A stretch of DNA of 64,000 bases from NCBI RefSeq assembly GCF_013282725.1, contig NZ_CP054043.1, positions 1,674,001 through 1,738,000 on the forward strand, read 5' to 3'. The notes beneath the pieces were generated by a model. That model had not been told where the DNA came from. It did no database searches and saw nothing but the letters and a program-made list of their open reading frames with translations. A program made the position numbers and the translations under genes. Every line of letters begins with the position of its first letter. The stretch's first letter is position 1. This DNA is from Yersinia mollaretii ATCC 43969 (lineage in GTDB: Bacteria > Pseudomonadota > Gammaproteobacteria > Enterobacterales > Enterobacteriaceae). Positions 1-64,000 of the stretch are shown here, in pieces.

Positions 1-121
1 AGCTATCTTGGAGCGACTCCGCAGGAAGCGGTCGGCTGTCGCGCCACGGCATGGTCGCCCAGCGCTTGGGGAAAGGCAGCAGCCCCGGTTGTGCATGATA
101 GGGAACGAGATCAATATTCAT
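1..121 (-). CDS. Unidentified protein, N-terminal 40 residues only (runs off the left edge)
   Basis: An open frame starts at an ATG at 119-121 and reads leftward to the window edge without a stop. It begins MNIDLVPYHAQPGLLPF and is rich in proline, tryptophan and arginine. I do not recognise the family. A Fur-box-like sequence lies 30 bases upstream, so an iron-related role (siderophore synthesis, uptake or reduction) is a reasonable guess but only that. The upstream AGGTTA is a weak ribosome binding site. Confidence 0.5.
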   Translation of the reverse strand, partial: MNIDLVPYHAQPGLLPFPKRWATMPWRDSRPLPAESLQDS

Positions 122-150
122 AATTAACCTGTTAAGCGATAGATACGAAA

Positions 151-169
151 TTAAATGATAATCATAATC
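151..169. promoter_or_regulatory. Fur-box-like operator
   Basis: The 19 bases at 151-169 match the classical Fur consensus GATAATGATAATCATTATC at 15 of 19 positions, including the unbroken core AATGATAATCAT. The site sits just upstream of the leftward partial gene and so probably represses it when iron is plentiful. The rest of 122-295 is AT-rich and shows nothing else I can name. Confidence 0.6.
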
Positions 170-295
170 ATTCAATCAATAGCTAAGGTTAGATATATTG
201 ATCTAAGTCAGAAAAGAAGGGCAAAAAGTGTTCAAATAGAGTGAAATGGAGCAAAAGGCTAACACCGTGCGAGCGATATCAGCCCTGCCCGTGAC

Positions 296-1183
296 TCAGG
301 AGAGGTAGCGTTGGAACCACGCGATGGTGCGTTCCCAAGCCAGATCGGCGGCGGCCTTGTCATAGCGCGGGGTCGAATCGTTATGAAATCCGTGGTTTAC
401 GCCGGGGTAGATATAGGCTTCGTAGCGTGTGCCTGCGGCCTTCAGTGCGGCCTCATAAGCGGGCCAGCCCGCATTAATATTGGTATCTAGCTCGGCATAG
501 TGCAGTAACAGTGGGGCTTTGATGCGGGGGACATCTTCCGGTTTCGGTTGTCGGCCATAAAAGGGCACGGCAGCGGCCAGTTCGGGGTAGGCGACCGCCG
601 CCGCATTTGCCACCCCGCCACCATAGCAAAAGCCGGTGATGCCGACCTTGCCGGTGGTGCTTTCATGGGTGGTCAGAAATTCTATTGCGGCGAAGAAGTC
701 ATTCATCAGCTTGGTTGGGTCTACCTGCGCTTGTAATTCACGCCCTTTATCATCATTACCGGGATAGCCGCCCACAGAGCTAAGACCATCGGGAGCCAGC
801 GCGATAAATCCCGCTTTCGCCACGCGGCGAGCCACATCCTCAATATAGGGATTTAGCCCTCGATTTTCGTGAACCACCACCACCGCAGGCAGCGGGCCAG
901 TTGACTTGGCGGGGCGCACCAAATAGCCGCGCACTTCGCCGTGACCATTGGGTGAGGGGTAGGTGATATAGGTGGCGATGATATCGGGATCAGTGAATTC
1001 CACTTGCTGAGCCAGCGCATAGTTTGGGCTGAGTTGGCCGAGCAGCGCCACAGCGGTCAGGCCGCCGACGGTATACTTTGTCGCCAGCTCAAGGAACTGC
1101 CGCTTGGTCATCCTGCCGTGGGCATAATAGTCATAGAGTTCAAGCAGTTCAGGGGGGAAATCTTTCGCGGTGAGACGGGTCAT
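296..1183 (-). CDS. yghX: Dienelactone hydrolase family protein YghX, probably exported
   Basis: An alpha/beta hydrolase of the dienelactone hydrolase family, about 295 residues. The nucleophile elbow GFCYGGG carries the family's catalytic cysteine, and a C-terminal NHGFHND supplies the histidine. The N-terminal region (about residues 25-60) has [12 protein letters not shown] before a hydrophobic stretch ending in YALA, which looks like a signal sequence. E. coli YghX is very similar from the first residues. The ATG at 1183 is chosen over one two codons earlier, because AAGGAG lies 7 bases from it and only 1 base from the upstream one. The natural substrate is not known. It follows bcsZ in the same direction after about 75 bases, so co-transcription with the cellulose operon is possible but not shown. 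Confidence 0.88.
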
Positions 1184-1259
1184 CGGCATACTCCTTCCAT
1201 CGTGGGTTAAATCATAACTGAATAGATAGCAGAGTGTCGGCTGATTGCTTTTTCACCGC

Positions 1260-2276
1260 TTACGGCTGTTTGGCAGCCCACCAAGAGAGTAGGCGCAAGC
1301 AGGAGGAGTAATAGTCCTCTTCCGGCAGTAAAGTGGTGGTCAATTGGCTCAGATTGCCCAAGGTCAGGTCACGTACCGCGAGCATACCCGGCGGCAGGGA
1401 GTACTCGGCGGTGGCTCCGGTCACGACATTCACCCAAGCGGGCGTTTCCAGCCGTGCGAATCCTTGCCAATAGCGAGTGAACGGTGTCAGGGCATTTTTA
1501 TTATTTGCCCCCCAACTGAGATAGAGCGGAATACGCACCGCATCGAAACTAAAGCGGGCAGGCCAGCCATTGGCGGGGGTAAAGCTGCCGTCAGACTGTA
1601 TTGCCACCCAATCGGTTGGGAGATTCACTTTCCCCAATTTCATCGTGGATAATTGTTTTATCGCGTCACTGTTCAGATCTTGCCATATTTTTAAATGGCT
1701 ATATTGGTAGAATGCTTGCCATGCCGGGAATATATAATAAGAGGGGTTTACGACGACATAACTGGTGTGATTAAAGCTGCTCGCCCCCGGCAACATAATA
1801 TGATAACCAGCAAAGTTAATCACCGTATGCTTAATCACCGCGCTCTGAATTTTATTAGATTGCGTGATGTAGTCGCTATTCTGCCATTTATCCCCAGCCA
1901 ACAAGAGCGCCCAAGCAATAAGGACATCGCCATCCGTCGCGTTATTTTTGTCCGCGACTTTGACTTTGGCATTTGGCTCATATCGCCATGAGAATAACTC
2001 GGTATCCTTATTGTAGAGAGTTTTATTTGTCCAATTCAGTAATGAATCAAATGTCGGTTTATCATCATTCAATACGGCCAACAGCATACCAAAACCTTGC
2101 CCCTCGGTATGGCTAATATCGTGATTGCCGCTATCGACAATACGCCCGTCGGGCTTAAGAAAACGACTTTTGAATTGCTCCCAACCGGGGTCCTGTGCCT
2201 GTACAGCGGCCGAAAATAGTAGGCCAAATAAGACACAGGCGGTAAAAACAAAACGCGTTGTTTTCTTGATTAGCAT
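1260..2276 (-). CDS. bcsZ: Endo-1,4-beta-glucanase BcsZ (GH8)
   Basis: A 338-residue periplasmic cellulase of glycoside hydrolase family 8. It begins with a signal peptide ending at AVQAQ. The catalytic glutamate is in SHTEGQGFGM (about residue 58), and the second acidic residue is in FSFDAVRIPLYLSWG (about 245). BcsZ trims nascent cellulose during synthesis and is an expected member of bcs operons. It is the last bcs gene here, 8 bases downstream of bcsD and probably co-translated with it. In E. coli bcsZ lies between bcsB and bcsC, so its terminal place here is one mark of a different operon layout. Confidence 0.95.
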   Translation of the reverse strand: MLIKKTTRFVFTACVLFGLLFSAAVQAQDPGWEQFKSRFLKPDGRIVDSGNHDISHTEGQGFGMLLAVLNDDKPTFDSLLNWTNKTLYNKDTELFSWRYEPNAKVKVADKNNATDGDVLIAWALLLAGDKWQNSDYITQSNKIQSAVIKHTVINFAGYHIMLPGASSFNHTSYVVVNPSYYIFPAWQAFYQYSHLKIWQDLNSDAIKQLSTMKLGKVNLPTDWVAIQSDGSFTPANGWPARFSFDAVRIPLYLSWGANNKNALTPFTRYWQGFARLETPAWVNVVTGATAEYSLPPGMLAVRDLTLGNLSQLTTTLLPEEDYYSSCLRLLSWWAAKQP

Positions 2277-2284
2277 GATTTTCC

Positions 2285-2764
2285 TTAAATACCGCTCTTG
2301 TAACGGAAGACCAGTGGGCCTTCGATGTCACTCTCTCGCCACTGGGCATTCACTTCAGGGTGCCCCCCTTGCTGACTCAACCACTCGCCATAAATCCCGG
2401 CTAAAAAGGTGGCGAAGGCAATTTTCCACTGTTTTTGTTCACCGGCATTATCCGTGTCGGGCCAAGCACAGTGGGTTAATCTTATCTCTTGTTCATTGGC
2501 ATCAAGGCGCACAAATCCCCAGTGATAGCTGGCCCATAACTGATTAATGTTATCTTCCAGCTCCCCCACGGTGTGGCTGAGAGGCAATGGCTGCTGTTGT
2601 GCCAATTTAGCTCCCATGCTGTGAAGAAAAGCGCGGGCATCAGCATCTTCAGCATTGGCCTGAATGCCTAAGAATAGGACTTGTACCACATTTTGCCACC
2701 CTGATTGATGCTGGCGTTGGCGGTAATAATCCTGTTGTTCTGAAAGATAGTTATTCTCTTGCAT
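2285..2764 (-). CDS. bcsD: Cellulose synthase operon protein BcsD
   Basis: A 159-residue soluble protein similar to BcsD (AcsD/CesD) of Komagataeibacter-type cellulose operons. It has the acidic HTVGELEDNINQLW block, the tryptophan-rich WASYHWGFVRLD stretch and a FLAGIYGEWL segment. BcsD assembles into periplasmic or cytoplasmic ring scaffolds that line up glucan chains for crystalline cellulose. E. coli lacks it, and its presence puts this operon in the type I class. It starts 2 bases after the bcsC stop and ends 8 bases before bcsZ, so the genes are tightly coupled. Confidence 0.9.
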   Translation of the reverse strand: MQENNYLSEQQDYYRQRQHQSGWQNVVQVLFLGIQANAEDADARAFLHSMGAKLAQQQPLPLSHTVGELEDNINQLWASYHWGFVRLDANEQEIRLTHCAWPDTDNAGEQKQWKIAFATFLAGIYGEWLSQQGGHPEVNAQWRESDIEGPLVFRYKSGI

Positions 2765-2766
2765 GA

Positions 2767-5700
2767 TTATTTCCCATCCAACAAGTATCTGAAATAGACT
2801 AAGGCAGTGGTTTCGGAGTAGTCACCAAAAGTATCGTAGCCAACTTGACCGCCGATCTGCATATTTTTCTGTAAGTTATAGCTGCCATCCGCTTTAAAGT
2901 TATAGCCGATACCATTTTTACTTTGCGCCGCATAATGGGATTCGGTGCTATAACCGTCGCGGACATATTGCTCAAGCTGTGCTTGTAGTTCTGGATTATT
3001 CGGGAAGTACTTACTCTCATCCTGAGAATAGGACTGATAACCCACGGCCCCGCCCAATTTATAATTCCAGTTGCCATAATGCTGGCTATATTCCACCGGG
3101 AAGGAGACGCTGACATAATCTTGTGGGCTGAAGTAACCCCCTTGCCCAAAGCTGAAGTAGCTGAGATTTTTGGAGAAATTCATATAGCTGATGTTGACGC
3201 CGGTTTTTAATTCGCGATCGTCATAGCGATAAGGGCGAATATAAGCGCCGACCGAGGAGGTAATAGAACCGTTGCTCGGAACATTATCACCCAAATAGTT
3301 GTAATAATTGACGCCCGCATAAAGGCCCGCATCGCCATCATCATAGCTGAGGTTTAAGCCACCGCCATTTTTGGTCACCGCCCCCCACTGTTTACCGCTG
3401 ATTCTATCTGTGGAACCCACATAGGAGAGCAAGCTGTCGGTTACTGGGCGGCGCTCGGCGGTCATGGCTAACTTAGCAAATTGCCCCAGTTTAGGTGCCC
3501 ACTGCACGCCACCAATCAGGGAGCTCATATCTTGCCCTAATGGGGTGGTGCCGATATCGGCTTTATAATCTTCGCCCGCCAGAGCTAATGCCAATTCGAC
3601 GCCCGATTCCTGTTGGGAACCCGGAGAGTCAGCGGTGAAATCATTGGGGTTAAAGGTTTGGGCGGTGGTTCTATTGCTCTCAGCCAATTGTCTTGCAAGA
3701 ATGCCAGCATTTTCATTATTGGTAGCATCAAGACAATCCTGTGCTACTGCCGGAGATCTACAAGCGGCTTCTCTTGCAGTTTGAAGCGGTATCAAGGCCG
3801 CTGTAGCGTCTGCCAACACTTTGCCCGATGCCGCCGCCGCAAGTGCCGATGCCTCACTGGCGTTTTTGACTTCCAACCCCTGCTGCAATGCCCCAGTACC
3901 AAAGCGGTTGCTACCAGTGCCCGAGGTGGAACCGGCATTCAGTGAGGTGGGGGTGACGGTAAAGCTCAGGCGCGAGGTATCAAAGGGCACGCCAGCGAAG
4001 GTCAGCGGCGCTTTTGCTTCGGTCAATTGACTTAGGCCAGACTCCCCATCACGGCTGCGAATACTGATATTGCCCTGTGCCCAACTGGCGGTTTTATCCT
4101 GCAAGCTGTCCATCATCTGATCGACTTGTTTCAGCGTGCTGTTTTGCGCCACGTTGGCGGTGGCGGCGAGATTATTAACCCCGCCCGCCACCACATTGCC
4201 CGTGGCATTTTGCCACGGCAACACCGCGCCATAGATGGAACCGGTACGCGCTTGGGTGCGAGTGGTTTGATTAATAAAGGGATTGTCGGTTAACTGTAAG
4301 CCAGCAATATTGGCTCCACTGACACTGTCCGCGCCCTCCAGCCCAATCATCTTCCCTTTGGCTGAGCGCAATAAGGCCAGCGCTTGCTCGTGATCCCCCT
4401 CGGCCTCCGCAACTCTGGCTGCCAGTAATAAGCGCTCTGGCGTTCTCGGCCCACGCATCCCCAACATGAGTTGCCGGGCGCTCTGGACATCACCTTTTGC
4501 CAGTGCCACGTTAACTGCGCCCACCCGCGCGCCTTCATTCGCCGGATCACGTTTTAATAAGTAGGCATACACTTTGCCCGCTTCATCATTCATTTTGCCG
4601 GATTGATAAAGTCGGCCCATCGCCAGCATTAGGTCAATATTTTGCGGATCACTTTGCAGCGCCACAATCAACTTGTCATAGGCTGCCGCATATTGGCCCT
4701 GTTCCCGTAACTCATCGGCCTGATTGATGGCACTTCCCATGCGTAACCGACTGATTTCAATCGGCGAACTGCTGCTCTGAATCGCGGGGTTACTCAGCAA
4801 AGCTTCCGCTTCTTGTGTCAGGCCAGATTGCGTCAGCACACCAATCTGTGCCGCGTAATCGCCCGCTTTGCCATGAATGCCGCTACTGATATTTTTACGC
4901 ACTAAACTCACCGCCGTGCTGCTGTCACCAGCGGTCATCAAATCTTTAGCCAGATTGCCGACATCAGAGGGGGCCGATGGCGGATTTTGTGCCAGCCCGC
5001 GCAAAATGACGGCAGCACTCGCCGAGTCGCCATTCGCCAGATAGGCTTCTGCGCTGGCCATTTTTTGATTAAATTCGACGCGCTCACTTAGCGCTCTAAT
5101 CTCTTTAGTTTGGCGAGCCGGAGGGATCTGATTCAATAGGGCATTGCTGGTGGCCCAATCCTTATTTTCGGCCGCAAACAGGGCCGCCGCAAACACATTA
5201 TCTGCTGGCGCACCCGGCGCTGAAGCTTCTGCCATCAGACTTTGCGCTTGAGCCGCATTGCCCTGTTGTTGCAGGATTCTGGCCATATCCAGACGCACCC
5301 AGATATTGGCGGGCTGTTTCGCCAGCGCTTGTTGCAGCAAGTTTAATGCGGCTTGTGGATCATTGCGCTGCAAGGCCAATGCCGCTTCACGGCGGATAGG
5401 TTCCACATTAATCCCGGCTGGCGCGGCGGCAGGTCTGAGGTTGCTCGGCACTGTTTGCAGAACTTGCTGCGCTTCAGCCCCCTGTTTTTGTTGCTGCAAC
5501 ACATAATAGAGACCCAGCTTGGCATCGTTATTTTGCGGCTGTTGCGCCAGTAGGTTGCGATATGCTTGCTCGGTGGCGCTTAAATCGCCTTTACGCCGCA
5601 ACAGATCGGCCCGGAATAGCGCCACTGCCGTGCCTTTATCACCGGTGGCTTGCGCCAGTGGGGCGCTCAAGGCCAACGCGCTATCAATATTCCCGCTGGC

Positions 5701-6774
5701 GAGGGCTTTCTTGGCTTTATCCAGCTCGCCATAGAAATGCGCATCCTGTGCTTGGGCGGCCAATTGTGCGCTGTTTGCGCCACCTTGTTTCGCCGCCTGA
5801 TTCAGATAATTTTCAGCATTGGCAAAATCACCGCTGCGTAAAGCAATAAACCCTAAGCCGGCTAATGCATCACCATCATTAGGGTTGATCGCCAGTACTG
5901 ACTCAAATTGACTTTTTGCACTGACTAAATCGCCGCTATTGAGCTGGCTGTAACCTTGGCCTTTAGCGGCTCCACCAATATTTTTGTTATAATAATCAGC
6001 CACAACCTGATCATCAGGATGGCGCTGTTGATAAGCCTGATACAGCCCCTCATCGGCGGGCTGTGGTGTTATCCAGAGCAGCGTCTGCCGGAGAGCGGCA
6101 TCAGCCTCACGATTATTTGCTGCCATACTATTGAGTATGGCAATACCATCGCGGCGTGTGGTTTGTTGGTAAGTCAGTGCCTTACCCAGTGCCACGCGGG
6201 CAGCAGTATCATTAGGGAGTTGTGCCACCCGCTGCTGTAATTCCGCGATAGCCGTTGGCAATGTGGCGGCATCACCCGCCATCGTTAAATAATATTCTAC
6301 GGCCAAATTATCCAGCGGCTTATTACCGTTAAATAAATTCTGATAGCTCTCAAGCGCCTTGGGAATATTGCCCTGACTGGCGAACTGACGTGCCGCCGCC
6401 AATTGGCTTGGTGAAATGGACTGCATGACTTTGGCATTATCCAGTGACTGCAAACGTGGATCTTGCGGGGAGGCGGCGGTCAATTTTTTACGCCACTCGA
6501 GTGCTTGTTCTTTATCCCCTTTCTCTGAGGCGTAAAGTGACATCAAATAGAGCGCATCGACATTGTTAGGGTCGACCATCAAGATCTTCTGCAATGCATT
6601 TTCAGCCAGATCGTTATGCGCTTTCTCATGCCAATAGGCGGCCTGATCTAACAGCGCTTTTACCGCTGGTGTATTCTCCGCCGCTTGTACTAAAGCAGGA
6701 AGTGCAGCAAATCCGATCATCCCTGAGAGGTACAAGGCATTCATCACGGATGACTTTAGTTTACTTGACTTCAT
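2767..6774 (-). CDS. bcsC: Cellulose synthase subunit BcsC (TPR and outer-membrane porin)
   Basis: A 1335-residue exporter subunit, longer than the E. coli protein (1157). A signal peptide (to LVQAAE) is followed by many TPR repeats over roughly residues 30-800; repeats such as NPNDGDALAGLGFIALRSGD are clear. A serine/alanine-rich linker comes next, and the C-terminal 350 residues have the alternating pattern of an outer-membrane beta barrel ending in FRYLLDGK. The ATG at 6774 is chosen because AGGGGG lies just upstream and the signal peptide follows at once; an upstream ATG at 6861 would overlap bcsB and add 29 unlikely residues. It guides cellulose through the periplasm and outer membrane. 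Confidence 0.94.
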   Translation of the reverse strand: MKSSKLKSSVMNALYLSGMIGFAALPALVQAAENTPAVKALLDQAAYWHEKAHNDLAENALQKILMVDPNNVDALYLMSLYASEKGDKEQALEWRKKLTAASPQDPRLQSLDNAKVMQSISPSQLAAARQFASQGNIPKALESYQNLFNGNKPLDNLAVEYYLTMAGDAATLPTAIAELQQRVAQLPNDTAARVALGKALTYQQTTRRDGIAILNSMAANNREADAALRQTLLWITPQPADEGLYQAYQQRHPDDQVVADYYNKNIGGAAKGQGYSQLNSGDLVSAKSQFESVLAINPNDGDALAGLGFIALRSGDFANAENYLNQAAKQGGANSAQLAAQAQDAHFYGELDKAKKALASGNIDSALALSAPLAQATGDKGTAVALFRADLLRRKGDLSATEQAYRNLLAQQPQNNDAKLGLYYVLQQQKQGAEAQQVLQTVPSNLRPAAAPAGINVEPIRREAALALQRNDPQAALNLLQQALAKQPANIWVRLDMARILQQQGNAAQAQSLMAEASAPGAPADNVFAAALFAAENKDWATSNALLNQIPPARQTKEIRALSERVEFNQKMASAEAYLANGDSASAAVILRGLAQNPPSAPSDVGNLAKDLMTAGDSSTAVSLVRKNISSGIHGKAGDYAAQIGVLTQSGLTQEAEALLSNPAIQSSSSPIEISRLRMGSAINQADELREQGQYAAAYDKLIVALQSDPQNIDLMLAMGRLYQSGKMNDEAGKVYAYLLKRDPANEGARVGAVNVALAKGDVQSARQLMLGMRGPRTPERLLLAARVAEAEGDHEQALALLRSAKGKMIGLEGADSVSGANIAGLQLTDNPFINQTTRTQARTGSIYGAVLPWQNATGNVVAGGVNNLAATANVAQNSTLKQVDQMMDSLQDKTASWAQGNISIRSRDGESGLSQLTEAKAPLTFAGVPFDTSRLSFTVTPTSLNAGSTSGTGSNRFGTGALQQGLEVKNASEASALAAAASGKVLADATAALIPLQTAREAACRSPAVAQDCLDATNNENAGILARQLAESNRTTAQTFNPNDFTADSPGSQQESGVELALALAGEDYKADIGTTPLGQDMSSLIGGVQWAPKLGQFAKLAMTAERRPVTDSLLSYVGSTDRISGKQWGAVTKNGGGLNLSYDDGDAGLYAGVNYYNYLGDNVPSNGSITSSVGAYIRPYRYDDRELKTGVNISYMNFSKNLSYFSFGQGGYFSPQDYVSVSFPVEYSQHYGNWNYKLGGAVGYQSYSQDESKYFPNNPELQAQLEQYVRDGYSTESHYAAQSKNGIGYNFKADGSYNLQKNMQIGGQVGYDTFGDYSETTALVYFRYLLDGK

Positions 6775-6823
6775 ATCGCCCCCTGCTCGCAATAGTAAGG
6801 CCACGCCATCAACAATTTTATTA

Positions 6824-9304
6824 TCATTTTTCAGGATCTTTACCCAAGCGTAATGCAGCACGGCGTTTTAATAGGCCATACATACTCAAACCAATAATGA
6901 CGGAAATTAGCAGGGCGAGGAGTGCCAGAATTATAATATGCTGGCTGGCATACCAAACAATCATTTGATACCAAGGTAATTCCCCCCGAGGGAACTGCTC
7001 CCCGACGCTAAAACTGCGCACCCCATTTTCATTGGTAATAATGGCTAAATCACCCCGGACCCCAGCATTAACGGTGGATGATTTCAAATCGCCATGAATA
7101 TTGGCTAATTGGTCATCACCCGTGGCGGTTGCCATTACCACGACTTTCTGTGGATTCCAGCTAGAGCGGAAACTCAGGAAACCCCGCCAATTATCAGTGG
7201 AGGAGAGGTAGCGGTCGGCTTCAACTTGCTGACGGAACCAAAAGCCGGTGAGGTAATCCATGACTTTTTCCACGGCTGACGGCTCTTTTACCGACAACGC
7301 TCCATTATCCAGACTGAATGATGTTCCGGTTAATAACGTCTGGGCGAAATTAGCCTTATCTAGCACCGAGACCACCAAAATATCATTTTCGGTAAAGAGC
7401 GGATCGCTGGAGGCATTATCTGGCACGCCCAGCTTGACGTTGACATGGATAATGGGTTTACCGGTTGAATTACCTGCGCGGGCAGCCAAATCCAGTAAAG
7501 TACGCACTTCAGTTTTACTCGGTTTTTCCGGCAATATAATTAAGGTTTGCGAGAAATCAGCCAAGCGGGTGAAAGGGAAGGATGCGCCGACAAAATATGA
7601 GAGATTCGGTAACAAGGTAAAGTGATGGGTGTGGCTCAAATCGATATAAGAATCTGGTTCAATTCGGCTTTTAATATTGTTGTTATTTAATAAATTGCAC
7701 GGGGTGCCCGCTTTCGGGTTAATTGCGAAATAGAACTCCAGTTGGTTATCGCCATAAATCAAATAAGGGGATAGCCGTAGAGTGTAACTCTCCTGACGGG
7801 TATCACCGCCTACTGCCCGCCACAAGGATTCAACCAGCCCCTTCTTATTGACCGGCAAGTTATACAAAAACGTATCGTTAATAGACACGTTAAGCTGGGA
7901 GGTATTCTCATCAATCCAATTTTCAATGGGGAAGCGGTAGCCAATATGGATTGGAATGGTTTCGCCATCCCACATAAAGAGATCGGGTGCTGCGCGGAAA
8001 CCCACACGAATGCCATCATGGTATATGCCATTGGCGGTCAGATCGTCGAGGCTGGGCACTAATGATTTCAGTAATACCGGATGTTCCGTATTAATCCAGC
8101 GTGGGGCGTCATAGGCTAGACTTTTCGGAATAGATTGCGGTTTAACATCCAGACTACTGACATCCTGTGGGAGTGCCGCTGATGTTAAACGCCATACAGC
8201 CTGTCGTAACTCTTCATCATTACGGCCAATGACCAAGAGTAATTTAGCCACCGGATTTTGCGGGTTATCAATTAATTGCAGACTCGGACCATTGCTGGGC
8301 GGCAAGACCAAATCCCCAATATGCTCGCCCGGCTTGCCAAATAGAATCCCATTCCCCTCAGGTAATGAATCAAATTGCACTGGGAAATCAATATCACGGT
8401 AATTGGCTTGATAACCAAACCAAGAGGCAACCCCTGCTGCAGCGGCAATCACATCAGCACGGATATTGGCTGGGAATGCCATCACCACTTTGGTCTCTTT
8501 CATCTGCATGATGTCAAAGAAGGGGCGGGGGAATATCCCCAGATTCTTACCAAGATTAAGTTGCTGCCCCTCTAAATGAATACTGGAGGTCGGTAAAATA
8601 CTTACCCAGAACTTATTCAATTGGTCGGTTTCGCACTGCAACGCACTGTTGTCGCCAGTAATGCTCATGCTCAAATTATTCGTAGCAACCACCATCGCGG
8701 CGGGAACATCAACTTGATATATCGCGCTTTTATCGCTTGTTTGATTCAGTGGTATCGCACCTAAAGGTTGCCCGTTTAGCATTAACTGCAAACTGTAATT
8801 TTTGCTCGCTAATTCCGGCGATATTTTGAGTGCTAGTGATAACTTGGCGTTAGTAATCACCAAGTCATTTGGCAAAGTGAAAACAATACCGGATTGCAAC
8901 TGACCCCCACTTAATAGCAGCCCGTTGGGTTGCCCCATATCCTTCACGGTAATATTGGTATTCACGATGGCATTATATGAAACCGGGCGCGTCACCAGAG
9001 TGGCATGATCCGTATTTGGCGCGATCGGCACTTCGGGTAATAGGCGATCTTCCGGTGCACTCACGGCCGCAGGATAATTCTCTGACGGAGGCACCCTCTC
9101 CTCTGAAACTGGGCTATCACTTTGTGGACGAGGTAATAAAGGGAAATCACCTTCAGTTGCCGCATCTGAAGTTTGTTGTTCTTGTCCTGCCCCCGAATGT
9201 GTGTCGGCAGCCAACCCACTGACAGGAATAAAAATCAGAGAATAAGAGGCCATCACAGTGGCAAACCAAACTGACGGCAATAGTTTGCTCAATGTTACCT
9301 TCAT
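6824..9304 (-). CDS. bcsB: Cellulose synthase regulatory subunit BcsB
   Basis: An 826-residue periplasmic subunit with a signal peptide (to SGLAAD), a low-complexity Pro/Ser/Glu linker (about 35-85), the repeated carbohydrate-binding and flavodoxin-like core of BcsB, and one C-terminal transmembrane helix (about 785-812) followed by a basic tail. The helix docks on BcsA in the inner membrane. Its ATG at 9304 overlaps the bcsA stop by 4 bases (ATGA), which points to translational coupling and equal synthesis of the two catalytic-complex subunits. Slightly longer than the E. coli form (779), mostly through the N-terminal linker. Confidence 0.95.
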   Translation of the reverse strand: MKVTLSKLLPSVWFATVMASYSLIFIPVSGLAADTHSGAGQEQQTSDAATEGDFPLLPRPQSDSPVSEERVPPSENYPAAVSAPEDRLLPEVPIAPNTDHATLVTRPVSYNAIVNTNITVKDMGQPNGLLLSGGQLQSGIVFTLPNDLVITNAKLSLALKISPELASKNYSLQLMLNGQPLGAIPLNQTSDKSAIYQVDVPAAMVVATNNLSMSITGDNSALQCETDQLNKFWVSILPTSSIHLEGQQLNLGKNLGIFPRPFFDIMQMKETKVVMAFPANIRADVIAAAAGVASWFGYQANYRDIDFPVQFDSLPEGNGILFGKPGEHIGDLVLPPSNGPSLQLIDNPQNPVAKLLLVIGRNDEELRQAVWRLTSAALPQDVSSLDVKPQSIPKSLAYDAPRWINTEHPVLLKSLVPSLDDLTANGIYHDGIRVGFRAAPDLFMWDGETIPIHIGYRFPIENWIDENTSQLNVSINDTFLYNLPVNKKGLVESLWRAVGGDTRQESYTLRLSPYLIYGDNQLEFYFAINPKAGTPCNLLNNNNIKSRIEPDSYIDLSHTHHFTLLPNLSYFVGASFPFTRLADFSQTLIILPEKPSKTEVRTLLDLAARAGNSTGKPIIHVNVKLGVPDNASSDPLFTENDILVVSVLDKANFAQTLLTGTSFSLDNGALSVKEPSAVEKVMDYLTGFWFRQQVEADRYLSSTDNWRGFLSFRSSWNPQKVVVMATATGDDQLANIHGDLKSSTVNAGVRGDLAIITNENGVRSFSVGEQFPRGELPWYQMIVWYASQHIIILALLALLISVIIGLSMYGLLKRRAALRLGKDPEK

Positions 9305-11400
9305 GCCTCATTTCCTTTTTCCAGCAGAACACGATTTTTCTTCTTGGCCCGGCGCTCTTTCCAAGGCAAATAAAAGAGTTCGAATGCGCAACGGGCAATA
9401 CTACCCAATGAATGTAATGGCCGATCTTGAGGATGGGGATCAGTAATCCATGCATCAGCCCGCGCCAATACAATACGAACTAGCTCGCGGCGCTTATCCA
9501 ACGGGATCTCACCAAACATCAAACGGACAGCCTCTGGCTCCACGTTAATCAACTTAACGGGCAGGCTGACGGCACCTCGGTGTAATAGTAATTCCACCTC
9601 TTCGATTCCTTCCGTCGGGTAATTATCTTTGGTAATTGCCAAACGAACGCCACCCATTGAAAGGTCGAGAGTGTGAGTACGCAGTGATATTCCATTGTCA
9701 TAATGAATAATGGCGGGAACTTGAACATCAATCCGGATCGTTTTACGTGTCTGCCGCGTCTCTCTCGCGACAGAAATAGCAGCCAGTAAGATGATAACGC
9801 TGAAAGTGGCCCACGCCACGTTGAGTGCAATAACATTAGGATTAACGCCAAAGTAATCTGGCATTGCGACCCTAATTAAGCCCCATACAATACCCAGAAA
9901 CATCAGAACGACCGCAATAATATGTGGGCGGACGATATTAAAATCGAAAAAGCTTTTATCGAGGAGATCGCCTTTATCTGTAACGTTAAATTTGCCACGT
10001 TTAGGTGAAATCATCGTGACAATGGTTGGAATAACCAAATGGAATGCCATCACCGTTTCGTAAACCTCACCCCAGAAGGAGTAGCGGAAACGGCCGTTAC
10101 TGCGAGAGTTGATGGCAAGAGACATAATTAAGTGAGGCAGAACGTAAGCGAATATCAACTCTGCTGACGAGGCAATAATGCTCTGGTTAAAGAGCAGATA
10201 GCCGAGTGGGGCGAGTAAAAATATGACCCGTGGCAAACCAAATTGGTAATAGATCATGGCGTTGAGGTAGCACAATCTCTGAGGAAGAGAGAGTCCGCGA
10301 CCTAGCAGGGGATTATCAACCCGGAAAATTTGTGTCATCCCCCGCGCCCAACGAGTTCGTTGGATGACATGCAGTGCTAGACGCTCAGTGGCTAAACCGG
10401 CGGCCAATGGGATAGCAATAAAAGCAGAGTTCCAGCCTAAACGCTGTAATTTCAAGGCAGTATGTGAATCTTCAGTCACCGTTTCTACCGCAAAACCGCC
10501 AATTTCATCCAAGGCACTGCGGCGAATGACCGCGCACGAGCCACAGAAAAATGCGGCATTCCAGTTATCATTTCCTTGCTGAATAGGGCCATAGAAGAGT
10601 GCGCCCTCGTTAGGCACATTACGACCCGTTGATAAATTACGCTCAAATGGATCGGGAGAATAAAAGTAGTGCGGTGTTTGTATCAGCGCGAGGCGTTTGT
10701 CAGCCAGAAAACTGCCTACTGTTGCTTGCAAAAAGCCTCGCGTGGCAACATGGTCGCAGTCGAAAACACAGATTAACTCACCGTGGGTAATTTTCATCGC
10801 ATGATTAAGATTACCTGCTTTGGCATGGCGGTTATCATTACGCGTGATATAACCGACCCCAACATCCGCCGCAAATACGGCGAACTCAGTGCGTTTCCCA
10901 TCATCCAAGACATATATTTTTAATTTTTCTTTCGGATAATCAATGCACTGAGCTGCAAGAATAGTGTCTCGGACCACATCAAGACTTTCATTATAGGTTG
11001 GGATATAAACATCAACGGTTGGCCATAAACTCGTATCTTCGGGAAGGGGTTCAATTGATCTTTTGAGTGGCCAGATTGTCTGCAAATAGCTAAGTGAGAG
11101 GATCACCCAAATATAGAGTTCAGCCGTGTAAAGCAGAATACCCAATATGGTTTCGGTCACTGAGCCAAAATGAAGGGTCTCAGTCGTCCGCCAATAGATA
11201 TATCGAGATGACATCAAGAATGACAATACAGTCATCACAATGGTGACTTTCCTGCTTTTGCTTAAGCCAAGCAAAAAGAAAGCTGCAATGCTGAATATCC
11301 CAAAGATATACTGTTTATTACTGTCCATCGGAGTAACGATAACCAATATAGCAATCGGGAATAACAGTAATAACAGAAGATAAAAATGAATTTTCTTCAT
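9301..11400 (-). CDS. bcsA: Cellulose synthase catalytic subunit BcsA (UDP-forming)
   Basis: A 699-residue inner-membrane GT2 glycosyltransferase that polymerises UDP-glucose. The catalytic motifs are all present: DDG (166-168), DCD (214-216), FFCGS (284-288), TED (309-311) and QRTRW (347-351). Several membrane helices flank the domain. A C-terminal PilZ domain has RQTRKTIR (549-556) and DLSMGG (579-584), the cyclic-di-GMP-binding signature, so the enzyme should need c-di-GMP. It lacks the roughly 150-residue N-terminal extension of E. coli BcsA (872 residues), so it resembles the short type I enzymes. It starts 14 bases after bcsQ. Confidence 0.96.
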   Translation of the reverse strand: MKKIHFYLLLLLLFPIAILVIVTPMDSNKQYIFGIFSIAAFFLLGLSKSRKVTIVMTVLSFLMSSRYIYWRTTETLHFGSVTETILGILLYTAELYIWVILSLSYLQTIWPLKRSIEPLPEDTSLWPTVDVYIPTYNESLDVVRDTILAAQCIDYPKEKLKIYVLDDGKRTEFAVFAADVGVGYITRNDNRHAKAGNLNHAMKITHGELICVFDCDHVATRGFLQATVGSFLADKRLALIQTPHYFYSPDPFERNLSTGRNVPNEGALFYGPIQQGNDNWNAAFFCGSCAVIRRSALDEIGGFAVETVTEDSHTALKLQRLGWNSAFIAIPLAAGLATERLALHVIQRTRWARGMTQIFRVDNPLLGRGLSLPQRLCYLNAMIYYQFGLPRVIFLLAPLGYLLFNQSIIASSAELIFAYVLPHLIMSLAINSRSNGRFRYSFWGEVYETVMAFHLVIPTIVTMISPKRGKFNVTDKGDLLDKSFFDFNIVRPHIIAVVLMFLGIVWGLIRVAMPDYFGVNPNVIALNVAWATFSVIILLAAISVARETRQTRKTIRIDVQVPAIIHYDNGISLRTHTLDLSMGGVRLAITKDNYPTEGIEEVELLLHRGAVSLPVKLINVEPEAVRLMFGEIPLDKRRELVRIVLARADAWITDPHPQDRPLHSLGSIARCAFELFYLPWKERRAKKKNRVLLEKGNEA

Positions 11401-11414
11401 ATTGAATTCAACCG

Positions 11415-12221
11415 CTAATTGTATAAGTCATGTTTAGGTGTCGAGTAAACTTCACCCCCACCGATTGTTATTCCCAAAATGGCAGCAATTTTTTTGCTAA
11501 TAAGCTCAATATCAAATGCTGCCGCTGACACGGGACTGAAATCAATAATAGAACGTTGAGAAGCATTGGCTTCCGGGACACACTCATCCCGATGGATCAT
11601 CCCTAATAACTTATCGCCCAAGCGCTGCTCAAAAAATTGCGATACATCATGGTTAATTTGGCGACGATTATCACTTTGGTTAACCACAAAATAGGTGCCT
11701 ACTTTATTATCTAGCGGTGCGCCAATGAGTTTGCCTTTCTCCACCTGAGGTAGCAGCGATAAAGAGGCGGTGTCGGCTAGCATCACAACCAAATGCATAT
11801 CGGCAATGCCCTGCATGGCTTTTAATGCTGGGCTGGGTCCCGGCGGAAAATCTGCAATGACCACTAATCCGGGATAATTCAAAACTGAATGCAACCCGCG
11901 TTGTAAAAAATGCGGGTCAGAAATTAATTCGTGTTCAAACGCCAGCCGCTTAGCTTCGTCAACATCACCATAAGGCAACACAAAAGTATTGGTGCCAGCC
12001 TTAAGAATAAATTGGCTCCAGTCGGAGGCATGGTCTGATTCAGAGACATAACCGCGCTCATCTGATAACGGCACACCAAAATGCAGGCGCAGCGCATTTT
12101 GTACATCAAAATCAATGACTAAAACTTTGCTACCACTGCGAGCCAGTGAGTGTGCCAAATTGGCGGCAAAAGTTGTTTTACCTACACCACCTTTCGGTGA
12201 ACATATACAAACTAACGGCAT
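11415..12221 (-). CDS. bcsQ: Cellulose biosynthesis ParA/MinD-like ATPase BcsQ
   Basis: A 268-residue SIMIBI-class ATPase. The deviant Walker A motif SPKGGVGKTT lies at residues 8-17 with the signature lysine at 10, and a Walker-B-like VIADFPPG follows near residue 122. In E. coli BcsQ works with BcsR at the pole to assemble and stabilise the synthase complex. The frame looks intact; E. coli K-12 carries a stop in this gene. Its start overlaps the end of the upstream gene by 10 bases. Length fits the family (about 250-270). Confidence 0.9.
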   Translation of the reverse strand: MPLVCICSPKGGVGKTTFAANLAHSLARSGSKVLVIDFDVQNALRLHFGVPLSDERGYVSESDHASDWSQFILKAGTNTFVLPYGDVDEAKRLAFEHELISDPHFLQRGLHSVLNYPGLVVIADFPPGPSPALKAMQGIADMHLVVMLADTASLSLLPQVEKGKLIGAPLDNKVGTYFVVNQSDNRRQINHDVSQFFEQRLGDKLLGMIHRDECVPEANASQRSIIDFSPVSAAAFDIELISKKIAAILGITIGGGEVYSTPKHDLYN

Positions 12222-12775
12222 AAGGCGATGCTCTCTAGCAGAGATTGTAAAGGAATATCCCGTGAGGACTCGGCAAAATCAGCCTGATGCGGTTGAGGCC
12301 ATTTTGGCGAGAAAATATGTTTAAATTCAGTCTTATGATCTGAATCTAACTTATCAGATGATGAGGATAAAATTCGGGTAGCTGGTTTTGATTCAGCCAT
12401 AGGCTGAATGACGGTTGAATGCCCAGAATGTGACTCAGGCGCTGGTGTGATCGGCGCAGGGAAAAGCGACTGCATGATGGCAGGGCGCGCGGTTGTTCTG
12501 GGATTCTGTAACACGTCATTATTGACCGACCGCGATCCACTCATCTTTTGTAGCGCGTCAGGTTCGGCAAACTCAGAGGCTGAAATAGGCTGAGGTGTCG
12601 GTTGTGTTGTCCGACCATTTTCTAGCAGTGAATTGTTCTCTTGCGATGACATCTGTTTTATTAATGCCCATGCAGATCCACTTTTTTGGCTTTCACTCTC
12701 AGATATTTCTTTATAATTAATGTCTTGCATATCTATTTTATCTTTAAACTGCTTAATATCATCATATTTATTCAT
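12212..12775 (-). CDS. BcsO/BcsP-like cellulose biosynthesis accessory protein
   Basis: A 187-residue protein at the head of the operon. Its first 35 residues (YDDIKQFKDKIDMQDINYKEIS) resemble the N-terminus of BcsR (compare LKQAFSLPDIDYADIS in E. coli). The rest is a long proline- and serine-rich, probably disordered tail. This matches the BcsR/BcsP/BcsO group found beside bcsQ, but I cannot say which name fits best. By analogy with BcsR it may bind BcsQ and tune BcsA output or c-di-GMP sensing; that is inference. The ATG at 12775 is preferred because the BcsR-like block follows directly; another ATG lies 8 codons upstream. Neither has a good ribosome binding site. Confidence 0.7.
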   Translation of the reverse strand: MNKYDDIKQFKDKIDMQDINYKEISESESQKSGSAWALIKQMSSQENNSLLENGRTTQPTPQPISASEFAEPDALQKMSGSRSVNNDVLQNPRTTARPAIMQSLFPAPITPAPESHSGHSTVIQPMAESKPATRILSSSSDKLDSDHKTEFKHIFSPKWPQPHQADFAESSRDIPLQSLLESIALCR

Positions 12776-13055
12776 CAGTACGCACCACTTTTGATACAAG
12801 ACGTTTAAAATAAGTTAGGCCATAGCCTATTTTTCTGAGGTTTGCCTAGTAAAAATCTCATACAAACAATAATAGTTCCATAGCTTTATGATTATAATCT
12901 GATTAATACACTGTAATGCCATAAATATAGGGCGATATCACAAATTTTTTAGCATAACGTCAGATAAACTGGATTAACATTTTTTTCGGCGGATCGTGGT
13001 TTTTCTGCTCGCGATGCACAGTGGCGGTGCTAGTCGGCATAGGCATCAGAAAGCA

Positions 13056-13079
13056 AAAAACCAGCGGTTAGGCTGGTTT
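13056..13079 (-). terminator. Terminator hairpin nearly identical to the tRNA-Phe terminator
   Basis: Read leftward, AACCAGC and GCTGGTT form a 7-base-pair stem with a CTAACC loop, followed by TTTTT and GC. The 32 bases at 13048-13079 differ from 24267-24298 at only 2 positions. No stable RNA gene remains just upstream of it. It could serve the leftward Ner-like gene, or be a leftover of a duplicated tRNA flank. Confidence 0.65.
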
Positions 13080-13131
13080 AAGGTTATTGGCAAAGTGCCA
13101 GCGGCAGAGTTGAACGTCGCTGGCGGCAGTT

Positions 13132-13172
13132 CCGCAGGGGAAGTGTCCCGCTTGTAGAGCGAATAACCGAAC
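13132..13172. repeat. Diverged 40-base repeat, copy 1
   Basis: The block beginning CCGCAGGGG and ending GCGAATAACCGAAC matches 24201-24240 at roughly 33 of 40 positions with one gap. Both copies lie within 120 bases of the shared terminator, but the order of the two blocks is swapped between sites. It may be a dispersed Yersinia repeat or a trace of an old rearrangement. Confidence 0.45.
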
Positions 13173-13281
13173 CAAAGACTCGGGTCAACGTCAGGCGATC
13201 ATTGCTCTTCCTTATCGAGTACTTATCCTGAAAACAGTGCAATGAATATTTATTTGTAAATACTGATTAACTTCTCATGTA

Positions 13282-13554
13282 TCAACTATTACTCTTATTT
13301 CTAATTTTCACTTTTCTATCAATTCTCTCCCCAGAAATCTTGTCATAATATCTCGAAGGCCATATTTCCGATGGATGTATACTTAAAAACTCTGCAATTA
13401 TATATTCGCCTTTAGGCCATGGTCTTGTTAATGCATTTGCAAGAGTACATGAACTTAAACCAGAGTTTCGCGAAACAGCGGAGAGAGTAGATCCTTTTTT
13501 TCGGATCGCCGCTATTATATCTGAAGGATGCCAGTCCGGTATTTTATTAATCAT
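13282..13554 (-). CDS. Ner/Nlp (SfsB)-like DNA-binding regulator
   Basis: A 90-residue helix-turn-helix protein of the phage Ner and host Nlp/SfsB family. The hallmark segment is DWHPSDIIAAIRKKGSTLSAVSR (about residues 7-29), followed by a recognition-helix region LSSCTLANALTRPWPKGE and the typical IHPSEIWPSRY ending. The C-terminus is basic (KVKIRNKSNS). Family members act as phage repressors or poorly defined host activators. It is divergent from the LuxR-type gene across a 430-base AT-rich region and may share control elements with it. Its target is unknown; a phage remnant is an alternative, but no other phage gene is visible. Confidence 0.8.
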   Translation of the reverse strand: MINKIPDWHPSDIIAAIRKKGSTLSAVSRNSGLSSCTLANALTRPWPKGEYIIAEFLSIHPSEIWPSRYYDKISGERIDRKVKIRNKSNS

Positions 13555-13986
13555 AGTATTCCCTTTGATGTGATTTATACATGAATGCTATACAAGCATT
13601 AACAAACAACATCATAATACAATGTTGTTTTATGAGCTTATTCTAAATATTATACAGATACGGATAAGCAATAGATGGACACTAAAGTACAATATAGGAC
13701 TGTACCTTAGAATGGATAATTAACTTTAAATAATAGTAAAGTGAAAATGTCAGATTGATTGTTAAACTTCTCCTATGTCAGACCTATGCATATTTAACTG
13801 TGCTATTATTATAAATAATTTGGTGGGCATGTTTTTAAAGAATGCAGAGATAATAGGATGAACATACATTTATTATAATAATCGGAGCAATAAATTAGTC
13901 TGTTATTGTTATTTTTAGGGGGGTGAAATAATTACATTCCATATACTGCAATATGAATGAAAAATTTTTATTAAGGAGGATGAAAA
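13555..13986. other. AT-rich divergent regulatory region
   Basis: 430 bases between the Ner-like and LuxR-type genes, with very low GC. It holds a 29-base imperfect palindrome (13682-13710) and a strong AAGGAGG ribosome binding site near 13974-13980. No gene is seen. Confidence 0.55.
13682..13710. promoter_or_regulatory. Palindromic candidate operator, lux-box-like
   Basis: A 29-base dyad centred at 13696 with arms CTAAAGTACAAT and ACTGTACCTTAG; 11 of 14 positions per arm are self-complementary. GTAC is repeated at 13687-13690 and 13702-13705. LuxR-type receptors bind dyads of about 18-20 bases with this kind of spacing. It lies 280 bases upstream of the orphan LuxR-type gene, so autoregulation or control of the divergent Ner-like gene is plausible. 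Confidence 0.45.
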
Positions 13987-14709
13987 TTGGCTAGGTTATT
14001 TTTCAATAACGAATTAATCAATACTACTATAAAGAAGCAACTTGAACAAAAACTTGAAAAGTATAGGGATATAAAGTATGCATATGCAATAATGAATAAA
14101 AAGAACCCATCTGATTTTGTGGTTATTTCCAATTGGAAGAAATGGTTTGAATTTTATACACAAAACAATTTCCAGTTTACAGACCCTGTTCTTCTCATGG
14201 CCGCACATCGAATTATGCCATTCTCTTGGGATGAGAATATTATACTTAAGTTTCCAAGGTTATTCGATATGGCAAAAGAGTATAATATGATTAATGGATA
14301 TACCTTTGTCCTACACGATCAACATTCAAATTTGGTCGTTCTCTCTCTTAGTGCTGATAAAAATATAGATGTTGAGGAGATAATTGGTGATGATAAAGGT
14401 AATATTCAGTTGCTATTGATGATCACGCACGAAAAAATGACTTCACTTTATAAAGATCTGAATAGTAAGAACAACTATTATAAAATGAATGGAAATGAAA
14501 TTTTTTCAAACCGTGAAAATGAAATTATTTACTGGGCGAGTGTGGGTAAATCCTATCAAGAAATAGCGCTTATTTTAGGAGTAAAACTAACCACAATAAA
14601 AAATCATATGGGGAAAGTAGTTAGAAAGTTAGGAGTAACTAATGCCAAGCATGCTATAAGTATTGCAGTTGAGCTACAACTGATTAGAACGGTTATTCCT
14701 AATATATAG
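13987..14709 (+). CDS. LuxR-type acyl-homoserine-lactone receptor (orphan)
   Basis: A 240-residue quorum-sensing regulator. The N-terminal Autoind_bind domain (about 20-160) keeps the invariant ligand-pocket pattern: tryptophan and tyrosine in NWKKWFEFYTQNN, DP in FTDPV, PFSWDE, and the glycine in MINGYTF. The C-terminal LuxR helix-turn-helix (about 172-235) includes SNRENEIIYWASVGKSYQEI and the recognition helix TIKNHMGKVVRKLGV. It starts with TTG at 13987, placed 7 bases after AAGGAGG; an overlapping ATG at 13980 stops after four codons. No luxI synthase is in the window, so it acts as a solo or with a distant synthase. Its codons are strongly AT-biased compared with the backbone, which suggests transfer. 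Confidence 0.9.
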   Translation: MARLFFNNELINTTIKKQLEQKLEKYRDIKYAYAIMNKKNPSDFVVISNWKKWFEFYTQNNFQFTDPVLLMAAHRIMPFSWDENIILKFPRLFDMAKEYNMINGYTFVLHDQHSNLVVLSLSADKNIDVEEIIGDDKGNIQLLLMITHEKMTSLYKDLNSKNNYYKMNGNEIFSNRENEIIYWASVGKSYQEIALILGVKLTTIKNHMGKVVRKLGVTNAKHAISIAVELQLIRTVIPNI

Positions 14710-15568
14710 AGGTGGCAGCCCAATTAAGCCTATCTTTAAATACATTTTTCCTAAGTAGAAACAATTCACTAGCGAGACCGTCGGTTAAGATTTTATAACT
14801 AACGTCAAATATTTCCATATTTTTATACATTCCATAGCTAAATTAATGTGAGGCCAAGTATTAAAAAATGCGAAGAGTCGCCTCAAGTCTTAATATATAA
14901 AACTCAATAAGTATAATCTTAACCGTATCCATAATAGGTTATACTAACTGAGACTAAAGATCCACCTTGGCTCACAAAGGATGAATTGCAAAATAAATAT
15001 ACCCACTCCCTATGTCCGTATGTGCTATATAAACACGTAGCGGTTATATGTTGCATTACACAAATTTAATTCTCGTTTTTTCTTTATAATGGACGAATAA
15101 ATAGAATAATTCACAAAACGACCTGCTATTTAGGGGAGTAAACTTAGCATTCATCAGAACTTTTTTAGGAATATCAAAACAGATAGTTAATTTTTTACTA
15201 GGGGAAAACGCCTATAGGCTAGGTATTGACCTTATTGGCAGGAGGTAAACGGTGGAAGGTCCGAATGCCGTTGCTCTCTACACGCTACGATCCATTAATG
15301 CCGGAAAATTAGGGGAAACACTTTCATGCTTCCTCTTGTTGTAACTGAATGGAAAATATCCCACAAATGAAATGAATTTAACCTACATACTATTGATGGG
15401 TGAAACTATATTGTAAGGATGGTTATGTCTCAGTTATTTTATTATTAACTATAAATAACTATTTTTAAGGCTATAAATATTCTGGTGCTGACACTTATTT
15501 CTTCGTGTGAGTCGATATGGTATCCCACTTTTAAGATGTTTAAAGTATTTTTAATAAAAGGTCATTTT
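14710..15568. other. Long AT-rich intergenic region upstream of the amine dehydrogenase operon
   Basis: About 860 bases without a supported gene. It must carry the promoter of the amine operon, but I cannot assign -10 and -35 boxes with confidence. A more GC-rich patch around 15240-15340 (GGAGGTAAACGGTGGAAGG onward) differs from its surroundings and could be a gene remnant. No dyad as good as the one at 13682-13710 was found. Confidence 0.45.
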
Positions 15569-16735
15569 ATGAAAAGGAATATTCATCCGCCCTATCTGTT
15601 CGCCATTTTGTTTCCCGTAATACTTATCTCGCCAGCCCTAGCAGAAACACCTTTCAAACCAGAACGAATTAGTGTTGAAAAAGAGCTTAGGTCAGGACCA
15701 AGTCTGTTTGTTATAGATCAAAGCTGGAGCGGCACGAGTAGCATTACTGTACTGTCTGCGGATGATTTGAAAACAAAAGGTAGTATTTCCACTGGCCTTA
15801 TCGCACAGTTCCTTTTGTCAAAGAACAACAAGCAACTCTATACCGCCTCGGTATACCCGAAGCGCATTGTTTGGGGGCCAGTAGAAGCCGTCGTCCAGCA
15901 ATTCGATGTGAAAACTCTGTCATTAACCAAAGAAATACCAACGTCACCGAAGATGGCGCAAGTATCGGCCAGTATTAATAGCTTCAGGTTATCGGCTAAT
16001 GAAAAATATGCTTTTGTGCAAAATGCTACCCCCGCAGCCTCCGTCAATGTCATCGACATCACCAGCGGTAATACGTTGTTGGAAATTCCAACGCCTGGAT
16101 GCTGGGGTATCTATCCTTCTGCTGATGATAATCGCTTCAGCGCGTTATGCGGTGATGGCACTGTTGCCAGCTATCAAATCGCTACCGACCAGAAAGATTA
16201 TAAAGTAACCAAAAGCGACACTATTTTTGACGCGGATAAAGACCCGTTGTTTATCAGCTCACAGCGGGATGGCGATACGCTGATATTTACCTCTTTCAAC
16301 GGCAATATGTATCTGCTGAATGACAAAGAGATAAAAGTGACACTGACCGATAAGTTCAGTTACACCAAAGGAATTAAAAGCCATTGGGTACCAACGGGCT
16401 TTGAAATTCTTGCCTTCAATAAGCCCAATAATCTGATGTTCATCACTATGTCCCCAAATGGTAAGGAAGGTAGCCATAAATATGGCGCAAAAGAGATCTG
16501 GGGAATTGATATGGCCAGCCGCAAGGTAATTACCCGTGTGAAAACTGTCGATACTATTTCGTTGGCCGTTTCACAAACCCAAAAACCAGAACTATTCGCA
16601 CTGAGCGGAGGGGAGGGCGGCTCTGGCGGCACGGTGCTGAAATATATTTTCATCGGTCCTCAATTTACAGGGAAGGTCGTAGGAAAAGCAGCCAGATTAG
16701 GGACATTCAACCAATTTCTGATGGTGGATTATTAG
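15569..16735 (+). CDS. TTQ-dependent amine dehydrogenase, heavy (beta-propeller) subunit, MauB/AauB-like
   Basis: A 388-residue periplasmic protein with a Sec signal peptide (to SPALAE). The mature part shows the repeating blades of the seven-bladed propeller of methylamine/aralkylamine dehydrogenase heavy chains. The best family match is near the end: SHKYGAKEIWGIDMASRKVITR, then VDTISLAVSQTQKPELFALSGG. The start at 15569 is chosen because AAAAGG lies 7 bases upstream and the signal peptide follows; an earlier ATG at 15485 adds 28 residues with no signal character. The heavy chain holds the light chain carrying TTQ and shapes the substrate channel. First gene of the operon; the next begins 1 base after its stop. 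The gene order B-E-D-A followed by a small cytochrome c is that of aralkylamine (aau) clusters, so an aromatic amine substrate is favoured, but this is inference. Confidence 0.87.
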   Translation: MKRNIHPPYLFAILFPVILISPALAETPFKPERISVEKELRSGPSLFVIDQSWSGTSSITVLSADDLKTKGSISTGLIAQFLLSKNNKQLYTASVYPKRIVWGPVEAVVQQFDVKTLSLTKEIPTSPKMAQVSASINSFRLSANEKYAFVQNATPAASVNVIDITSGNTLLEIPTPGCWGIYPSADDNRFSALCGDGTVASYQIATDQKDYKVTKSDTIFDADKDPLFISSQRDGDTLIFTSFNGNMYLLNDKEIKVTLTDKFSYTKGIKSHWVPTGFEILAFNKPNNLMFITMSPNGKEGSHKYGAKEIWGIDMASRKVITRVKTVDTISLAVSQTQKPELFALSGGEGGSGGTVLKYIFIGPQFTGKVVGKAARLGTFNQFLMVDY

Positions 16736-16736
16736 T

Positions 16737-17294
16737 ATGGCTTCCCAACTAATGGCGCTATGTCACTTTATGCTAATAACATTCATCGCTCTGTTATTTA
16801 TTCAAACCGCCTTGCATAAAGGAAGTGATGTACGTCGTTTTTCAGGTTATGTGGCGAATTATCATCATTTGCTACAGCCATTCAGCCTGCCGCTCGCTTA
16901 TCTGCTACTGACATTGGAAATAGCTGCTACCGCGCTGGCAATATTCCCCGCAACATCAGTATTTGGGCAAAGTCTATTCCTCATGCTTTTGGCACTGTAC
17001 ACCTTGATGATGATACTTGGTGTTATCGGTGGTAAACGCGCTATTGACTGCGGTTGCAGTGGCACCCCGATTATGGTGTCGCCGCAAACCGTGGTGCGCA
17101 ACCTTTGCCTGATCATGCTGTGTGTGCTGATGATCGTGCTACCAGCAGTACCTATCAGCCAACCAACACTGACCGCCGCGATTATTGCCGGCTTCATATT
17201 GTGGATGGGATACCTCCTTACCGAACAGTTAATGCGTAATAGCGATCTGATAAATCGTTTCAGATATTCGCTTCATGATCAGGAGGCGCGATGA
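16737..17294 (+). CDS. MauE-like amine dehydrogenase maturation membrane protein
   Basis: A 185-residue inner-membrane protein with four predicted helices (about residues 5-22, 48-70, 75-97, 115-155) of the MauE/DoxX-like family. A conserved DCGCSGTP loop (about 103-110) follows GGKRAI and supplies a cysteine pair. In mau and aau systems MauE works with MauD to deliver and fold the disulphide-rich light chain in the periplasm; the cysteine pair may pass reducing equivalents to MauD. It begins 1 base after mauB and its end overlaps the mauD start (ATGA), so the genes are translationally coupled. Confidence 0.85.
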   Translation: MASQLMALCHFMLITFIALLFIQTALHKGSDVRRFSGYVANYHHLLQPFSLPLAYLLLTLEIAATALAIFPATSVFGQSLFLMLLALYTLMMILGVIGGKRAIDCGCSGTPIMVSPQTVVRNLCLIMLCVLMIVLPAVPISQPTLTAAIIAGFILWMGYLLTEQLMRNSDLINRFRYSLHDQEAR

Positions 17295-17896
17295 ATACCG
17301 TAATTATTTTTGTTCTTGGAATACTTTCCGTTTTAGTTCTCTTATTAATTGTTGCTTTTATTGCCTTATCACGTCAGGTGGGGGTGCTCTTTGAGCGTAT
17401 TACTCCTGTAGGAGCAATGCTAAATAATAATGGTCCTAAGACCGGTGAAATAACGTCAATTTACCGATTACTTTCGCTGAATAACGGTGAGATAACTATT
17501 GGGGGCCAGAAAAATAAGCATCAGTTGGTGCTGTTCATTTCCCCCACCTGCCCGATTTGCAAAGTGTTGTATCCCGTCATTGGCAGTATCAAAAAATCCG
17601 AATCGAAATGGCTTGATATTGTGCTGGCCAGCGACGGTGATGAACAGCAGCATCGTGCGTTTATCGAACAACAGCAGTTGGGTGATATTCCCTATGTATT
17701 ATCACCGGAGTTGGGAATAGCTTGGCAGGTTGCCAAATTACCGTTCGCGGTATTGCTGGACGAGCAGGGAAAAATTATCTCAAAAGGACTGATTAATAAT
17801 CGGGAACAATTAGAAAGTTTATTCAACGCCAAAGAAACCGGCTTCGCTTCCCTGCAAGACTATGCGCAAAAAGGCGCGCTCAACGTCAATCATTAA
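17291..17896 (+). CDS. MauD-like thiol-disulphide oxidoreductase
   Basis: A 201-residue membrane-anchored thioredoxin-fold protein. One N-terminal helix (about 4-26) is followed by a periplasmic domain with the redox motif CPIC at residues 87-90 in LFISPTCPICKVLYP, and a cis-proline region KLPFAVLLDEQG. MauD is required for correct disulphide formation in the light chain of TTQ amine dehydrogenases; without it the light chain is degraded. The light-chain gene follows directly after 18 bases with a GGAG ribosome binding site. Length matches family members (about 200). Confidence 0.9.
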   Translation: MNTVIIFVLGILSVLVLLLIVAFIALSRQVGVLFERITPVGAMLNNNGPKTGEITSIYRLLSLNNGEITIGGQKNKHQLVLFISPTCPICKVLYPVIGSIKKSESKWLDIVLASDGDEQQHRAFIEQQQLGDIPYVLSPELGIAWQVAKLPFAVLLDEQGKIISKGLINNREQLESLFNAKETGFASLQDYAQKGALNVNH

Positions 17897-17914
17897 CGAT
17901 ATTGGAGAACCACG

Positions 17915-18448
17915 ATGAAATTACTTTCACAATTTTTTAGTTTATTGGACAAACTATCGGAAAGAAGTGTACGCCATTCCGCGCGCCATATTGGTCGCCG
18001 CCATTTTTTGACTAAAACCGGTGCTTTTCTCGTCGGCGCGGGCGTATTACCGCTACTGCCCTTCGATCGTTCGTCAGGATCAGCGTTTGCCGCCGGTAAA
18101 CCAGCAGATGTAAATGAATGCAACTACTGGCGCTACTGCGCACTGGACGGCAACCTTTGTTCCTCTTCTGGTGGCAGCATTACGACTTGTCCGGTCGGCA
18201 CTGAAACGTCCAAAACATCCTGGGTCGGTACTTGCCGTAACCCGCATGACAACAAAAATTATCTGGTCTCGTATAACGACTGTTGTGGCAAGACAACGGT
18301 AGCAAACTCTGTGAACTGCTTTAACAATCAAGGAGAGCGCCCTGGCTACCGTATGGGATTGCATAATGATATCAACTGGTGCATGGCGAATACCAATAAA
18401 GGCTACCACTGCACAGTTGCAACATTAGTGGGAATCGCTAATGAGTAA
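17915..18448 (+). CDS. TTQ-dependent amine dehydrogenase, light (catalytic) subunit, MauA/AauA-like
   Basis: A 177-residue catalytic subunit. It has a long N-terminal leader with a twin-arginine motif (RRHFLTK from residue 28) and a hydrophobic run, so it should be exported folded or with help. The two TTQ-forming tryptophans are present: W103 in TSWVGTC (Trp57 of the Paracoccus enzyme) and W155 in INWC (Trp108). The equivalents of Asp32 (D78), Asp76 (D122), Tyr119 (Y164) and Thr122 (T167) are also kept, so the active site looks complete. The mature part has 10 cysteines, not 12; the missing two (S84 and V133) correspond to Cys38 and Cys86, which pair with each other in the known structure. 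Its end overlaps the next gene by 8 bases. Confidence 0.92.
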   Translation: MKLLSQFFSLLDKLSERSVRHSARHIGRRHFLTKTGAFLVGAGVLPLLPFDRSSGSAFAAGKPADVNECNYWRYCALDGNLCSSSGGSITTCPVGTETSKTSWVGTCRNPHDNKNYLVSYNDCCGKTTVANSVNCFNNQGERPGYRMGLHNDINWCMANTNKGYHCTVATLVGIANE

Positions 18449-18896
18449 AAAAATGCGGCTCTCAGCGATAGCCTGTCTTCTGGTGGTAACGTGCTATGCC
18501 TTGCCAGCCAGTGCGTTTGATGGGCATGACAAGTTTGTCGCTAACTGTTCAGGGTGTCACGGTGAGAATGCAAAAGGCATTGAGGGTATGGCGCCATCAC
18601 TCTATAACCCTGAACTGTGGGCCAAATTGGGAGACAAGCGTAATGACTATATTGCTGGTGTGCTCACCAGCGGGTTAAGCGGTACGCTAAAAACCAGTAA
18701 CAGCAGCTTTGATGGCATGGTGATGCCACCACAGGACTTTATTGACACCGCGGATCTGGTGGCGATCACCCATTATATCCTCAATGAGATAAATCATGTA
18801 GAGGGTGGGCCGGGGCCGGATGCCGTGCTGATCGATAAGCTGAAAAGCGCCCCGAAATCTCACAAGGATTTACAGGCATTGCGTAATGGGGACTAA
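18441..18896 (+). CDS. Periplasmic monohaem cytochrome c
   Basis: A 151-residue class I cytochrome c with a signal peptide (to PASAFD) and one haem site, CSGCH at residues 36-40. A methionine for the sixth ligand is available in DGMVMPPQDF. It starts inside the end of the light-chain gene (8-base overlap). In aralkylamine dehydrogenase clusters a small monohaem cytochrome c also follows the light-chain gene, so it is probably the first electron acceptor in place of amicyanin. Its maturation needs a Ccm system, which is not in this window. Confidence 0.88.
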   Translation: MSKKMRLSAIACLLVVTCYALPASAFDGHDKFVANCSGCHGENAKGIEGMAPSLYNPELWAKLGDKRNDYIAGVLTSGLSGTLKTSNSSFDGMVMPPQDFIDTADLVAITHYILNEINHVEGGPGPDAVLIDKLKSAPKSHKDLQALRNGD

Positions 18897-18899
18897 AAG

Positions 18900-19358
18900 A
18901 TGGCGATCGGATTATTCAATGTGAACGCGCTACGAATCATTTTTACGCTTGTGTTGTTCTCCTGCCCGTTATGCCATGCCCTGGGTAATACGCCCGAACA
19001 GAATTATATCCTGAAGTGCTCTGGTTGCCATGATATGGACGGTTCAGGCTCAGTGGCGGGGGGAATCCCCCCTCTGCCGGGTTATCTAGGAGCATTTGTC
19101 AACGATGCGGATGGTCGTTTGTATCTGATGCATGTCCCTGGCATTGTCGCCTCTGGGTTAGACGATCAGCAAATCGCACAGCTAATGAATTTTCTCAATC
19201 AAAAGTGGGGTGATGTGCAGCAAGGTTCTCCTTTCACTGACGCAGAGGTAAAGCAATTACGCGCCATGCCTATGACAGATGTAGTGAAGTTACGCCGTCA
19301 GATTGTGCAACGCTTTCTCAGAGAAGGTATTGCGACCGGTGATTACCCTTGGCCCTGA
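18900..19358 (+). CDS. Second periplasmic monohaem cytochrome c
   Basis: A 152-residue protein with an N-terminal signal (about residues 1-28, ending CHALG) and one haem site, CSGCH at 40-44, in YILKCSGCHDMDGSG. Possible axial methionines lie in YLMHVPG and QLMNFLNQ. It begins 3 bases after the first cytochrome and is only weakly similar to it, so the pair is not a recent tandem duplication. A role as a second relay between the amine dehydrogenase and the multicopper oxidase or the main respiratory chain is inferred from position. Confidence 0.82.
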   Translation: MAIGLFNVNALRIIFTLVLFSCPLCHALGNTPEQNYILKCSGCHDMDGSGSVAGGIPPLPGYLGAFVNDADGRLYLMHVPGIVASGLDDQQIAQLMNFLNQKWGDVQQGSPFTDAEVKQLRAMPMTDVVKLRRQIVQRFLREGIATGDYPWP

Positions 19359-19387
19359 ATGTAACCAAATAATATATAGGTACTGTC

Positions 19388-20863
19388 ATGGAAAGACGCC
19401 AATTCTTTAAATATTCTCTGTCCTCTCTGATGCTAGGAGGCTTGGTTAATCAGGTTCAGGGTGCAGATGCTCCGCATATTGACACGCCCGATGCCGACCT
19501 GTTGCCTGAAAATGCCCTAATAGCAGACCAGCCGCTTAAAATATTGGCGAAGCTGGCTAATGAGTCAACCAACAAAGGTGAATTTATCGCGGTGCTGACC
19601 GCCGAAGAGTGCCTCGTTCAACTGACGCACAATACCGCCCCCACCATTTGCTATGCCTATAATCAGCAGGTACCCGGCCCGCTGATAGAGCTAGAGGCCG
19701 GCATGAAAGTGCGGATAACCTTTGTCAATAACCTCAAAGTACCCAGCACTATTCACTGGCATGGACTACCGGTGCCACCCAATCAGGATGGGGGGCCGGA
19801 CGATCCGGTCGCGCCGGGCACCACCAAAGTCTATGAGTTTCAATTACCGGACTCACTCTCCGGCACCTATTGGTATCACCCACACCCGCTTAAGGGTACG
19901 GCGGAGCAGTTCGCAAAGGGGCTGGCAGGGCCGATGGTTATCCGTCATCCGCAGGAGTCTCTGGGCGACTTACCGGAAACCCATTGGGTAGTCAACGATC
20001 TGCGGCTGGATAGTACCGGCAAGGTGCCGCCGCATACATACGCAGACTGGGTTGATGGCCGTGAAGGCGAGTTTGTGCTGCTTAACGGCCAGTACAAACC
20101 GCACATGACCCTGACCAGCCAGCAGCGGATTCGTATCTGGAATATGTGCAGTGCGCGCTACCTCAATCTCTCACTGCCGGGTTGCCAGTTGATACAGGTT
20201 GGTTCAGATGGTGGGCTGATGGAAAAGGCGTTGGCATCACAACACGACATACTGCTGTCACCCGGTGAACGTATGGAGGTGTTGGTCACCGGCGAAAGCG
20301 GTGAGTACGGCATTAATCTGCTGCCTTACAATCGCCATCCAATGATAAGCAAACCGCCGGAAACCGCACAGATAATCGCCAATGTCAGTTTCAAAAAAGA
20401 GGTTTCACCTACCGTAATCGGTATTGCATTACGGGCGATTGAGCCACTACTGGAGGGGACTAATGTGCTGCGTGCCATTATGAGCGAGAAAATGGCGGAC
20501 ATTATGAAAAATAAAGGGGGTATTCCACCACGCGCATTTCTTATCAACGGTAAAGACTTTGAGCTTACACGTATGGATCTGTACAGTCAGGTGGGTAAAG
20601 TGGATCACTGGCAGATTATTAATGCTACGACGATGGATCACCCATTCCATATACATGGTGGGCAGTTTCAGATAGTGCAACGAGTCTATCGTGGCCAGAA
20701 AACATTATCGGAGTGCCTTGCCTGGAAAGATACAGTCAATGTACGTCCCGGTGAGATCGTTCATTTGCTGATGCTACAGGATAAGCCGGGAATGCGTATG
20801 TTCCACTGCCACATTATTGAACACGAAGAACTGGGCATGATGGGGAATTTGATGGTGGTATAA
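19388..20863 (+). CDS. Multicopper oxidase, Tat-exported
   Basis: A 491-residue three-cupredoxin-domain oxidase. The N-terminus MERRQFFKYS carries a twin-arginine signal. All four copper-binding motifs are intact: HWHG from H123, HPH at 164-166, HPFHIHG from H418, and HCHIIEHEELGMM from H473, which supplies the type 1 and trinuclear ligands with a methionine as axial ligand. It lacks the methionine-rich insert of CueO, which argues against a copper-detoxification role. It is the last gene of the amine dehydrogenase operon, 29 bases after the second cytochrome. It could reduce oxygen with electrons from the cytochromes, or act in oxidative TTQ synthesis, since mauG is absent. Both are inference. 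Confidence 0.88.
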   Translation: MERRQFFKYSLSSLMLGGLVNQVQGADAPHIDTPDADLLPENALIADQPLKILAKLANESTNKGEFIAVLTAEECLVQLTHNTAPTICYAYNQQVPGPLIELEAGMKVRITFVNNLKVPSTIHWHGLPVPPNQDGGPDDPVAPGTTKVYEFQLPDSLSGTYWYHPHPLKGTAEQFAKGLAGPMVIRHPQESLGDLPETHWVVNDLRLDSTGKVPPHTYADWVDGREGEFVLLNGQYKPHMTLTSQQRIRIWNMCSARYLNLSLPGCQLIQVGSDGGLMEKALASQHDILLSPGERMEVLVTGESGEYGINLLPYNRHPMISKPPETAQIIANVSFKKEVSPTVIGIALRAIEPLLEGTNVLRAIMSEKMADIMKNKGGIPPRAFLINGKDFELTRMDLYSQVGKVDHWQIINATTMDHPFHIHGGQFQIVQRVYRGQKTLSECLAWKDTVNVRPGEIVHLLMLQDKPGMRMFHCHIIEHEELGMMGNLMVV

Positions 20864-21336
20864 GCCAAGTAAATCGCTGTCCATGGTCTGGTGAAGTGAG
20901 TCGATTAATTGTACTGAACTGGCGACAGGTCAAAGGATTGCGAGTGAATATGTAAGTTATAAGGTTAATGTATGTAAGATTATTCATTTTGTTATTTGAC
21001 AGCAATACTCATTTAACTTGTTTTTTGGCACTTATTAATCCAATAAGTAATAAAAATAATTACAAACATAAGCATTATGAAATATTTATCATGTCTTATA
21101 TTAAAGTGAACTTTAAGGTTTTAGGGGGTTTTATTTTTAATTAATAGATTTGGATTATAGGTTAAATGGAAATTACCTACAGTGTTGCGATGCTAAAAAA
21201 TTAGGGGCGGTCGCGACCTTTCTAGCAGAATATACCTTAGCCTACTGGTATCGTTTTATTTCTCATTATTAGTTTAAGAAAATCTAACCAGTTGCCTGGT
21301 CAGATTTACCGCTATACTCGTTGGCCCTCGGTGCGA
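20864..21336. other. Convergent intergenic region
   Basis: About 470 AT-rich bases between the multicopper oxidase and the convergent ABC binding-protein gene. It holds one hairpin at 21280-21307, read as the terminator of the leftward gene. I see no clear terminator for the amine operon and no gene. Confidence 0.5.
21280..21307 (-). terminator. Hairpin terminator of the ABC binding-protein gene
   Basis: On the minus strand AAATCTGACCAG and CTGGTTAGATTT pair over 12 positions (one G-U) around a GCAA loop, and a TTTTC tract follows. It lies 30 bases past the stop of the leftward gene. Confidence 0.6.
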
Positions 21337-22458
21337 TTAATTTGATAGTGCGTGTTGCGGGTGTACTCCTAGCCATCCAGGAGATGGTTCGCCTTTTACT
21401 TCTCCGAGATATAAACCAATTTGCGTACGGAAACGCTCCACAGCAGCACGGTCATTCATAAAGGCTTCAAAGGCTTTATGGCTGGTATTTTTGTATTCCC
21501 ATATCGGTTTATATCCCTCGGGTGGTGTAACATCGGTACGTACAGACCACATGTACCATACTTCTTTCTGCGTTTTTTTGTCCAACAGCCAGTTTAGATA
21601 AAGTTTGGCTGCTTCTGGATGCTTGGCCTTTTTGAAAATGGCAGCCCGCTGTGCCCACGAAATAAAGGGATCATGCTCTGGCAAAATAAATCGTGAACGG
21701 GCCTTAGCATCAGGGACCAATGCCCCATCAGTCGAAAAGGTCGCCACAGCCTTACCACTTTCAACATCATCTGCTGGAGCTTGAGTTCCACGAACGTAGA
21801 TAGGATTTTGCATGTTGAATTTTGCTACATAGTCCCAGCCATAGTGCTCTACTGCCTGTTTGAACCAAAAAAGAACGGCATCATCGTCATTAGGATAGGT
21901 GACTACAATTCTTCCTTTTAGCTCTGGGCGTAGATAATCTTTCATTTCGCGCGGCCAGTCTTTTTGTGCCAACAGCGTTGTGTTAACAACATTACTGAAA
22001 GCATCTACAAATACACCTGTCCAGGCTCCATCTTTATCGCGAAAATCCGGCCAAATCTTATCCCAACCCACCGGTTTGTAATTGAGTAATAGGCCATCCT
22101 GCTTCCAACGTGGATAATCTTGCAGTGTTTGTAATTGTGCGATATCGGGTATTAGCGAGTCCGTTGCCAGTTGATTATCAATACGAGCGTCATGGAACTT
22201 ACTGTAGTCAACGATAACGTCCAGCTTCATCCCAGGGAATCGGTCTTCAAATGCCTTTTTAATTCCATTTTGCTGCGTTGACGTGTCTCCACCTGCGTAG
22301 ACAATAACGGTACCTCCTTCATCTAGCGCGCTTCGATACAGTTCATCCAGAGAACGCGTTTCTTGCACTGCCGTTGCCTGCGTGGAAAACGAGATCATCG
22401 TCGACATAACCACACAACATGCAGTCGCTGCTTTTATCTTGTTATTCAATAAGTTCAT
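21337..22458 (-). CDS. ABC transporter periplasmic solute-binding protein, orphan
   Basis: A 373-residue family 1 (AfuA/FbpA-type) binding protein with a signal peptide (to TQATAV). Typical features are the EGGTVIVYAGGDTSTQ strand-loop near the N-terminus, FEDRFPG, and LDKKTQKEVWYMWSVRTDV near the C-terminus. The ATG at 22458 has AAGG 6 bases upstream and opens a signal peptide; an in-frame ATG 72 bases earlier does not. No permease or ATPase gene is adjacent, so it must use a transporter encoded elsewhere or act as a sensor. Ligand unknown; iron, thiamine and small polyols are all bound by this class. Confidence 0.83.
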   Translation of the reverse strand: MNLLNNKIKAATACCVVMSTMISFSTQATAVQETRSLDELYRSALDEGGTVIVYAGGDTSTQQNGIKKAFEDRFPGMKLDVIVDYSKFHDARIDNQLATDSLIPDIAQLQTLQDYPRWKQDGLLLNYKPVGWDKIWPDFRDKDGAWTGVFVDAFSNVVNTTLLAQKDWPREMKDYLRPELKGRIVVTYPNDDDAVLFWFKQAVEHYGWDYVAKFNMQNPIYVRGTQAPADDVESGKAVATFSTDGALVPDAKARSRFILPEHDPFISWAQRAAIFKKAKHPEAAKLYLNWLLDKKTQKEVWYMWSVRTDVTPPEGYKPIWEYKNTSHKAFEAFMNDRAAVERFRTQIGLYLGEVKGEPSPGWLGVHPQHALSN

Positions 22459-23233
22459 AATGTGCCTTGATTGTATTTTTATCCATTTATTATTGTTGGA
22501 TGAGGGGCTATAAAACACATACAATGCCATCCGTTATGGCATTTACCTCCGGATGAAGAAGATAGAGTCAGTAGAGATTCGCTATATTTATGTCATTATG
22601 GCATGTACAAGTCTCCACAAAATAAAAAACAGATATACCGTAAAAATAACGAACCAACTCTTATCAGAGTCTCTATTGCTTTTATATAAAGATAGAAGAT
22701 AAGACCAAACTTATAAATTAACTACCACCACACTCTACTTGAAATATAGTGATAACATCACGTAATTATTTTAAGGTAATAAGAGACTACCATCAATTAT
22801 TAAAACATTGTGCTTAACTTAGTAAAATATACAAACCACCCATAACAAAAATAGCTACAATGCAACACATTGTTTTTATTTTACTTTTATAGCTTTACGC
22901 ATGAAAATAACGATAATTACTGAAAACCAAAAACTATCGGCGTATCGCCTTTAAGCAAGACGCATTCCGTTACAGAATAAAGTAAATAGAAATGTTTAAT
23001 TATTGATATTTGTATGACATTTTATTTTTGATGTTTATAGAACATTTAATGGCTAAATCATTTTATTTTTCATAAAAACTATTTAGTATTGTACGTCTAA
23101 TTAAAAATGCAACTTTAAAGCTATGTTCTGATTAATAAGAAACCATGCCTGAAAATATCGCTGATACATTTCGTAAGTCCTATCGCTGCTAATAACTAGT
23201 AGCTTAATATTATCCCACAAAAAATGAAAAACA
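22459..23233. other. AT-rich divergent intergenic region
   Basis: About 775 bases of low GC between the binding protein and the metallo-beta-lactamase-fold gene. No gene, clear promoter pair or good dyad could be assigned. Base composition matches that of 13.5-15.5 kb and fits a transferred region. Confidence 0.5.
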
Positions 23234-24085
23234 ATGACAACAAATATTGACGTACCACACACGGCAACGCCCGACTCAAGCTTGAGTTGGAAACATTTTC
23301 CAGCGGGTAAAGATGGCTTCTATCGCTCTCCGGTTTTGATAACTGGTGCCAGAGAAGCAGTGCTCATTGATGGCGGTTTTACTTTATCTGATGGCAGGTA
23401 TTTACTTGAAGCTATCAAGGAAACAGGGAAAAAGTTGACGACTATCTACATTAGCCAAAGCGATCCAGACTATTACTTCAGCCTTGCCCCCATCAAAACC
23501 GCATTTCCAGATGTACGCGTTATCGCTGCACCAGAAACCATCGACGCTATCAAAAAAAGTGTTGATAAAAAAATTGAGGCTTGGGGAACTCAGCTTAAGG
23601 ATAACGGACCTCAATCCTTTGCTGATATTGTTATGCCAGAACCATTTGATGACCCAGAGATAAATCTGGAGGGCCATTCTCTCAAGATTATCAATGCCGT
23701 AGGTCTTGCCAATCGCCGTTACATCTGGGTTCCTGCTTTGAGTGCTATTTTCGGTGGCGTGTTACTGTTTTCTGGCACGCATGTCTGGACTGCTGACACC
23801 GTAGGTGCTGAAGCCCGTGCTTGTTGGCTAAAAAATCTAGAGTCGATGGCATCATACAAACCCACTGTTGTCATCGCTGGGCATATGGAACCAGAGGCAG
23901 CTATTGATAATTCGGCGATAATTTATACTCGGGACTATTTACTGGCCTTCGAAGATGAACTTGCAAGGGCCAGTGATAGCGTAGAACTTATCATAGCAAT
24001 GACACGCCGATATCCCGATGCTGGGATGGAGATTGCACTGAAAATTGGTGCAAAAGTTGCTAAAGGCGAAATGAGTTGGGGGTAA
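23234..24085 (+). CDS. Metallo-beta-lactamase-fold protein with degenerate metal site
   Basis: A 283-residue protein of the metallo-beta-lactamase fold. It keeps the AVLIDGGFTLSDG strand, a later GVLLFSGTHVWTAD segment and the C-terminal IAGHMEP (a GH motif). The usual HxHxDH metal motif is replaced by SQSDPDYYF, in which the two expected histidines are Gln and Tyr. Related hydrolases have a HPDPDH-like sequence there. It therefore probably binds metal poorly or works differently; a non-enzymatic or altered role is inferred. It lies between the ABC binding-protein gene and tRNA-Phe, within the accessory region. Confidence 0.75.
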   Translation: MTTNIDVPHTATPDSSLSWKHFPAGKDGFYRSPVLITGAREAVLIDGGFTLSDGRYLLEAIKETGKKLTTIYISQSDPDYYFSLAPIKTAFPDVRVIAAPETIDAIKKSVDKKIEAWGTQLKDNGPQSFADIVMPEPFDDPEINLEGHSLKIINAVGLANRRYIWVPALSAIFGGVLLFSGTHVWTADTVGAEARACWLKNLESMASYKPTVVIAGHMEPEAAIDNSAIIYTRDYLLAFEDELARASDSVELIIAMTRRYPDAGMEIALKIGAKVAKGEMSWG

Positions 24086-24200
24086 GAGCACTGATCCTTT
24101 TATAGATGACGCGCAGGTGATCCATAAGGTCCACTTTTTAAACTGTGGCCGTTGTGTTTACCGTGACATCTTGGGCCTCAACGGCAGTAAGGCGACGGCC

Positions 24201-24240
24201 CCGTAGGGGTGAGTCCTGCTTGCAGGGCGAATAATCGAAC
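24201..24240. repeat. Diverged 40-base repeat, copy 2
   Basis: The block beginning CCGTAGGGG and ending GCGAATAATCGAAC resembles 13132-13172. It lies just past the tRNA-Phe terminator. See the entry for copy 1. Confidence 0.45.
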
Positions 24241-24274
24241 GGCGTTCGATGGAGAGTCCAGACGCCAGAAAGCA

Positions 24275-24298
24275 AAAAACCAGCCGTTAAGCTGGTTT
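24275..24298 (-). terminator. Terminator of tRNA-Phe
   Basis: On the minus strand AACCAGC and GCTGGTT pair around TTAACG, followed by TTTTTTGC. It starts 10 bases after the tRNA 3' end. A near-identical hairpin occurs at 13056-13079. Confidence 0.85.
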
Positions 24299-24307
24299 CT
24301 TTAAATA

Positions 24308-24383
24308 TGGTGCCCGGACTCGGAATCGAACCAAGGACACGGGGATTTTCAATCCCCTGCTCTACCGACTGAGCTATCCGGGC
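24308..24383 (-). tRNA. tRNA-Phe (GAA)
   Basis: A 76-base tRNA including an encoded CCA end. The acceptor stem is GCCCGGA paired with TCCGGGC, the anticodon loop TTGAAAA carries GAA, and the T arm has GGTTCGATTCC. It lies beside yjdC, as pheU does in E. coli. Its 3' end points left, toward the accessory region at 13-24 kb. The 3' halves of tRNA genes are common integration sites for islands. Confidence 0.97.
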
Positions 24384-24525
24384 AACGGGGCGCATTAAAC
24401 CGTATTGGCCGCTGATCGTCAACGAATTTATCGCTTAAAACCGTTAAAACTGTGCTGATCGCTCTCTTTTCAGGCAAGAACAGGTGAAATCCACCTAAAT
24501 TGCCCTCAAATTCTATTTGAAGTCG

Positions 24526-25101
24526 TTAGCTCAATGCGCCATTTTTACGGCATTGGGCGACATCCAATACATCTTCTGCCAGCTGTTTAGCAACGTCAAC
24601 ATCTTGTAGTTGGCGCTTGACCAGTAGTTTGCTCAGGCAACCTTCCAGAATCAGCTCCATCTGTTGTGCGACCATGCCCGCATCATCGGCATCCATTTCA
24701 CGCAACAGCTCTTGCGTATAGAACAGCGATGCTTGTTTTTGCTGTTCTGCCAACTGGTGAATCGGGTGTTGATCATCGGGATAGAAACTGCACGCAGCAA
24801 TAAACAGACAGCCGGGATAGCGCTGATTCTGTACTTGTTCACTGAGCGTCTGATAGCGTGCTAACAGTTTTTGCTTCGGTGATAGGGTTTCGTCTAGCTG
24901 CAACTGACGCCGCCAAGTATCTATTTGCTGGCCATGGTAGCGCAGGCAGTCATACAGCAGAGCCTCGCGATCGGGCCAAAAACGGGTTAGGTCACTGACT
25001 TCAACCGAGACCTCTTTTGCCAGCATCTCCAGAGTGGTATTTGCCAGTCCTTGTTGCTCTAACAGATTGAGCGCACTGCTTAATACTTGTTCACGTTGCA
25101 C
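24526..25101 (-). CDS. yjdC: TetR-family regulator YjdC
   Basis: A 191-residue TetR-type regulator close to E. coli YjdC along its whole length: [11 protein letters not shown] in the helix-turn-helix, [20 protein letters not shown], and [25 protein letters not shown] in the C-terminal domain. The start is the GTG at 25101 with GGAGGAGAG just upstream; this gives exactly the E. coli length, whereas an upstream ATG would add 42 unrelated residues. In E. coli it lies beside dsbD; here the gar and formate clusters separate the two. Its target genes are not established. Confidence 0.9.
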
Positions 25102-25566
25102 GTTGCTCTCCTCCAACTTCGTCTCTGGCAAGTGTGGTTTACCTTGGCCTATTGCGCAAATAGTGCCAGCGGCAGAGAGTTCAAAACGGATTAACACTCT
25201 CCACCTGCCGACTCTGTACCTTATCACTACTGTGGCGAGATCTGGCGAACTCTTTAGTGGCTTATCGATAGCATCCTAATCGTTAGGTGATTTTCCGTGC
25301 CCAGAGTCTGTGAAGCAGTCCGCATTGTATTGTGCATCTGCCTATAAGCATTCGCGAATAACTTATTATTCCTGTTCTTTTGCCCGATGGTTTATTGGAA
25401 CGTGGTTTCTATAATGATTACCGTGAATTGTAGCGATACTGAATCGTACAGAAACAGGCACAAAATTAAGCCACAAAATGCTGCGGTGTGTGCTGGCAAC
25501 CTGAATTGCATAACGTCCTGCATCGAGCCTTCGTTCAGACCGGGCGTTCTATCATAAGGATCGAAA
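25102..25566. other. Divergent region between yjdC and garL
   Basis: About 465 bases. It must carry the yjdC promoter and the CdaR-controlled garL promoter. I could not assign a CdaR site or a consensus CRP site. A good AAGGAT ribosome binding site precedes garL. Confidence 0.5.
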
Positions 25567-26337
25567 ATGAGTCTCCCAAATTATCCTAATCAGTTCCGCC
25601 GCAACCTACAGCAAGGGCAAACCCTGATTGGCTGCTGGAGTGCGCTGGCAAATCATATCTCAGCGGAAGTTCTGGGTCTGGCGGGGTTTGATTGGTTGGT
25701 ATTGGATGGTGAACACGCCCCGAATGATGTCACGACATTTATTCCGCAGCTTATGGCACTGACAGGCAGCGGCAGCGCTCCCGTGGTGCGCGCCCCTTGC
25801 AATGAGCCAGTTATTATTAAGCGCTTATTGGATATCGGTTTCTACAACTTCCTGATTCCTTTTGTTGAGAGTGAAGAGGAGGCTATCCGAGCAGTGGCCT
25901 CAACCCGCTATCCGCCCGCAGGGATTCGCGGGGTTTCCGTTTCCCATCGTGGCAACCATTACGGCACTGTGCCGGACTACTTCGCCACCATCAACGACAA
26001 CATTACTGTGCTGGTGCAAATCGAAAGTCAGCAAGGGGTCGATAATCTGGATGCTATCGCCGCCGTCGAGGGGGTGGATGGCATATTTGTCGGGCCGGGG
26101 GATCTCTCCGCTGCGCTGGGTTATTTGGGGCAGCCAAACCATCCCGAAGTACAAAAAGTGATTCGCCATATTTTTGACCGCGCCAAAGCGCAGGGTAAGC
26201 CGAGTGGCATTCTGGCCCCCGTTGATGCTGATGCCCGCCGCTATCTGGAGTGGGGTGCCACCTTTGTGGCCGTCGGCAGTGATTTGGGGGTATTCCGCAG
26301 TGCAACTCAGGCGCTGTGCGACAAATTTAAGAAATAG
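25567..26337 (+). CDS. garL: 2-Dehydro-3-deoxyglucarate aldolase GarL
   Basis: A 256-residue HpcH/HpaI-family class II aldolase that splits 5-keto-4-deoxy-D-glucarate into pyruvate and tartronate semialdehyde. Family motifs seen are [31 protein letters not shown], the magnesium-binding [18 protein letters not shown] and [14 protein letters not shown]. Length matches E. coli GarL. It is first in the rightward garL-garR-garK-cdaR set, under CdaR. The stop codon lies inside the first copy of a 17-base tandem duplication (26327-26343 and 26344-26360, 16 of 17 identical). Confidence 0.95.
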
Positions 26338-26423
26338 TAGTGATTAAGAAATAGCAGTGAGTCTGTTTCAAGCATTCAGCGCTGCCGTATTGACGGCCTT
26401 GCGACTTAATTGAGGAGTGACAA

Positions 26424-27308
26424 ATGAAAATCGGCTTTATTGGTTTAGGGATTATGGGAAAGCCAATGAGTAAAAATCTGCTGAAAGCAGGTTACTCATT
26501 AATGGTCCTTGATCGGAATGCTGCGGCACTGGATGAGCTGCTCAGTGCTGGCGCGACAGCGGCTGCCACCCCAAAAGCGCTGGCAGCAGAGTGCGACATT
26601 ATTATCACTATGTTGCCTAACTCACCCCATGTGAAAGAGGTGGTGTTAGGTGAGAACGGCGTGATTGAAGGGGCAAAACCGGGGGCTGTGCTGATTGATA
26701 TGAGCTCGATTGCCCCTTTAGTCAGCCGTGAAATCAGTGAAGCACTGGCGGTAAAACAGGTCGCCATGTTAGATGCGCCGGTCAGTGGTGGCGAGCCAAA
26801 AGCCATTGATGGCACCTTGTCCGTGATGGTCGGTGGTGATAAAGCGGTGTTCGATAAGTGCTTCGACATTATGAAAGCCATGGGGGGTTCCGTGGTGCAT
26901 ACCGGAGATATCGGTGCTGGTAATGTGACCAAACTGGCTAATCAGGTGGTGGTGGCGCTGAATATTGCGGCGATGTCTGAAGCGCTGGTCTTGGCGACCA
27001 AAGCGGGCGTGAATCCTGATCTGGTGTTCCAAGCCATTCGTGGTGGGCTGGCGGGCAGTACTGTACTGGAAGCCAAAGCGCCCATGGTGATGGATCGTAA
27101 CTTCAAACCGGGCTTCCGCATTGATTTACATATTAAAGATTTGGCTAATGCTCTCGACACCTCCCACGGTGTGGGGGCGCAATTGCCACTGACTGCGGCC
27201 GTCATGGAGATGATGCAGGCGCTGAAAGCGGATGGATTGGGTGATGCCGACCACAGCGCGTTGGCCTGCTATTACGAGAAATTGGCCAAAGTTGAAGTGG
27301 CACGTTAA
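26424..27308 (+). CDS. garR: Tartronate semialdehyde reductase GarR
   Basis: A 294-residue 3-hydroxyisobutyrate-dehydrogenase-type enzyme that reduces tartronate semialdehyde to D-glycerate with NADH. It has the N-terminal Rossmann motif GFIGLGIMGKPMSKNL, the substrate-binding DAPVSGGEPKA, and the catalytic lysine in GNVTKLANQ. It follows garL after 86 bases and is preceded by GAGGAG. Its last codons and stop lie in a 20-base tandem duplication (27291-27310 and 27311-27330, 18 of 20 identical). Confidence 0.95.
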   Translation: MKIGFIGLGIMGKPMSKNLLKAGYSLMVLDRNAAALDELLSAGATAAATPKALAAECDIIITMLPNSPHVKEVVLGENGVIEGAKPGAVLIDMSSIAPLVSREISEALAVKQVAMLDAPVSGGEPKAIDGTLSVMVGGDKAVFDKCFDIMKAMGGSVVHTGDIGAGNVTKLANQVVVALNIAAMSEALVLATKAGVNPDLVFQAIRGGLAGSTVLEAKAPMVMDRNFKPGFRIDLHIKDLANALDTSHGVGAQLPLTAAVMEMMQALKADGLGDADHSALACYYEKLAKVEVAR

Positions 27309-27464
27309 TTGTTGAAGTGACACGTTAATCAGTGGCGTCGGCACTCTCGGGTGCTGACCATTGAGTAGCAAAGCTATACTGATAAGCATCCCGATATCCT
27401 GAGCGGCTGGTTGATAAAGTCGGAGCCTGCGTGACGTCGGATAGCTCATGAGATTGAATCATTT

Positions 27465-28613
27465 ATGAAAATAGTCATCGCCCCGGACTCTTATAAAGAA
27501 AGTTTATCCGCGCTAGAGGTTGCGGTGCAGATTGAAGCGGGTTTTCGCACTCAGTTTCCTGATGCGCACTATATCAAGTTGCCGGTTGCTGATGGTGGCG
27601 AAGGCACAGTAGAAGCCATGGTCGCAGCAACCGCAGGTCGGATTATCAAGGTCGATGTGACCGGCCCGTTAGGGGATAACGTCGATGCTTTTTACGGGAT
27701 CTCTGGTGATGAGAAGTGCGCCTTTATTGAAATGGCGGCCGCCAGCGGGCTAGAGCTTGTGCCGCTGGCGCAGCGCAATCCACTGAAAACCACCTCCTAT
27801 GGCACGGGTGAACTGATTTTGCATGCGCTGAATCAGGGGGTGAAACATATCATTATCGGTATCGGTGGCAGTGCAACCAATGATGGCGGTGCGGGTATGG
27901 TACAGGCGTTGGGGGTTAAGTTGCTGAATAAGCAGGGCCAGCCGCTGGGGTTGGGGGGCGAGAAACTGGCTGATCTGGATGTGATTGATATCACCGCTCT
28001 CGACTCCCGAATTCAGCAGTGCCAAATTGATGTCGCCTGTGATGTCACCAATCCACTGACCGGCCGTGAAGGGGCCTCGGCAGTTTTCGGGCCGCAAAAA
28101 GGCGCGACACCTGACATGATCGCTCAACTGGATGAGGGGCTATCGCACTATGCTGGCGTGATTAAACGCTATCTGGATATTGACGTTGATCAGGTCGAAG
28201 GGGCGGGGGCGGCAGGAGGGTTAGGTGCGGGACTGCTCGCATTTTGTGGGGCGACCTTAAGCCCCGGCATTGATATTGTGACGGATGCACTCGGTCTGGA
28301 CGCACTGGTGCGGGACGCCACTTTTGTGATTACTGGCGAAGGGCGCATCGACAGCCAAACCATTCACGGCAAGGTCCCTATTGGGGTCGCCAGAGTGGCT
28401 AAACGTTATAACAAGCCAGTGATTGGGATTGCCGGGAGCCTGACAGACGATGTGGATGTGGTCTATGAGCATGGTCTGGATGCGGTATTTAGTGTGATTT
28501 ACAGTATTTGCACCTTAGAGCAGGCGCTAGATAATGCCGCCGATAATGTGTTCAGAACCGCACGGAACATCGCCGCGACACTGGCGATAGGTATAGCGGC
28601 GGGCAAAGCCTAA
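27465..28613 (+). CDS. garK: Glycerate 2-kinase GarK
   Basis: A 382-residue kinase of the GarK/GlxK family, making glycerate 2-phosphate from D-glycerate and ATP and so feeding lower glycolysis. Typical parts are MKIVIAPDSYKESL, PVADGGEGTVEAMVAAT, IGGSATNDGGAGMVQALG and ITGEGRIDSQTIHGKVPIGVA. Length fits (E. coli 381). It lies third in the gar set, 156 bases after garR. The ribosome binding site is weak (GAGATTGAA). A stem-loop at 28620-28656 follows. Confidence 0.94.
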   Translation: MKIVIAPDSYKESLSALEVAVQIEAGFRTQFPDAHYIKLPVADGGEGTVEAMVAATAGRIIKVDVTGPLGDNVDAFYGISGDEKCAFIEMAAASGLELVPLAQRNPLKTTSYGTGELILHALNQGVKHIIIGIGGSATNDGGAGMVQALGVKLLNKQGQPLGLGGEKLADLDVIDITALDSRIQQCQIDVACDVTNPLTGREGASAVFGPQKGATPDMIAQLDEGLSHYAGVIKRYLDIDVDQVEGAGAAGGLGAGLLAFCGATLSPGIDIVTDALGLDALVRDATFVITGEGRIDSQTIHGKVPIGVARVAKRYNKPVIGIAGSLTDDVDVVYEHGLDAVFSVIYSICTLEQALDNAADNVFRTARNIAATLAIGIAAGKA

Positions 28614-28619
28614 TTTTTG

Positions 28620-28656
28620 GGAGGTCAGGGCTAACGATGAATTGGCCCTGATCTCC
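28620..28656 (+). terminator. Stem-loop after garK, possible weak terminator
   Basis: GGAGGTCAGGGC (28620-28631) can pair with GCCCTGATCTCC (28645-28656) over 12 positions with one G-U. There is no T tract, so it may slow or process the transcript rather than end it before cdaR. Confidence 0.4.
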
Positions 28657-28817
28657 TGACTGGCAGCCCACATTTCTCGCAACACCCCGCCTGCATTCGC
28701 CATTTTTGTGACCCTCACCGCAACTCTTTCTCTTCGTCATGTAAGTTGGGCATTTGTCCAATGTAATCCCCCATCAGACCGCCTATGCTGGTGCATCAGC
28801 CCAGATTGAGGCCTTCC

Positions 28818-29975
28818 ATGAGTGTATATAATCTTGACCCCCGGCTAGCCCAAGAGATCGTCACCCGCACCATGAAGATCATTGATACCAATATTAATGT
28901 GATGGATGGTAAGGGGCGGATCATTGGCAGCGGCGATGAAGAACGCCTCGGCGAGTTACATGAAGGGGCGCTATTGTCGCTCTCTCATGGACGGATCGTC
29001 GATATTGATGAAGCGGTAGCTCGCCAGTTGCACGGCGTGAGGCCGGGGATCAACCTGCCGCTGCGCCTTGAGGGGGAGATCGTCGGGGTGATTGGTTTGA
29101 CCGGCAATCCGGGCCAACTACGGCAATATGGCGAACTGGTCTGCATGGCCGCAGAGATGATGATGGAGCAGGCGCGATTAGTGCATCTGCTGGCGCAAGA
29201 CAGCCGTTTACGTGAAGAGCTGGTACTCAACCTAATTCGTACTGAAGAGATATCACCCGCGCTGATTGAATGGGCGCAGCGGCTTGGGGTGGATATCAAT
29301 GAGCCGCGTGTGGTGGCGGTGGTGGATGTGGACAGCGGCCAGTTGAGTGTTGACAGCGCCATGTCAGAGTTACAGGAGCTGCAAACCCTGCTGACGACAC
29401 CGGAGCGTAACAACCTGATTGCGATTGTCTCCCTGACTGAAATGGTGGTGCTGAAACCGGCGCTGAACAGTCATGGCCGCTGGGATGCCATTGACCATCG
29501 GCGGCGGATGGAGTTGTTACTCTCCCGCATGACGGAGCGAGGCCGCCTGCGGGTGCGGCTCTCATTGGGGAACTTCTTTACCGGCCCCGGCAGCATTGCC
29601 CGCTCATACCGCACTGCCCGCACCACCATGGCGGTGGGCAAACAGCGGTTGCCGGAGCAACGCAGCTACTACTATCAGGATTTGGTGCTGCCGGTCCTGC
29701 TGGACAGTCTGCGGGGTGGCTGGCAAGCCAATGAGCTGGCGCTGCCGTTAGCCAAATTGCGGGCAATGGACAGCAATGGCCTGCTGCGCCGGACGTTAGC
29801 CTGCTGGTTTCGTAACAATGTACAGCCAACGGCGACGGCAAAAGCGCTATTTATTCACCGTAACACCTTGGAATATCGGCTGAATCGAATTTCTGAGCTG
29901 ACGGGGTTGGATTTGGCGAACTTCGATGACCGCCTGTTGCTGTATGTGGCCTTGCAGTTGGGGGAGCAGGAATAG
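28818..29975 (+). CDS. cdaR: Carbohydrate diacid regulator CdaR
   Basis: A 385-residue transcriptional activator that senses galactarate, glucarate and glycerate and switches on gar and gud genes. The N-terminal diacid-recognition domain includes INVMDGKGRIIGSGDEERLGE and LPLRLEGEIVGVIGLTG; the C-terminal PucR-type helix-turn-helix has ALFIHRNTLEYRLNRISELT. The ATG at 28818 has GAGG 7 bases upstream and gives exactly the E. coli length; an earlier ATG at 28785 is not supported. In E. coli cdaR is unlinked to garLRK, so its inclusion here makes a self-contained regulon. Confidence 0.94.
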   Translation: MSVYNLDPRLAQEIVTRTMKIIDTNINVMDGKGRIIGSGDEERLGELHEGALLSLSHGRIVDIDEAVARQLHGVRPGINLPLRLEGEIVGVIGLTGNPGQLRQYGELVCMAAEMMMEQARLVHLLAQDSRLREELVLNLIRTEEISPALIEWAQRLGVDINEPRVVAVVDVDSGQLSVDSAMSELQELQTLLTTPERNNLIAIVSLTEMVVLKPALNSHGRWDAIDHRRRMELLLSRMTERGRLRVRLSLGNFFTGPGSIARSYRTARTTMAVGKQRLPEQRSYYYQDLVLPVLLDSLRGGWQANELALPLAKLRAMDSNGLLRRTLACWFRNNVQPTATAKALFIHRNTLEYRLNRISELTGLDLANFDDRLLLYVALQLGEQE

Positions 29976-29985
29976 CGGGGTGAAC

Positions 29986-30012
29986 AAAAAAGGCCGAGTC
30001 AGTGACCCGGCC
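29986..30012 (-). terminator. Terminator of garP-garD, probably also used by cdaR
   Basis: On the minus strand GGCCG pairs with CGGCC and GTCA with TGAC, followed by TTTTTT. It sits in the 57-base gap between the converging cdaR and garD genes. Confidence 0.75.
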
Positions 30013-30032
30013 AGAGAAGGATGCAGAAAGTG

Positions 30033-31598
30033 TTAGGTCACAGGTGCTGGGTTAAACACCGCCAAGGCATTGCGCAGCCCCCATTGATCTGACCAAGTGC
30101 GTTTGCGGTCACTGGCAATATCCAGAATCAATTCAAACAATTGCTGGCCGACCTCTTCGATGGTTGCATCACCAGTGGCAATGGTTCCGGCATCAATATC
30201 CATCAAATCATGCCAGCGATTAGCCAGATCAGTGCGCGTCGCCATTTTGATCACCGGTACTGCTGCTAACCCATAAGGGGTGCCGCGCCCGGTGGTGAAC
30301 ACCTGCACGGTAATGCCAGAGGCCAATTGTTGGGTGCCGCAGACGAAATCACTGGCGGGTGTGGCGGCAAAGATCAGCCCCCGTTTGGTCGGGCGCTGAC
30401 CGGGAGAGAGCACTTCAGAAATGGCGCTGCGGCCCGATTTGGCAATCGACCCCAGTGCTTTCTCAACCACATTTGCCAGCCCGCCCTTTTTATTCCCTGG
30501 CGAAGGGTTAGCGCTGCGGTCAGTTTTACCGGTTTCGAGATAGTCATCGTACCATTTCATCTCTTCGAGCAGCCTTCTACCCACCTCTTCGTTGACGGCG
30601 CGCGGTGTTAACAAATGGATGGCATCGCGGACTTCGGTCACTTCCGAGAACATGACTGTCGCCCCGCAGCGCACCAGCAAATCGGAGGCGTAGCCCACCG
30701 CAGGGTTAGCGGTCACACCAGAGAAAGCATCACTGCCACCACACTGCATACCCACCACCAGATCAGCAGCCGGGCAGGTCTCGCGCTGGCGCAGGTTCAG
30801 GCGTTGCAGGTGCTTTTCAGCCACTTGCAGGATCTCATCGACCATTGAGCGGAAGCCCACATGTTTCTCATCCTGTAGGCGCACAATATTGCTCTCATCC
30901 AGTGAGATCACCTGCACATCCGGCGTCCCTTCCAATAGGCGTTCAGGTTGCAACTTTTCACAGCCGAGGCCCACCACCATGACTTCGCCACCAAAATTGG
31001 GATTGAGTGCCAGATTGTGAATGGTGCGAATGGGCACAACCGCCGCGGGGGCATTGATGGCAACGCCGCAGCCATAAAGGTGATTAAGTGCGACCACGCC
31101 ATCGACATTTGGGTATTTCGGCAGCAGTGTGCGCTCAATGATATTGACCACATAATCGACGACGCCCGCCACACAATGGACGCTGGTGGTAATGGCAAGC
31201 AGGTTTTTGGTGCCGACACTGCCGTCCGCGTTGCGGTAGCCCTCAAAGGTGTAACCCTCCAGTGGCGGCAATGGGGCGGGGACGGCGGTGGCAAGGGGCA
31301 AGGTTTCCAGCGCGGGGGCGGCGGGTAACTCGACCAGTGATTCATCTATCCAGCCACCACGGGCAATATCACGGACGGCCAAGCCAATCACCTCGGCATA
31401 GCGAATAATCGCCCCGCCTTTTGGGATGTCAACCAAGGCGACTTTATGGCCTTGCGGGACATGCTCAATCAGTTCGAGGCCACATTTAAACCGGGTGCCA
31501 GCACAAAGCCCATTGTTATTCACCACAATGGCAACGTTATCCGCGTCCTGCACTTTAATATAAAGCGGGTTATCTACAGGACGATTACAAGTGCTCAT
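30033..31598 (-). CDS. garD: Galactarate dehydratase GarD
   Basis: A 521-residue UxaA/GarD-family dehydratase that converts galactarate to 5-keto-4-deoxyglucarate, the substrate of GarL. The N-terminal SAF-like domain (about 1-100, with [18 protein letters not shown]) is followed by the catalytic region with [37 protein letters not shown] and [18 protein letters not shown]. Family enzymes use iron. Length matches E. coli GarD (523). It is second in a leftward garP-garD pair, 106 bases after garP. Confidence 0.95.
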
Positions 31599-31704
31599 AA
31601 TATTATCCTTATAATATTTATATCGATAATATAACTGTTATTCTTCTCAATACAGCCATTGTTTATCTTGAATACGATTCGTCTTAAATTCTATTTTTAT
31701 GCCA

Positions 31705-33036
31705 CTAGGATGTTTTCAATTCCAGTCGCTTAATATCGCCGACAATAAATAAGTAGCAGAACATCGCCATCAGAGCAGAACAACCCACAAAGATTAATGC
31801 GGCATTAAAGGAGTGTAACTCCTTAACCAAGTAGCCGATAACCAAAGGGGTGACGATAGAGGCGACATTACCAAAGACGTTAAACATCCCGCCGCACAGG
31901 CCCACAATCTCTTTGGGTGCGGTATCGGCAATCACTGGCCAACCCAAGGCACCGAAACCTTTGCCGAAGAAGGCTAATGCCATCAATGCAACGACCACAA
32001 AGTCGCTGTCGACGTAGTTACACAGAATAATACTGGATGCCAACAGCATCCCTAACACGATAGGGAGTTTACGGGCGAAGGTCAGTGAATGGCCGCGCTT
32101 AATGAGTGAGTCAGAGAATACGCCGCCTAATACACCACCGGCAAACCCGCATAAGGCGGGAACAGATGCCACCATGCCCACTTTTAAAATAGACATCCCT
32201 TTATCTTGCACTAGATAAATAGGGAACCAGGTGAGGAAGAACCAGGTAATGGTATTAATAAAGTATTGCCCAAAGAAGACGCCCAACATCATTCGACTGG
32301 ATAACAATTGCTTCATGTAATCTAATTTAGGACCACTTTTATGACCGTCGGGTTTCTTGTGATCCATATCAACAACGGCACCGCCTTGTTTGATGTATTC
32401 AAGCTCCGAAGCGGACATATCAGGGTGATCAGTGGGGTTATGAATAAATTTAACCCAAGCGATGGTTAATACAAAACCCAACCCGCCCATGACGGTAAAT
32501 ACATGCTGCCAGCCCCAAGCAAAGGTTAAATAACCTAGTAGTGGAGAGAAGATAGCCAGCGAGAAGTATTGTGCAGAGTTAAATATGGCTGATGCCGTGC
32601 CCCTCTCTTTTGTCGGGAACCAAGCCGCGACAATTCTGGCGTTAGCCGGGAAAGAGGGTGCCTCAGAAAACCCTAACATAAAGCGCATGATAAACATTGA
32701 GATAGCAGCATAAGCTATCGGGAACATGTCAACAAAGCCTTGCGTAAAGGTAAAGAGTGACCAGAAGAATAAACTGTAGGTGTAGACACGTTTGGAGCCG
32801 TAGCGGTCCAGCAGCCAGCCACCTGGTATTTGCATCAGCAGATAAGCCCAACCGAATGCAGAGAAGATATACCCCATTGCCACGGCATCTAATTGCAGCT
32901 CTTTTGCCACTTCGGTGCCCGCAATGGATAATGTTGCCCGGTCAGCATAGTTAATTGCCGTCACAATAAAGATAATCAGTAATATTATATATCGGACGTG
33001 GGTCCGTTTTTCAGGTACAGCGGCTTCCAGACTCAT
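31705..33036 (-). CDS. garP: Galactarate/glucarate MFS transporter GarP
   Basis: A 443-residue major-facilitator carrier with 12 predicted helices, nearly colinear with E. coli GarP: INYADRATLSIAGTEVAKEL, GWAYLLMQIPGGWLLDRYGS, FSEAPSFPANARIVAAWFP and a closing VGDIKRLEL. GudP is closely related, so the exact preference between galactarate and glucarate cannot be read from sequence, but pairing with garD favours galactarate. A near-ideal CRP site lies upstream at 33327-33342. Confidence 0.92.
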   Translation of the reverse strand: MSLEAAVPEKRTHVRYIILLIIFIVTAINYADRATLSIAGTEVAKELQLDAVAMGYIFSAFGWAYLLMQIPGGWLLDRYGSKRVYTYSLFFWSLFTFTQGFVDMFPIAYAAISMFIMRFMLGFSEAPSFPANARIVAAWFPTKERGTASAIFNSAQYFSLAIFSPLLGYLTFAWGWQHVFTVMGGLGFVLTIAWVKFIHNPTDHPDMSASELEYIKQGGAVVDMDHKKPDGHKSGPKLDYMKQLLSSRMMLGVFFGQYFINTITWFFLTWFPIYLVQDKGMSILKVGMVASVPALCGFAGGVLGGVFSDSLIKRGHSLTFARKLPIVLGMLLASSIILCNYVDSDFVVVALMALAFFGKGFGALGWPVIADTAPKEIVGLCGGMFNVFGNVASIVTPLVIGYLVKELHSFNAALIFVGCSALMAMFCYLFIVGDIKRLELKTS

Positions 33037-33668
33037 TTTTATACCCTCTATAAATCATTTTTTAGGCTGCCGCATTTATGTTCGTTATGAATAAGATGCA
33101 ATAACCTATTTTTTTATTTGGTGTCATATAAATGCAAAATTTAATTCTAAAAATGTCTTCGTTAGCGCTGTGGTCATTATATGGATATGGGCAATAAATC
33201 GCATTGTGCATCGGCCCAAAAAAATGTGGGTAAATGATTTAATTGTTGTGTGGCTGTACAGCACAATGGGCTTAACATCACAATTCATCTTGATTTTAAT
33301 AAAATTCGGCTGATATCTGGAATTAAAGTGATCTAGATCACTCTTTAATCAGTGAAACCCAGCGATTAATTAAAGGGTCAGTTCATCCTGAACAAATTAA
33401 TCCCCTTTATAAAAAAGAATAAATGGGGCAATCCCCTATTTTGAATCTCTTTCTCCCCAGTTTAATACTTTTTCATTAGTGCATTTGCCAATTTAATTAA
33501 CTAAAAATATCGACAATAGCCCAATTCTTTTGCATCAAAAATTAATTGTAATAATACCATATTATAGACACTATGTTTGTAAGGTTAATGAATTGGTAGA
33601 GTTGTGAAACGTTGTTGCAAATAATAACTATTTATCCGGCAATGGTATGACTTCTGGGAAGAAATAAG
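33037..33668. other. Divergent control region between garP and aegA
   Basis: About 630 AT-rich bases with a CRP-type palindrome at 33327-33342. I looked for a sigma-54 promoter (TGGCAC-N5-TTGCA type), as used by E. coli fdhF, and for a full FNR dyad upstream of aegA, and found neither. Confidence 0.5.
33327..33342. promoter_or_regulatory. CRP-binding-site candidate for garP-garD
   Basis: AGTGATCTAGATCACT is a perfect 16-base palindrome. It matches the ideal CRP core TGTGATCTAGATCACA at 14 of 16 positions. It lies 290 bases upstream of garP and 327 upstream of aegA, so the gene served is not certain. Catabolite control of diacid uptake would make sense. Confidence 0.65.
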
Positions 33669-35750
33669 ATGAATCCATTTATTGTTGCTGATGCCGAAAG
33701 CTGTATTGGGTGTCGGAGTTGTGAAGTGGCTTGTGTGGTGGCACATCATGAGGGCAAATTCCCTGATAAACCGGAATACTTCACGCCACGGCTTAAGGTG
33801 TTTAAGGGCCGGCAAGGTTTTAATGACCCCCATGGTGTTAATGGCACATTGAGTGCGACGGCGGTCTTTTGCCACCACTGTGAAGACGCCCCTTGTGCCA
33901 GCACTTGTCCCAATGGGGCCATTGTTGAGATGAATAACAGCATTCAGGTTATTCAGGAAAAATGTATCGGCTGTAAAACCTGCATGATTGCCTGCCCATT
34001 TGGCATGATGACGGTGGTGACTGAGACAGTCCAGCCTGCCAGCCATCGTCTGGCCGATGCTTATCAGCGTACTGAGGCCCAGAAATGCGACCTTTGTATT
34101 GACCAACCTGATGGCCCCGCCTGTATCAAAACCTGCCCAACTCAGGCGCTGACACTGGTCGATCAGCACTATCTGCTGAGTCAGCAGCGGCTAAAACGTC
34201 AGCGCACGGCGCTGAATGAGCACAATGGCCGCCTGTTTAGCAGTGCCACTTCTGCGGGTGTGACACACTCTTTCAGCCCGCTGAGCAAAAATATCCGCGA
34301 TGCTGCCCCGGTCAATTTGTTACAGCGCCCACGCACCCCAAGGCGGGAGCCGAAAAAGCTCCCACTGGCGGAACGGAAAAGCAGCTTTGCTGAAATCTAT
34401 CTGCCGTTCACCGACGGCCAGATCAATGAACAGGCTGAGCGCTGCTTGAATTGTGGCGATAAAACTATCTGCCAGTGGAGTTGCCCGCTACACAACGCGA
34501 TTCCAAAATGGATTGCTTTGGCCCATCAAGGGCGCATCCATGAAGCGGCAGAATTATCCCATCAAACCAGCAGCTTGCCGGAGATCTGTGGCCGCGTCTG
34601 CCCACAAGATCGCCTGTGTGAGCAAGCTTGCACACTCAATGACCACGACGGTGCTGTCACCATTGGTCAGATTGAGCGGCATATCACGGAAACCGCATTA
34701 GCCACGGGTTGGCGACCCGATATGTCGCAGGTCAAACCGACAGGCAAGCGGGTGGCGATTATCGGCGCAGGGCCAGCAGGTTTAGGTTGTGCAGATATTC
34801 TGGTACGCAATGGCATCACGCCCGTGGTGTTTGACCGCTACCCCGAAATCGGCGGTTTACTGACCTTTGGTATCCCCGCATTCAAATTGGAAAAAGGGGT
34901 GATGAGCCGTCGGCGTGAGATCTTCAGCGAAATGGGGGTCGAGTTTTGCCTGAATACCGAGATTGGTCGCGATATCACCATGGAGAGCTTGCTCAGTGAT
35001 TACGACGCGCTCTTTCTGGGGGTTGGCACCTACCGCTCGATGCGCTCCGGGCTGGAAAATGAAGATGCCTCAGGGGTTTACGATGCCCTGCCATTCCTGA
35101 TTGGTAATACCCAACATCTGATGGGCTACACCGCCAGCAGCGATCACTCCTATGTCAGTATGGAAAACCAGTATGTCAGCATGGAAAACCAGCGGGTGGT
35201 GGTGTTGGGCGGCGGCGATACGGCGATGGATTGTGTGCGTACCTCATTGCGCCATGGGGCCGCGAATGTCATTTGCGCCTATCGTCGCGATGAAAAGAAC
35301 ATGCCAGGCTCCAAACGCGAGGTCAAAAATGCGCGTGAAGAGGGGGCTGAATTTATGTTCAATCTCCAGCCGCAACGGATTGAGATCGATGAACAGGGGC
35401 AGGTGACGGGCATCAAAATGGTGCGCACCGAAATGGGTCAGGCGGATGCCAAAGGGCGGCGGCAGGCGCAGCCTATCGCGGGTTCCGAACATATTATTCC
35501 TGCCGATGCGGTGATCATGGCATTTGGTTTCAGCCCACACCGCATGTCGTGGCTAGCCGAGCACAATGTGGTGCTGGATAAACAGGGGCGGGTGGTTGCG
35601 CCGACTATCTCTGGCTACCCCTATCAAACCAGTAATCCCAAGATCTTCGCCGGGGGGGACATCGTGCGCGGCGCGGACCTGATTGTGACTGCCATTGCCG
35701 AGGGACGCAAAGCGGCCGAAAGCATTGCTTATTATCTTAACGTTTTGTAG
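33669..35750 (+). CDS. aegA: AegA: fused ferredoxin and glutamate-synthase-small-subunit-like oxidoreductase
   Basis: A 693-residue two-part iron-sulphur flavoprotein. Residues 1-175 form a four-cluster ferredoxin like HydN (CIGCRSCEVAC, CHHCEDAPCASTCPNGA, CIGCKTCMIACPFG, CDLCIDQPDGPACIKTCP). Residues 230-693 resemble the GltD/PreT type, with further cysteine motifs, an FAD site IIGAGPAGLGCADIL and an NAD(P)H site VLGGGDTAMDC. E. coli AegA has been tied to FdhF-dependent urate degradation. It starts a rightward aegA-hydN-fdhF set. A 21-base tandem duplication (35151-35192) repeats YVSMENQ just before the NAD(P)H site; an 18-base-period repeat spans the stop. Confidence 0.92.
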   Translation: MNPFIVADAESCIGCRSCEVACVVAHHEGKFPDKPEYFTPRLKVFKGRQGFNDPHGVNGTLSATAVFCHHCEDAPCASTCPNGAIVEMNNSIQVIQEKCIGCKTCMIACPFGMMTVVTETVQPASHRLADAYQRTEAQKCDLCIDQPDGPACIKTCPTQALTLVDQHYLLSQQRLKRQRTALNEHNGRLFSSATSAGVTHSFSPLSKNIRDAAPVNLLQRPRTPRREPKKLPLAERKSSFAEIYLPFTDGQINEQAERCLNCGDKTICQWSCPLHNAIPKWIALAHQGRIHEAAELSHQTSSLPEICGRVCPQDRLCEQACTLNDHDGAVTIGQIERHITETALATGWRPDMSQVKPTGKRVAIIGAGPAGLGCADILVRNGITPVVFDRYPEIGGLLTFGIPAFKLEKGVMSRRREIFSEMGVEFCLNTEIGRDITMESLLSDYDALFLGVGTYRSMRSGLENEDASGVYDALPFLIGNTQHLMGYTASSDHSYVSMENQYVSMENQRVVVLGGGDTAMDCVRTSLRHGAANVICAYRRDEKNMPGSKREVKNAREEGAEFMFNLQPQRIEIDEQGQVTGIKMVRTEMGQADAKGRRQAQPIAGSEHIIPADAVIMAFGFSPHRMSWLAEHNVVLDKQGRVVAPTISGYPYQTSNPKIFAGGDIVRGADLIVTAIAEGRKAAESIAYYLNVL

Positions 35751-35787
35751 CTGATTAATGTCTTGTAGCTGGTGGTCAGGAGAGAAG

Positions 35788-36309
35788 ATGAACCGATTTG
35801 TTATTGCCGATATGACCCAGTGCATTGGCTGCCGCACCTGTGAAATCGCTTGTGTGGTGGCCCACAGTGCAGATAAAAGGGCCAGCACTCTGACGCCGGA
35901 ACAGTTCCACCCGCGTCTAAGCGTAATGAAAAGTTTTGCGGTCAGCACCCCGATTCTCTGCCATCAATGTGAGGATGCCCCCTGTGAGAACTCCTGCCCA
36001 AATGGGGCAATTGTTACTGGCGAACATGGGGTGCAGGTGTTGGCTTCGCGCTGTATCGGCTGCAAAACCTGCATGTTGGTCTGCCCATTTGGGGCGATGA
36101 ATATCATTGAGCAGGCGAGCCATCACAGCCCCGTGCGGGCGCAGGCGCACAAATGTGATTTGTGCCATACGCGGGAGGCGGGTCCGGCCTGCATTGAAGT
36201 TTGCCCCACCAAAGCACTGAAACTGGTGACGCCGATGGCCTTGGAAACACTACAGCGGGAACGGCAATGGCGCGCGGCTCGTGGCGCGACATCAAGTATC
36301 ACCCGTTAA
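35788..36309 (+). CDS. hydN: HydN-like four-cluster ferredoxin
   Basis: A 173-residue electron-transfer protein with four [4Fe-4S] cysteine motifs: CIGCRTCEIAC, CHQCEDAPCENSCPNGA, CIGCKTCMLVCPFG and CDLCHTREAGPACIEVCP. It is close to E. coli HydN, the partner of formate dehydrogenase H, and to the N-terminal part of the AegA just upstream; the two likely share ancestry. The ATG at 35788 has AGGAGAG upstream; an in-frame ATG at 35758 would add 10 residues. It lies between aegA and fdhF and should carry electrons from FdhF to AegA. A 16-base-period repeat (36317-36348) follows the stop. Confidence 0.9.
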   Translation: MNRFVIADMTQCIGCRTCEIACVVAHSADKRASTLTPEQFHPRLSVMKSFAVSTPILCHQCEDAPCENSCPNGAIVTGEHGVQVLASRCIGCKTCMLVCPFGAMNIIEQASHHSPVRAQAHKCDLCHTREAGPACIEVCPTKALKLVTPMALETLQRERQWRAARGATSSITR

Positions 36310-36370
36310 ATTATATGGTCATAAGCTCCTGTGGACATAAGTCCCTGTGGCCATCAGTAAGGATAAGAAA

Positions 36371-38518
36371 ATGGACAAGATCCTCACGGTCTGCCCCTAT
36401 TGTGGCTCCGGATGTAAGTTGAATTTATTGGTTGAAGGCGGCGAAATTGTCGGCGCACAGCCCGCCAATGGCGTCACTAATCAGGGCGAATTGTGCCTAA
36501 AAGGCTACTACGGCTGGGATTTTCTCAATGATACTCGTCTGCTGACCCCTCGGCTGACCGCCCCCTTATTGCGCCGTCAGCGGGGCGAGGCGTTTCAGCG
36601 CGTGAGCTGGCAAGAAGCCATTGCTTTCATTACGGCCAAACTGAAAATCATCAAAAAAGAGAGTGGGCCAGATGCCATCATGATGACTGGCTCCTCCCGT
36701 GGGCCGGGGAATGAGGCCAATTATGTGATGCAAAAGTTTGCTCGCGCCGCCATCGGCACCAACAATATCGACTGCTGCGCTCGCTTGTGCCACGGCCCCT
36801 CGGTGGCGGGATTGCAGCAAACGCTGGGTAATGGCGCGATGAGCAACTCCATCGGCGAAATCGAAAATACTGACTGCGTGTTGGTCTTTGGCTATAACGC
36901 CGCCGACTCTCACCCGATCGTCGCACGGCGGATCTTAAAGGCTAAAAGCAAGGGCGCGAAACTGATCGTCTGTGATCCACGGCACATTGAAACCGCCCGT
37001 ATTGCCGATCAATGGCTGCCGCTGAATAATGGCGCGAATATGGCCTTGGTGAATGCCTTCATTTATGTGCTGATTGAAGAGAAACTCTACGACGATCACT
37101 ATGTCCGCGCCCATACTCGCGGCTTTGATGAGCTGAAGGCGGGCGTGGCGGAATACCGCCCAGAAGAGGTTGAGCAGATCACCGGATTACCTGCATCAGC
37201 GGTTCGTCTGGCGATGCGCACCTATGCCGCCGCCCCGGCAGCCACCATTTTATGGGGCATGGGGGTGACGCAATGGGGGCAGGCGGTGGATGTGGTGAAA
37301 GGGCTATCTTCGCTGGCGCTATTAACGGGCAACCTCGGTCGGCCCAATGTGGGGGTCGGGCCGGTGCGCGGCCAGAATAATGTACAGGGAGCTTGTGATA
37401 TGGGCGTCTTGCCCAATACCTTCCCCGGTTATGAGAAAGTCACTGACGATGCGGCCCGAGGGCGTTTTGCAGCGGCTTGGGGGGTGCCTGAGTTACCCGC
37501 CCATGTGGGCTACTCGATTACCGATGTCCCCCATAAAGTGGCGGACGGCAAGCTGAAAGCCTATTACGTCTTTGGCGAAGATCCGATTCAGACTGAGCCG
37601 GATTTAGCCGCCATGCGGGCGGCTTTTGCGGCATTGGAGCTGGTGGTAGTGCAGGATATTTTTATGACCAAAACCGCCGAGCTGGCGGATGTGGTGCTGC
37701 CCGCGACGTCGTGGGGCGAGCATGAAGGGGTCTATACCAGCGCGGATCGTGGTTTCCAGCACTTTAACAAAGCCATTGAGCCGAAAGGGGATGTGAAGCC
37801 AGATTGGGAGATCATCAGCCTCATCTCCACGGCGATGGGCTATCCGATGGCCTACCAGAACACCCAGCAAATCTGGGATGAGATGCGCAGTCTATGTCCC
37901 CCTTTTTATGGCGCGACCTACGAGAAAATGGCTGGTCTGGGCTATGTGCAATGGCCCTGCCCGAGTGAGGATCACCCCGGTACACCTTATCTCTATACTG
38001 ATAGCCAGTTTGCGACCGAGGATGGCAAAGGCGTGCTGAGCTGTGCGCCGTGGCAGCCGCCCCATGAGCAGACAGACCGCGATTATCCGCTGGCACTCTG
38101 TACTGTGCGCGAAGTAGGGCACTATAGCTGCCGCTCCATGACTGGCAACTGCGCCACCCTGAAAATTTTGGCTGATGAACCGGGCTATGTTCAGATTCAC
38201 CCTGATGATGCCAGTCAGTTAGACGTTATCGATCAAGCGCTGATTTGGATCGCTTCCCGACGCGGTAAGGTGATCGCGCGTGCCAGTGTGACTGAGCGGG
38301 CGAATCGCGGCGCGGTGTATATGACCTATCAGTGGTGGATTGGTGCCTGTAATGAGCTGACGGTGGACCATGTTGATCCGGTGTCAAAAACACCGGAATT
38401 CAAACACTGTGCGGTCAAAGTGGAGGCTATCGGCGATCAACGTGCAGCAGAACAGTATGTCGAGCAGCAATATCACCTGCTGAAAAAACGGTTACTTGAT
38501 GCGGCGACGGTCCAGTAA
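36371..38518 (+). CDS. fdhF: Formate dehydrogenase H, cysteine-containing form (FdhF)
   Basis: A 715-residue molybdopterin enzyme that oxidises formate to CO2. Its length equals that of E. coli FdhF, and similarity is high throughout. The N-terminal cluster motif is CPYCGSGC ... CLKG. At residue 140, where E. coli has selenocysteine, this protein has cysteine (CARLCHGPSV), so no SECIS element is needed. RSMTGNC and TYQWWIGACNEL mark the C-terminal cofactor domain. The ATG at 36371 has AAGGAT 6 bases upstream; the frame is open from 36347. No hydrogenase 3 genes are near, so the formate electrons probably go to AegA, not to H2. Confidence 0.94.
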   Translation: MDKILTVCPYCGSGCKLNLLVEGGEIVGAQPANGVTNQGELCLKGYYGWDFLNDTRLLTPRLTAPLLRRQRGEAFQRVSWQEAIAFITAKLKIIKKESGPDAIMMTGSSRGPGNEANYVMQKFARAAIGTNNIDCCARLCHGPSVAGLQQTLGNGAMSNSIGEIENTDCVLVFGYNAADSHPIVARRILKAKSKGAKLIVCDPRHIETARIADQWLPLNNGANMALVNAFIYVLIEEKLYDDHYVRAHTRGFDELKAGVAEYRPEEVEQITGLPASAVRLAMRTYAAAPAATILWGMGVTQWGQAVDVVKGLSSLALLTGNLGRPNVGVGPVRGQNNVQGACDMGVLPNTFPGYEKVTDDAARGRFAAAWGVPELPAHVGYSITDVPHKVADGKLKAYYVFGEDPIQTEPDLAAMRAAFAALELVVVQDIFMTKTAELADVVLPATSWGEHEGVYTSADRGFQHFNKAIEPKGDVKPDWEIISLISTAMGYPMAYQNTQQIWDEMRSLCPPFYGATYEKMAGLGYVQWPCPSEDHPGTPYLYTDSQFATEDGKGVLSCAPWQPPHEQTDRDYPLALCTVREVGHYSCRSMTGNCATLKILADEPGYVQIHPDDASQLDVIDQALIWIASRRGKVIARASVTERANRGAVYMTYQWWIGACNELTVDHVDPVSKTPEFKHCAVKVEAIGDQRAAEQYVEQQYHLLKKRLLDAATVQ

Positions 38519-38549
38519 TGGCTGAGTTATCACGGCTGAGCTAAGCGGG

Positions 38550-40298
38550 CTACCGCCGCTGGTTTTGTAGATGCTGCAAGAACTCAGCGGCATCCATAAA
38601 ACCGGTCACTCTGGCGGCGGTTATCTCGTTCCCCTGTGCATCGAAAAACAGGATAGTCGGTAAACCCAATACATTTAGTTTTTTCAACATCGCCGCCTGT
38701 TCGGCGCTGTTAGCTGTTACATCGGCCTGAATCAGCACTGTATCGGCTAACTGGCGCTGCACTTGATCATCACTGAAAGTGTATTTTTCAAACTCTTTGC
38801 AGGCGACACACCAGTCGGCGTACAAGTCCAGCATCACCGGCTTGCCCTCTGCTTGGGCTAATGCGGCTTGCAACTGCGGTAAATCAGCCACTGGCTTAAA
38901 CGCCAAATGCTTAATCTCATGCTGTGATGTGTTGCCGTTGAAGGCCCAATCCTGTAGCGGACGGGCGGCGATCAGCAAAGCCGTCAGCAGCAACAATTGG
39001 AAGGCTCGCGCCCAACCCGAGTGGGCTTTCAGACTCAAGACAAAGGCCCAACCGAAGAAGGTGACGGCCAGCAGGCTCCATAAGCGCAAGCCCCAGACAT
39101 CCCCTATCACCCTCTCCAGCAAGAAGACCGGCAGCGCCAGAATCACGAAGCCGAAAGCCTCTTTGACATACTGCATCCACGGGCCGCTGCGGGGGATCAG
39201 CTTGTTGCCGAACAGCGTCACAATCACCAGCGGAATACCCATCCCCAACGCATACAAATAAAGCGTACCGCCACCTGCCAGCATATTCCCGCTTTGTGCG
39301 ATATAGAGCAGGATGGCGCTCAGCGGAGCGGTGGTGCAGGGCGAGCAAATCAGACCCGCCAGTGCGCCCATGGCAAAAACGCCCGCCAGTGAGCCGCCGC
39401 GTTGGCTGCTGCTCCACTGTACCAGCCGAGTTTGCAGTGACGAGGGCAGTTGCAGCGAATAGAGGCCAAACATGGATAGCGCCAGCAGCACGAACAGCGC
39501 CGATAGCCCAATCAACACATAAGGGTGCTGTAGCCCGGCTTGAAATTGTAAACCCGCCGCTGCTACCACCAAGCCGAGCAAGGTGTAAGTCAGAGCCATC
39601 CCTTGCACATACACCACCGCCAACAGCAGTATCCGCCGCTGGCTGTGGGGCTTCTCACGGCCAAGAATGATGGCTGAAATCAGGGGGTACATCGGCAATA
39701 CGCAGGGGGTAAAGGCGATGCCGATGCCAATAAGCAGCGCCCATAATGGCGAGAAGGGCAGCTCCGCCGGAGCAGGTGTTGGCTCATTCGCCGCAGTGGG
39801 GGTGGCATCGGTGACGGGCGCGGCGGTTGCACTGGCGATGACAGCGGCAAGTGGCACTACTCGTGTTTCCGGTGGGTAGCAGAAGCCAGCCTCGGCGCAG
39901 CCCTGATAGGTCACACTGACACTCGCGCCATCACCCGCCTCTGTAATGGGGATTTTTAGTGCTAATTGCTGTTTAAAAATTGCCACTTCGCCATAGAATT
40001 CATCATGATGCGCTCTGCCTTCCGGTAGAGTAAACGCGGCAAGGGTGGCATTTTTCGGCACAATTTTTATCTGTTGGCGATACAGATAGTAGTCGGGATG
40101 GATCTGCCAACTCAGGGTGAGTTGGTCGCCTTGTTGGCGAAAATCAAAGGCAAACGCTTGATCCACCGGAATAAACCGGCTCTGGCTGCTTTTTTGACCA
40201 AAAGCGGCGTTATCACCAAAGAGTGAAGCCTGTGCGCTGTGCGGCGCGAGTAACATGCTGCACAGCAGCAGAATCAGAGTAAGGAAGCGTTGAGCCAT
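38550..40298 (-). CDS. dsbD: Thiol:disulphide interchange protein DsbD
   Basis: A 582-residue inner-membrane reductase that moves electrons from cytoplasmic thioredoxin to periplasmic DsbC, DsbG and CcmG. It has a signal peptide (to HSAQAS), an N-terminal immunoglobulin-like domain with the cysteine pair in [11 protein letters not shown], eight membrane helices with CVLPMYPL and CSPCTTAPL, and a C-terminal thioredoxin domain with DWCVACKEF. Its start lies inside the end of cutA (25-base overlap). By supplying CcmG it also supports cytochrome c maturation, which the amine operon needs. Confidence 0.96.
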
Positions 40299-40612
40299 GA
40301 CAGGTAATCTTTATCTCCGTCCCGTACCGGTAACACCAGCAATTCCGGTGTTTGGTAGGGGTGATGCTGTTTGATATAACTGAGAAGTGCAGGCTGATGA
40401 GCCGTGTTGCTCTTGAACAAGAGCTGGACTTCATACTCTTGCTGGAGCTTGCCTTCCCAGTAGTAAATCGAGGTCGCACCCGGCAGTAAAGTTGCGCAGG
40501 CGGCCAGTTTCTCCCCCAGAACCTGCGCGGCTAAATCCTGCGCGCTGGCTTCATCAGGGGCGGTGCACAATACCACAATTGCATCACAAATTATTGCATC
40601 ACAATCAGACAT
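40274..40612 (-). CDS. cutA: Divalent-cation tolerance protein CutA
   Basis: A 112-residue trimeric CutA1-family protein. Typical stretches are [47 protein letters not shown] and [13 protein letters not shown] ending in YLSWL. Linked to copper tolerance in E. coli, though the molecular role remains unsettled. It lies just upstream of dsbD and overlaps it, as in E. coli. Confidence 0.94.
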
Positions 40613-40768
40613 TTTAACCTCATAGGCCGGATGACGTAGATGAAGAAGTGAACACTATAACGCGAGCAGGGGCTGGTCAGAAGATGATTTATATCACAGT
40701 GGAATAGATGCGATGACGCTCGCAAATGAGAGTGGGGCGCATCGCGCGCCCCATTTACAACTGATAGA

Positions 40769-42070
40769 TTACAGAACCAAACCGCCCATCACGAAGCCGA
40801 AACAGACGGCCAGTGCTACCCCGATGGTGCCGGGGATGAAGAATGGATGGTTAAACACGAAGCGACCAATACGTGTGGTGCCGGTATCGTCCATTTGTAC
40901 TGCGGCGACCAGTGTTGGGTAGGTCGGCAGAATGAACAGGCCAGAAACTGCGGCGAAAGACGCAATGGCCGCCAGTGGTGAAACGTTCAGCGCCATTGCC
41001 ATTGGCATCAATGCCTTGGCCGTCGCCGCTTGAGAGTACAACAGTGCTGAACAGAAGAAGAAGATAACCGCCAGCAACCATGAGTGAGCTTGAATCAAGC
41101 TGCCCGCCGTCTCTTTAATCCACTCCAGGTTGTGCTGCACAAAGGTATCGCCTAACCAAGCTACACCGAGGATACAGATACAGGCACTCATACCGGCTTT
41201 GAAGGTACTGGAGTTCAGGATGGAGTCAGTATCCACCGAGCAAACCAGCGTGGTGATGGTTGCCACACTCAGCATGATAATCAGGATGGCATTCGTGGTG
41301 TTCATCAGCGGTGTTGCCACCAGACCGACACTTGGGCTGTTGATGATGGCATAAGCCACCACACACAGGACGCCCGCCAAGAACAGCAGCACTGAGGTTT
41401 TAGCCCGTGGTTTGATCACTTTTACTGTGTCGCCACGTAATGTTACCAAGCCCTCTTCCAAACGTTTCAGGTAGATTGGATCATCTGACAGTTTGGAGTT
41501 AAAGCACAGAGAGACGATAAACGACATCACCAGCACTGCACACAGGGTGGATGGAATGACGATCATCAGCAGATGCAAGTAGCTGACACCGTGGCCTTCC
41601 ATGACCGAAGACATGTAGACCACTGCCGCAGAAATAGGCGATGCGGTGATGGCGATTTGCGCGGAAACCACTGCGGTAGAGAGCGGGCGGCAAGGTTTGA
41701 TGCCTTGTTCTTTTGCCACTTCTGCAATCACTGGCAGGGCGGATAGCGAAATGTTACCTGTCCCGGCAAAGATGGTCAGAAAATAGGTGACCAGCGGTGC
41801 AAGAATAGTGATGTGTTTTGGGTTCTTGCGCAGTAACTTTTCAGTTTGCTGTACCAGATAATCCATACCGCCTGCCACCTGCATCGCAGAGATTGCAGCA
41901 ATAACGGCCATGATGATTGAAATAACGTCGAAGGGAATGCTGCCGGGTTTGACGCCAATAATCGCCAATACCAGAACACCAATCCCACCTGCAAAGCCGA
42001 TACCGATACCACCTAACCTGGCCCCTAAAAAAATGGCCAGCAGAACGATGACTAATTCTACGGCTATCAT
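40769..42070 (-). CDS. dcuA: Anaerobic C4-dicarboxylate transporter DcuA
   Basis: A 433-residue membrane exchanger for aspartate, fumarate and succinate. It matches E. coli DcuA in length and nearly throughout (LGARLGGIGIGFAGG, GGMDYLVQQTEKLLR, FAGTGNISL, DDTGTTRIGRFVFNHPFFIPGT). The ATG at 42070 has AAGGAG about 8 bases upstream; an in-frame ATG 21 bases earlier is rejected because it overlaps this site. It lies downstream of aspA, with a terminator hairpin between them. It supplies fumarate respiration. Confidence 0.96.
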   Translation of the reverse strand: MIAVELVIVLLAIFLGARLGGIGIGFAGGIGVLVLAIIGVKPGSIPFDVISIIMAVIAAISAMQVAGGMDYLVQQTEKLLRKNPKHITILAPLVTYFLTIFAGTGNISLSALPVIAEVAKEQGIKPCRPLSTAVVSAQIAITASPISAAVVYMSSVMEGHGVSYLHLLMIVIPSTLCAVLVMSFIVSLCFNSKLSDDPIYLKRLEEGLVTLRGDTVKVIKPRAKTSVLLFLAGVLCVVAYAIINSPSVGLVATPLMNTTNAILIIMLSVATITTLVCSVDTDSILNSSTFKAGMSACICILGVAWLGDTFVQHNLEWIKETAGSLIQAHSWLLAVIFFFCSALLYSQAATAKALMPMAMALNVSPLAAIASFAAVSGLFILPTYPTLVAAVQMDDTGTTRIGRFVFNHPFFIPGTIGVALAVCFGFVMGGLVL

Positions 42071-42130
42071 AGTGTTTACTCCTTGATCCAAATGAAAAAT
42101 AAAAGTTAAAGGTTTGTATTTGTCAGAAAG

Positions 42131-42167
42131 TAAAAAGGCACGCTGTCCAGAGGAGCATGCGTGCCTT
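42131..42167 (-). terminator. Terminator between aspA and dcuA
   Basis: On the minus strand AAGGCACGC and GCGTGCCTT form a perfect 9-base stem with a 15-base loop, followed by TTTTTAC. It should end most aspA transcripts while letting some read on into dcuA. Confidence 0.85.
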
Positions 42168-42189
42168 ATAGGGCTACCGGATGATTATT

Positions 42190-43626
42190 TTATTGTTCAT
42201 TTTCATCGGTATAACGTTTCGCTTTATAGGCCGGATGCATCAGGTTCTCAACAGAGAAAATGTCGTCCAGCTCGGCTTCAGTTAATAAGCCGCGTTCCAG
42301 AACCACTTCCCGTACATTCTTACCGGTTTCCGCACAGATCTTGCCCACGATGTCGCCGTTATGGTGACCAATGAATGGGTTGAGATAGGTGACGATACCG
42401 ATGGAATTAAAGACGTAACGCTCGCAAACCTCTTTGTTGGCGGTAATGCCGTTAATGCATTTTTCCAACAGGTTGTAACAAGCATTTGTCAGGATGTGGA
42501 TGGACTCAAACATCGCCTGGCCAATCACTGGCTCCATCACGTTCAATTGGAGCTGACCTGCTTCGGCCGCCATAGTAATGCAAGTGTCGTTACCAATCAC
42601 CTTAAAACAAACCTGGTTAACAACTTCTGGAATCACCGGGTTCACTTTTGCAGGCATGATTGAAGAACCAGCCTGCAACTCAGGCAGATTGATTTCATTC
42701 AGACCGGTACGTGGACCGGATGACAGCAGACGCAAGTCATTACAGATTTTTGACATCTTAACGGCCAGACGTTTCAGGGCGCTGTGCACCATCACATAAG
42801 CACCGCAGTCGGAGGTCGCTTCAATCAAATCCTCGGCTGGGATGCATGGCAATCCACTGATTTCAGAGAGTTTTTTGATTGCCAGCTCTGAGTAGCCTTC
42901 TGGGGTATTCAGCGCGGTACCGATAGCAGTCGCGCCGAGGTTAACTTCCAGCAGCAACTCTGCGGTACGTTGCAGGTTTTTGGTCTCTTCGTTCAACAGC
43001 ACTTGGAAAGCGCGGAACTCCTGACCCAGTGTCATTGGCACTGCATCCTGTAACTGGGTGCGCCCCATTTTCAGAATTTTCTCGAATTCTTTGGATTTTC
43101 TACCGAAACCTTCGCCTAATTCATTGATCGCATCGATCAACTTCATAATGGAGGCGTAGACCGCAATGCGGAAGCCGGTTGGGTAGGCATCGTTGGTGGA
43201 CTGACATTTGTTCAGATGGTCGTTAGGGTTAAGGTATTGATACTCGCCCTTTTGGTGACCCATCAGTTCCAGACCGATATTAGCCAGAACCTCGTTGGTA
43301 TTCATGTTCAAAGAGGTGCCTGCACCGCCTTGGAACACGTCAACCGGGAACTGATCCATACACTTCCCTTTATCCAGAACTTCGTCACATGCCTGAATAA
43401 TGATGTCAGCAATCTTACGAGGGATTGTGTGTAGCTCTTTGTTCGCCATTGCCGCCGCTTTTTTAACCATAACCATGCCGCGTACAAATTCTGGAACATC
43501 ACTGATTTTACTGTTACTGATATAGAAGTTTTCAATCGCACGCAGGGTATGAACACCGTAGTAAGCCTCTGCGGGGACTTCTCGTGTACCTAACAGGTCT
43601 TCTTCAATACGAATGTTATTTGACAT
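42190..43626 (-). CDS. aspA: Aspartate ammonia-lyase AspA
   Basis: A 478-residue class II fumarase/aspartase that reversibly splits L-aspartate into fumarate and ammonia. The superfamily signature [11 protein letters not shown] contains the catalytic serine; [13 protein letters not shown] and [14 protein letters not shown] are other family stretches. It makes fumarate for FrdABCD. A consensus CRP site lies about 210 bases upstream. Confidence 0.97.
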
Positions 43627-44073
43627 GAGAACCTTCTCTAATGTGCTGTCTTGTTTTGTATTTGTTAACTAAATTATGCCGCCGTGGACGCAATATGATG
43701 CCATGATGAACCTCTCATGCGGAAAGATTGACCATTCATCTTCTTGCTAACAGGATCATATGCTGCTTATCAATAAAAAGCCTTGAACTAGGATCACTAT
43801 ATGGTCGTAATTAATTGAGATGATCTGATATCTGTGATTTCACTCACAGTTAGACTAATTAGTAATAAAAGTATCTCATCAGCTTGAAAAGCACATCAGC
43901 GACCACCATTTCATTAGTGTCGACCCAGGTTGAAAGGGGGAGCTGACGCCTAAATCCGCAAATAAGGGGAAATAAGAGCAGAGTCAGCACCAGTTGGGTT
44001 AAGGTTTTCATGGTATCTGTCAGGCAGGGTTACCTGATGAGGGGTACTGAATGATTGGAATAAGGAGAATGCG
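43627..44073. other. Divergent region between aspA and fxsA
   Basis: About 450 bases carrying the aspA and fxsA promoters. One strong CRP site is seen at 43833-43848. A full FNR dyad was looked for and not found. Confidence 0.5.
43833..43848. promoter_or_regulatory. CRP-binding site upstream of aspA
   Basis: TGTGATTTCACTCACA is an exact match to TGTGA-N6-TCACA. It lies 207 bases upstream of the aspA start and 226 upstream of fxsA. E. coli aspA is also activated by CRP. Confidence 0.8.
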
Positions 44074-44586
44074 GTGCGTTGGTTACCGTTAGCGCTGATA
44101 TTTTTATTGGCATACATAGAAATATCGATATTTATCAAGGTCGCAGCTGTGTTGGGGGTCTTGGTGACCTTGCTGCTGGTGATCCTAAGCTCCTGCGTGG
44201 GGATATCTCTGGTGCGCAACCAAGGGATAAAAACTTTCATGCAGATGCAGCAAAAACTGGCGGCAGGTGAAAGCCCGGCGGCAGAGATGGTCAAGAGTGT
44301 CTCGCTGATTTTAGCGGGCTTCTTGCTGCTGATCCCCGGCTTTTTCACCGACTTCCTCGGTTTGCTGCTACTACTACCACCCATTCAAAAATCGTTGACG
44401 CTAAAACTGATGCCACATCTGAACATTTATCGTGGCAGCGGTTTTGGCACAGGCAGCGGCCCAATGGGCGGCGGAAATACCTTTGACGGCGAGTTTCAGC
44501 GTAAAGCCGATGATCGCTACACCGTAGAGCATCGTCCCGATGAGGATGATAAACCTACAGATAATCGTTTTAAAGATGATAGATAA
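44074..44586 (+). CDS. fxsA: FxsA family membrane protein
   Basis: A 170-residue inner-membrane protein. Helices lie at about residues 3-20, 22-45 and 75-100; the invariant IPGFFTDFLGLLLLLPP follows. The C-terminal tail is hydrophilic, with a GSGFGTGSGPMGGGN stretch and many acidic and basic residues. In E. coli, FxsA overproduction relieves F-plasmid exclusion of phage T7; its normal role is unknown. It starts with GTG, with TAAGGAG 7 bases upstream. Confidence 0.92.
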   Translation: MRWLPLALIFLLAYIEISIFIKVAAVLGVLVTLLLVILSSCVGISLVRNQGIKTFMQMQQKLAAGESPAAEMVKSVSLILAGFLLLIPGFFTDFLGLLLLLPPIQKSLTLKLMPHLNIYRGSGFGTGSGPMGGGNTFDGEFQRKADDRYTVEHRPDEDDKPTDNRFKDDR

Positions 44587-44728
44587 GCGGTAGGTTTTAC
44601 TAATAGCTTGTTTATTAATCATAAATTCACAGTGTTAATTTCACGGTTTTCTTTGGGTAGGGGCGAGAAAGTGGATAAAACAACCCACTTTCGGGCGAGA
44701 AAAAAATGAAATTTTTTTTGTCGTCTCC

Positions 44729-44757
44729 CTTGAAGCGATAGGAGGTCGCCCCCATTA
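44729..44757 (+). promoter_or_regulatory. Heat-shock (sigma-32) promoter of groESL
   Basis: CTTGAA (44729-44734) and CCCCATTA (44750-44757), about 15 bases apart, match the sigma-32 consensus CTTGAA / CCCCATTT. No HrcA/CIRCE repeat is present, as expected in enterobacteria. Confidence 0.85.
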
Positions 44758-44781
44758 AGAAAGCCACGGTATCGGTTATGA

Positions 44782-45132
<351 letters not shown>

Positions 45133-45145
45133 TCACGCTCTCTAA

Positions 45146-46831
<1,686 letters not shown>

Positions 46832-46854
46832 TCCTCCCCACACCTTCGTGTGCG

Positions 46855-46887
46855 AAAAACCCGGTCAATTTTGGCCGGGTTTTTTTA
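46855..46887. terminator. groESL terminator, bidirectional
   Basis: ACCCGGTCAA pairs with TTGGCCGGGT (one G-U) and is followed by TTTTTTT. The other strand has TTTTT after the stem, so it could also end the converging DUF1996 gene. Confidence 0.88.
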
Positions 46888-46905
46888 TATATTTTGCTGA
46901 TTGGA

Positions 46906-48342
46906 TTATTTTTCCGCCGTTGCTTTCTGCTCGCTGGCAAAGAATAAGTATGTCGGTAGGTTAGCTTCGCGGGAGCCGATAATGGTTTCAATATTAGCGT
47001 CGGTCATTGCGCAGAAGGAAACCTCGCGGGCGTCTTTTTCCCATGCGGCTTTAATCACAGGGGTAATATCTTCAGAGTTACGATAGCTGCCATCCTTTCC
47101 CATCCATATCCGTGCTACATGTTCCCCACCACAAACAGGAGCGTTTTCCTGCGTTAGATTACCTTCATCCCAGTTAGTGGCTGTTTGATATAGATAGAGC
47201 ATATGGCTATTTTCACTGGTGGTATTGCCACTGTGTAAGCGCAGAGCGATACCTGTATAAGGTGTTGCTTCCAGTGATTTCTCGTCAGGCAGCTTGAATT
47301 TGAAGTAGGTTGTTTTCTTTTGATCTGTCAGGCTGACGGTACCTTGCTGGGTGAGCATAACTTTTTCGTTGCCGAAATTGATATTGGCAAAATTACCACC
47401 GCGCGTATAGCTATCGTCGCTGACGGTTTCATGGAAGCTCGGAATGTTTTTATCACATAAAATACCGCTATTAAGACAGTTTTCAACGGAATAGTTGATC
47501 GTTTTCTCCTGCCAGCCGTTAAAGAAATCGGCATGCGCGGTATACAGACTCCCCCATTTTGGCTCAGCGCGGCCATTCACCATCGTCGGATTCATAGATA
47601 ATCTGAGCGTGGACAACTCGGTCCCTGCGGGAAGACTATAGGCAACATTAAACTGCAACTGTGGGATTTTAATCGGGTAGTTTGCCGGGCAAGCACCGTC
47701 AATGTCGTGTACTGCATTACGTGGCCCATGATGTGGGGGCTTCAGGTTTTTACCATCCCAGCAGTTAGCGAAAACGTAGGCCAAATTGAATTGCGTATTT
47801 TCTCCGTCGTAGAGTGGGCATGACGTGGGAGGATTATCAGAATAGTCACCATTGTGTTGATCTGTTTTGCAAAAATAGGAAACGTTGGGTTTGGCGGTCG
47901 TGCTTTCGTGTTCCCCTATCATCAACTGTAGGCCTTTGGGGAAGGCGACTACTGGGTAGCGGGTATCAGTATTACGATAATAGGTTTTCATATGGATGGG
48001 TTTGATTATCTCGCCACTACGACTATCCATTAGCTGTGGTGCCCAGTAGGAAGATCCGTCTATCGCCGAGGTACAGGTATTATCAGGGTCGGCAAGCAGT
48101 GAATCTGCTGTCGTATAGGCGTTAGCCGTTTTGTTGCCGAAGAAATCATGCACCATGGATTCGCCGGGGCGGCCAAATGCCATCATAGGATCGTCAGGTA
48201 GTGTGTGGGACAATACGCATTCAACGTTGAACTGCCCCCATTTTTTTACTGTGGTTGATTCCTCTGCGCTAGCACCGCCGCTGAGCCCGAGAATTACACT
48301 GCCGGATAGCAGAAGTAATCCCCTCTTTGTCTGTATATTCAT
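46906..48342 (-). CDS. Secreted DUF1996 protein with DNRLRE-like C-terminal domain
   Basis: A 478-residue protein with a signal peptide (to GASAEE). Residues about 30-260 match DUF1996 patterns: FGRPGESMVHDFFGN, CWDGKNLKPPHHG and GACPANYPIKIPQL. DUF1996 is mostly known from fungi and actinobacteria. Residues about 310-420 look like a DNRLRE (CBM96-type) domain: TYFKFKLPDE, ALRLHSG and TNWDEGNLTQENAP. Many cysteines fit an extracellular protein. The activity of DUF1996 is unknown; polysaccharide binding or modification is inferred. It is absent from this place in E. coli and was probably acquired. Confidence 0.75.
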   Translation of the reverse strand: MNIQTKRGLLLLSGSVILGLSGGASAEESTTVKKWGQFNVECVLSHTLPDDPMMAFGRPGESMVHDFFGNKTANAYTTADSLLADPDNTCTSAIDGSSYWAPQLMDSRSGEIIKPIHMKTYYRNTDTRYPVVAFPKGLQLMIGEHESTTAKPNVSYFCKTDQHNGDYSDNPPTSCPLYDGENTQFNLAYVFANCWDGKNLKPPHHGPRNAVHDIDGACPANYPIKIPQLQFNVAYSLPAGTELSTLRLSMNPTMVNGRAEPKWGSLYTAHADFFNGWQEKTINYSVENCLNSGILCDKNIPSFHETVSDDSYTRGGNFANINFGNEKVMLTQQGTVSLTDQKKTTYFKFKLPDEKSLEATPYTGIALRLHSGNTTSENSHMLYLYQTATNWDEGNLTQENAPVCGGEHVARIWMGKDGSYRNSEDITPVIKAAWEKDAREVSFCAMTDANIETIIGSREANLPTYLFFASEQKATAEK

Positions 48343-48783
48343 TTAAGGAATGTGCCTTTTACGTTGGTTTTATCCATAAAAATGGATCAAGTGAAGTCCT
48401 GAACTCTATCTTTAAGGCGACATAAAAAACTTCGGAATATTCATTAAAAGGTATTAAATTCCACTTAAATAAGGCGAATTCCTTCATTATGTTTTTAAGC
48501 ATCATGGAAATTCTGTCATTGGGATATCCTGATGCTCTGACGCAATATTCGTATTTATCGGCGATAAATGTTTTCAGTGTGATGTTTGCGAGCTTTGCCG
48601 CACTGTATTTGATGATATTTTTGCAGACTGGGCGGATTTAGCTGGTAAAATGATATTTCATCAGCGGTCGCTTGAGGCGTGGATTAGGCATCTGTGAGCA
48701 TACTTATGGCAATAGATGTTTAAAAAATAGCAACGCTTTCTGAGAAACATTTGCGAAATTCTCAATATCAAATGGGGAACAAG
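48343..48783. other. Intergenic region upstream of yjeI
   Basis: 440 bases with the promoters of the divergent DUF1996 gene and yjeI. One short open frame (48489-48641) is described separately. No other feature is clear. Confidence 0.45.
48489..48641 (+). CDS. Possible 50-residue single-helix membrane protein
   Basis: An ATG-started frame of 50 codons. Residues about 22-46 (SAINVFSVMFASFAALYLMI) are hydrophobic enough to span a membrane. The ribosome binding site is weak (AAGGCG, about 15 bases upstream). I know no homologue. It may be a real small protein, the remains of a longer gene, or chance. Confidence 0.3.
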   Translation: MFLSIMEILSLGYPDALTQYSYLSAINVFSVMFASFAALYLMIFLQTGRI

Positions 48784-49128
48784 ATGCAGATTAAAGTATT
48801 ACTTGGTCTTTCAGCAGCGTTGTTGCTGGCAGGTTGTAGCTCCACAAACCAATTGAGTTCGGCGGGCGAGCAAGTAAAGTTCTCCGACACTAAACCGGGT
48901 AGTGAGTGTCAGTTGGTCGGTCAGGTGACTGGGGTTCAGAGTAACTGGTTATCAGGTGGTGGCGGTGAAAGCAGCTCTATGCGCGGTGCAGCAAATGACC
49001 TGCGTAATAAAGCAGCAGCGATGGGCGGCAATGTGATTTATGGTGCGACCAGCCCGAGCGAAACCTTCTTATCGAGCTTTGCACCACTAGACAGCAAAAT
49101 GGTTGGCGAAGTTTATAAGTGCCCTTGA
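48784..49128 (+). CDS. yjeI: YjeI family lipoprotein (DUF4156)
   Basis: A 114-residue predicted lipoprotein. The lipobox LLAGC places the lipidated cysteine at residue 18. The rest follows E. coli YjeI: ECQLVGQVTGVQSNWLSGGGG, SSMRGAANDLRNKAAAMGGNV and a closing GEVYKCP. The ATG at 48784 has GGGGAA just upstream; an in-frame ATG 33 bases earlier would spoil the signal peptide. Function unknown. Position after groEL agrees with E. coli. Confidence 0.93.
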   Translation: MQIKVLLGLSAALLLAGCSSTNQLSSAGEQVKFSDTKPGSECQLVGQVTGVQSNWLSGGGGESSSMRGAANDLRNKAAAMGGNVIYGATSPSETFLSSFAPLDSKMVGEVYKCP

Positions 49129-49155
49129 TAGTTGAGGCTTAGGCACGAGTTGAAA

Positions 49156-49193
49156 TAAGGGGATGCTATGGCATCCCTTAATTATTCGTTTTT
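49156..49193 (+). terminator. Terminator of yjeI
   Basis: TAAGGGGATGC and GCATCCCTTA pair with one bulged base around a TATG loop; a TTTTT run follows at 49189-49193. It lies between the converging yjeI and epmB genes. Confidence 0.6.
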
Positions 49194-49197
49194 CCGG

Positions 49198-50229
49198 TCA
49201 CTCACTCTGCATCAATCGAAGATCCAGTGGTGTTTTGCTGGGTTGCCCGCCGATCTCTCGCGCCAGACGTGGGACCAGATAACCCGATACACGGCTGAGT
49301 AAGCCCTTCATTAGCTGTCGCGCTTCATCATCATCGACCATAAAGTGAGCCGCGCCTTGCACTTTATCTAATACGTGAATGTAGTAAGGTAAAATTCCTG
49401 CATCAAACAAGGCATTACTTAATGCTGCCAGTACATCCGCATCATCATTGACACCACGTAGCAGCACACTCTGGTTTAATAGTGTCACACCCGCTTGTTT
49501 TAGCTGCGCCATACTATCTCGCAAGGATTGATCGATTTCATTTGTATGATTTATATGTGTAACCATCAATACCTGTAACCGTGAATCGCCCAGCCGTTGG
49601 CATAAGGCTGCCGTGATTCGTGCAGGGATCACGACTGGTAGCCGAGTATGGATACGTAACCGTTTGATGTGGCTGATGCTTTCTAACTCATCCAATAACC
49701 AACTTAGCTCACTGTCTTTTGCCATCAACGGGTCTCCGCCCGAAAAGATGATTTCATCCAGCTCAGGATGTTGGCGGATATAATCCAGCGCCTGATGCCA
49801 ATTGGCTTTATTGCCTTGGTTATCTTGATAGGGAAAATGGCGGCGGAAACAGTAGCGGCAATTGACGGCACAACCGCCCTTGACCAGTAACAGAGCGCGG
49901 TTGCGATACTTATGTAACAGGCCGGGTACCACGCTACGTTGTTCATCAAGCGGGTCGTTGGTAAAACCGGGGGCAGCGATAAACTCTTCGCGTGCGGTGA
50001 GCACTTGAAGTAATAATGGGTCCGATGGATCACCTGGCTGCATACGCGCGACGAACGCGCGTGGTACTCTTAGCGGGAATAAACGGCGCGCCGCTGTGCC
50101 TTGTTGCAGGTTAGGGTGTTCATTTAAGAACAGAATTCGTAGCAATTCGTCCGGATCAGTAATTACATCGGCGAGTTGTAGCAACCAATCTTCTCTAATT
50201 GGCATGTTTCGGGTTACAATACTTGCCAT
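49198..50229 (-). CDS. epmB: EF-P lysine 2,3-aminomutase EpmB
   Basis: A 343-residue radical-SAM enzyme that turns (S)-alpha-lysine into (R)-beta-lysine for EF-P. The CxxxCxxC cluster motif is C120, C124 and C127 in [17 protein letters not shown]. Other matches are [21 protein letters not shown] and the ending [11 protein letters not shown]. It is divergent from its client efp with only 35 bases between start codons, so the two promoters must overlap. Confidence 0.96.
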
Positions 50230-50264
50230 TTTTTAGGCTTACTACCAGTTTCTTGAGGACCATC

Positions 50265-50831
50265 ATGGCCAGTTATTATAGCAACGATTTTCGTCCCGGT
50301 CTTAAAATCATGTTCGAGGGCGAGCCTTATTCAGTTGAGTCCAGCGAGTTCGTAAAACCAGGCAAAGGCCAAGCTTTTGCTCGTGTTAAGATGCGCCGTC
50401 TGCTGACTGGCGGGCGCGTTGAAAAGACCTTCAAATCAACAGATTCTCTGGAAGGTGCTGACGTTAACGACCTGAACCTGACTTACCTGTACAACGACGG
50501 TGAGTTCTGGCACTTCATGAATAACGAGACTTACGAACAGCTGCAAGCTGATGCAAAAGCGATTGGCGACAACGGCAAATGGCTGGTTGATCAGGCCGAA
50601 TGTATCGTAACTCTGTGGAATGGCCTGCCTATCGCAGTCACCCCACCAAACTTTGTTGAACTCGAAATTGTTGACACTGACCCAGGTCTGAAAGGGGATA
50701 CTGCCGGTACAGGTGGTAAACCTGCGACGCTGAGTACTGGCGCTGTGGTCAAAGTGCCATTATTCGTACAGGTTGGCGAAGTCATCAAAGTTGATACTCG
50801 CTCTGGCGAATATGTTTCTCGCGTTAAGTAA
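50265..50831 (+). CDS. efp: Elongation factor P
   Basis: A 188-residue tRNA-shaped factor that rescues ribosomes stalled on polyproline. The modified lysine is K34 in VKPGKGQAF, which EpmA and EpmB supply with beta-lysine. The ATG at 50265 has GAGGA upstream and matches all homologues; an in-frame ATG 66 bases earlier lies within epmB and is rejected. The proline-rich BcsO/P-like protein in this window might depend on it. Confidence 0.97.
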
Positions 50832-50907
50832 TTAACCGTAGAAACAGGCAAGAAATACCGAATTGAGTTAACTGTTTTGACCGTATTGAACAGTTAACTA
50901 ATATAAT

Positions 50908-50949
50908 ACCCCAGTAATTGGTTAATAAATCCAAGTGCTGGGGTTTTTT
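50908..50949 (+). terminator. Terminator of efp
   Basis: ACCCCAG and CTGGGGT pair, with an inner TTGG/CCAA, and TTTTTT follows. Confidence 0.8.
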
Positions 50950-50987
50950 ATATTTATCGATTATTGAGTCAGCATCCATTACTAAGA

Positions 50988-51581
50988 TTAATGGGGGAAA
51001 CTAATATCGACAACCTGATAAAAAGCATGATTGGTATCAGCAATATCCCAAGCGGCGAGAATAACATGGTATCCCGAGCGGTCTAGCGGCAAAGAGCATT
51101 GATGTACTACTCTGGTATTAGGTACCCTGCCATTATCATTATATTGACAGAATGGAACTAAATCAAAAGAAGCTCGTGTGAGGGGGTGCGAACTATTCCA
51201 TCCTTGCTTGGTCAGGTAATAACGCCAATGGGTTGTGCTATGGGTTGCCGTAAGTTGCCATTGAAGATTCATTGTTCCACTATGAACATTTGTTTTCTGC
51301 CAGCGAGTCGGTGTTTGAGCATCCAATGCCGAAAATGGGTACATACCGCCACTGGCTATACGCCCATCTTCTGGGCCTGAATAGGGGAAGTTTTTATAGC
51401 CCTCAACACTTTGTGGTTCATATTGAACGGCACCACAGTAATGATTGATCCCTTGATAACACAGATAAGCCCGACTGGGTGGGGATTGAATATACCCATG
51501 AGCGTGGGCAAGTGAAGAGAAATAGCTGGATAAGGTTAAGGTGCCCGTCAGGATTAATATATTAGCGCGAATGTATTTCAT
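50988..51581 (-). CDS. AA10 lytic polysaccharide monooxygenase (chitin-binding protein)
   Basis: A 197-residue secreted copper enzyme similar to CBP21. Signal cleavage after SLAHA leaves His28 as the new N-terminus. The second histidine of the copper brace is H114 in TATHSTTHWRYYLTKQGW, and the axial phenylalanine lies in HAFYQVVDI. It has no extra carbohydrate-binding module. It should oxidatively cleave chitin, possibly cellulose; AA10 members differ and the sequence alone does not decide. It replaces the ecnA/ecnB/sugE stretch seen between efp and blc in E. coli. Confidence 0.93.
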   Translation of the reverse strand: MKYIRANILILTGTLTLSSYFSSLAHAHGYIQSPPSRAYLCYQGINHYCGAVQYEPQSVEGYKNFPYSGPEDGRIASGGMYPFSALDAQTPTRWQKTNVHSGTMNLQWQLTATHSTTHWRYYLTKQGWNSSHPLTRASFDLVPFCQYNDNGRVPNTRVVHQCSLPLDRSGYHVILAAWDIADTNHAFYQVVDISFPH

Positions 51582-51910
51582 GGTTATTACCTTTTTAGAT
51601 TAGAAATAACATTTATAGTTTTGTTCTTATAAAATAAATGACGTTAATATGTTCTTGAATGCTATTTTTATAATGTTATTGTGGTGTTGGCTCATGTTTA
51701 TATTTACTGAGTTTTATCATTCGCGCAATAATTTAATATGATAATTGTGTTTTATAAATTAATTGAAAGACTACCATGCAAACATTATTTTTATTTCGCA
51801 TTGGCAGCAAAGATAATCCAATAGGTTTAGAGGCGAGTTTTGTCGTGAGCTGATAGGGTGCAGATCTAGTGCGCCCTATCAGGGGTTGATCGCAACTGAG
51901 GATTACGGTG
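51582..51910. other. Intergenic region upstream of the AA10 gene
   Basis: 330 AT-rich bases between the AA10 gene and the end of blc. It must hold the AA10 promoter. I checked for entericidin genes (ecnA, ecnB), expected here from E. coli, and saw none. Confidence 0.5.
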
Positions 51911-52438
51911 CTATTCCTGCTTTACCCAAATCAACTTATCGATCGGGAAACCATAATCTTTGGCGACTGACAGAAGTTTTTCGCGCACATCGGCGCTGAG
52001 GGTTGGTGTGCGGGATAGAATCCACAGGTAATCGCGATTTGGCCCGCTGACGAGTGCGTAGGAATAATTATCATCTAATTCAATAATATTATAGCCGCCA
52101 TAGAAAGGCCCGAAGAACGATACTTTGAGCGAGGCTAGTTGTGGTGAGCCAATAAAATAGGCTTTCCCAATACTCTCTTGCCATTGCTGTTTTCTCGCAT
52201 TATAACCTCGGTTAATCACTTTTACGCCGCCATCATCACGGGGCGTGTAATTGGCAGTGACATGATCCAGCCCGCGTTCAAAAGAGTGATCCAGCCGAGC
52301 AATCTCATACCATGTCCCAAGATAGCGCGGTAATTGGAAGTTATCGACGATCTTTACGTCTTTTGGCGGTGTGACACTGCAGGCGACAGAGAGCAGAGTT
52401 GCCGTCAATACAGATAATTTTGACCACAGACGCATCAC
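51911..52438 (-). CDS. blc: Outer-membrane lipocalin Blc
   Basis: A 175-residue lipoprotein lipocalin that binds lysophospholipids. Lipobox LLSVAC puts the lipidated cysteine at residue 20 (19 if the second ATG is used). The lipocalin motif YLGTWYEIARLDHSFERGL and the ending SRTPTLSADVREKL...FIWV-like LIWVKQE agree with E. coli Blc. Two adjacent ATGs make the exact start uncertain by one residue. Confidence 0.94.
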   Translation of the reverse strand: MMRLWSKLSVLTATLLSVACSVTPPKDVKIVDNFQLPRYLGTWYEIARLDHSFERGLDHVTANYTPRDDGGVKVINRGYNARKQQWQESIGKAYFIGSPQLASLKVSFFGPFYGGYNIIELDDNYSYALVSGPNRDYLWILSRTPTLSADVREKLLSVAKDYGFPIDKLIWVKQE

Positions 52439-52532
52439 TATTCCTCACTATTTCAGTCGGTAACTTATCACTGAGAATAGCTATCATCTATAAGGGAAGC
52501 AAATGGATGAGTATAAGCTAGTGGCAAGAGGC

Positions 52533-52565
52533 AAAAAAAACGGCCCGGCAAAGGCGCGGACCGTT
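52533..52565 (-). terminator. Terminator of frdABCD
   Basis: On the minus strand AACGGTCC pairs with GGGCCGTT (including one G-U) and is followed by eight Ts. It lies 17 bases past the frdD stop. Confidence 0.8.
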
Positions 52566-52581
52566 GATAGGGCGTGGGTAA

Positions 52582-52938
52582 TTACAGTGTTAGGACACCG
52601 ATGATGGCAACCACACTCAGAATAGCGGCTAAGCCATAGAACACCCATTTCCCGGCTGGGACGTGGATTCTTAAATCATGCATGGCGTGATGGATACGGT
52701 GTAAACCGCACCACAGTGGCAGAATAATCATCAGCAACAGGAATATCCGGCCAATAAAACTCTGACAGAACGCCAGAATACGCTCATAGCTCAGCGCATC
52801 ACCTGGAAAGGCACCCAAGGGCAGCAGAATGGCAACCAGCAGAATAACCGCAGGGGCAATGATGGCGCTCCACATACCGCCAGCACCAAACAGGCCCCAG
52901 AAGATAGGTTCATCGGAGCGTTTAGGAACTTGATTCAT
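52582..52938 (-). CDS. frdD: Fumarate reductase membrane anchor FrdD
   Basis: A 118-residue anchor with three helices. [25 protein letters not shown] and [19 protein letters not shown] match E. coli FrdD. With FrdC it binds menaquinol and holds FrdAB on the inner membrane. The ATG at 52938 has GGAGGA upstream and leaves 16 bases after frdC; an in-frame ATG 30 bases earlier overlaps frdC. Confidence 0.95.
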
Positions 52939-52954
52939 CTTGTTTTCCTCCGGG

Positions 52955-53347
52955 TTAGAGTAAGGCAACGGCCAAAATAATCGCGGTAGCCACGACCGTC
53001 ACAACCCACAGCGCCTTGATAACTGGCTCTGGACCCATTTTTTCGCTATTAACGATAATATTGGCGGCCTTTGGTGCCAGTTCAAACCAAGTTTTGGTAT
53101 GTAACACTGCGGCCAATAACGTAATAATATTGATCAGTAACACCAGTGGATTTTGCAGGAAACCGACAAAACCTTCCCAGCCAGCAGGGCCACTTTTCAA
53201 CGCAAATACGCCGTAAATCATCAGAATACTGAACCAGACGGTTGGAACCGATGTCCCTTCACGCAACATATAAAAGCGATAGAAACCCAGTTGTTGCCAC
53301 CAGTTTGGGGCCATGGTGCGGACATAAGCTTTACGTTTAGTCGTCAT
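52955..53347 (-). CDS. frdC: Fumarate reductase membrane anchor FrdC
   Basis: A 130-residue anchor with three helices (about 28-50, 63-85, 106-128). [23 protein letters not shown], the menaquinol-site glutamate in [12 protein letters not shown] and [13 protein letters not shown] match E. coli FrdC. It follows frdB after 16 bases. Confidence 0.96.
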
Positions 53348-53363
53348 TATTGTCTCCCCTCCC

Positions 53364-54098
53364 TTATTGTGGTTTCAGCATGGCGATCATGAAGTCTTTA
53401 GCACTCTCGACCTTGCCTTGCTGGATAGCCGCTGCCGGATCAACGTGTTTAGGACAAACTTCAGAACAGTAACCGACGAAGGTACAGCTCCAAACACCAT
53501 TTTTACCGTTAAGCTGCGGCATGCGCTCTTTCTTGCCGTGGTCACGGTTATCCAGATTGTAACGGTGAGCCAGCGTGATCGCTGCCGGGCCGATAAACTC
53601 TGGATTCAAGCCAAACTGCGGACAAGCGGCATAGCACAGACCACAGTTAATGCAGCCGGAGAACTGATGGTATTTTGCCATCTGAGCTGGCGTCTGCTTA
53701 TTCGGGCCATCTTGAGGTTTGCGTTCGTTGCCGATAATGTAAGGTTTGATTGCTTCCAAACTTTCGATAAAGTGAGTCATATCAACCACTAAATCGCGTT
53801 CGATTGGGAAGTTACCCAGCGCCTCGACCTTCATCCCGGCGGTATATTCGCGCAGGAAGGTTTTACAGGCGAGTTTAGGCACTTTGTTAACCATCATGCC
53901 GCACGAGCCGCAAATCGCCATCCGGCAAGACCAGCGATAAGAGAGATCCGGTGCCAGGTTATCTTTGATATAGCCCAACGCATCCAGCAGAGAAGTTTGC
54001 TCATCGTAAGGTACTTCAAAGGTTTCGAAGTGAGGTTCGCTATCACGTTCTGGGTTATAGCGCATGACCTCCATTTTCAGGACTTTCATATCAGTCAT
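53364..54098 (-). CDS. frdB: Fumarate reductase iron-sulphur subunit FrdB
   Basis: A 244-residue subunit with three centres: [2Fe-2S] ([14 protein letters not shown] with a later cysteine), [4Fe-4S] ([11 protein letters not shown]) and [3Fe-4S] (CSEVCPKH with C209-type partner). It carries electrons from the membrane quinol to FrdA. Its start overlaps the frdA end by 8 bases. Length equals that of E. coli. Confidence 0.97.
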
Positions 54099-55914
54099 TC
54101 GCCTGCTCCTTATCCTTCAAATCTTTTGCATCTTTTGCATCTTTCGCATCTTGTGCGGTGGCTTCACCACCATAAACACGTTTTGCCGGTGCCAGCTTGG
54201 TAATTTTCACGTCGCTGTACTCTAGGCGTGGTGCGCCGCCGGGGGTATGGAAGGCCAGAGTATGCTTCAGGAAATTAACATCATCACGCTCGGTGCAGCC
54301 TTCATCCAGACGCTGATGCGCGCCGCGAGACTCTCTGCGGTTCAGTGCTGAGTGAGCCATACATTCAGCCACATCTAAGCCATAACCCAGCTCAATGGTG
54401 TACAGCAGATCCGTATTGAAAACACTGGAGGTGTCGGTAATTTTCACACGCTTGAAGCGCTCTTTCAGCTCAGCCAGTTTATCCACGGTTTTCTGCATCA
54501 GTTCCGGTGTGCGGTAAATGCCGCAACCTTCTTCCATCGACAGACCCATCTCATCGCGGATTTTGGACCAATTCTCCGTCCCTTCCTGTTTCATCAGGTT
54601 GCTCAGGCGAGTTTCAACATCACGGGTTTGGGCATCCAGCGCGCTGCCGTTTGCAGGGCCAGTTTCCATGGCGCGCAGTGCCGCTTGTTCGCCTGCCACG
54701 CGACCAAAGACCACTAATTCGGCCAGTGAGTTGGAACCTAAGCGGTTAGCGCCGTGCAGACCAACGGAAGAACATTCGCCGACAGCAAATAGCCCTTTGA
54801 TGCGGGTTTCACACTGCTGGTTAGTTTCGATACCGCCCATAGTGTAATGTGCGGTTGGGCGCACTGGGATTGGCTCTTTTACTGGGTCAACACCCACATA
54901 GGCTTTCGCCAACTCGCAGATGAACGGCAGGCGCTCAAGCAGTTTTTTCTCGCCCAGATGGCGCAGATCCAGATAGACCACATCACCACGTGGTGTGGCG
55001 ATCGTGCGGCCAGCGCGCCATTCATGCCAGAAGGCTTGCGAAACTTTATCGCGCGGGCCTAATTCCATGTATTTGTTTTTTGGCTCGCCGAGCGGGGTTT
55101 CTGGCCCCATGCCGTAATCTTGTAAATAACGGTAGCCATCTTTGTTGACCAGAATACCGCCCTCACCACGACACCCTTCGGTCATCAAGATGCCAGAACC
55201 CGGCAGACCGGTGGGGTGATATTGCACAAATTCCATATCCCGCAGCGGGACGCCGTGGTGGAATGCCATCCCCATACCATCACCGGTAACAATACCGCCG
55301 TTGGTGTTATAACGATAAACACGACCTGCGCCACCTGTCGCCATGACTACCGCGTTCGCCCGGATTTGCACTCGGGTACCTTCCATCATATTCATGGCAA
55401 CAACACCACGCGCTTGACCATCATCGACCAGAATATCTAGAACGAAATGTTCATCAAAGCGCTGAATTTGCGGGTACTTCAACGAGGTTTGGAACAGGGT
55501 ATGCAGCATGTGGAAGCCGGTCTTATCGGCGGCGAACCAAGTACGTTCAATTTTCATCCCACCAAAGCGGCGAACGTTAACTGAACCATCAGGTTTGCGG
55601 CTCCACGGGCAGCCCCAAATTTCCAGTTGTGCCATCTCTTCCGGGCAGCTGTGAACAAAATGGTCAACAACATCTTGTTCGCATAGCCAGTCACCACCGG
55701 CTACGGTGTCGTGGAAATGATAGTCAAAGGTATCGTGGTCCTGCGTGACGGCGGCTGATCCCCCTTCGGCAGCCACGGTATGGCTACGCATCGGGTATAC
55801 TTTCGAGATCAGAGCAATCTTCAGCTGAGGGTTGGCTTCCGCTGCGGCTATTGCTGCACGTAAACCAGCGCCTCCGGCCCCGATAATGGCAAGATCGGCG
55901 TTAAAGGTTTGCAC
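54091..55914 (-). CDS. frdA: Fumarate reductase flavoprotein FrdA
   Basis: A 607-residue catalytic subunit reducing fumarate to succinate in anaerobic respiration. The FAD site [16 protein letters not shown] and the covalent-flavin histidine in [10 protein letters not shown] are present; [11 protein letters not shown] and [21 protein letters not shown] surround the active site. The start is a GTG at 55914 with GGAGAAG upstream, as in E. coli; the in-frame ATG at 55950 lies inside an ERIC element and is rejected. The tail has a variable-looking KDA repeat encoded by four 9-base units (54121-54156). Confidence 0.97.
54121..54156. repeat. 9-base tandem repeat in the 3' end of frdA
   Basis: Four units of ATCTTTTGC type on the plus strand, the first two identical and the others with 1-2 changes. 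They encode repeated Lys-Asp-Ala in the FrdA tail, outside the catalytic core. In-frame copy change would be tolerated. Confidence 0.8.
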
Positions 55915-55939
55915 TGCGCTTCTCCATTGTTCAAGTGAA

Positions 55940-56064
55940 ATACCCGGCATACTTCAAGCTGCATGTGCGTTGGCTGCTTTCGTTCACCCCAGTCACTGAC
56001 CTGAGTAAGCTCCTGAGGGTTTGTTCAATTGCCGCCTTCCTGCAACTCGAACTATTTTGGGTAT
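55940..56064. repeat. ERIC element in the frd leader
   Basis: A 125-base imperfect palindrome, the usual ERIC size. Ends ATACCCGGCAT and TTTTGGGTAT are inverted, and the core on the minus strand, CAGGAGCTTACTCAGGTCAG, followed by TGACTGGGGTGAACG, is close to the ERIC consensus. It begins 26 bases upstream of the frdA GTG and lies between the promoter and the gene, so it is transcribed in the frd leader. Confidence 0.88.
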
Positions 56065-56173
56065 ATATAATTAAAGCTATATTTCTTTAAAATTATTATC
56101 ACGCTAACTTATTAGTGAGCGGCCAGAATGATGATATTAAGAATAGCTATTTCTTACTTTTTGTATGGGAATA

Positions 56174-56214
56174 ATTATACCCAATGCTAAGTAGCAGAAA
56201 TTTGATGTGATCGA
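56174..56214 (-). promoter_or_regulatory. frdABCD promoter with FNR-type site
   Basis: On the minus strand the bases ATCGATCACATCAAATTT (FNR-like half sites TCGAT and ATCAA at 56202-56214) closely resemble the E. coli frd FNR site, and TATAAT lies at 56174-56179. The site centre is about 41 bases upstream of the expected start near 56167, the normal place for FNR activation. This puts the transcript start about 250 bases upstream of frdA. Confidence 0.7.
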
Positions 56215-56413
56215 TTGTTTTGTTTTATTTGAACCGCCTCAAGGGCATTACTGACAAAAACGTGATCCCAAACAGGATCTGCTGGGCATAACAGTTTTTT
56301 GCAGAGTGAAATGCTGAATTCGAGGGGATAATTGCCTAGAGGGGTGACAGATTTGTCTGAGGGGATGGATGCGGGTAGACTGCACCCCCTGTTTGATTTC
56401 GGAGTTAACCACC

Positions 56414-57391
56414 ATGAGCGAAACGGCAAGCTGGCAGCCGAGTGCACCTATCGCCAATTTGTTGAAGCGCGCAGCAATAATGGCAGAGATCCGGCGCTTT
56501 TTTGCCGATCGTGGCGTATTAGAAGTTGAAACGCCCACCATGAGCCAAGCGACAGTGACGGACATTCATTTAGTCCCATTCGAAACCCGGTTTGTTGGCC
56601 CGGGCGCTGCCGATGGTTTGACGCTGTACATGATGACCAGTCCGGAATACCACATGAAGCGCCTGCTGGCGGCGGGCAGTGGCTCTATCTATCAGTTGGG
56701 CCGCAGTTTTCGTAATGAAGAAGCTGGCCGTCATCACAATCCTGAATTCACCATGCTTGAATGGTATCGCCCACATTATGATATGTATCGCTTAATGAAT
56801 GAGGTGGATGACCTGTTGCAGCAAATTCTGGATTGCAATAGCGCCGAAACACTCTCTTATCAGCAAGCTTTCCAGCGCCATCTGGGTATTGACCCATTAT
56901 CAGCAGAGAAAGCGCAATTGCGTGAAGCGGCAGCAAAACTGGATCTAAGTAATGTCGCGGATACCGAAGAGGATCGCGATACACTGCTGCAACTGCTGTT
57001 CACCGTGGGGGTCGAGCCGCATATTGGTCGTGATAAACCAGCCTTTGTTTATCATTTCCCTGCATCACAAGCTTCTCTGGCGGTCATCAGCACGGAAGAT
57101 CACCGTGTAGCCGAGCGTTTTGAGGTTTACTTCAAAGGTATTGAGCTGGCAAATGGCTTCCATGAGCTGACTGATGGCGATGAACAACTGCAACGTTTTG
57201 AGCAAGATAATCGCAGCCGTGCTAAACGCGGTTTACCGCAGCACCCGATCGACATGAATCTGATCGCTGCCCTGAAACATGGCTTGCCGGATTGTTCTGG
57301 TGTGGCACTCGGGGTTGATCGTTTGGTGATGCTGGCGCTGAATGCAGAGCGGTTGAGTGATGTTATCGCCTTCCCAGTCGATATTGCCTAA
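56414..57391 (+). CDS. epmA: EF-P--(R)-beta-lysine ligase EpmA
   Basis: A 325-residue paralogue of the catalytic domain of class II lysyl-tRNA synthetase that attaches beta-lysine to EF-P. Class II motifs include [12 protein letters not shown], the motif 2 stretch [23 protein letters not shown] and the motif 3 stretch [12 protein letters not shown]. It lacks an anticodon-binding domain. The ATG at 56414 has GGAG 9 bases upstream and gives the exact E. coli length; a start at 56369 is not supported. Confidence 0.96.
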
Positions 57392-57400
57392 TTCCTCTTC

Positions 57401-57669
57401 GTCCTTGGCGCCGCCGCGGTGTTCGCTGCACTCGCTCACCCGAATCACTTACGACAGTAAGCTCATCGGGATGCGCTCACTTGCTGCCTTGCTGCAACAC
57501 CAATGACTTTGAGGAATGTGAGTGTCCTTGGCGCCGCCGCGGTGTTCGCTGCACTCGCTCACCCGAATCACTTACGACAGTAAGCTCATCGGGATGCGCT
57601 CACTTGCTGCCTTGCTGCAACACCAATGACTTTGAGGAATGCGAGTGTCCTTGGCACCGCAGCGGTATT
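57401..57669. repeat. Tandem ERIC-like repeat, 123-base period
   Basis: Two almost identical 123-base units (57401-57523 and 57524-57646) and a short diverged third start (57647-57669, GTCCTTGGCACCGCAGCGGT). Each unit holds an ERIC-like core, CGAATCACTTACGACAGTAA followed by GCTCATCGGGATGCG. The array fills the gap between the converging epmA and mscM genes. Confidence 0.85.
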
Positions 57670-57674
57670 AAAAG

Positions 57675-57708
57675 AAATGCCCTGACCTGTGAAGGTTCAG
57701 GGCATTTT
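57675..57708. terminator. Bidirectional terminator of epmA and mscM
   Basis: ATGCCCTGA and TCAGGGCAT pair perfectly, with further CC/GG pairing inside. TTTTTG follows on the plus strand and TTTCTTTT on the minus strand. Confidence 0.8.
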
Positions 57709-57731
57709 TGTTTCTTACTCACTGATTGATC

Positions 57732-60700
57732 TTACAAGCTGCCCGGCGTGCGGCTGCGATTTGACGAAACAACACGCCCACGCCCCAGTGTTTCCAGACG
57801 CGCCTGGAATGGCGGGAATGGCAGGGTAATGCCGTGCTCGCGGTAACCGGCCAGAATCAGCTGGTGGATCTCATGGCGCAGCGGCATGCGGTGGCCCATT
57901 TCGGCGGCGTAAATTCGCAGTTCGAAAATCTGAATCCCTTGCTGGAGATCGACCAAATAGACCTCCGGTGGCGGGTTATCCAATACCAGCGTACAGCGGC
58001 GCGCAGCGGTGAGTAAAACTTCAGTCACCTCCTCACTGCTGGTTTCAGCCGGTGCTGGCACTGTCAGAACCACACGGGTAATCGAATCCGACAGGGACCA
58101 GTTAATAAACTGCTCAGTAATAAATGCCTTATTCGGCACAATGATCTCTTTGCGGTCCCAGTCAGAGATAGTGGTGGCGCGAGTATTGATTTTGGTCACG
58201 CTACCGGTGAGATCACGGATAGTCACGGTATCGCCGATGCGGATCGGTTTTTCAAACAAAATGATCAAACCAGAGACGAAGTTGGCGAAGATCTCCTGCA
58301 AGCCGAAGCCCAAACCTAAACCCAGTGCGGCAACCAGCCATTGGAATTTCGCCCACTCGATTCCCAGCATTGAGAAGCCAAGTAATCCACCAAACAGGAT
58401 CAACAGATATTTAGTGATCGTGGAGATGGCATAGCCGGTTCCCGGCGTCAGATCCAAATGCTGCAATAGCGCCAGTTCCAGCAGGGCGGGCAGATTACGC
58501 ACTAACTGTGTGGTTACAATCATCACCAGAATGGCGATCAACAGTGAGCCCATGGTGATCGCTTGCACCGACTCTATGCCGTTAATGGTGGATGAAACAT
58601 CCCACAGGCGAATGTTTTCCAAGAAACCAAACGCGGAATGAATCTCAGACCAGAGTGCGATCACGGAAACCAAGGCGATCATGGTGAGGATCGATCGCAC
58701 CAGCCGCAGTGACTGGGCGCTGATCACATCAAGATCAATGACCGGCTCTTCGACATCAATGGAACCTTCGGTGCTGTTATTGTGCGGGGTGTCATCTTCG
58801 CCCCGCGCACGTTGCGCCAGAATGTCGGCTCGCCGCTGTTTCGCGCGGTCAAAGGCAATGCGGCGGCGCTGAATTAACATCCAACGGCGGATGATATGGT
58901 AAACCACCAACAGGAAGAACCAAATGGCGACCGAGGTCTCCAAACGCGCCAGTAGTGCCTGTGAGGTGGTGAGATAGCCGAGCGCTGCTGCTAACGCGGC
59001 AATCAATGGCGCAGAGAGCAGCAGCCCCCACAGCGCCGAGTTAACCATGTTCTCGCCTGACCCTTTTTTATCCAGATAGAGTGGGATACCCGCCCGTTTC
59101 AGGCTGTTGGTCACCAGACTTAAGGCAATACACAGCAAAATAAAGCATAACCGACCCAGAGTGCCGGCGAATTCACGGTCGTTATAATTCTCAAAAGTGA
59201 TCAGGGCCATCATCAATGGAATGATCAGCCACACTGACATGCGATAGAAGCGCATGGCCCGCCCGACTTGCGCCGGTGACCAGCGGAAATGGGTGATAAA
59301 CAGGCCATGGGGATGGGCAAACGCAGCGCTGATCATAAACACCCAAAGCACTGGCACGGTGGCGGTGACGGCATTGCCAATGGCGATAGCCATTGGGTAG
59401 GACCAAGCATTTTGCAGGCCATAACCGAGGGCCGCCCATAGCACAGGCAGCGGCAGAGCCATCAGAATCGACCAAAATACGGTTCGTAATGTCAGAGAGA
59501 AATGGTCTTGCGTGACCTTACCCACTCGGCTACTGGCGCGCTCAAGGAAGGCATGATAGTGGCGGCGTGAGCTGATACTGAAGCCAACAAACAGCAGAGC
59601 GCCAATAATCGGCAATAATGTCTCTTGGCTGGTCATCATCATGACGAATGCACCGCTCAGCTGTGAAAGGGTATCCAGAGACAGCAGGCGGGTTAGGTCA
59701 TGGGCGACGTTAATCGGGTATGAGAGTGATATCGGGCTGACATCCGCGACCCAGAACAAGTAGCGGTGCGTGGCCTCGCGGACTTCACTCAGTGCATCCA
59801 CCAACTGACTGTTTGCCACTTTCAGTTTGGTTAGCTCGAGGATCTGCGAGTCATAGCCGGAGAGCAGCGAGTTAAGCAATTCATGCTGAGTGCGCCACTG
59901 GGCATCCAGAATGCGCTGCTGCTCAGTGGTTAATGGTGTGCCATCATCTTGTTTTAATTTGGTATTTTGCTGCTGCAACTTATCCAGCATATCTTCATAC
60001 TGCAGACGCTGAACCCGCAGTTGTGCCATATCACGATCCAACTGCTGTGACTTAGGCACCTCGGGCAATCTTGCGACCTGTGCGCGTAGTGTCTCACCCA
60101 GTGCGGTCGAAACACCCAACCACTGGGCTTGCTCACGAATGGTGCTGAGTGCCTGCCGGACTTGCTGTGTCTGTGATACGGCCTGACGTTGCTGCGAAGA
60201 GATAAGATCAATGCGCTGGGCTTGCTGATTCAGCGCCTGAGAGAGATCACGGTTTATCTGCAACTGCTGAGTGATGGATTCAGGCAAATTACCACCTTGC
60301 TCGGCCAGCAGTTCGGTGCGCTCCAGTGCCTGTTCTGCTGCCTGTTGGCGCTGATTATTCAGTGTGTTACGCAACGCCTGAAGCTGGGCATCCACCCGCT
60401 CTTGGCGCTTTTTATACAACTCGGCCCGCAGCCGTGATAACTCCTGCCGATTATTGGCTGAAAGCTGAGAAAGCTCTAACTCATTGGCTTTGGCTTTGCG
60501 TGCGACCACTTCAGCCTGTAATAGCGCCAACTGCGCCTGTGCGACAGGGTTTACTGGGTTACTTTGTGCCTGAAGTCGTGTGTTGATTTCGGTCAGAATT
60601 CGCCGCGCTTCTGACTGCTGCTGCGGCAACTGGTTGAGGGACTCACTGATCTCACGTGCGCGATCTTGCTCTTGCTGCGACAGGCGGTTCAATTCCAGCA

Positions 60701-61109
60701 ATTGGCTGCTGATCTGCAGCACCTGCTGTTCCAACTCAGGCGTGGATAAATTGCTGGGAACAGGCAGGGGTTTATCCCCTTCCTGCGCCAGTTGTTGACG
60801 TAACTCACGGGTCAGTTTGGGGAAGTCATCAATCGCCTTTTGATACTGCTGGGCGCGGATATCAGACTCTTTGGCATCCGCCAGCCAGCTAAGGGCACCT
60901 TGCAGCGCCTGAATAATTTCTGCCTGATTGGCCATCCCTTTATTGGCCTCAGCCTGCTTCAGCTCTTGCCGGAGCTGATCTTCATTGGGCTGAGTTGCCG
61001 CCTGAAGCGGCAGGGAGAACAACATGACAATCGATAGCAATAGGCCAAAAGTCAGCCACTTGCCTAAGGACAATGAAATTATTGGGCGCACGCAAAGGTT
61101 CCTTAACAT
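57732..61109 (-). CDS. mscM: Miniconductance mechanosensitive channel MscM (YjeP)
   Basis: A 1125-residue MscS-family channel releasing solutes at hypo-osmotic shock. A signal peptide (to LPLQAAT) leads to a long periplasmic coiled-coil region rich in glutamine (about 45-470), then eleven or so membrane helices, then the MscS pore and beta domains (GLGFGLQEIFANFVSGLIILFE from about 945; VPNKAFITEQFINWSL near 1010). It is slightly longer than the E. coli protein (1107). It follows psd after 22 bases, so the two are co-transcribed as in E. coli. Confidence 0.96.
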   Translation of the reverse strand: MLRNLCVRPIISLSLGKWLTFGLLLSIVMLFSLPLQAATQPNEDQLRQELKQAEANKGMANQAEIIQALQGALSWLADAKESDIRAQQYQKAIDDFPKLTRELRQQLAQEGDKPLPVPSNLSTPELEQQVLQISSQLLELNRLSQQEQDRAREISESLNQLPQQQSEARRILTEINTRLQAQSNPVNPVAQAQLALLQAEVVARKAKANELELSQLSANNRQELSRLRAELYKKRQERVDAQLQALRNTLNNQRQQAAEQALERTELLAEQGGNLPESITQQLQINRDLSQALNQQAQRIDLISSQQRQAVSQTQQVRQALSTIREQAQWLGVSTALGETLRAQVARLPEVPKSQQLDRDMAQLRVQRLQYEDMLDKLQQQNTKLKQDDGTPLTTEQQRILDAQWRTQHELLNSLLSGYDSQILELTKLKVANSQLVDALSEVREATHRYLFWVADVSPISLSYPINVAHDLTRLLSLDTLSQLSGAFVMMMTSQETLLPIIGALLFVGFSISSRRHYHAFLERASSRVGKVTQDHFSLTLRTVFWSILMALPLPVLWAALGYGLQNAWSYPMAIAIGNAVTATVPVLWVFMISAAFAHPHGLFITHFRWSPAQVGRAMRFYRMSVWLIIPLMMALITFENYNDREFAGTLGRLCFILLCIALSLVTNSLKRAGIPLYLDKKGSGENMVNSALWGLLLSAPLIAALAAALGYLTTSQALLARLETSVAIWFFLLVVYHIIRRWMLIQRRRIAFDRAKQRRADILAQRARGEDDTPHNNSTEGSIDVEEPVIDLDVISAQSLRLVRSILTMIALVSVIALWSEIHSAFGFLENIRLWDVSSTINGIESVQAITMGSLLIAILVMIVTTQLVRNLPALLELALLQHLDLTPGTGYAISTITKYLLILFGGLLGFSMLGIEWAKFQWLVAALGLGLGFGLQEIFANFVSGLIILFEKPIRIGDTVTIRDLTGSVTKINTRATTISDWDRKEIIVPNKAFITEQFINWSLSDSITRVVLTVPAPAETSSEEVTEVLLTAARRCTLVLDNPPPEVYLVDLQQGIQIFELRIYAAEMGHRMPLRHEIHQLILAGYREHGITLPFPPFQARLETLGRGRVVSSNRSRTPGSL

Positions 61110-61131
61110 CAGTGACGTCCTCAGTATCAGG

Positions 61132-62013
61132 CTAGCACGGCGGGCTAACAGGGGCGGCTTCGGCTAAGACCTCACCCATGCGGGTAACGGAACCACTGTT
61201 GAGCTGTGGTGCCAGATACACTTTGCCTTCAGCAAACAAGTTGATGACGGTGGAGCCTAATTTAAAGCGGCCCATCTCTTGCCCTTTCTCCAGTACAACC
61301 GCGCCTTCAGTGCCGGCTTGCGGGTAGGTCCAGCGGCGAATAACGCCCTCGCGAGGTGGGGTAATGGTACCTGCCCAGACAGTCTCGATGCTGCCAACAA
61401 TAGTGGCTCCGACCAGAATTTGTGCCATTGGGCCAAAATCTGTATCGAAGATGCAGATCACGCGCTCATTGCGGGCAAACAGATTCGGCACATTCGCGGC
61501 GGTCAATGGATTGACCGAGAACAAGTCGCCTGGCACATAAATCATTTCACGTAATACACCGTCACACGGCATATGCACGCGGTGATAGTCACTCGGGGCC
61601 AGATAGGTGGTCACAAACTGACCATTCTGGAACTCGGCGGCCAGCATATAGTTACCTGCTAGCAGCGCTTCCAGAGTGTAGTGGTGGCCTTTGGCCTGCA
61701 AAATTTGCCCATCATGAATCGCGCCTAACTGGCTGATTGCACCATCAGCAGGTTGGGCCAACAGGTTAGCTTCAGCGACGATCGGGCGCACACCCGCACG
61801 TAGCGGGCGGACGAAGAATTCGTTAAAGCTGCGATAGGCGGAGAATTCAGGATCCTGCGCTTCTTTCATATCGACTTTGTAATAACGGGCAAAGGCTTTG
61901 ATCACCAGTTGAGTCAACCAGCCGCCTTGCTTATCTGCGCCCCAGCCAGCCAAACGGGTCAGGCCCTGTTTTGGGAGCAAATATTGTAATCTGATTTTGA
62001 TACTGTCTAGCAC
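61132..62013 (-). CDS. psd: Phosphatidylserine decarboxylase proenzyme
   Basis: A 293-residue inner-membrane enzyme making phosphatidylethanolamine. It self-cleaves at Gly-Ser in [11 protein letters not shown] to form the pyruvoyl cofactor; other conserved parts are [24 protein letters not shown] and [13 protein letters not shown]. The GTG at 62013 has GAGGT upstream and begins the family sequence ([14 protein letters not shown]); an in-frame ATG at 62076 would add 21 unrelated residues. It lacks the 30-residue C-terminal tail of E. coli Psd. Confidence 0.96.
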
Positions 62014-62043
62014 GTCGACCTCATTAGATAAGTACATTTTTAC

Positions 62044-62076
62044 TTGGCGTTGCTGCGCTCTAAGCGGCAACGCCAA
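62044..62076. other. Stem-loop between rsgA and psd
   Basis: TTGGCGTTGC and GCAACGCCAA form a perfect 10-base stem with a 13-base loop that can pair further. No T tract follows, so it is probably not a simple terminator. It could be an RNA-processing or stability element in the rsgA-psd transcript, or a repeat remnant. Confidence 0.55.
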
Positions 62077-62123
62077 CTATTTTGGCTTATGGGTATCACA
62101 GGGGGAAGCCCGTGGTTAAAACA

Positions 62124-63176
62124 TCATTTTTCGTCGCTATCTGATGTTTTGCGGGGTTTCGCCTGCTCCATACTTTCCAGAATTCGATGGTAATTATCGA
62201 AGCGCTCTTCGGCAATTTTGCCTTGCTCTACAGCTTCACGTAGGGCACAGCCGGGATCATTGCTATGGCTGCAATCACGGAATTTGCAATGACCGAGATA
62301 ATCACGGAATTCGACAAATCCTTGGGTGATTTGTTCCGGTGCCAGATGCCAGAGGCCAAATTCACGCACCCCCGGTGAATCAATCACATCGCCGCCATGC
62401 TGGAAATGATATAAGCGAGCGGCGGTGGTGGTGTGCTGACCCAGACCGGAGTTACCCGACACCGTATTCACCAAAATTTCATTATCGGTTGGCGGTAACA
62501 GGGCATTTAACAGGCTGGATTTCCCCACGCCAGACTGACCGGCAAAGATACTGATTCGCCCAGCCAGCGCCTGTTCAAATGCTTCCATCCCTTCACGGGT
62601 TTGGCTCGAAACCTCCAGCACGTTGTAGCCAATGCGGCGATAGATATCCATCATGCCATCAACGAATTTACGGCCATCGGCATCCAGTAAATCGATCTTG
62701 TTCAGCACGATTAATGGCTCGACCTCCAGTGTTTCACAGGCCACCAGATAGCGATCGATAATATTGAGTGAAAGTTCGGGTAAGATCGCCGATACGATCA
62801 CGATCTGGTCGATATTGGCGGCGATCGGTTTCACGCCGTCATAGAGATCAGGGCGCGTTAGCACGGATGTTCGCTCATGAACCGCTTCGACAATACCTTT
62901 AACCCGCACCCCTTCCTGCGCTTGCAAACCGGGACGCCAGACTACACGGTCACCGGTCACCAGTGACTTGATGGTACGGCGGATATTACAACGGTGCTGA
63001 ACACCATCGGTGGCTTCGACATCAGCATGTTGGCCGAAGCGACTGATTACGATACCTTCTTGCGCATCGCCAAGCTGAGAGTCATCTAACTCAGGTTTTC
63101 TATCAGTGCGTAGCCGGCGCTGATGGTTAGCCTGTACACGGCGTTGCTGACCTTTCGACAGTTTATTCTTACTCAC
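62124..63176 (-). CDS. rsgA: Ribosome biogenesis GTPase RsgA
   Basis: A 350-residue circularly permuted GTPase that checks maturation of the 30S subunit. Order: basic N-terminus ([21 protein letters not shown]), OB fold, then G4 (LNKIDLLD), G1 (GQSGVGKSS), G3 (DSPGVREFG), and a C-terminal zinc site in [14 protein letters not shown]. It is divergent from orn, as in E. coli. Confidence 0.97.
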
Positions 63177-63294
63177 TGTGCCTCACTTGAATCTGCATAT
63201 ATCGCTGGTTGCGACCAAAAGGGCTATGATACACATTATTTTATCATTTGACCGTTTGTTCGGTTGTCTCACCCGCTAACAGGCAGGAAATAAA

Positions 63295-63840
63295 ATGGCA
63301 GAGAACCAAAATAATTTGATCTGGATTGATCTGGAAATGACGGGCCTTGATCCTGAACGGGATCGGATCATCGAGATCGCGACGCTGGTCACTGATGCTA
63401 ATCTGAATATCTTGGCGGAAGGCCCAGTTCTGGCGGTCCATCAGTCGGATGAGCAGCTTGGGTTAATGGATGAGTGGAATGTACGTACTCACACCGGCAG
63501 TGGTTTGGTGGAGCGGGTTAAAGCTAGCCCATTCAGTGACCATGATGCTGAACTGCAAACCATTGAGTTCCTGAAGCAGTGGGTTCCGGCAGGGGTGTCA
63601 CCGATTTGTGGTAACAGTGTGGGTCAGGACCGCCGCTTCCTGTTCCGTTACATGCCAGAGCTTGAAGCCTATTTCCATTACCGCTATTTGGATGTCAGCA
63701 CATTAAAAGAGCTGGCGCGCCGCTGGAAACCTGAGATTCTGGCCGGTTTCAAGAAGCAGAACACCCATCAAGCACTGGATGATATTCGTGAGTCCGTGGC
63801 CGAGTTAGCCTATTATCGCGAGCATTTTATCCAATCTTAA
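63295..63840 (+). CDS. orn: Oligoribonuclease Orn
   Basis: A 181-residue DEDDh 3'-5' exonuclease that degrades 2-5-base RNAs, including pGpG from c-di-GMP breakdown. Exo I has [14 protein letters not shown], Exo [13 protein letters not shown], and Exo [17 protein letters not shown]. An AGGAAA ribosome binding site precedes the ATG. It links in principle to cellulose control, since c-di-GMP activates BcsA. Confidence 0.97.
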
Positions 63841-63920
63841 TTACTGGTGCTGGTAAAAACATCACATTGCTGTTTTAATCAGCACTTGAATCGAAAAATG
63901 ATTTTTTTGCTTTCAGGGGC

Positions 63921-63948
63921 TTGCGGCAAAACGGATTTCTCGTATAAT
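63921..63948 (+). promoter_or_regulatory. Strong promoter, probably of tRNA-Gly genes beyond the edge
   Basis: TTGCGG (-35, 63921-63926) and TATAAT (-10, 63943-63948) are 16 bases apart, and a GC-rich discriminator GCGCACCCC follows, typical of stringently controlled stable-RNA promoters. In E. coli glyV-glyX-glyY lie here. No tRNA begins before base 64000. Confidence 0.7.
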
Positions 63949-64000
63949 GCGCACCCCGTACCGATGAAGAATTCGCAAGCCTGCGGAGACAGATTTAGTA

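Follow-up and report, generated by a model that had tools for sequence, protein, structure and literature searches.

The solved TTQ enzyme that best matches both chains of the amine dehydrogenase described here is the AADH of Alcaligenes faecalis, encoded by an aau cluster whose gene order we take to be B-E-D-A-cytochrome. (An aau cluster without mauG was reportedly described by Chistoserdov in 2001.) The mau operons of Paracoccus and Methylobacterium have a B-E-D-A core too, and work on methylamine dehydrogenase (MADH) indicates that maturation of TTQ takes six electrons. The copper/topaquinone amine oxidase TynA would serve the same overall purpose in the periplasm. Searches of a literature library found no paper on a TTQ amine dehydrogenase operon in Yersinia or enterics, in agreement with an earlier sequence-only reading of this DNA, which knew of no described system in Yersinia.

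The window, i.e. the whole stretch of 64,000 nucleotides from Yersinia mollaretii ATCC 43969 that was analysed, contains seven intact open reading frames (ORFs) packed on the forward strand between positions 15569 and 20863, in which neighbours overlap by up to 8 bases or lie at most 29 bases apart (Table 1). The claim of a complete and tightly packed operon comprising genes for a heavy chain, MauE, MauD, a light chain, two cytochromes c and a multicopper oxidase (MCO), with the order B-E-D-A-cytochrome, is borne out in each of these respects. As judged from its sequence, the presence of a TTQ-type amine dehydrogenase operon is confirmed and is well past what chance would give. By eye, the heavy chain begins with a signal peptide, and both the light chain and the MCO begin with RR-type, Tat-like leaders. 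Scans for promoters and terminators yielded no more than did scans of shuffled sequence. A LuxR gene located upstream was considered as a regulator and set aside, since the upstream ORFs in Y. massiliensis, Buttiauxella and Tatumella are, by eye, different.

Table 1. Features of the amine dehydrogenase operon (positions are those of the window)
Feature	Position	Strand	Evidence
Amine dehydrogenase heavy chain, AauB/MauB-like	15569..16735	+	PF06433, 80.4 bits (cut-off 21)
MauE-like membrane protein	16737..17294	+	PF07291, 71.8 bits (cut-off 27)
MauD-like thioredoxin-fold protein	17291..17896	+	TIGR02661, 178.2 bits (slightly under cut-off, 188.6)
Light chain, AauA/MauA-like	17915..18448	+	PF02975, 168.6 bits (cut-off 25)
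Light chain W103, first TTQ tryptophan	18221..18223	+	109/109 light chains; codon read
Light chain D122, catalytic Asp	18278..18280	+	109/109 light chains; codon read
Light chain W155, second TTQ tryptophan	18377..18379	+	109/109 light chains; codon read
Light chain T167	18413..18415	+	Thr 97, Ser 12 of 109; codon read
cyt1, monohaem cytochrome c	18441..18896	+	PF00034, 38.2 bits
cyt2, monohaem c552-like protein	18900..19358	+	One CXXCH
cyt2 VPG motif	19134..19142	+	Near usual axial-Met place; profile alignment, sister proteins, codons
Multicopper oxidase (MCO)	19388..20863	+	Three Cu-oxidase domains (Pfam)

The light chain exceeds the PF02975 cut-off by a wide margin and has both TTQ tryptophans and the catalytic Asp, the combination by which we recognize a TTQ amine dehydrogenase. 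Both tryptophans, to which the sequence-only reading had drawn attention, are invariant in our light-chain alignment (109 rows, 105 distinct); D122 and T167 presumably correspond to D128 and T172 of the AADH beta chain. Ten cysteines are likewise invariant (109/109 rows), as expected for the disulphide network. Grouping with unrelated cysteine-rich proteins, which had been named as an outcome that would refute the assignment, was seen neither in the comparison with PDB sequences nor in the alignment or the tree. The genes and residues are present, and we regard it as very probable that the light chain and heavy chain together make up an amine dehydrogenase of the TTQ quinoprotein type, TTQ itself and the activity being predicted.

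The enzyme resembles AADH in its TTQ fold, in both tryptophans and in the Asp and Thr. Among PDB sequences, the best match of the light chain was AADH (2agl_D, 152.6 bits, as against 134 bits for the best MADH) and that of the heavy chain was the AADH alpha chain (153.7 bits, as against 48 bits for MADH). We rejected an identity as MADH, because the NCBIfam cut-offs were missed (94.3 of 454.45 bits for TIGR02658 and 157.3 of 196.85 bits for TIGR02659) and because MauG and MauF profiles found no match at 0.001 in the whole 64-kb window. Unlike the mau operons, the operon in the window also lacks genes for amicyanin and MauJ, and has extra cytochromes and an MCO. It differs from the A. faecalis system too: the MCO is a seventh gene, and the AADH light chain has two Cys pairs that are missing from the window's. 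(Two pairs vary among light chains, 84-133 being present in 31/109 and 85-129 in 47/109, never as half a pair; the window light chain has neither.) In a quick tree the window light chain fell in an 89-row clade with A. faecalis AADH outside it (SH-aLRT 97; A. faecalis is a long branch, from a 112-residue segment). From sequence comparison, the enzyme is a member of a large uncharacterised clade nearer to AADH than to MADH. With A. faecalis AADH outside this clade in the quick tree, the enzyme need not be specifically "aau"; as its substrate, an aromatic or longer amine is likelier than methylamine. The likeness to aau clusters that had been proposed thus holds for the gene order and the best PDB matches, but apparently not for the placement of the A. 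faecalis light chain.

A search of Enterobacterales genomes, which the sequence-only reading had suggested, revealed that the operon also occurs elsewhere: the seven-gene unit is present in six further enterobacteria, namely Y. massiliensis, Buttiauxella, Tatumella and three Chimaeribacter species, and in C. arupi it sits on a 353 kb plasmid. The light chain was found in 2/25 Yersinia genomes and in 6/392 genomes of the GTDB family. Trees of the light chain and of the MCO agree in placing the window with Y. massiliensis, then with Buttiauxella and Tatumella, with Chimaeribacter separate, and we infer that the unit is inherited as a block. The flanking ORFs in the window do not match those of the Y. 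massiliensis copy. A genomic island at tRNA-Phe was considered but found no support, in that the tRNA stretch has no repeat of at least 14 bases elsewhere in the window. The surroundings of the operon in the window are low in GC. Such surroundings, together with the sporadic distribution, would suit a decayed or idle transferred relative that makes no TTQ; however, all seven genes are intact, the TTQ residues are conserved and the unit has been kept in seven genomes, and we consider this explanation very improbable. Outside Enterobacterales proper the nearest operons are those of two Vibrio, and both end at cyt2. In the light-chain tree these two, which lack the MCO, are nested within the enterobacterial group (SH-aLRT 88), and gain and loss of the MCO are therefore not cleanly placed.

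cyt1 and cyt2 are homologues (hhalign probability 99.3). In cyt1 there is an axial-type Met (M95-P96, with M95 in 67/73 proteins), and this protein is a predicted electron carrier. cyt2 has no match in Pfam or NCBIfam at 0.001, and structure comparison indicates the c552 fold; its AlphaFold model contains no haem. Compared with cytochrome c552 of Thermus thermophilus, cyt2 is shorter by a stretch of some 16 residues and is without the conserved axial Met, which we take to be Met69 of c552 and which HMMER aligns opposite about cyt2 residue 83. The start apart, no Met column in cyt2 is conserved: the top one, M96, has Met in 59/92 rows, M77 in 57/92, and the neighbouring H78 is found in 73/92. 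Moreover, in 13/83 cyt2 proteins the distal zone (residues 70-90) is devoid of Met, His, Lys and Cys. M77 and H78 are common, however, and every one of the 83 has Met or His among the 62 residues that follow CXXCH, so that the cyt2 of the window could contain a ligand. (Note that two sister proteins place Met in the V79 column; the small cytochromes of loci without cyt2 have Met there in 4/9 and Val in 5/9, so that Val at V79 alone is no mark of a special haem.) With its single CXXCH and no PF03150 match, cyt2 does not qualify as a MauG or a bacterial cytochrome c peroxidase, and it differs from MauG in having a single haem site and in belonging to a different fold family; only the proposed role, haem-based completion of TTQ, is alike. 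No MauG-type chain stood among the structure matches of cyt2, which is not informative.

The distribution of cyt2 across loci bears on this role. Among 398 Pseudomonadota genomes, those with cyt2 and those with a full light chain are the same 11. cyt2 is present at 78/80 named light-chain loci, the remaining two being truncated where their contigs end; neither MauG nor MauF is at any of the 80. Conversely, MauG is present and cyt2 absent in 4/4 mau operons, and 9/9 other loci without cyt2 that have enough flank carry MauG-like genes 8-16 kb downstream. The idea that cyt2 accompanies every light chain of this kind was rejected, since 8/17 loci examined have none. All eight of these Alcaligenaceae-type loci carry a pair of MauG-like genes, and they look like one lineage rather than eight events. 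At 15 cyt2 loci a MauG-like gene was found once (genome G1154, about 11 kb off), so in nearly all cases examined MauG and cyt2 are at different light-chain loci. (The light-chain-like genes of Thermomicrobium have neither.) Because MauG or MauG-like genes are found where cyt2 is absent, we consider cyt2 a good candidate for the factor that matures TTQ at loci with no MauG, a proposal that we regard as evenly poised.

Alternatively, both cytochromes might be plain carriers, with electrons passing from the light chain through cyt2 and cyt1 to the MCO or the membrane and TTQ being made by an unlinked factor or by self-processing. The homology of cyt2 to cyt1, its c552 fold and the possible ligands M77 and H78 in many cyt2 proteins are consistent with this. 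Nevertheless, cyt2 has no conserved Met and in some proteins no candidate ligand in the distal zone, it is retained at the 17/91 loci where cyt1 is missing, and loci without it carry MauG-like genes. In addition, of eight weak matches to the cyt2 profile, seven were read, all in genomes without a light-chain match, and these keep GxMP or GMP. We therefore find the plain-carrier arrangement rather doubtful, and a role for cyt2 other than electron relay likely.

The MCO has the motifs HWHG123, YHPH163, HPFHIHG418 and HCHIIEHEELGM473, which supply type 1 and trinuclear copper ligands. Its best NCBIfam match is CueO; we rejected that identity because it scores 229.5 bits against a cut-off of 525 (NF008205), whereas the host genome's true CueO scores 951.9 bits. 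The closest solved sequence is 3zx1 (396 bits), an entry titled oxidoreductase that we take to be Campylobacter McoC. These two matches would favour a role in copper tolerance or copper supply, in which the MCO travels with the operon but receives no electrons from cyt1. However, although CueO and 3zx1 share the copper motifs and RR leader, the window MCO lies in an operon with cytochrome c and dehydrogenase genes: it starts 29 bases past cyt2, and an MCO follows the operon in 7/7 enterobacterial genomes. Furthermore, the host already has its own CueO and FtsP (952 bits each), and residues 340-400 of the MCO, the region in which CueO has a Met-rich insert, include only four Met. A copper-handling role is thus unlikely.

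We compared oxidases in 38 distinct genomes from 40 entries, with duplicates (G405/G416 and G306/G417, identical in size and match coordinates) counted once. The seven enterobacterial genomes, all with the MCO after the operon, have no ccoN (cbb3) and one COX1-family (haem-copper oxidase) gene each; in the host Yersinia this gene adjoins ORFs that, by eye, are CyoA-, CyoC- and CyoE-like. By contrast, an MCO of this kind lies beside the light chain in 0/31 non-enterobacterial genomes, and 29/31 have ccoN over the cut-off, among them both Vibrio genomes with the operon. (The other two, G431 and G436, have ccoN below the cut-off and other COX1-family genes.) PF03150 had no match in the seven enterobacterial genomes, the host's included, with a positive E. 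coli control, and a diheme cytochrome c peroxidase was accordingly rejected as the electron sink. Structure matches included three-domain Cu nitrite reductases with a fused c552-type haem domain, a precedent for a haem feeding a cupredoxin enzyme. We lean slightly towards the MCO as the private terminal oxidase of the operon; this is the best reading and is confounded by phylogeny, since the link between the MCO and the lack of cbb3 is seen in one clade and may be one historical event. Electrons might instead exit through nitrate, nitrite or TMAO reductases or the quinone pool, with the MCO maturing TTQ by oxidising intermediates. The MCO does share an operon with an enzyme whose cofactor needs six-electron maturation. 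But operons outside Enterobacterales manage without this MCO, which is thus no general maturation factor, and the donor potentials of nitrate and nitrite reductases are low for electrons from a c552-type haem; we judge this route improbable.

In the scheme that we propose, the enzyme would convert a primary amine to aldehyde and ammonia, with MauD and MauE, by homology, aiding the folding of the disulphide-rich light chain. Reduced TTQ would probably pass electrons to cyt1, and in Enterobacterales the MCO, proposed as the oxygen end because no cytochrome c oxidase was found in these bacteria, would take them from cyt1 and reduce O2 to water. The net reaction would be that of a copper amine oxidase such as TynA, but with water in place of peroxide. 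(PF01179, for TynA, had no match in the host genome; the E. coli control gave none either and is hence uninformative.) The haem of cyt2 might activate H2O2 or O2 and so finish TTQ, as MauG does for MADH. We hold the case for the whole, a self-contained periplasmic amine-oxidising unit, to be about balanced. The earlier claim of a self-contained set would stand with the MCO as the proposed oxidase; the two cytochromes are not equivalent relays. The fullest version, in which cyt2 is a one-haem TTQ completer with open coordination, there are two maturation lineages (diheme MauG-like or cyt2), and a private MCO makes a water-forming amine oxidase in Enterobacterales, is a tentative possibility.

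For the completion of TTQ outside mau operons, cyt2 provides a named and linked one-haem candidate, which takes the place of MauG-like genes at different loci. If the proposal is true, bacteria without a cytochrome c oxidase would run a cytochrome-linked quinoprotein with its own copper oxidase, which would be a simple account of how such quinoproteins enter Enterobacterales.

The seven co-directional genes of the operon encode a heavy chain, MauE, MauD, a light chain, two monohaem cytochromes c (cyt1, with an axial-type Met, and the c552-like cyt2, with no conserved distal Met) and a multicopper oxidase (MCO), and are spaced by -8 to 29 bases in a genome assembled as a single contig of 4.60 Mb. 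By eye, RR-type leaders are present on the light chain and the MCO, and ordinary signal peptides on the heavy chain and both cytochromes. In an alignment of 109 light-chain rows (105 distinct), made up of the window's sequence, 107 from fetched loci and the segment from aromatic amine dehydrogenase (AADH) of Alcaligenes faecalis, the two tryptophans that form TTQ and the catalytic Asp are found in every row, position 167 holds Thr (97 rows) or Ser (12), and ten Cys are invariant. Two further Cys pairs come and go only as wholes: 84-133 is complete in 31 rows and missing from 78, and 85-129 is complete in 47 and missing from 62, with half pairs in none. The window's light chain has neither pair whereas that of A. 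faecalis AADH has both, and among four light chains from methylamine dehydrogenase (mau) operons three have 84-133 alone and one (L176) has both. The retention of the TTQ residues and the Cys pattern across these rows is good evidence that the window's light chain would share the disulphide-knotted fold of TTQ light chains. The proteins of the window did not reach the NCBIfam cut-offs for methylamine dehydrogenase, and the best solved-structure match of both the heavy and the light chain is AADH. The sequence-only reading, which had proposed a TTQ amine dehydrogenase operon with a gene order matching that of aralkylamine (aau) clusters, described something real and was for the most part correct.

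Features located in this study
Feature	Location	Strand	Remarks
LuxR-type regulator	window 13987-14709	+	has an autoinducer-binding domain; stands alone in low-GC surroundings (own GC 31%)
Amine dehydrogenase operon	window 15569-20863	+	seven genes
Solute-binding protein (PF13343)	window 21337-22530	-	no permease genes beside it; weakly like 2-aminoethylphosphonate binding proteins
Metallo-beta-lactamase-fold hydrolase	window 23234-24085	+	closest type is Vmh, at 258 bits (cut-off 430)
Light-chain remnant	G307:C47:9968-10195		internal stops
Light-chain remnant	G1074:C1:1656488-1656691		internal stops
Light-chain loci without cyt2	L219-L226, L232, L234, L235, L237, L239, L241, L243, L245

A relative of the hydrolase (362 bits) lies near the light chain of a Chthonobacter locus (L080), and on a Pseudomonas aeruginosa plasmid an ABC transporter annotated as PhnV and CysW is divergent to the amine dehydrogenase genes.

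The light-chain family (PF02975) was detected in 2 of 25 Yersinia genomes, in 6 of 392 genomes of the GTDB family (spread over 4 of 154 genera) and in 6 of 394 genomes of the GTDB order, one of these six being the broken remnant in G307. Across the phylum it was detected in 13 of 398 genomes; full-length genes occur in 11 of them, at 13 loci, and the other two hold a partial match of 24.5 bits and a match with stops of 22 bits. Since a protein database yielded 3233 relatives at E 0.001 (of 3312 candidates) versus these few enterobacterial genomes, the family is common overall and rare in enterics. In Chimaeribacter arupi the unit is plasmid-borne, and no match was found between the ORFs that flank the window's operon and those that flank the Y. 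massiliensis copy. In the light-chain tree (this and the MCO tree are quick trees, with supports of 88-99), Yersinia groups with Buttiauxella and Tatumella, two Vibrio sequences are placed between Chimaeribacter and the remaining enterobacteria (support 88), and Chimaeribacter stands apart from Yersinia although both belong to the Yersiniaceae, which suggests that the unit may have been transferred as a block. (One genome, G121, contains two different light-chain operons, L111 and L112, each with a gene that by eye is TonB-receptor-like directly upstream of the heavy chain.)

Of the loci read, those with a close MCO after cyt2 (>670 bits to the window's where the locus is full-length) are confined to Y. 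massiliensis, Buttiauxella, Tatumella and Chimaeribacter; distant MCOs, of 84 and 128 bits, lie near loci L018 and L021. A further group of database MCOs (P0132-P0140, one of them named Phytobacter) is about 50% identical to the operon's enzyme, and the branching order of this group, the Chimaeribacter group and the Yersinia-Buttiauxella-Tatumella group is without firm support. The operon MCO keeps every copper motif and differs from CueO in having few Met where CueO has its insert rich in this residue; the genome has two further MCOs, the true CueO and FtsP. A search for haem-copper oxidases in 38 distinct genomes found no match to ccoN, the cbb3 oxidase subunit gene, in any of the seven enterobacterial genomes, each of which has one COX1-family gene. 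In Y. mollaretii this gene adjoins CyoA-, CyoC- and CyoE-like ORFs (named by eye) and so is that of a ubiquinol oxidase, a typing that comes from the neighbours in this genome alone. The same search found ccoN over the cut-off in 29 of the 31 non-enterobacterial genomes; the other two, G431 and G436, have five and three COX1-family matches. On the simplest reading, the MCO stands in for the missing cytochrome c oxidase. Because the association has a depth of about one clade, it is suggestive only.

In the named genomes, for which the best 80 of at least 570 confirmed stretches were taken, cyt2 with its VPG motif is present at 78 of the 80 loci (the other two are interrupted by contig ends), as judged with a profile built from loci including these, and neither MauG nor MauF was found at any of the 80 within flanks of up to 10 kb (about 10 kb on both sides at 57). 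In the 398-genome sample, strong cyt2 matches (133-193 bits, with a profile that took in rows from the loci concerned) number 13, and lie beside the same 13 full light chains in the same 11 genomes; the next-best match scores 43 bits. An earlier profile built without the ten loci L164-L173, though with rows from Y. mollaretii and G121, recovered all ten at 112-201 bits. Of 31 matched plasmid records 14 were examined: nine carry cyt2 but lack MauG out to 8 kb, four are mau operons with MauG and MauF (the profiles of both were built from these four) and without cyt2, and one, from Thermomicrobium, has weak light-chain-like genes with neither cyt2 nor MauG. (This Thermomicrobium roseum plasmid locus, L181, holds three light-chain-like ORFs of 47, 42 and 33 bits in about 6 kb.) Peroxidases of PF03150, the MauG/cytochrome c peroxidase family, are missing from all seven enterobacterial genomes, with E. 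coli as a positive control, and from 18 of 39 genomes or records, one of the 18 being a plasmid record; MauG-type enzymes therefore cannot be the general factor.

Apparent exceptions came from a sample of 74 genomes in the family that includes Derxia, 15 of which hold light chains, at 17 loci in all. Cyt2 adjoins the light chain at seven of these loci (two of the seven, L206 and L211, are the named loci L031 and L040 over again). Eight others lack cyt2 but have their light chain intact, one is cut by a contig end, and L227 combines a cyt1-like protein with a weak relative that bears a Met. Over 112 residues, the eight light chains without cyt2 share 64-67% identity with A. faecalis AADH; because L205 and L208, which have cyt2, are 68% identical, the presence or absence of cyt2 does not simply track nearness to AADH. 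The gene after the light chain differs among loci without cyt2 (DUF1329 in L223). About 8-12 kb downstream, each of the eight has a pair of adjacent diheme MauG-family ORFs, which reach 188-249 bits against the mau MauG profile (some of these ORFs are called with too long a start). Next to them is a small CMGCH cytochrome that scores just 20-30 bits with the cyt2 profile, and L227 has a MauG-family ORF with four CXXCH motifs (412 bits) about 16 kb downstream. Moreover, against TIGR03791 (MauG) six of these MauG-family proteins, from L232, L239 and L245, reach 149-223 bits, compared with 97 for Paracoccus denitrificans MauG and 109 for P. yeei MauG, all under the cut-off of 444; the four of the six that were also run on Pfam all carry PF03150. 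For a control, the flanks of 15 cyt2 loci were read out to about 18-26 kb in both directions (to just 8 kb on one side of a G945 locus): 14 had no MauG-like match, and the exception, L274 (G1154 C12), has a MauG-like gene (181 bits) on the opposite strand at a distance of about 11 kb. MauG-like genes thus accompany nine of nine loci without cyt2 versus one of 15 with it, and by this pattern the apparent exceptions support the idea that there may be two alternative routes of maturation. The eight loci look like one lineage, and hence like few independent events. The same pattern led us to move the proposal that cyt2 finishes TTQ from somewhat doubtful to evenly balanced.

Going by family and by the residues present, the enzyme would convert an amine to an aldehyde and ammonia on TTQ, the cofactor itself perhaps being completed by cyt2. 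Electrons would pass from TTQ to cyt1 and, in Enterobacterales, from cyt1 through the MCO to O2. The net reaction would then be that of a copper amine oxidase, except that it would yield water. As no energy would be conserved at the MCO, a role in nitrogen scavenging or amine removal appears likelier than one in respiration. The sequences point to a putative TTQ amine dehydrogenase operon that brings its own oxidase into hosts that seem to have no other route from cytochrome c to O2. Of the side results, the most interesting concerns cyt2, which alternates with MauG-like enzymes and is a candidate factor for TTQ maturation.
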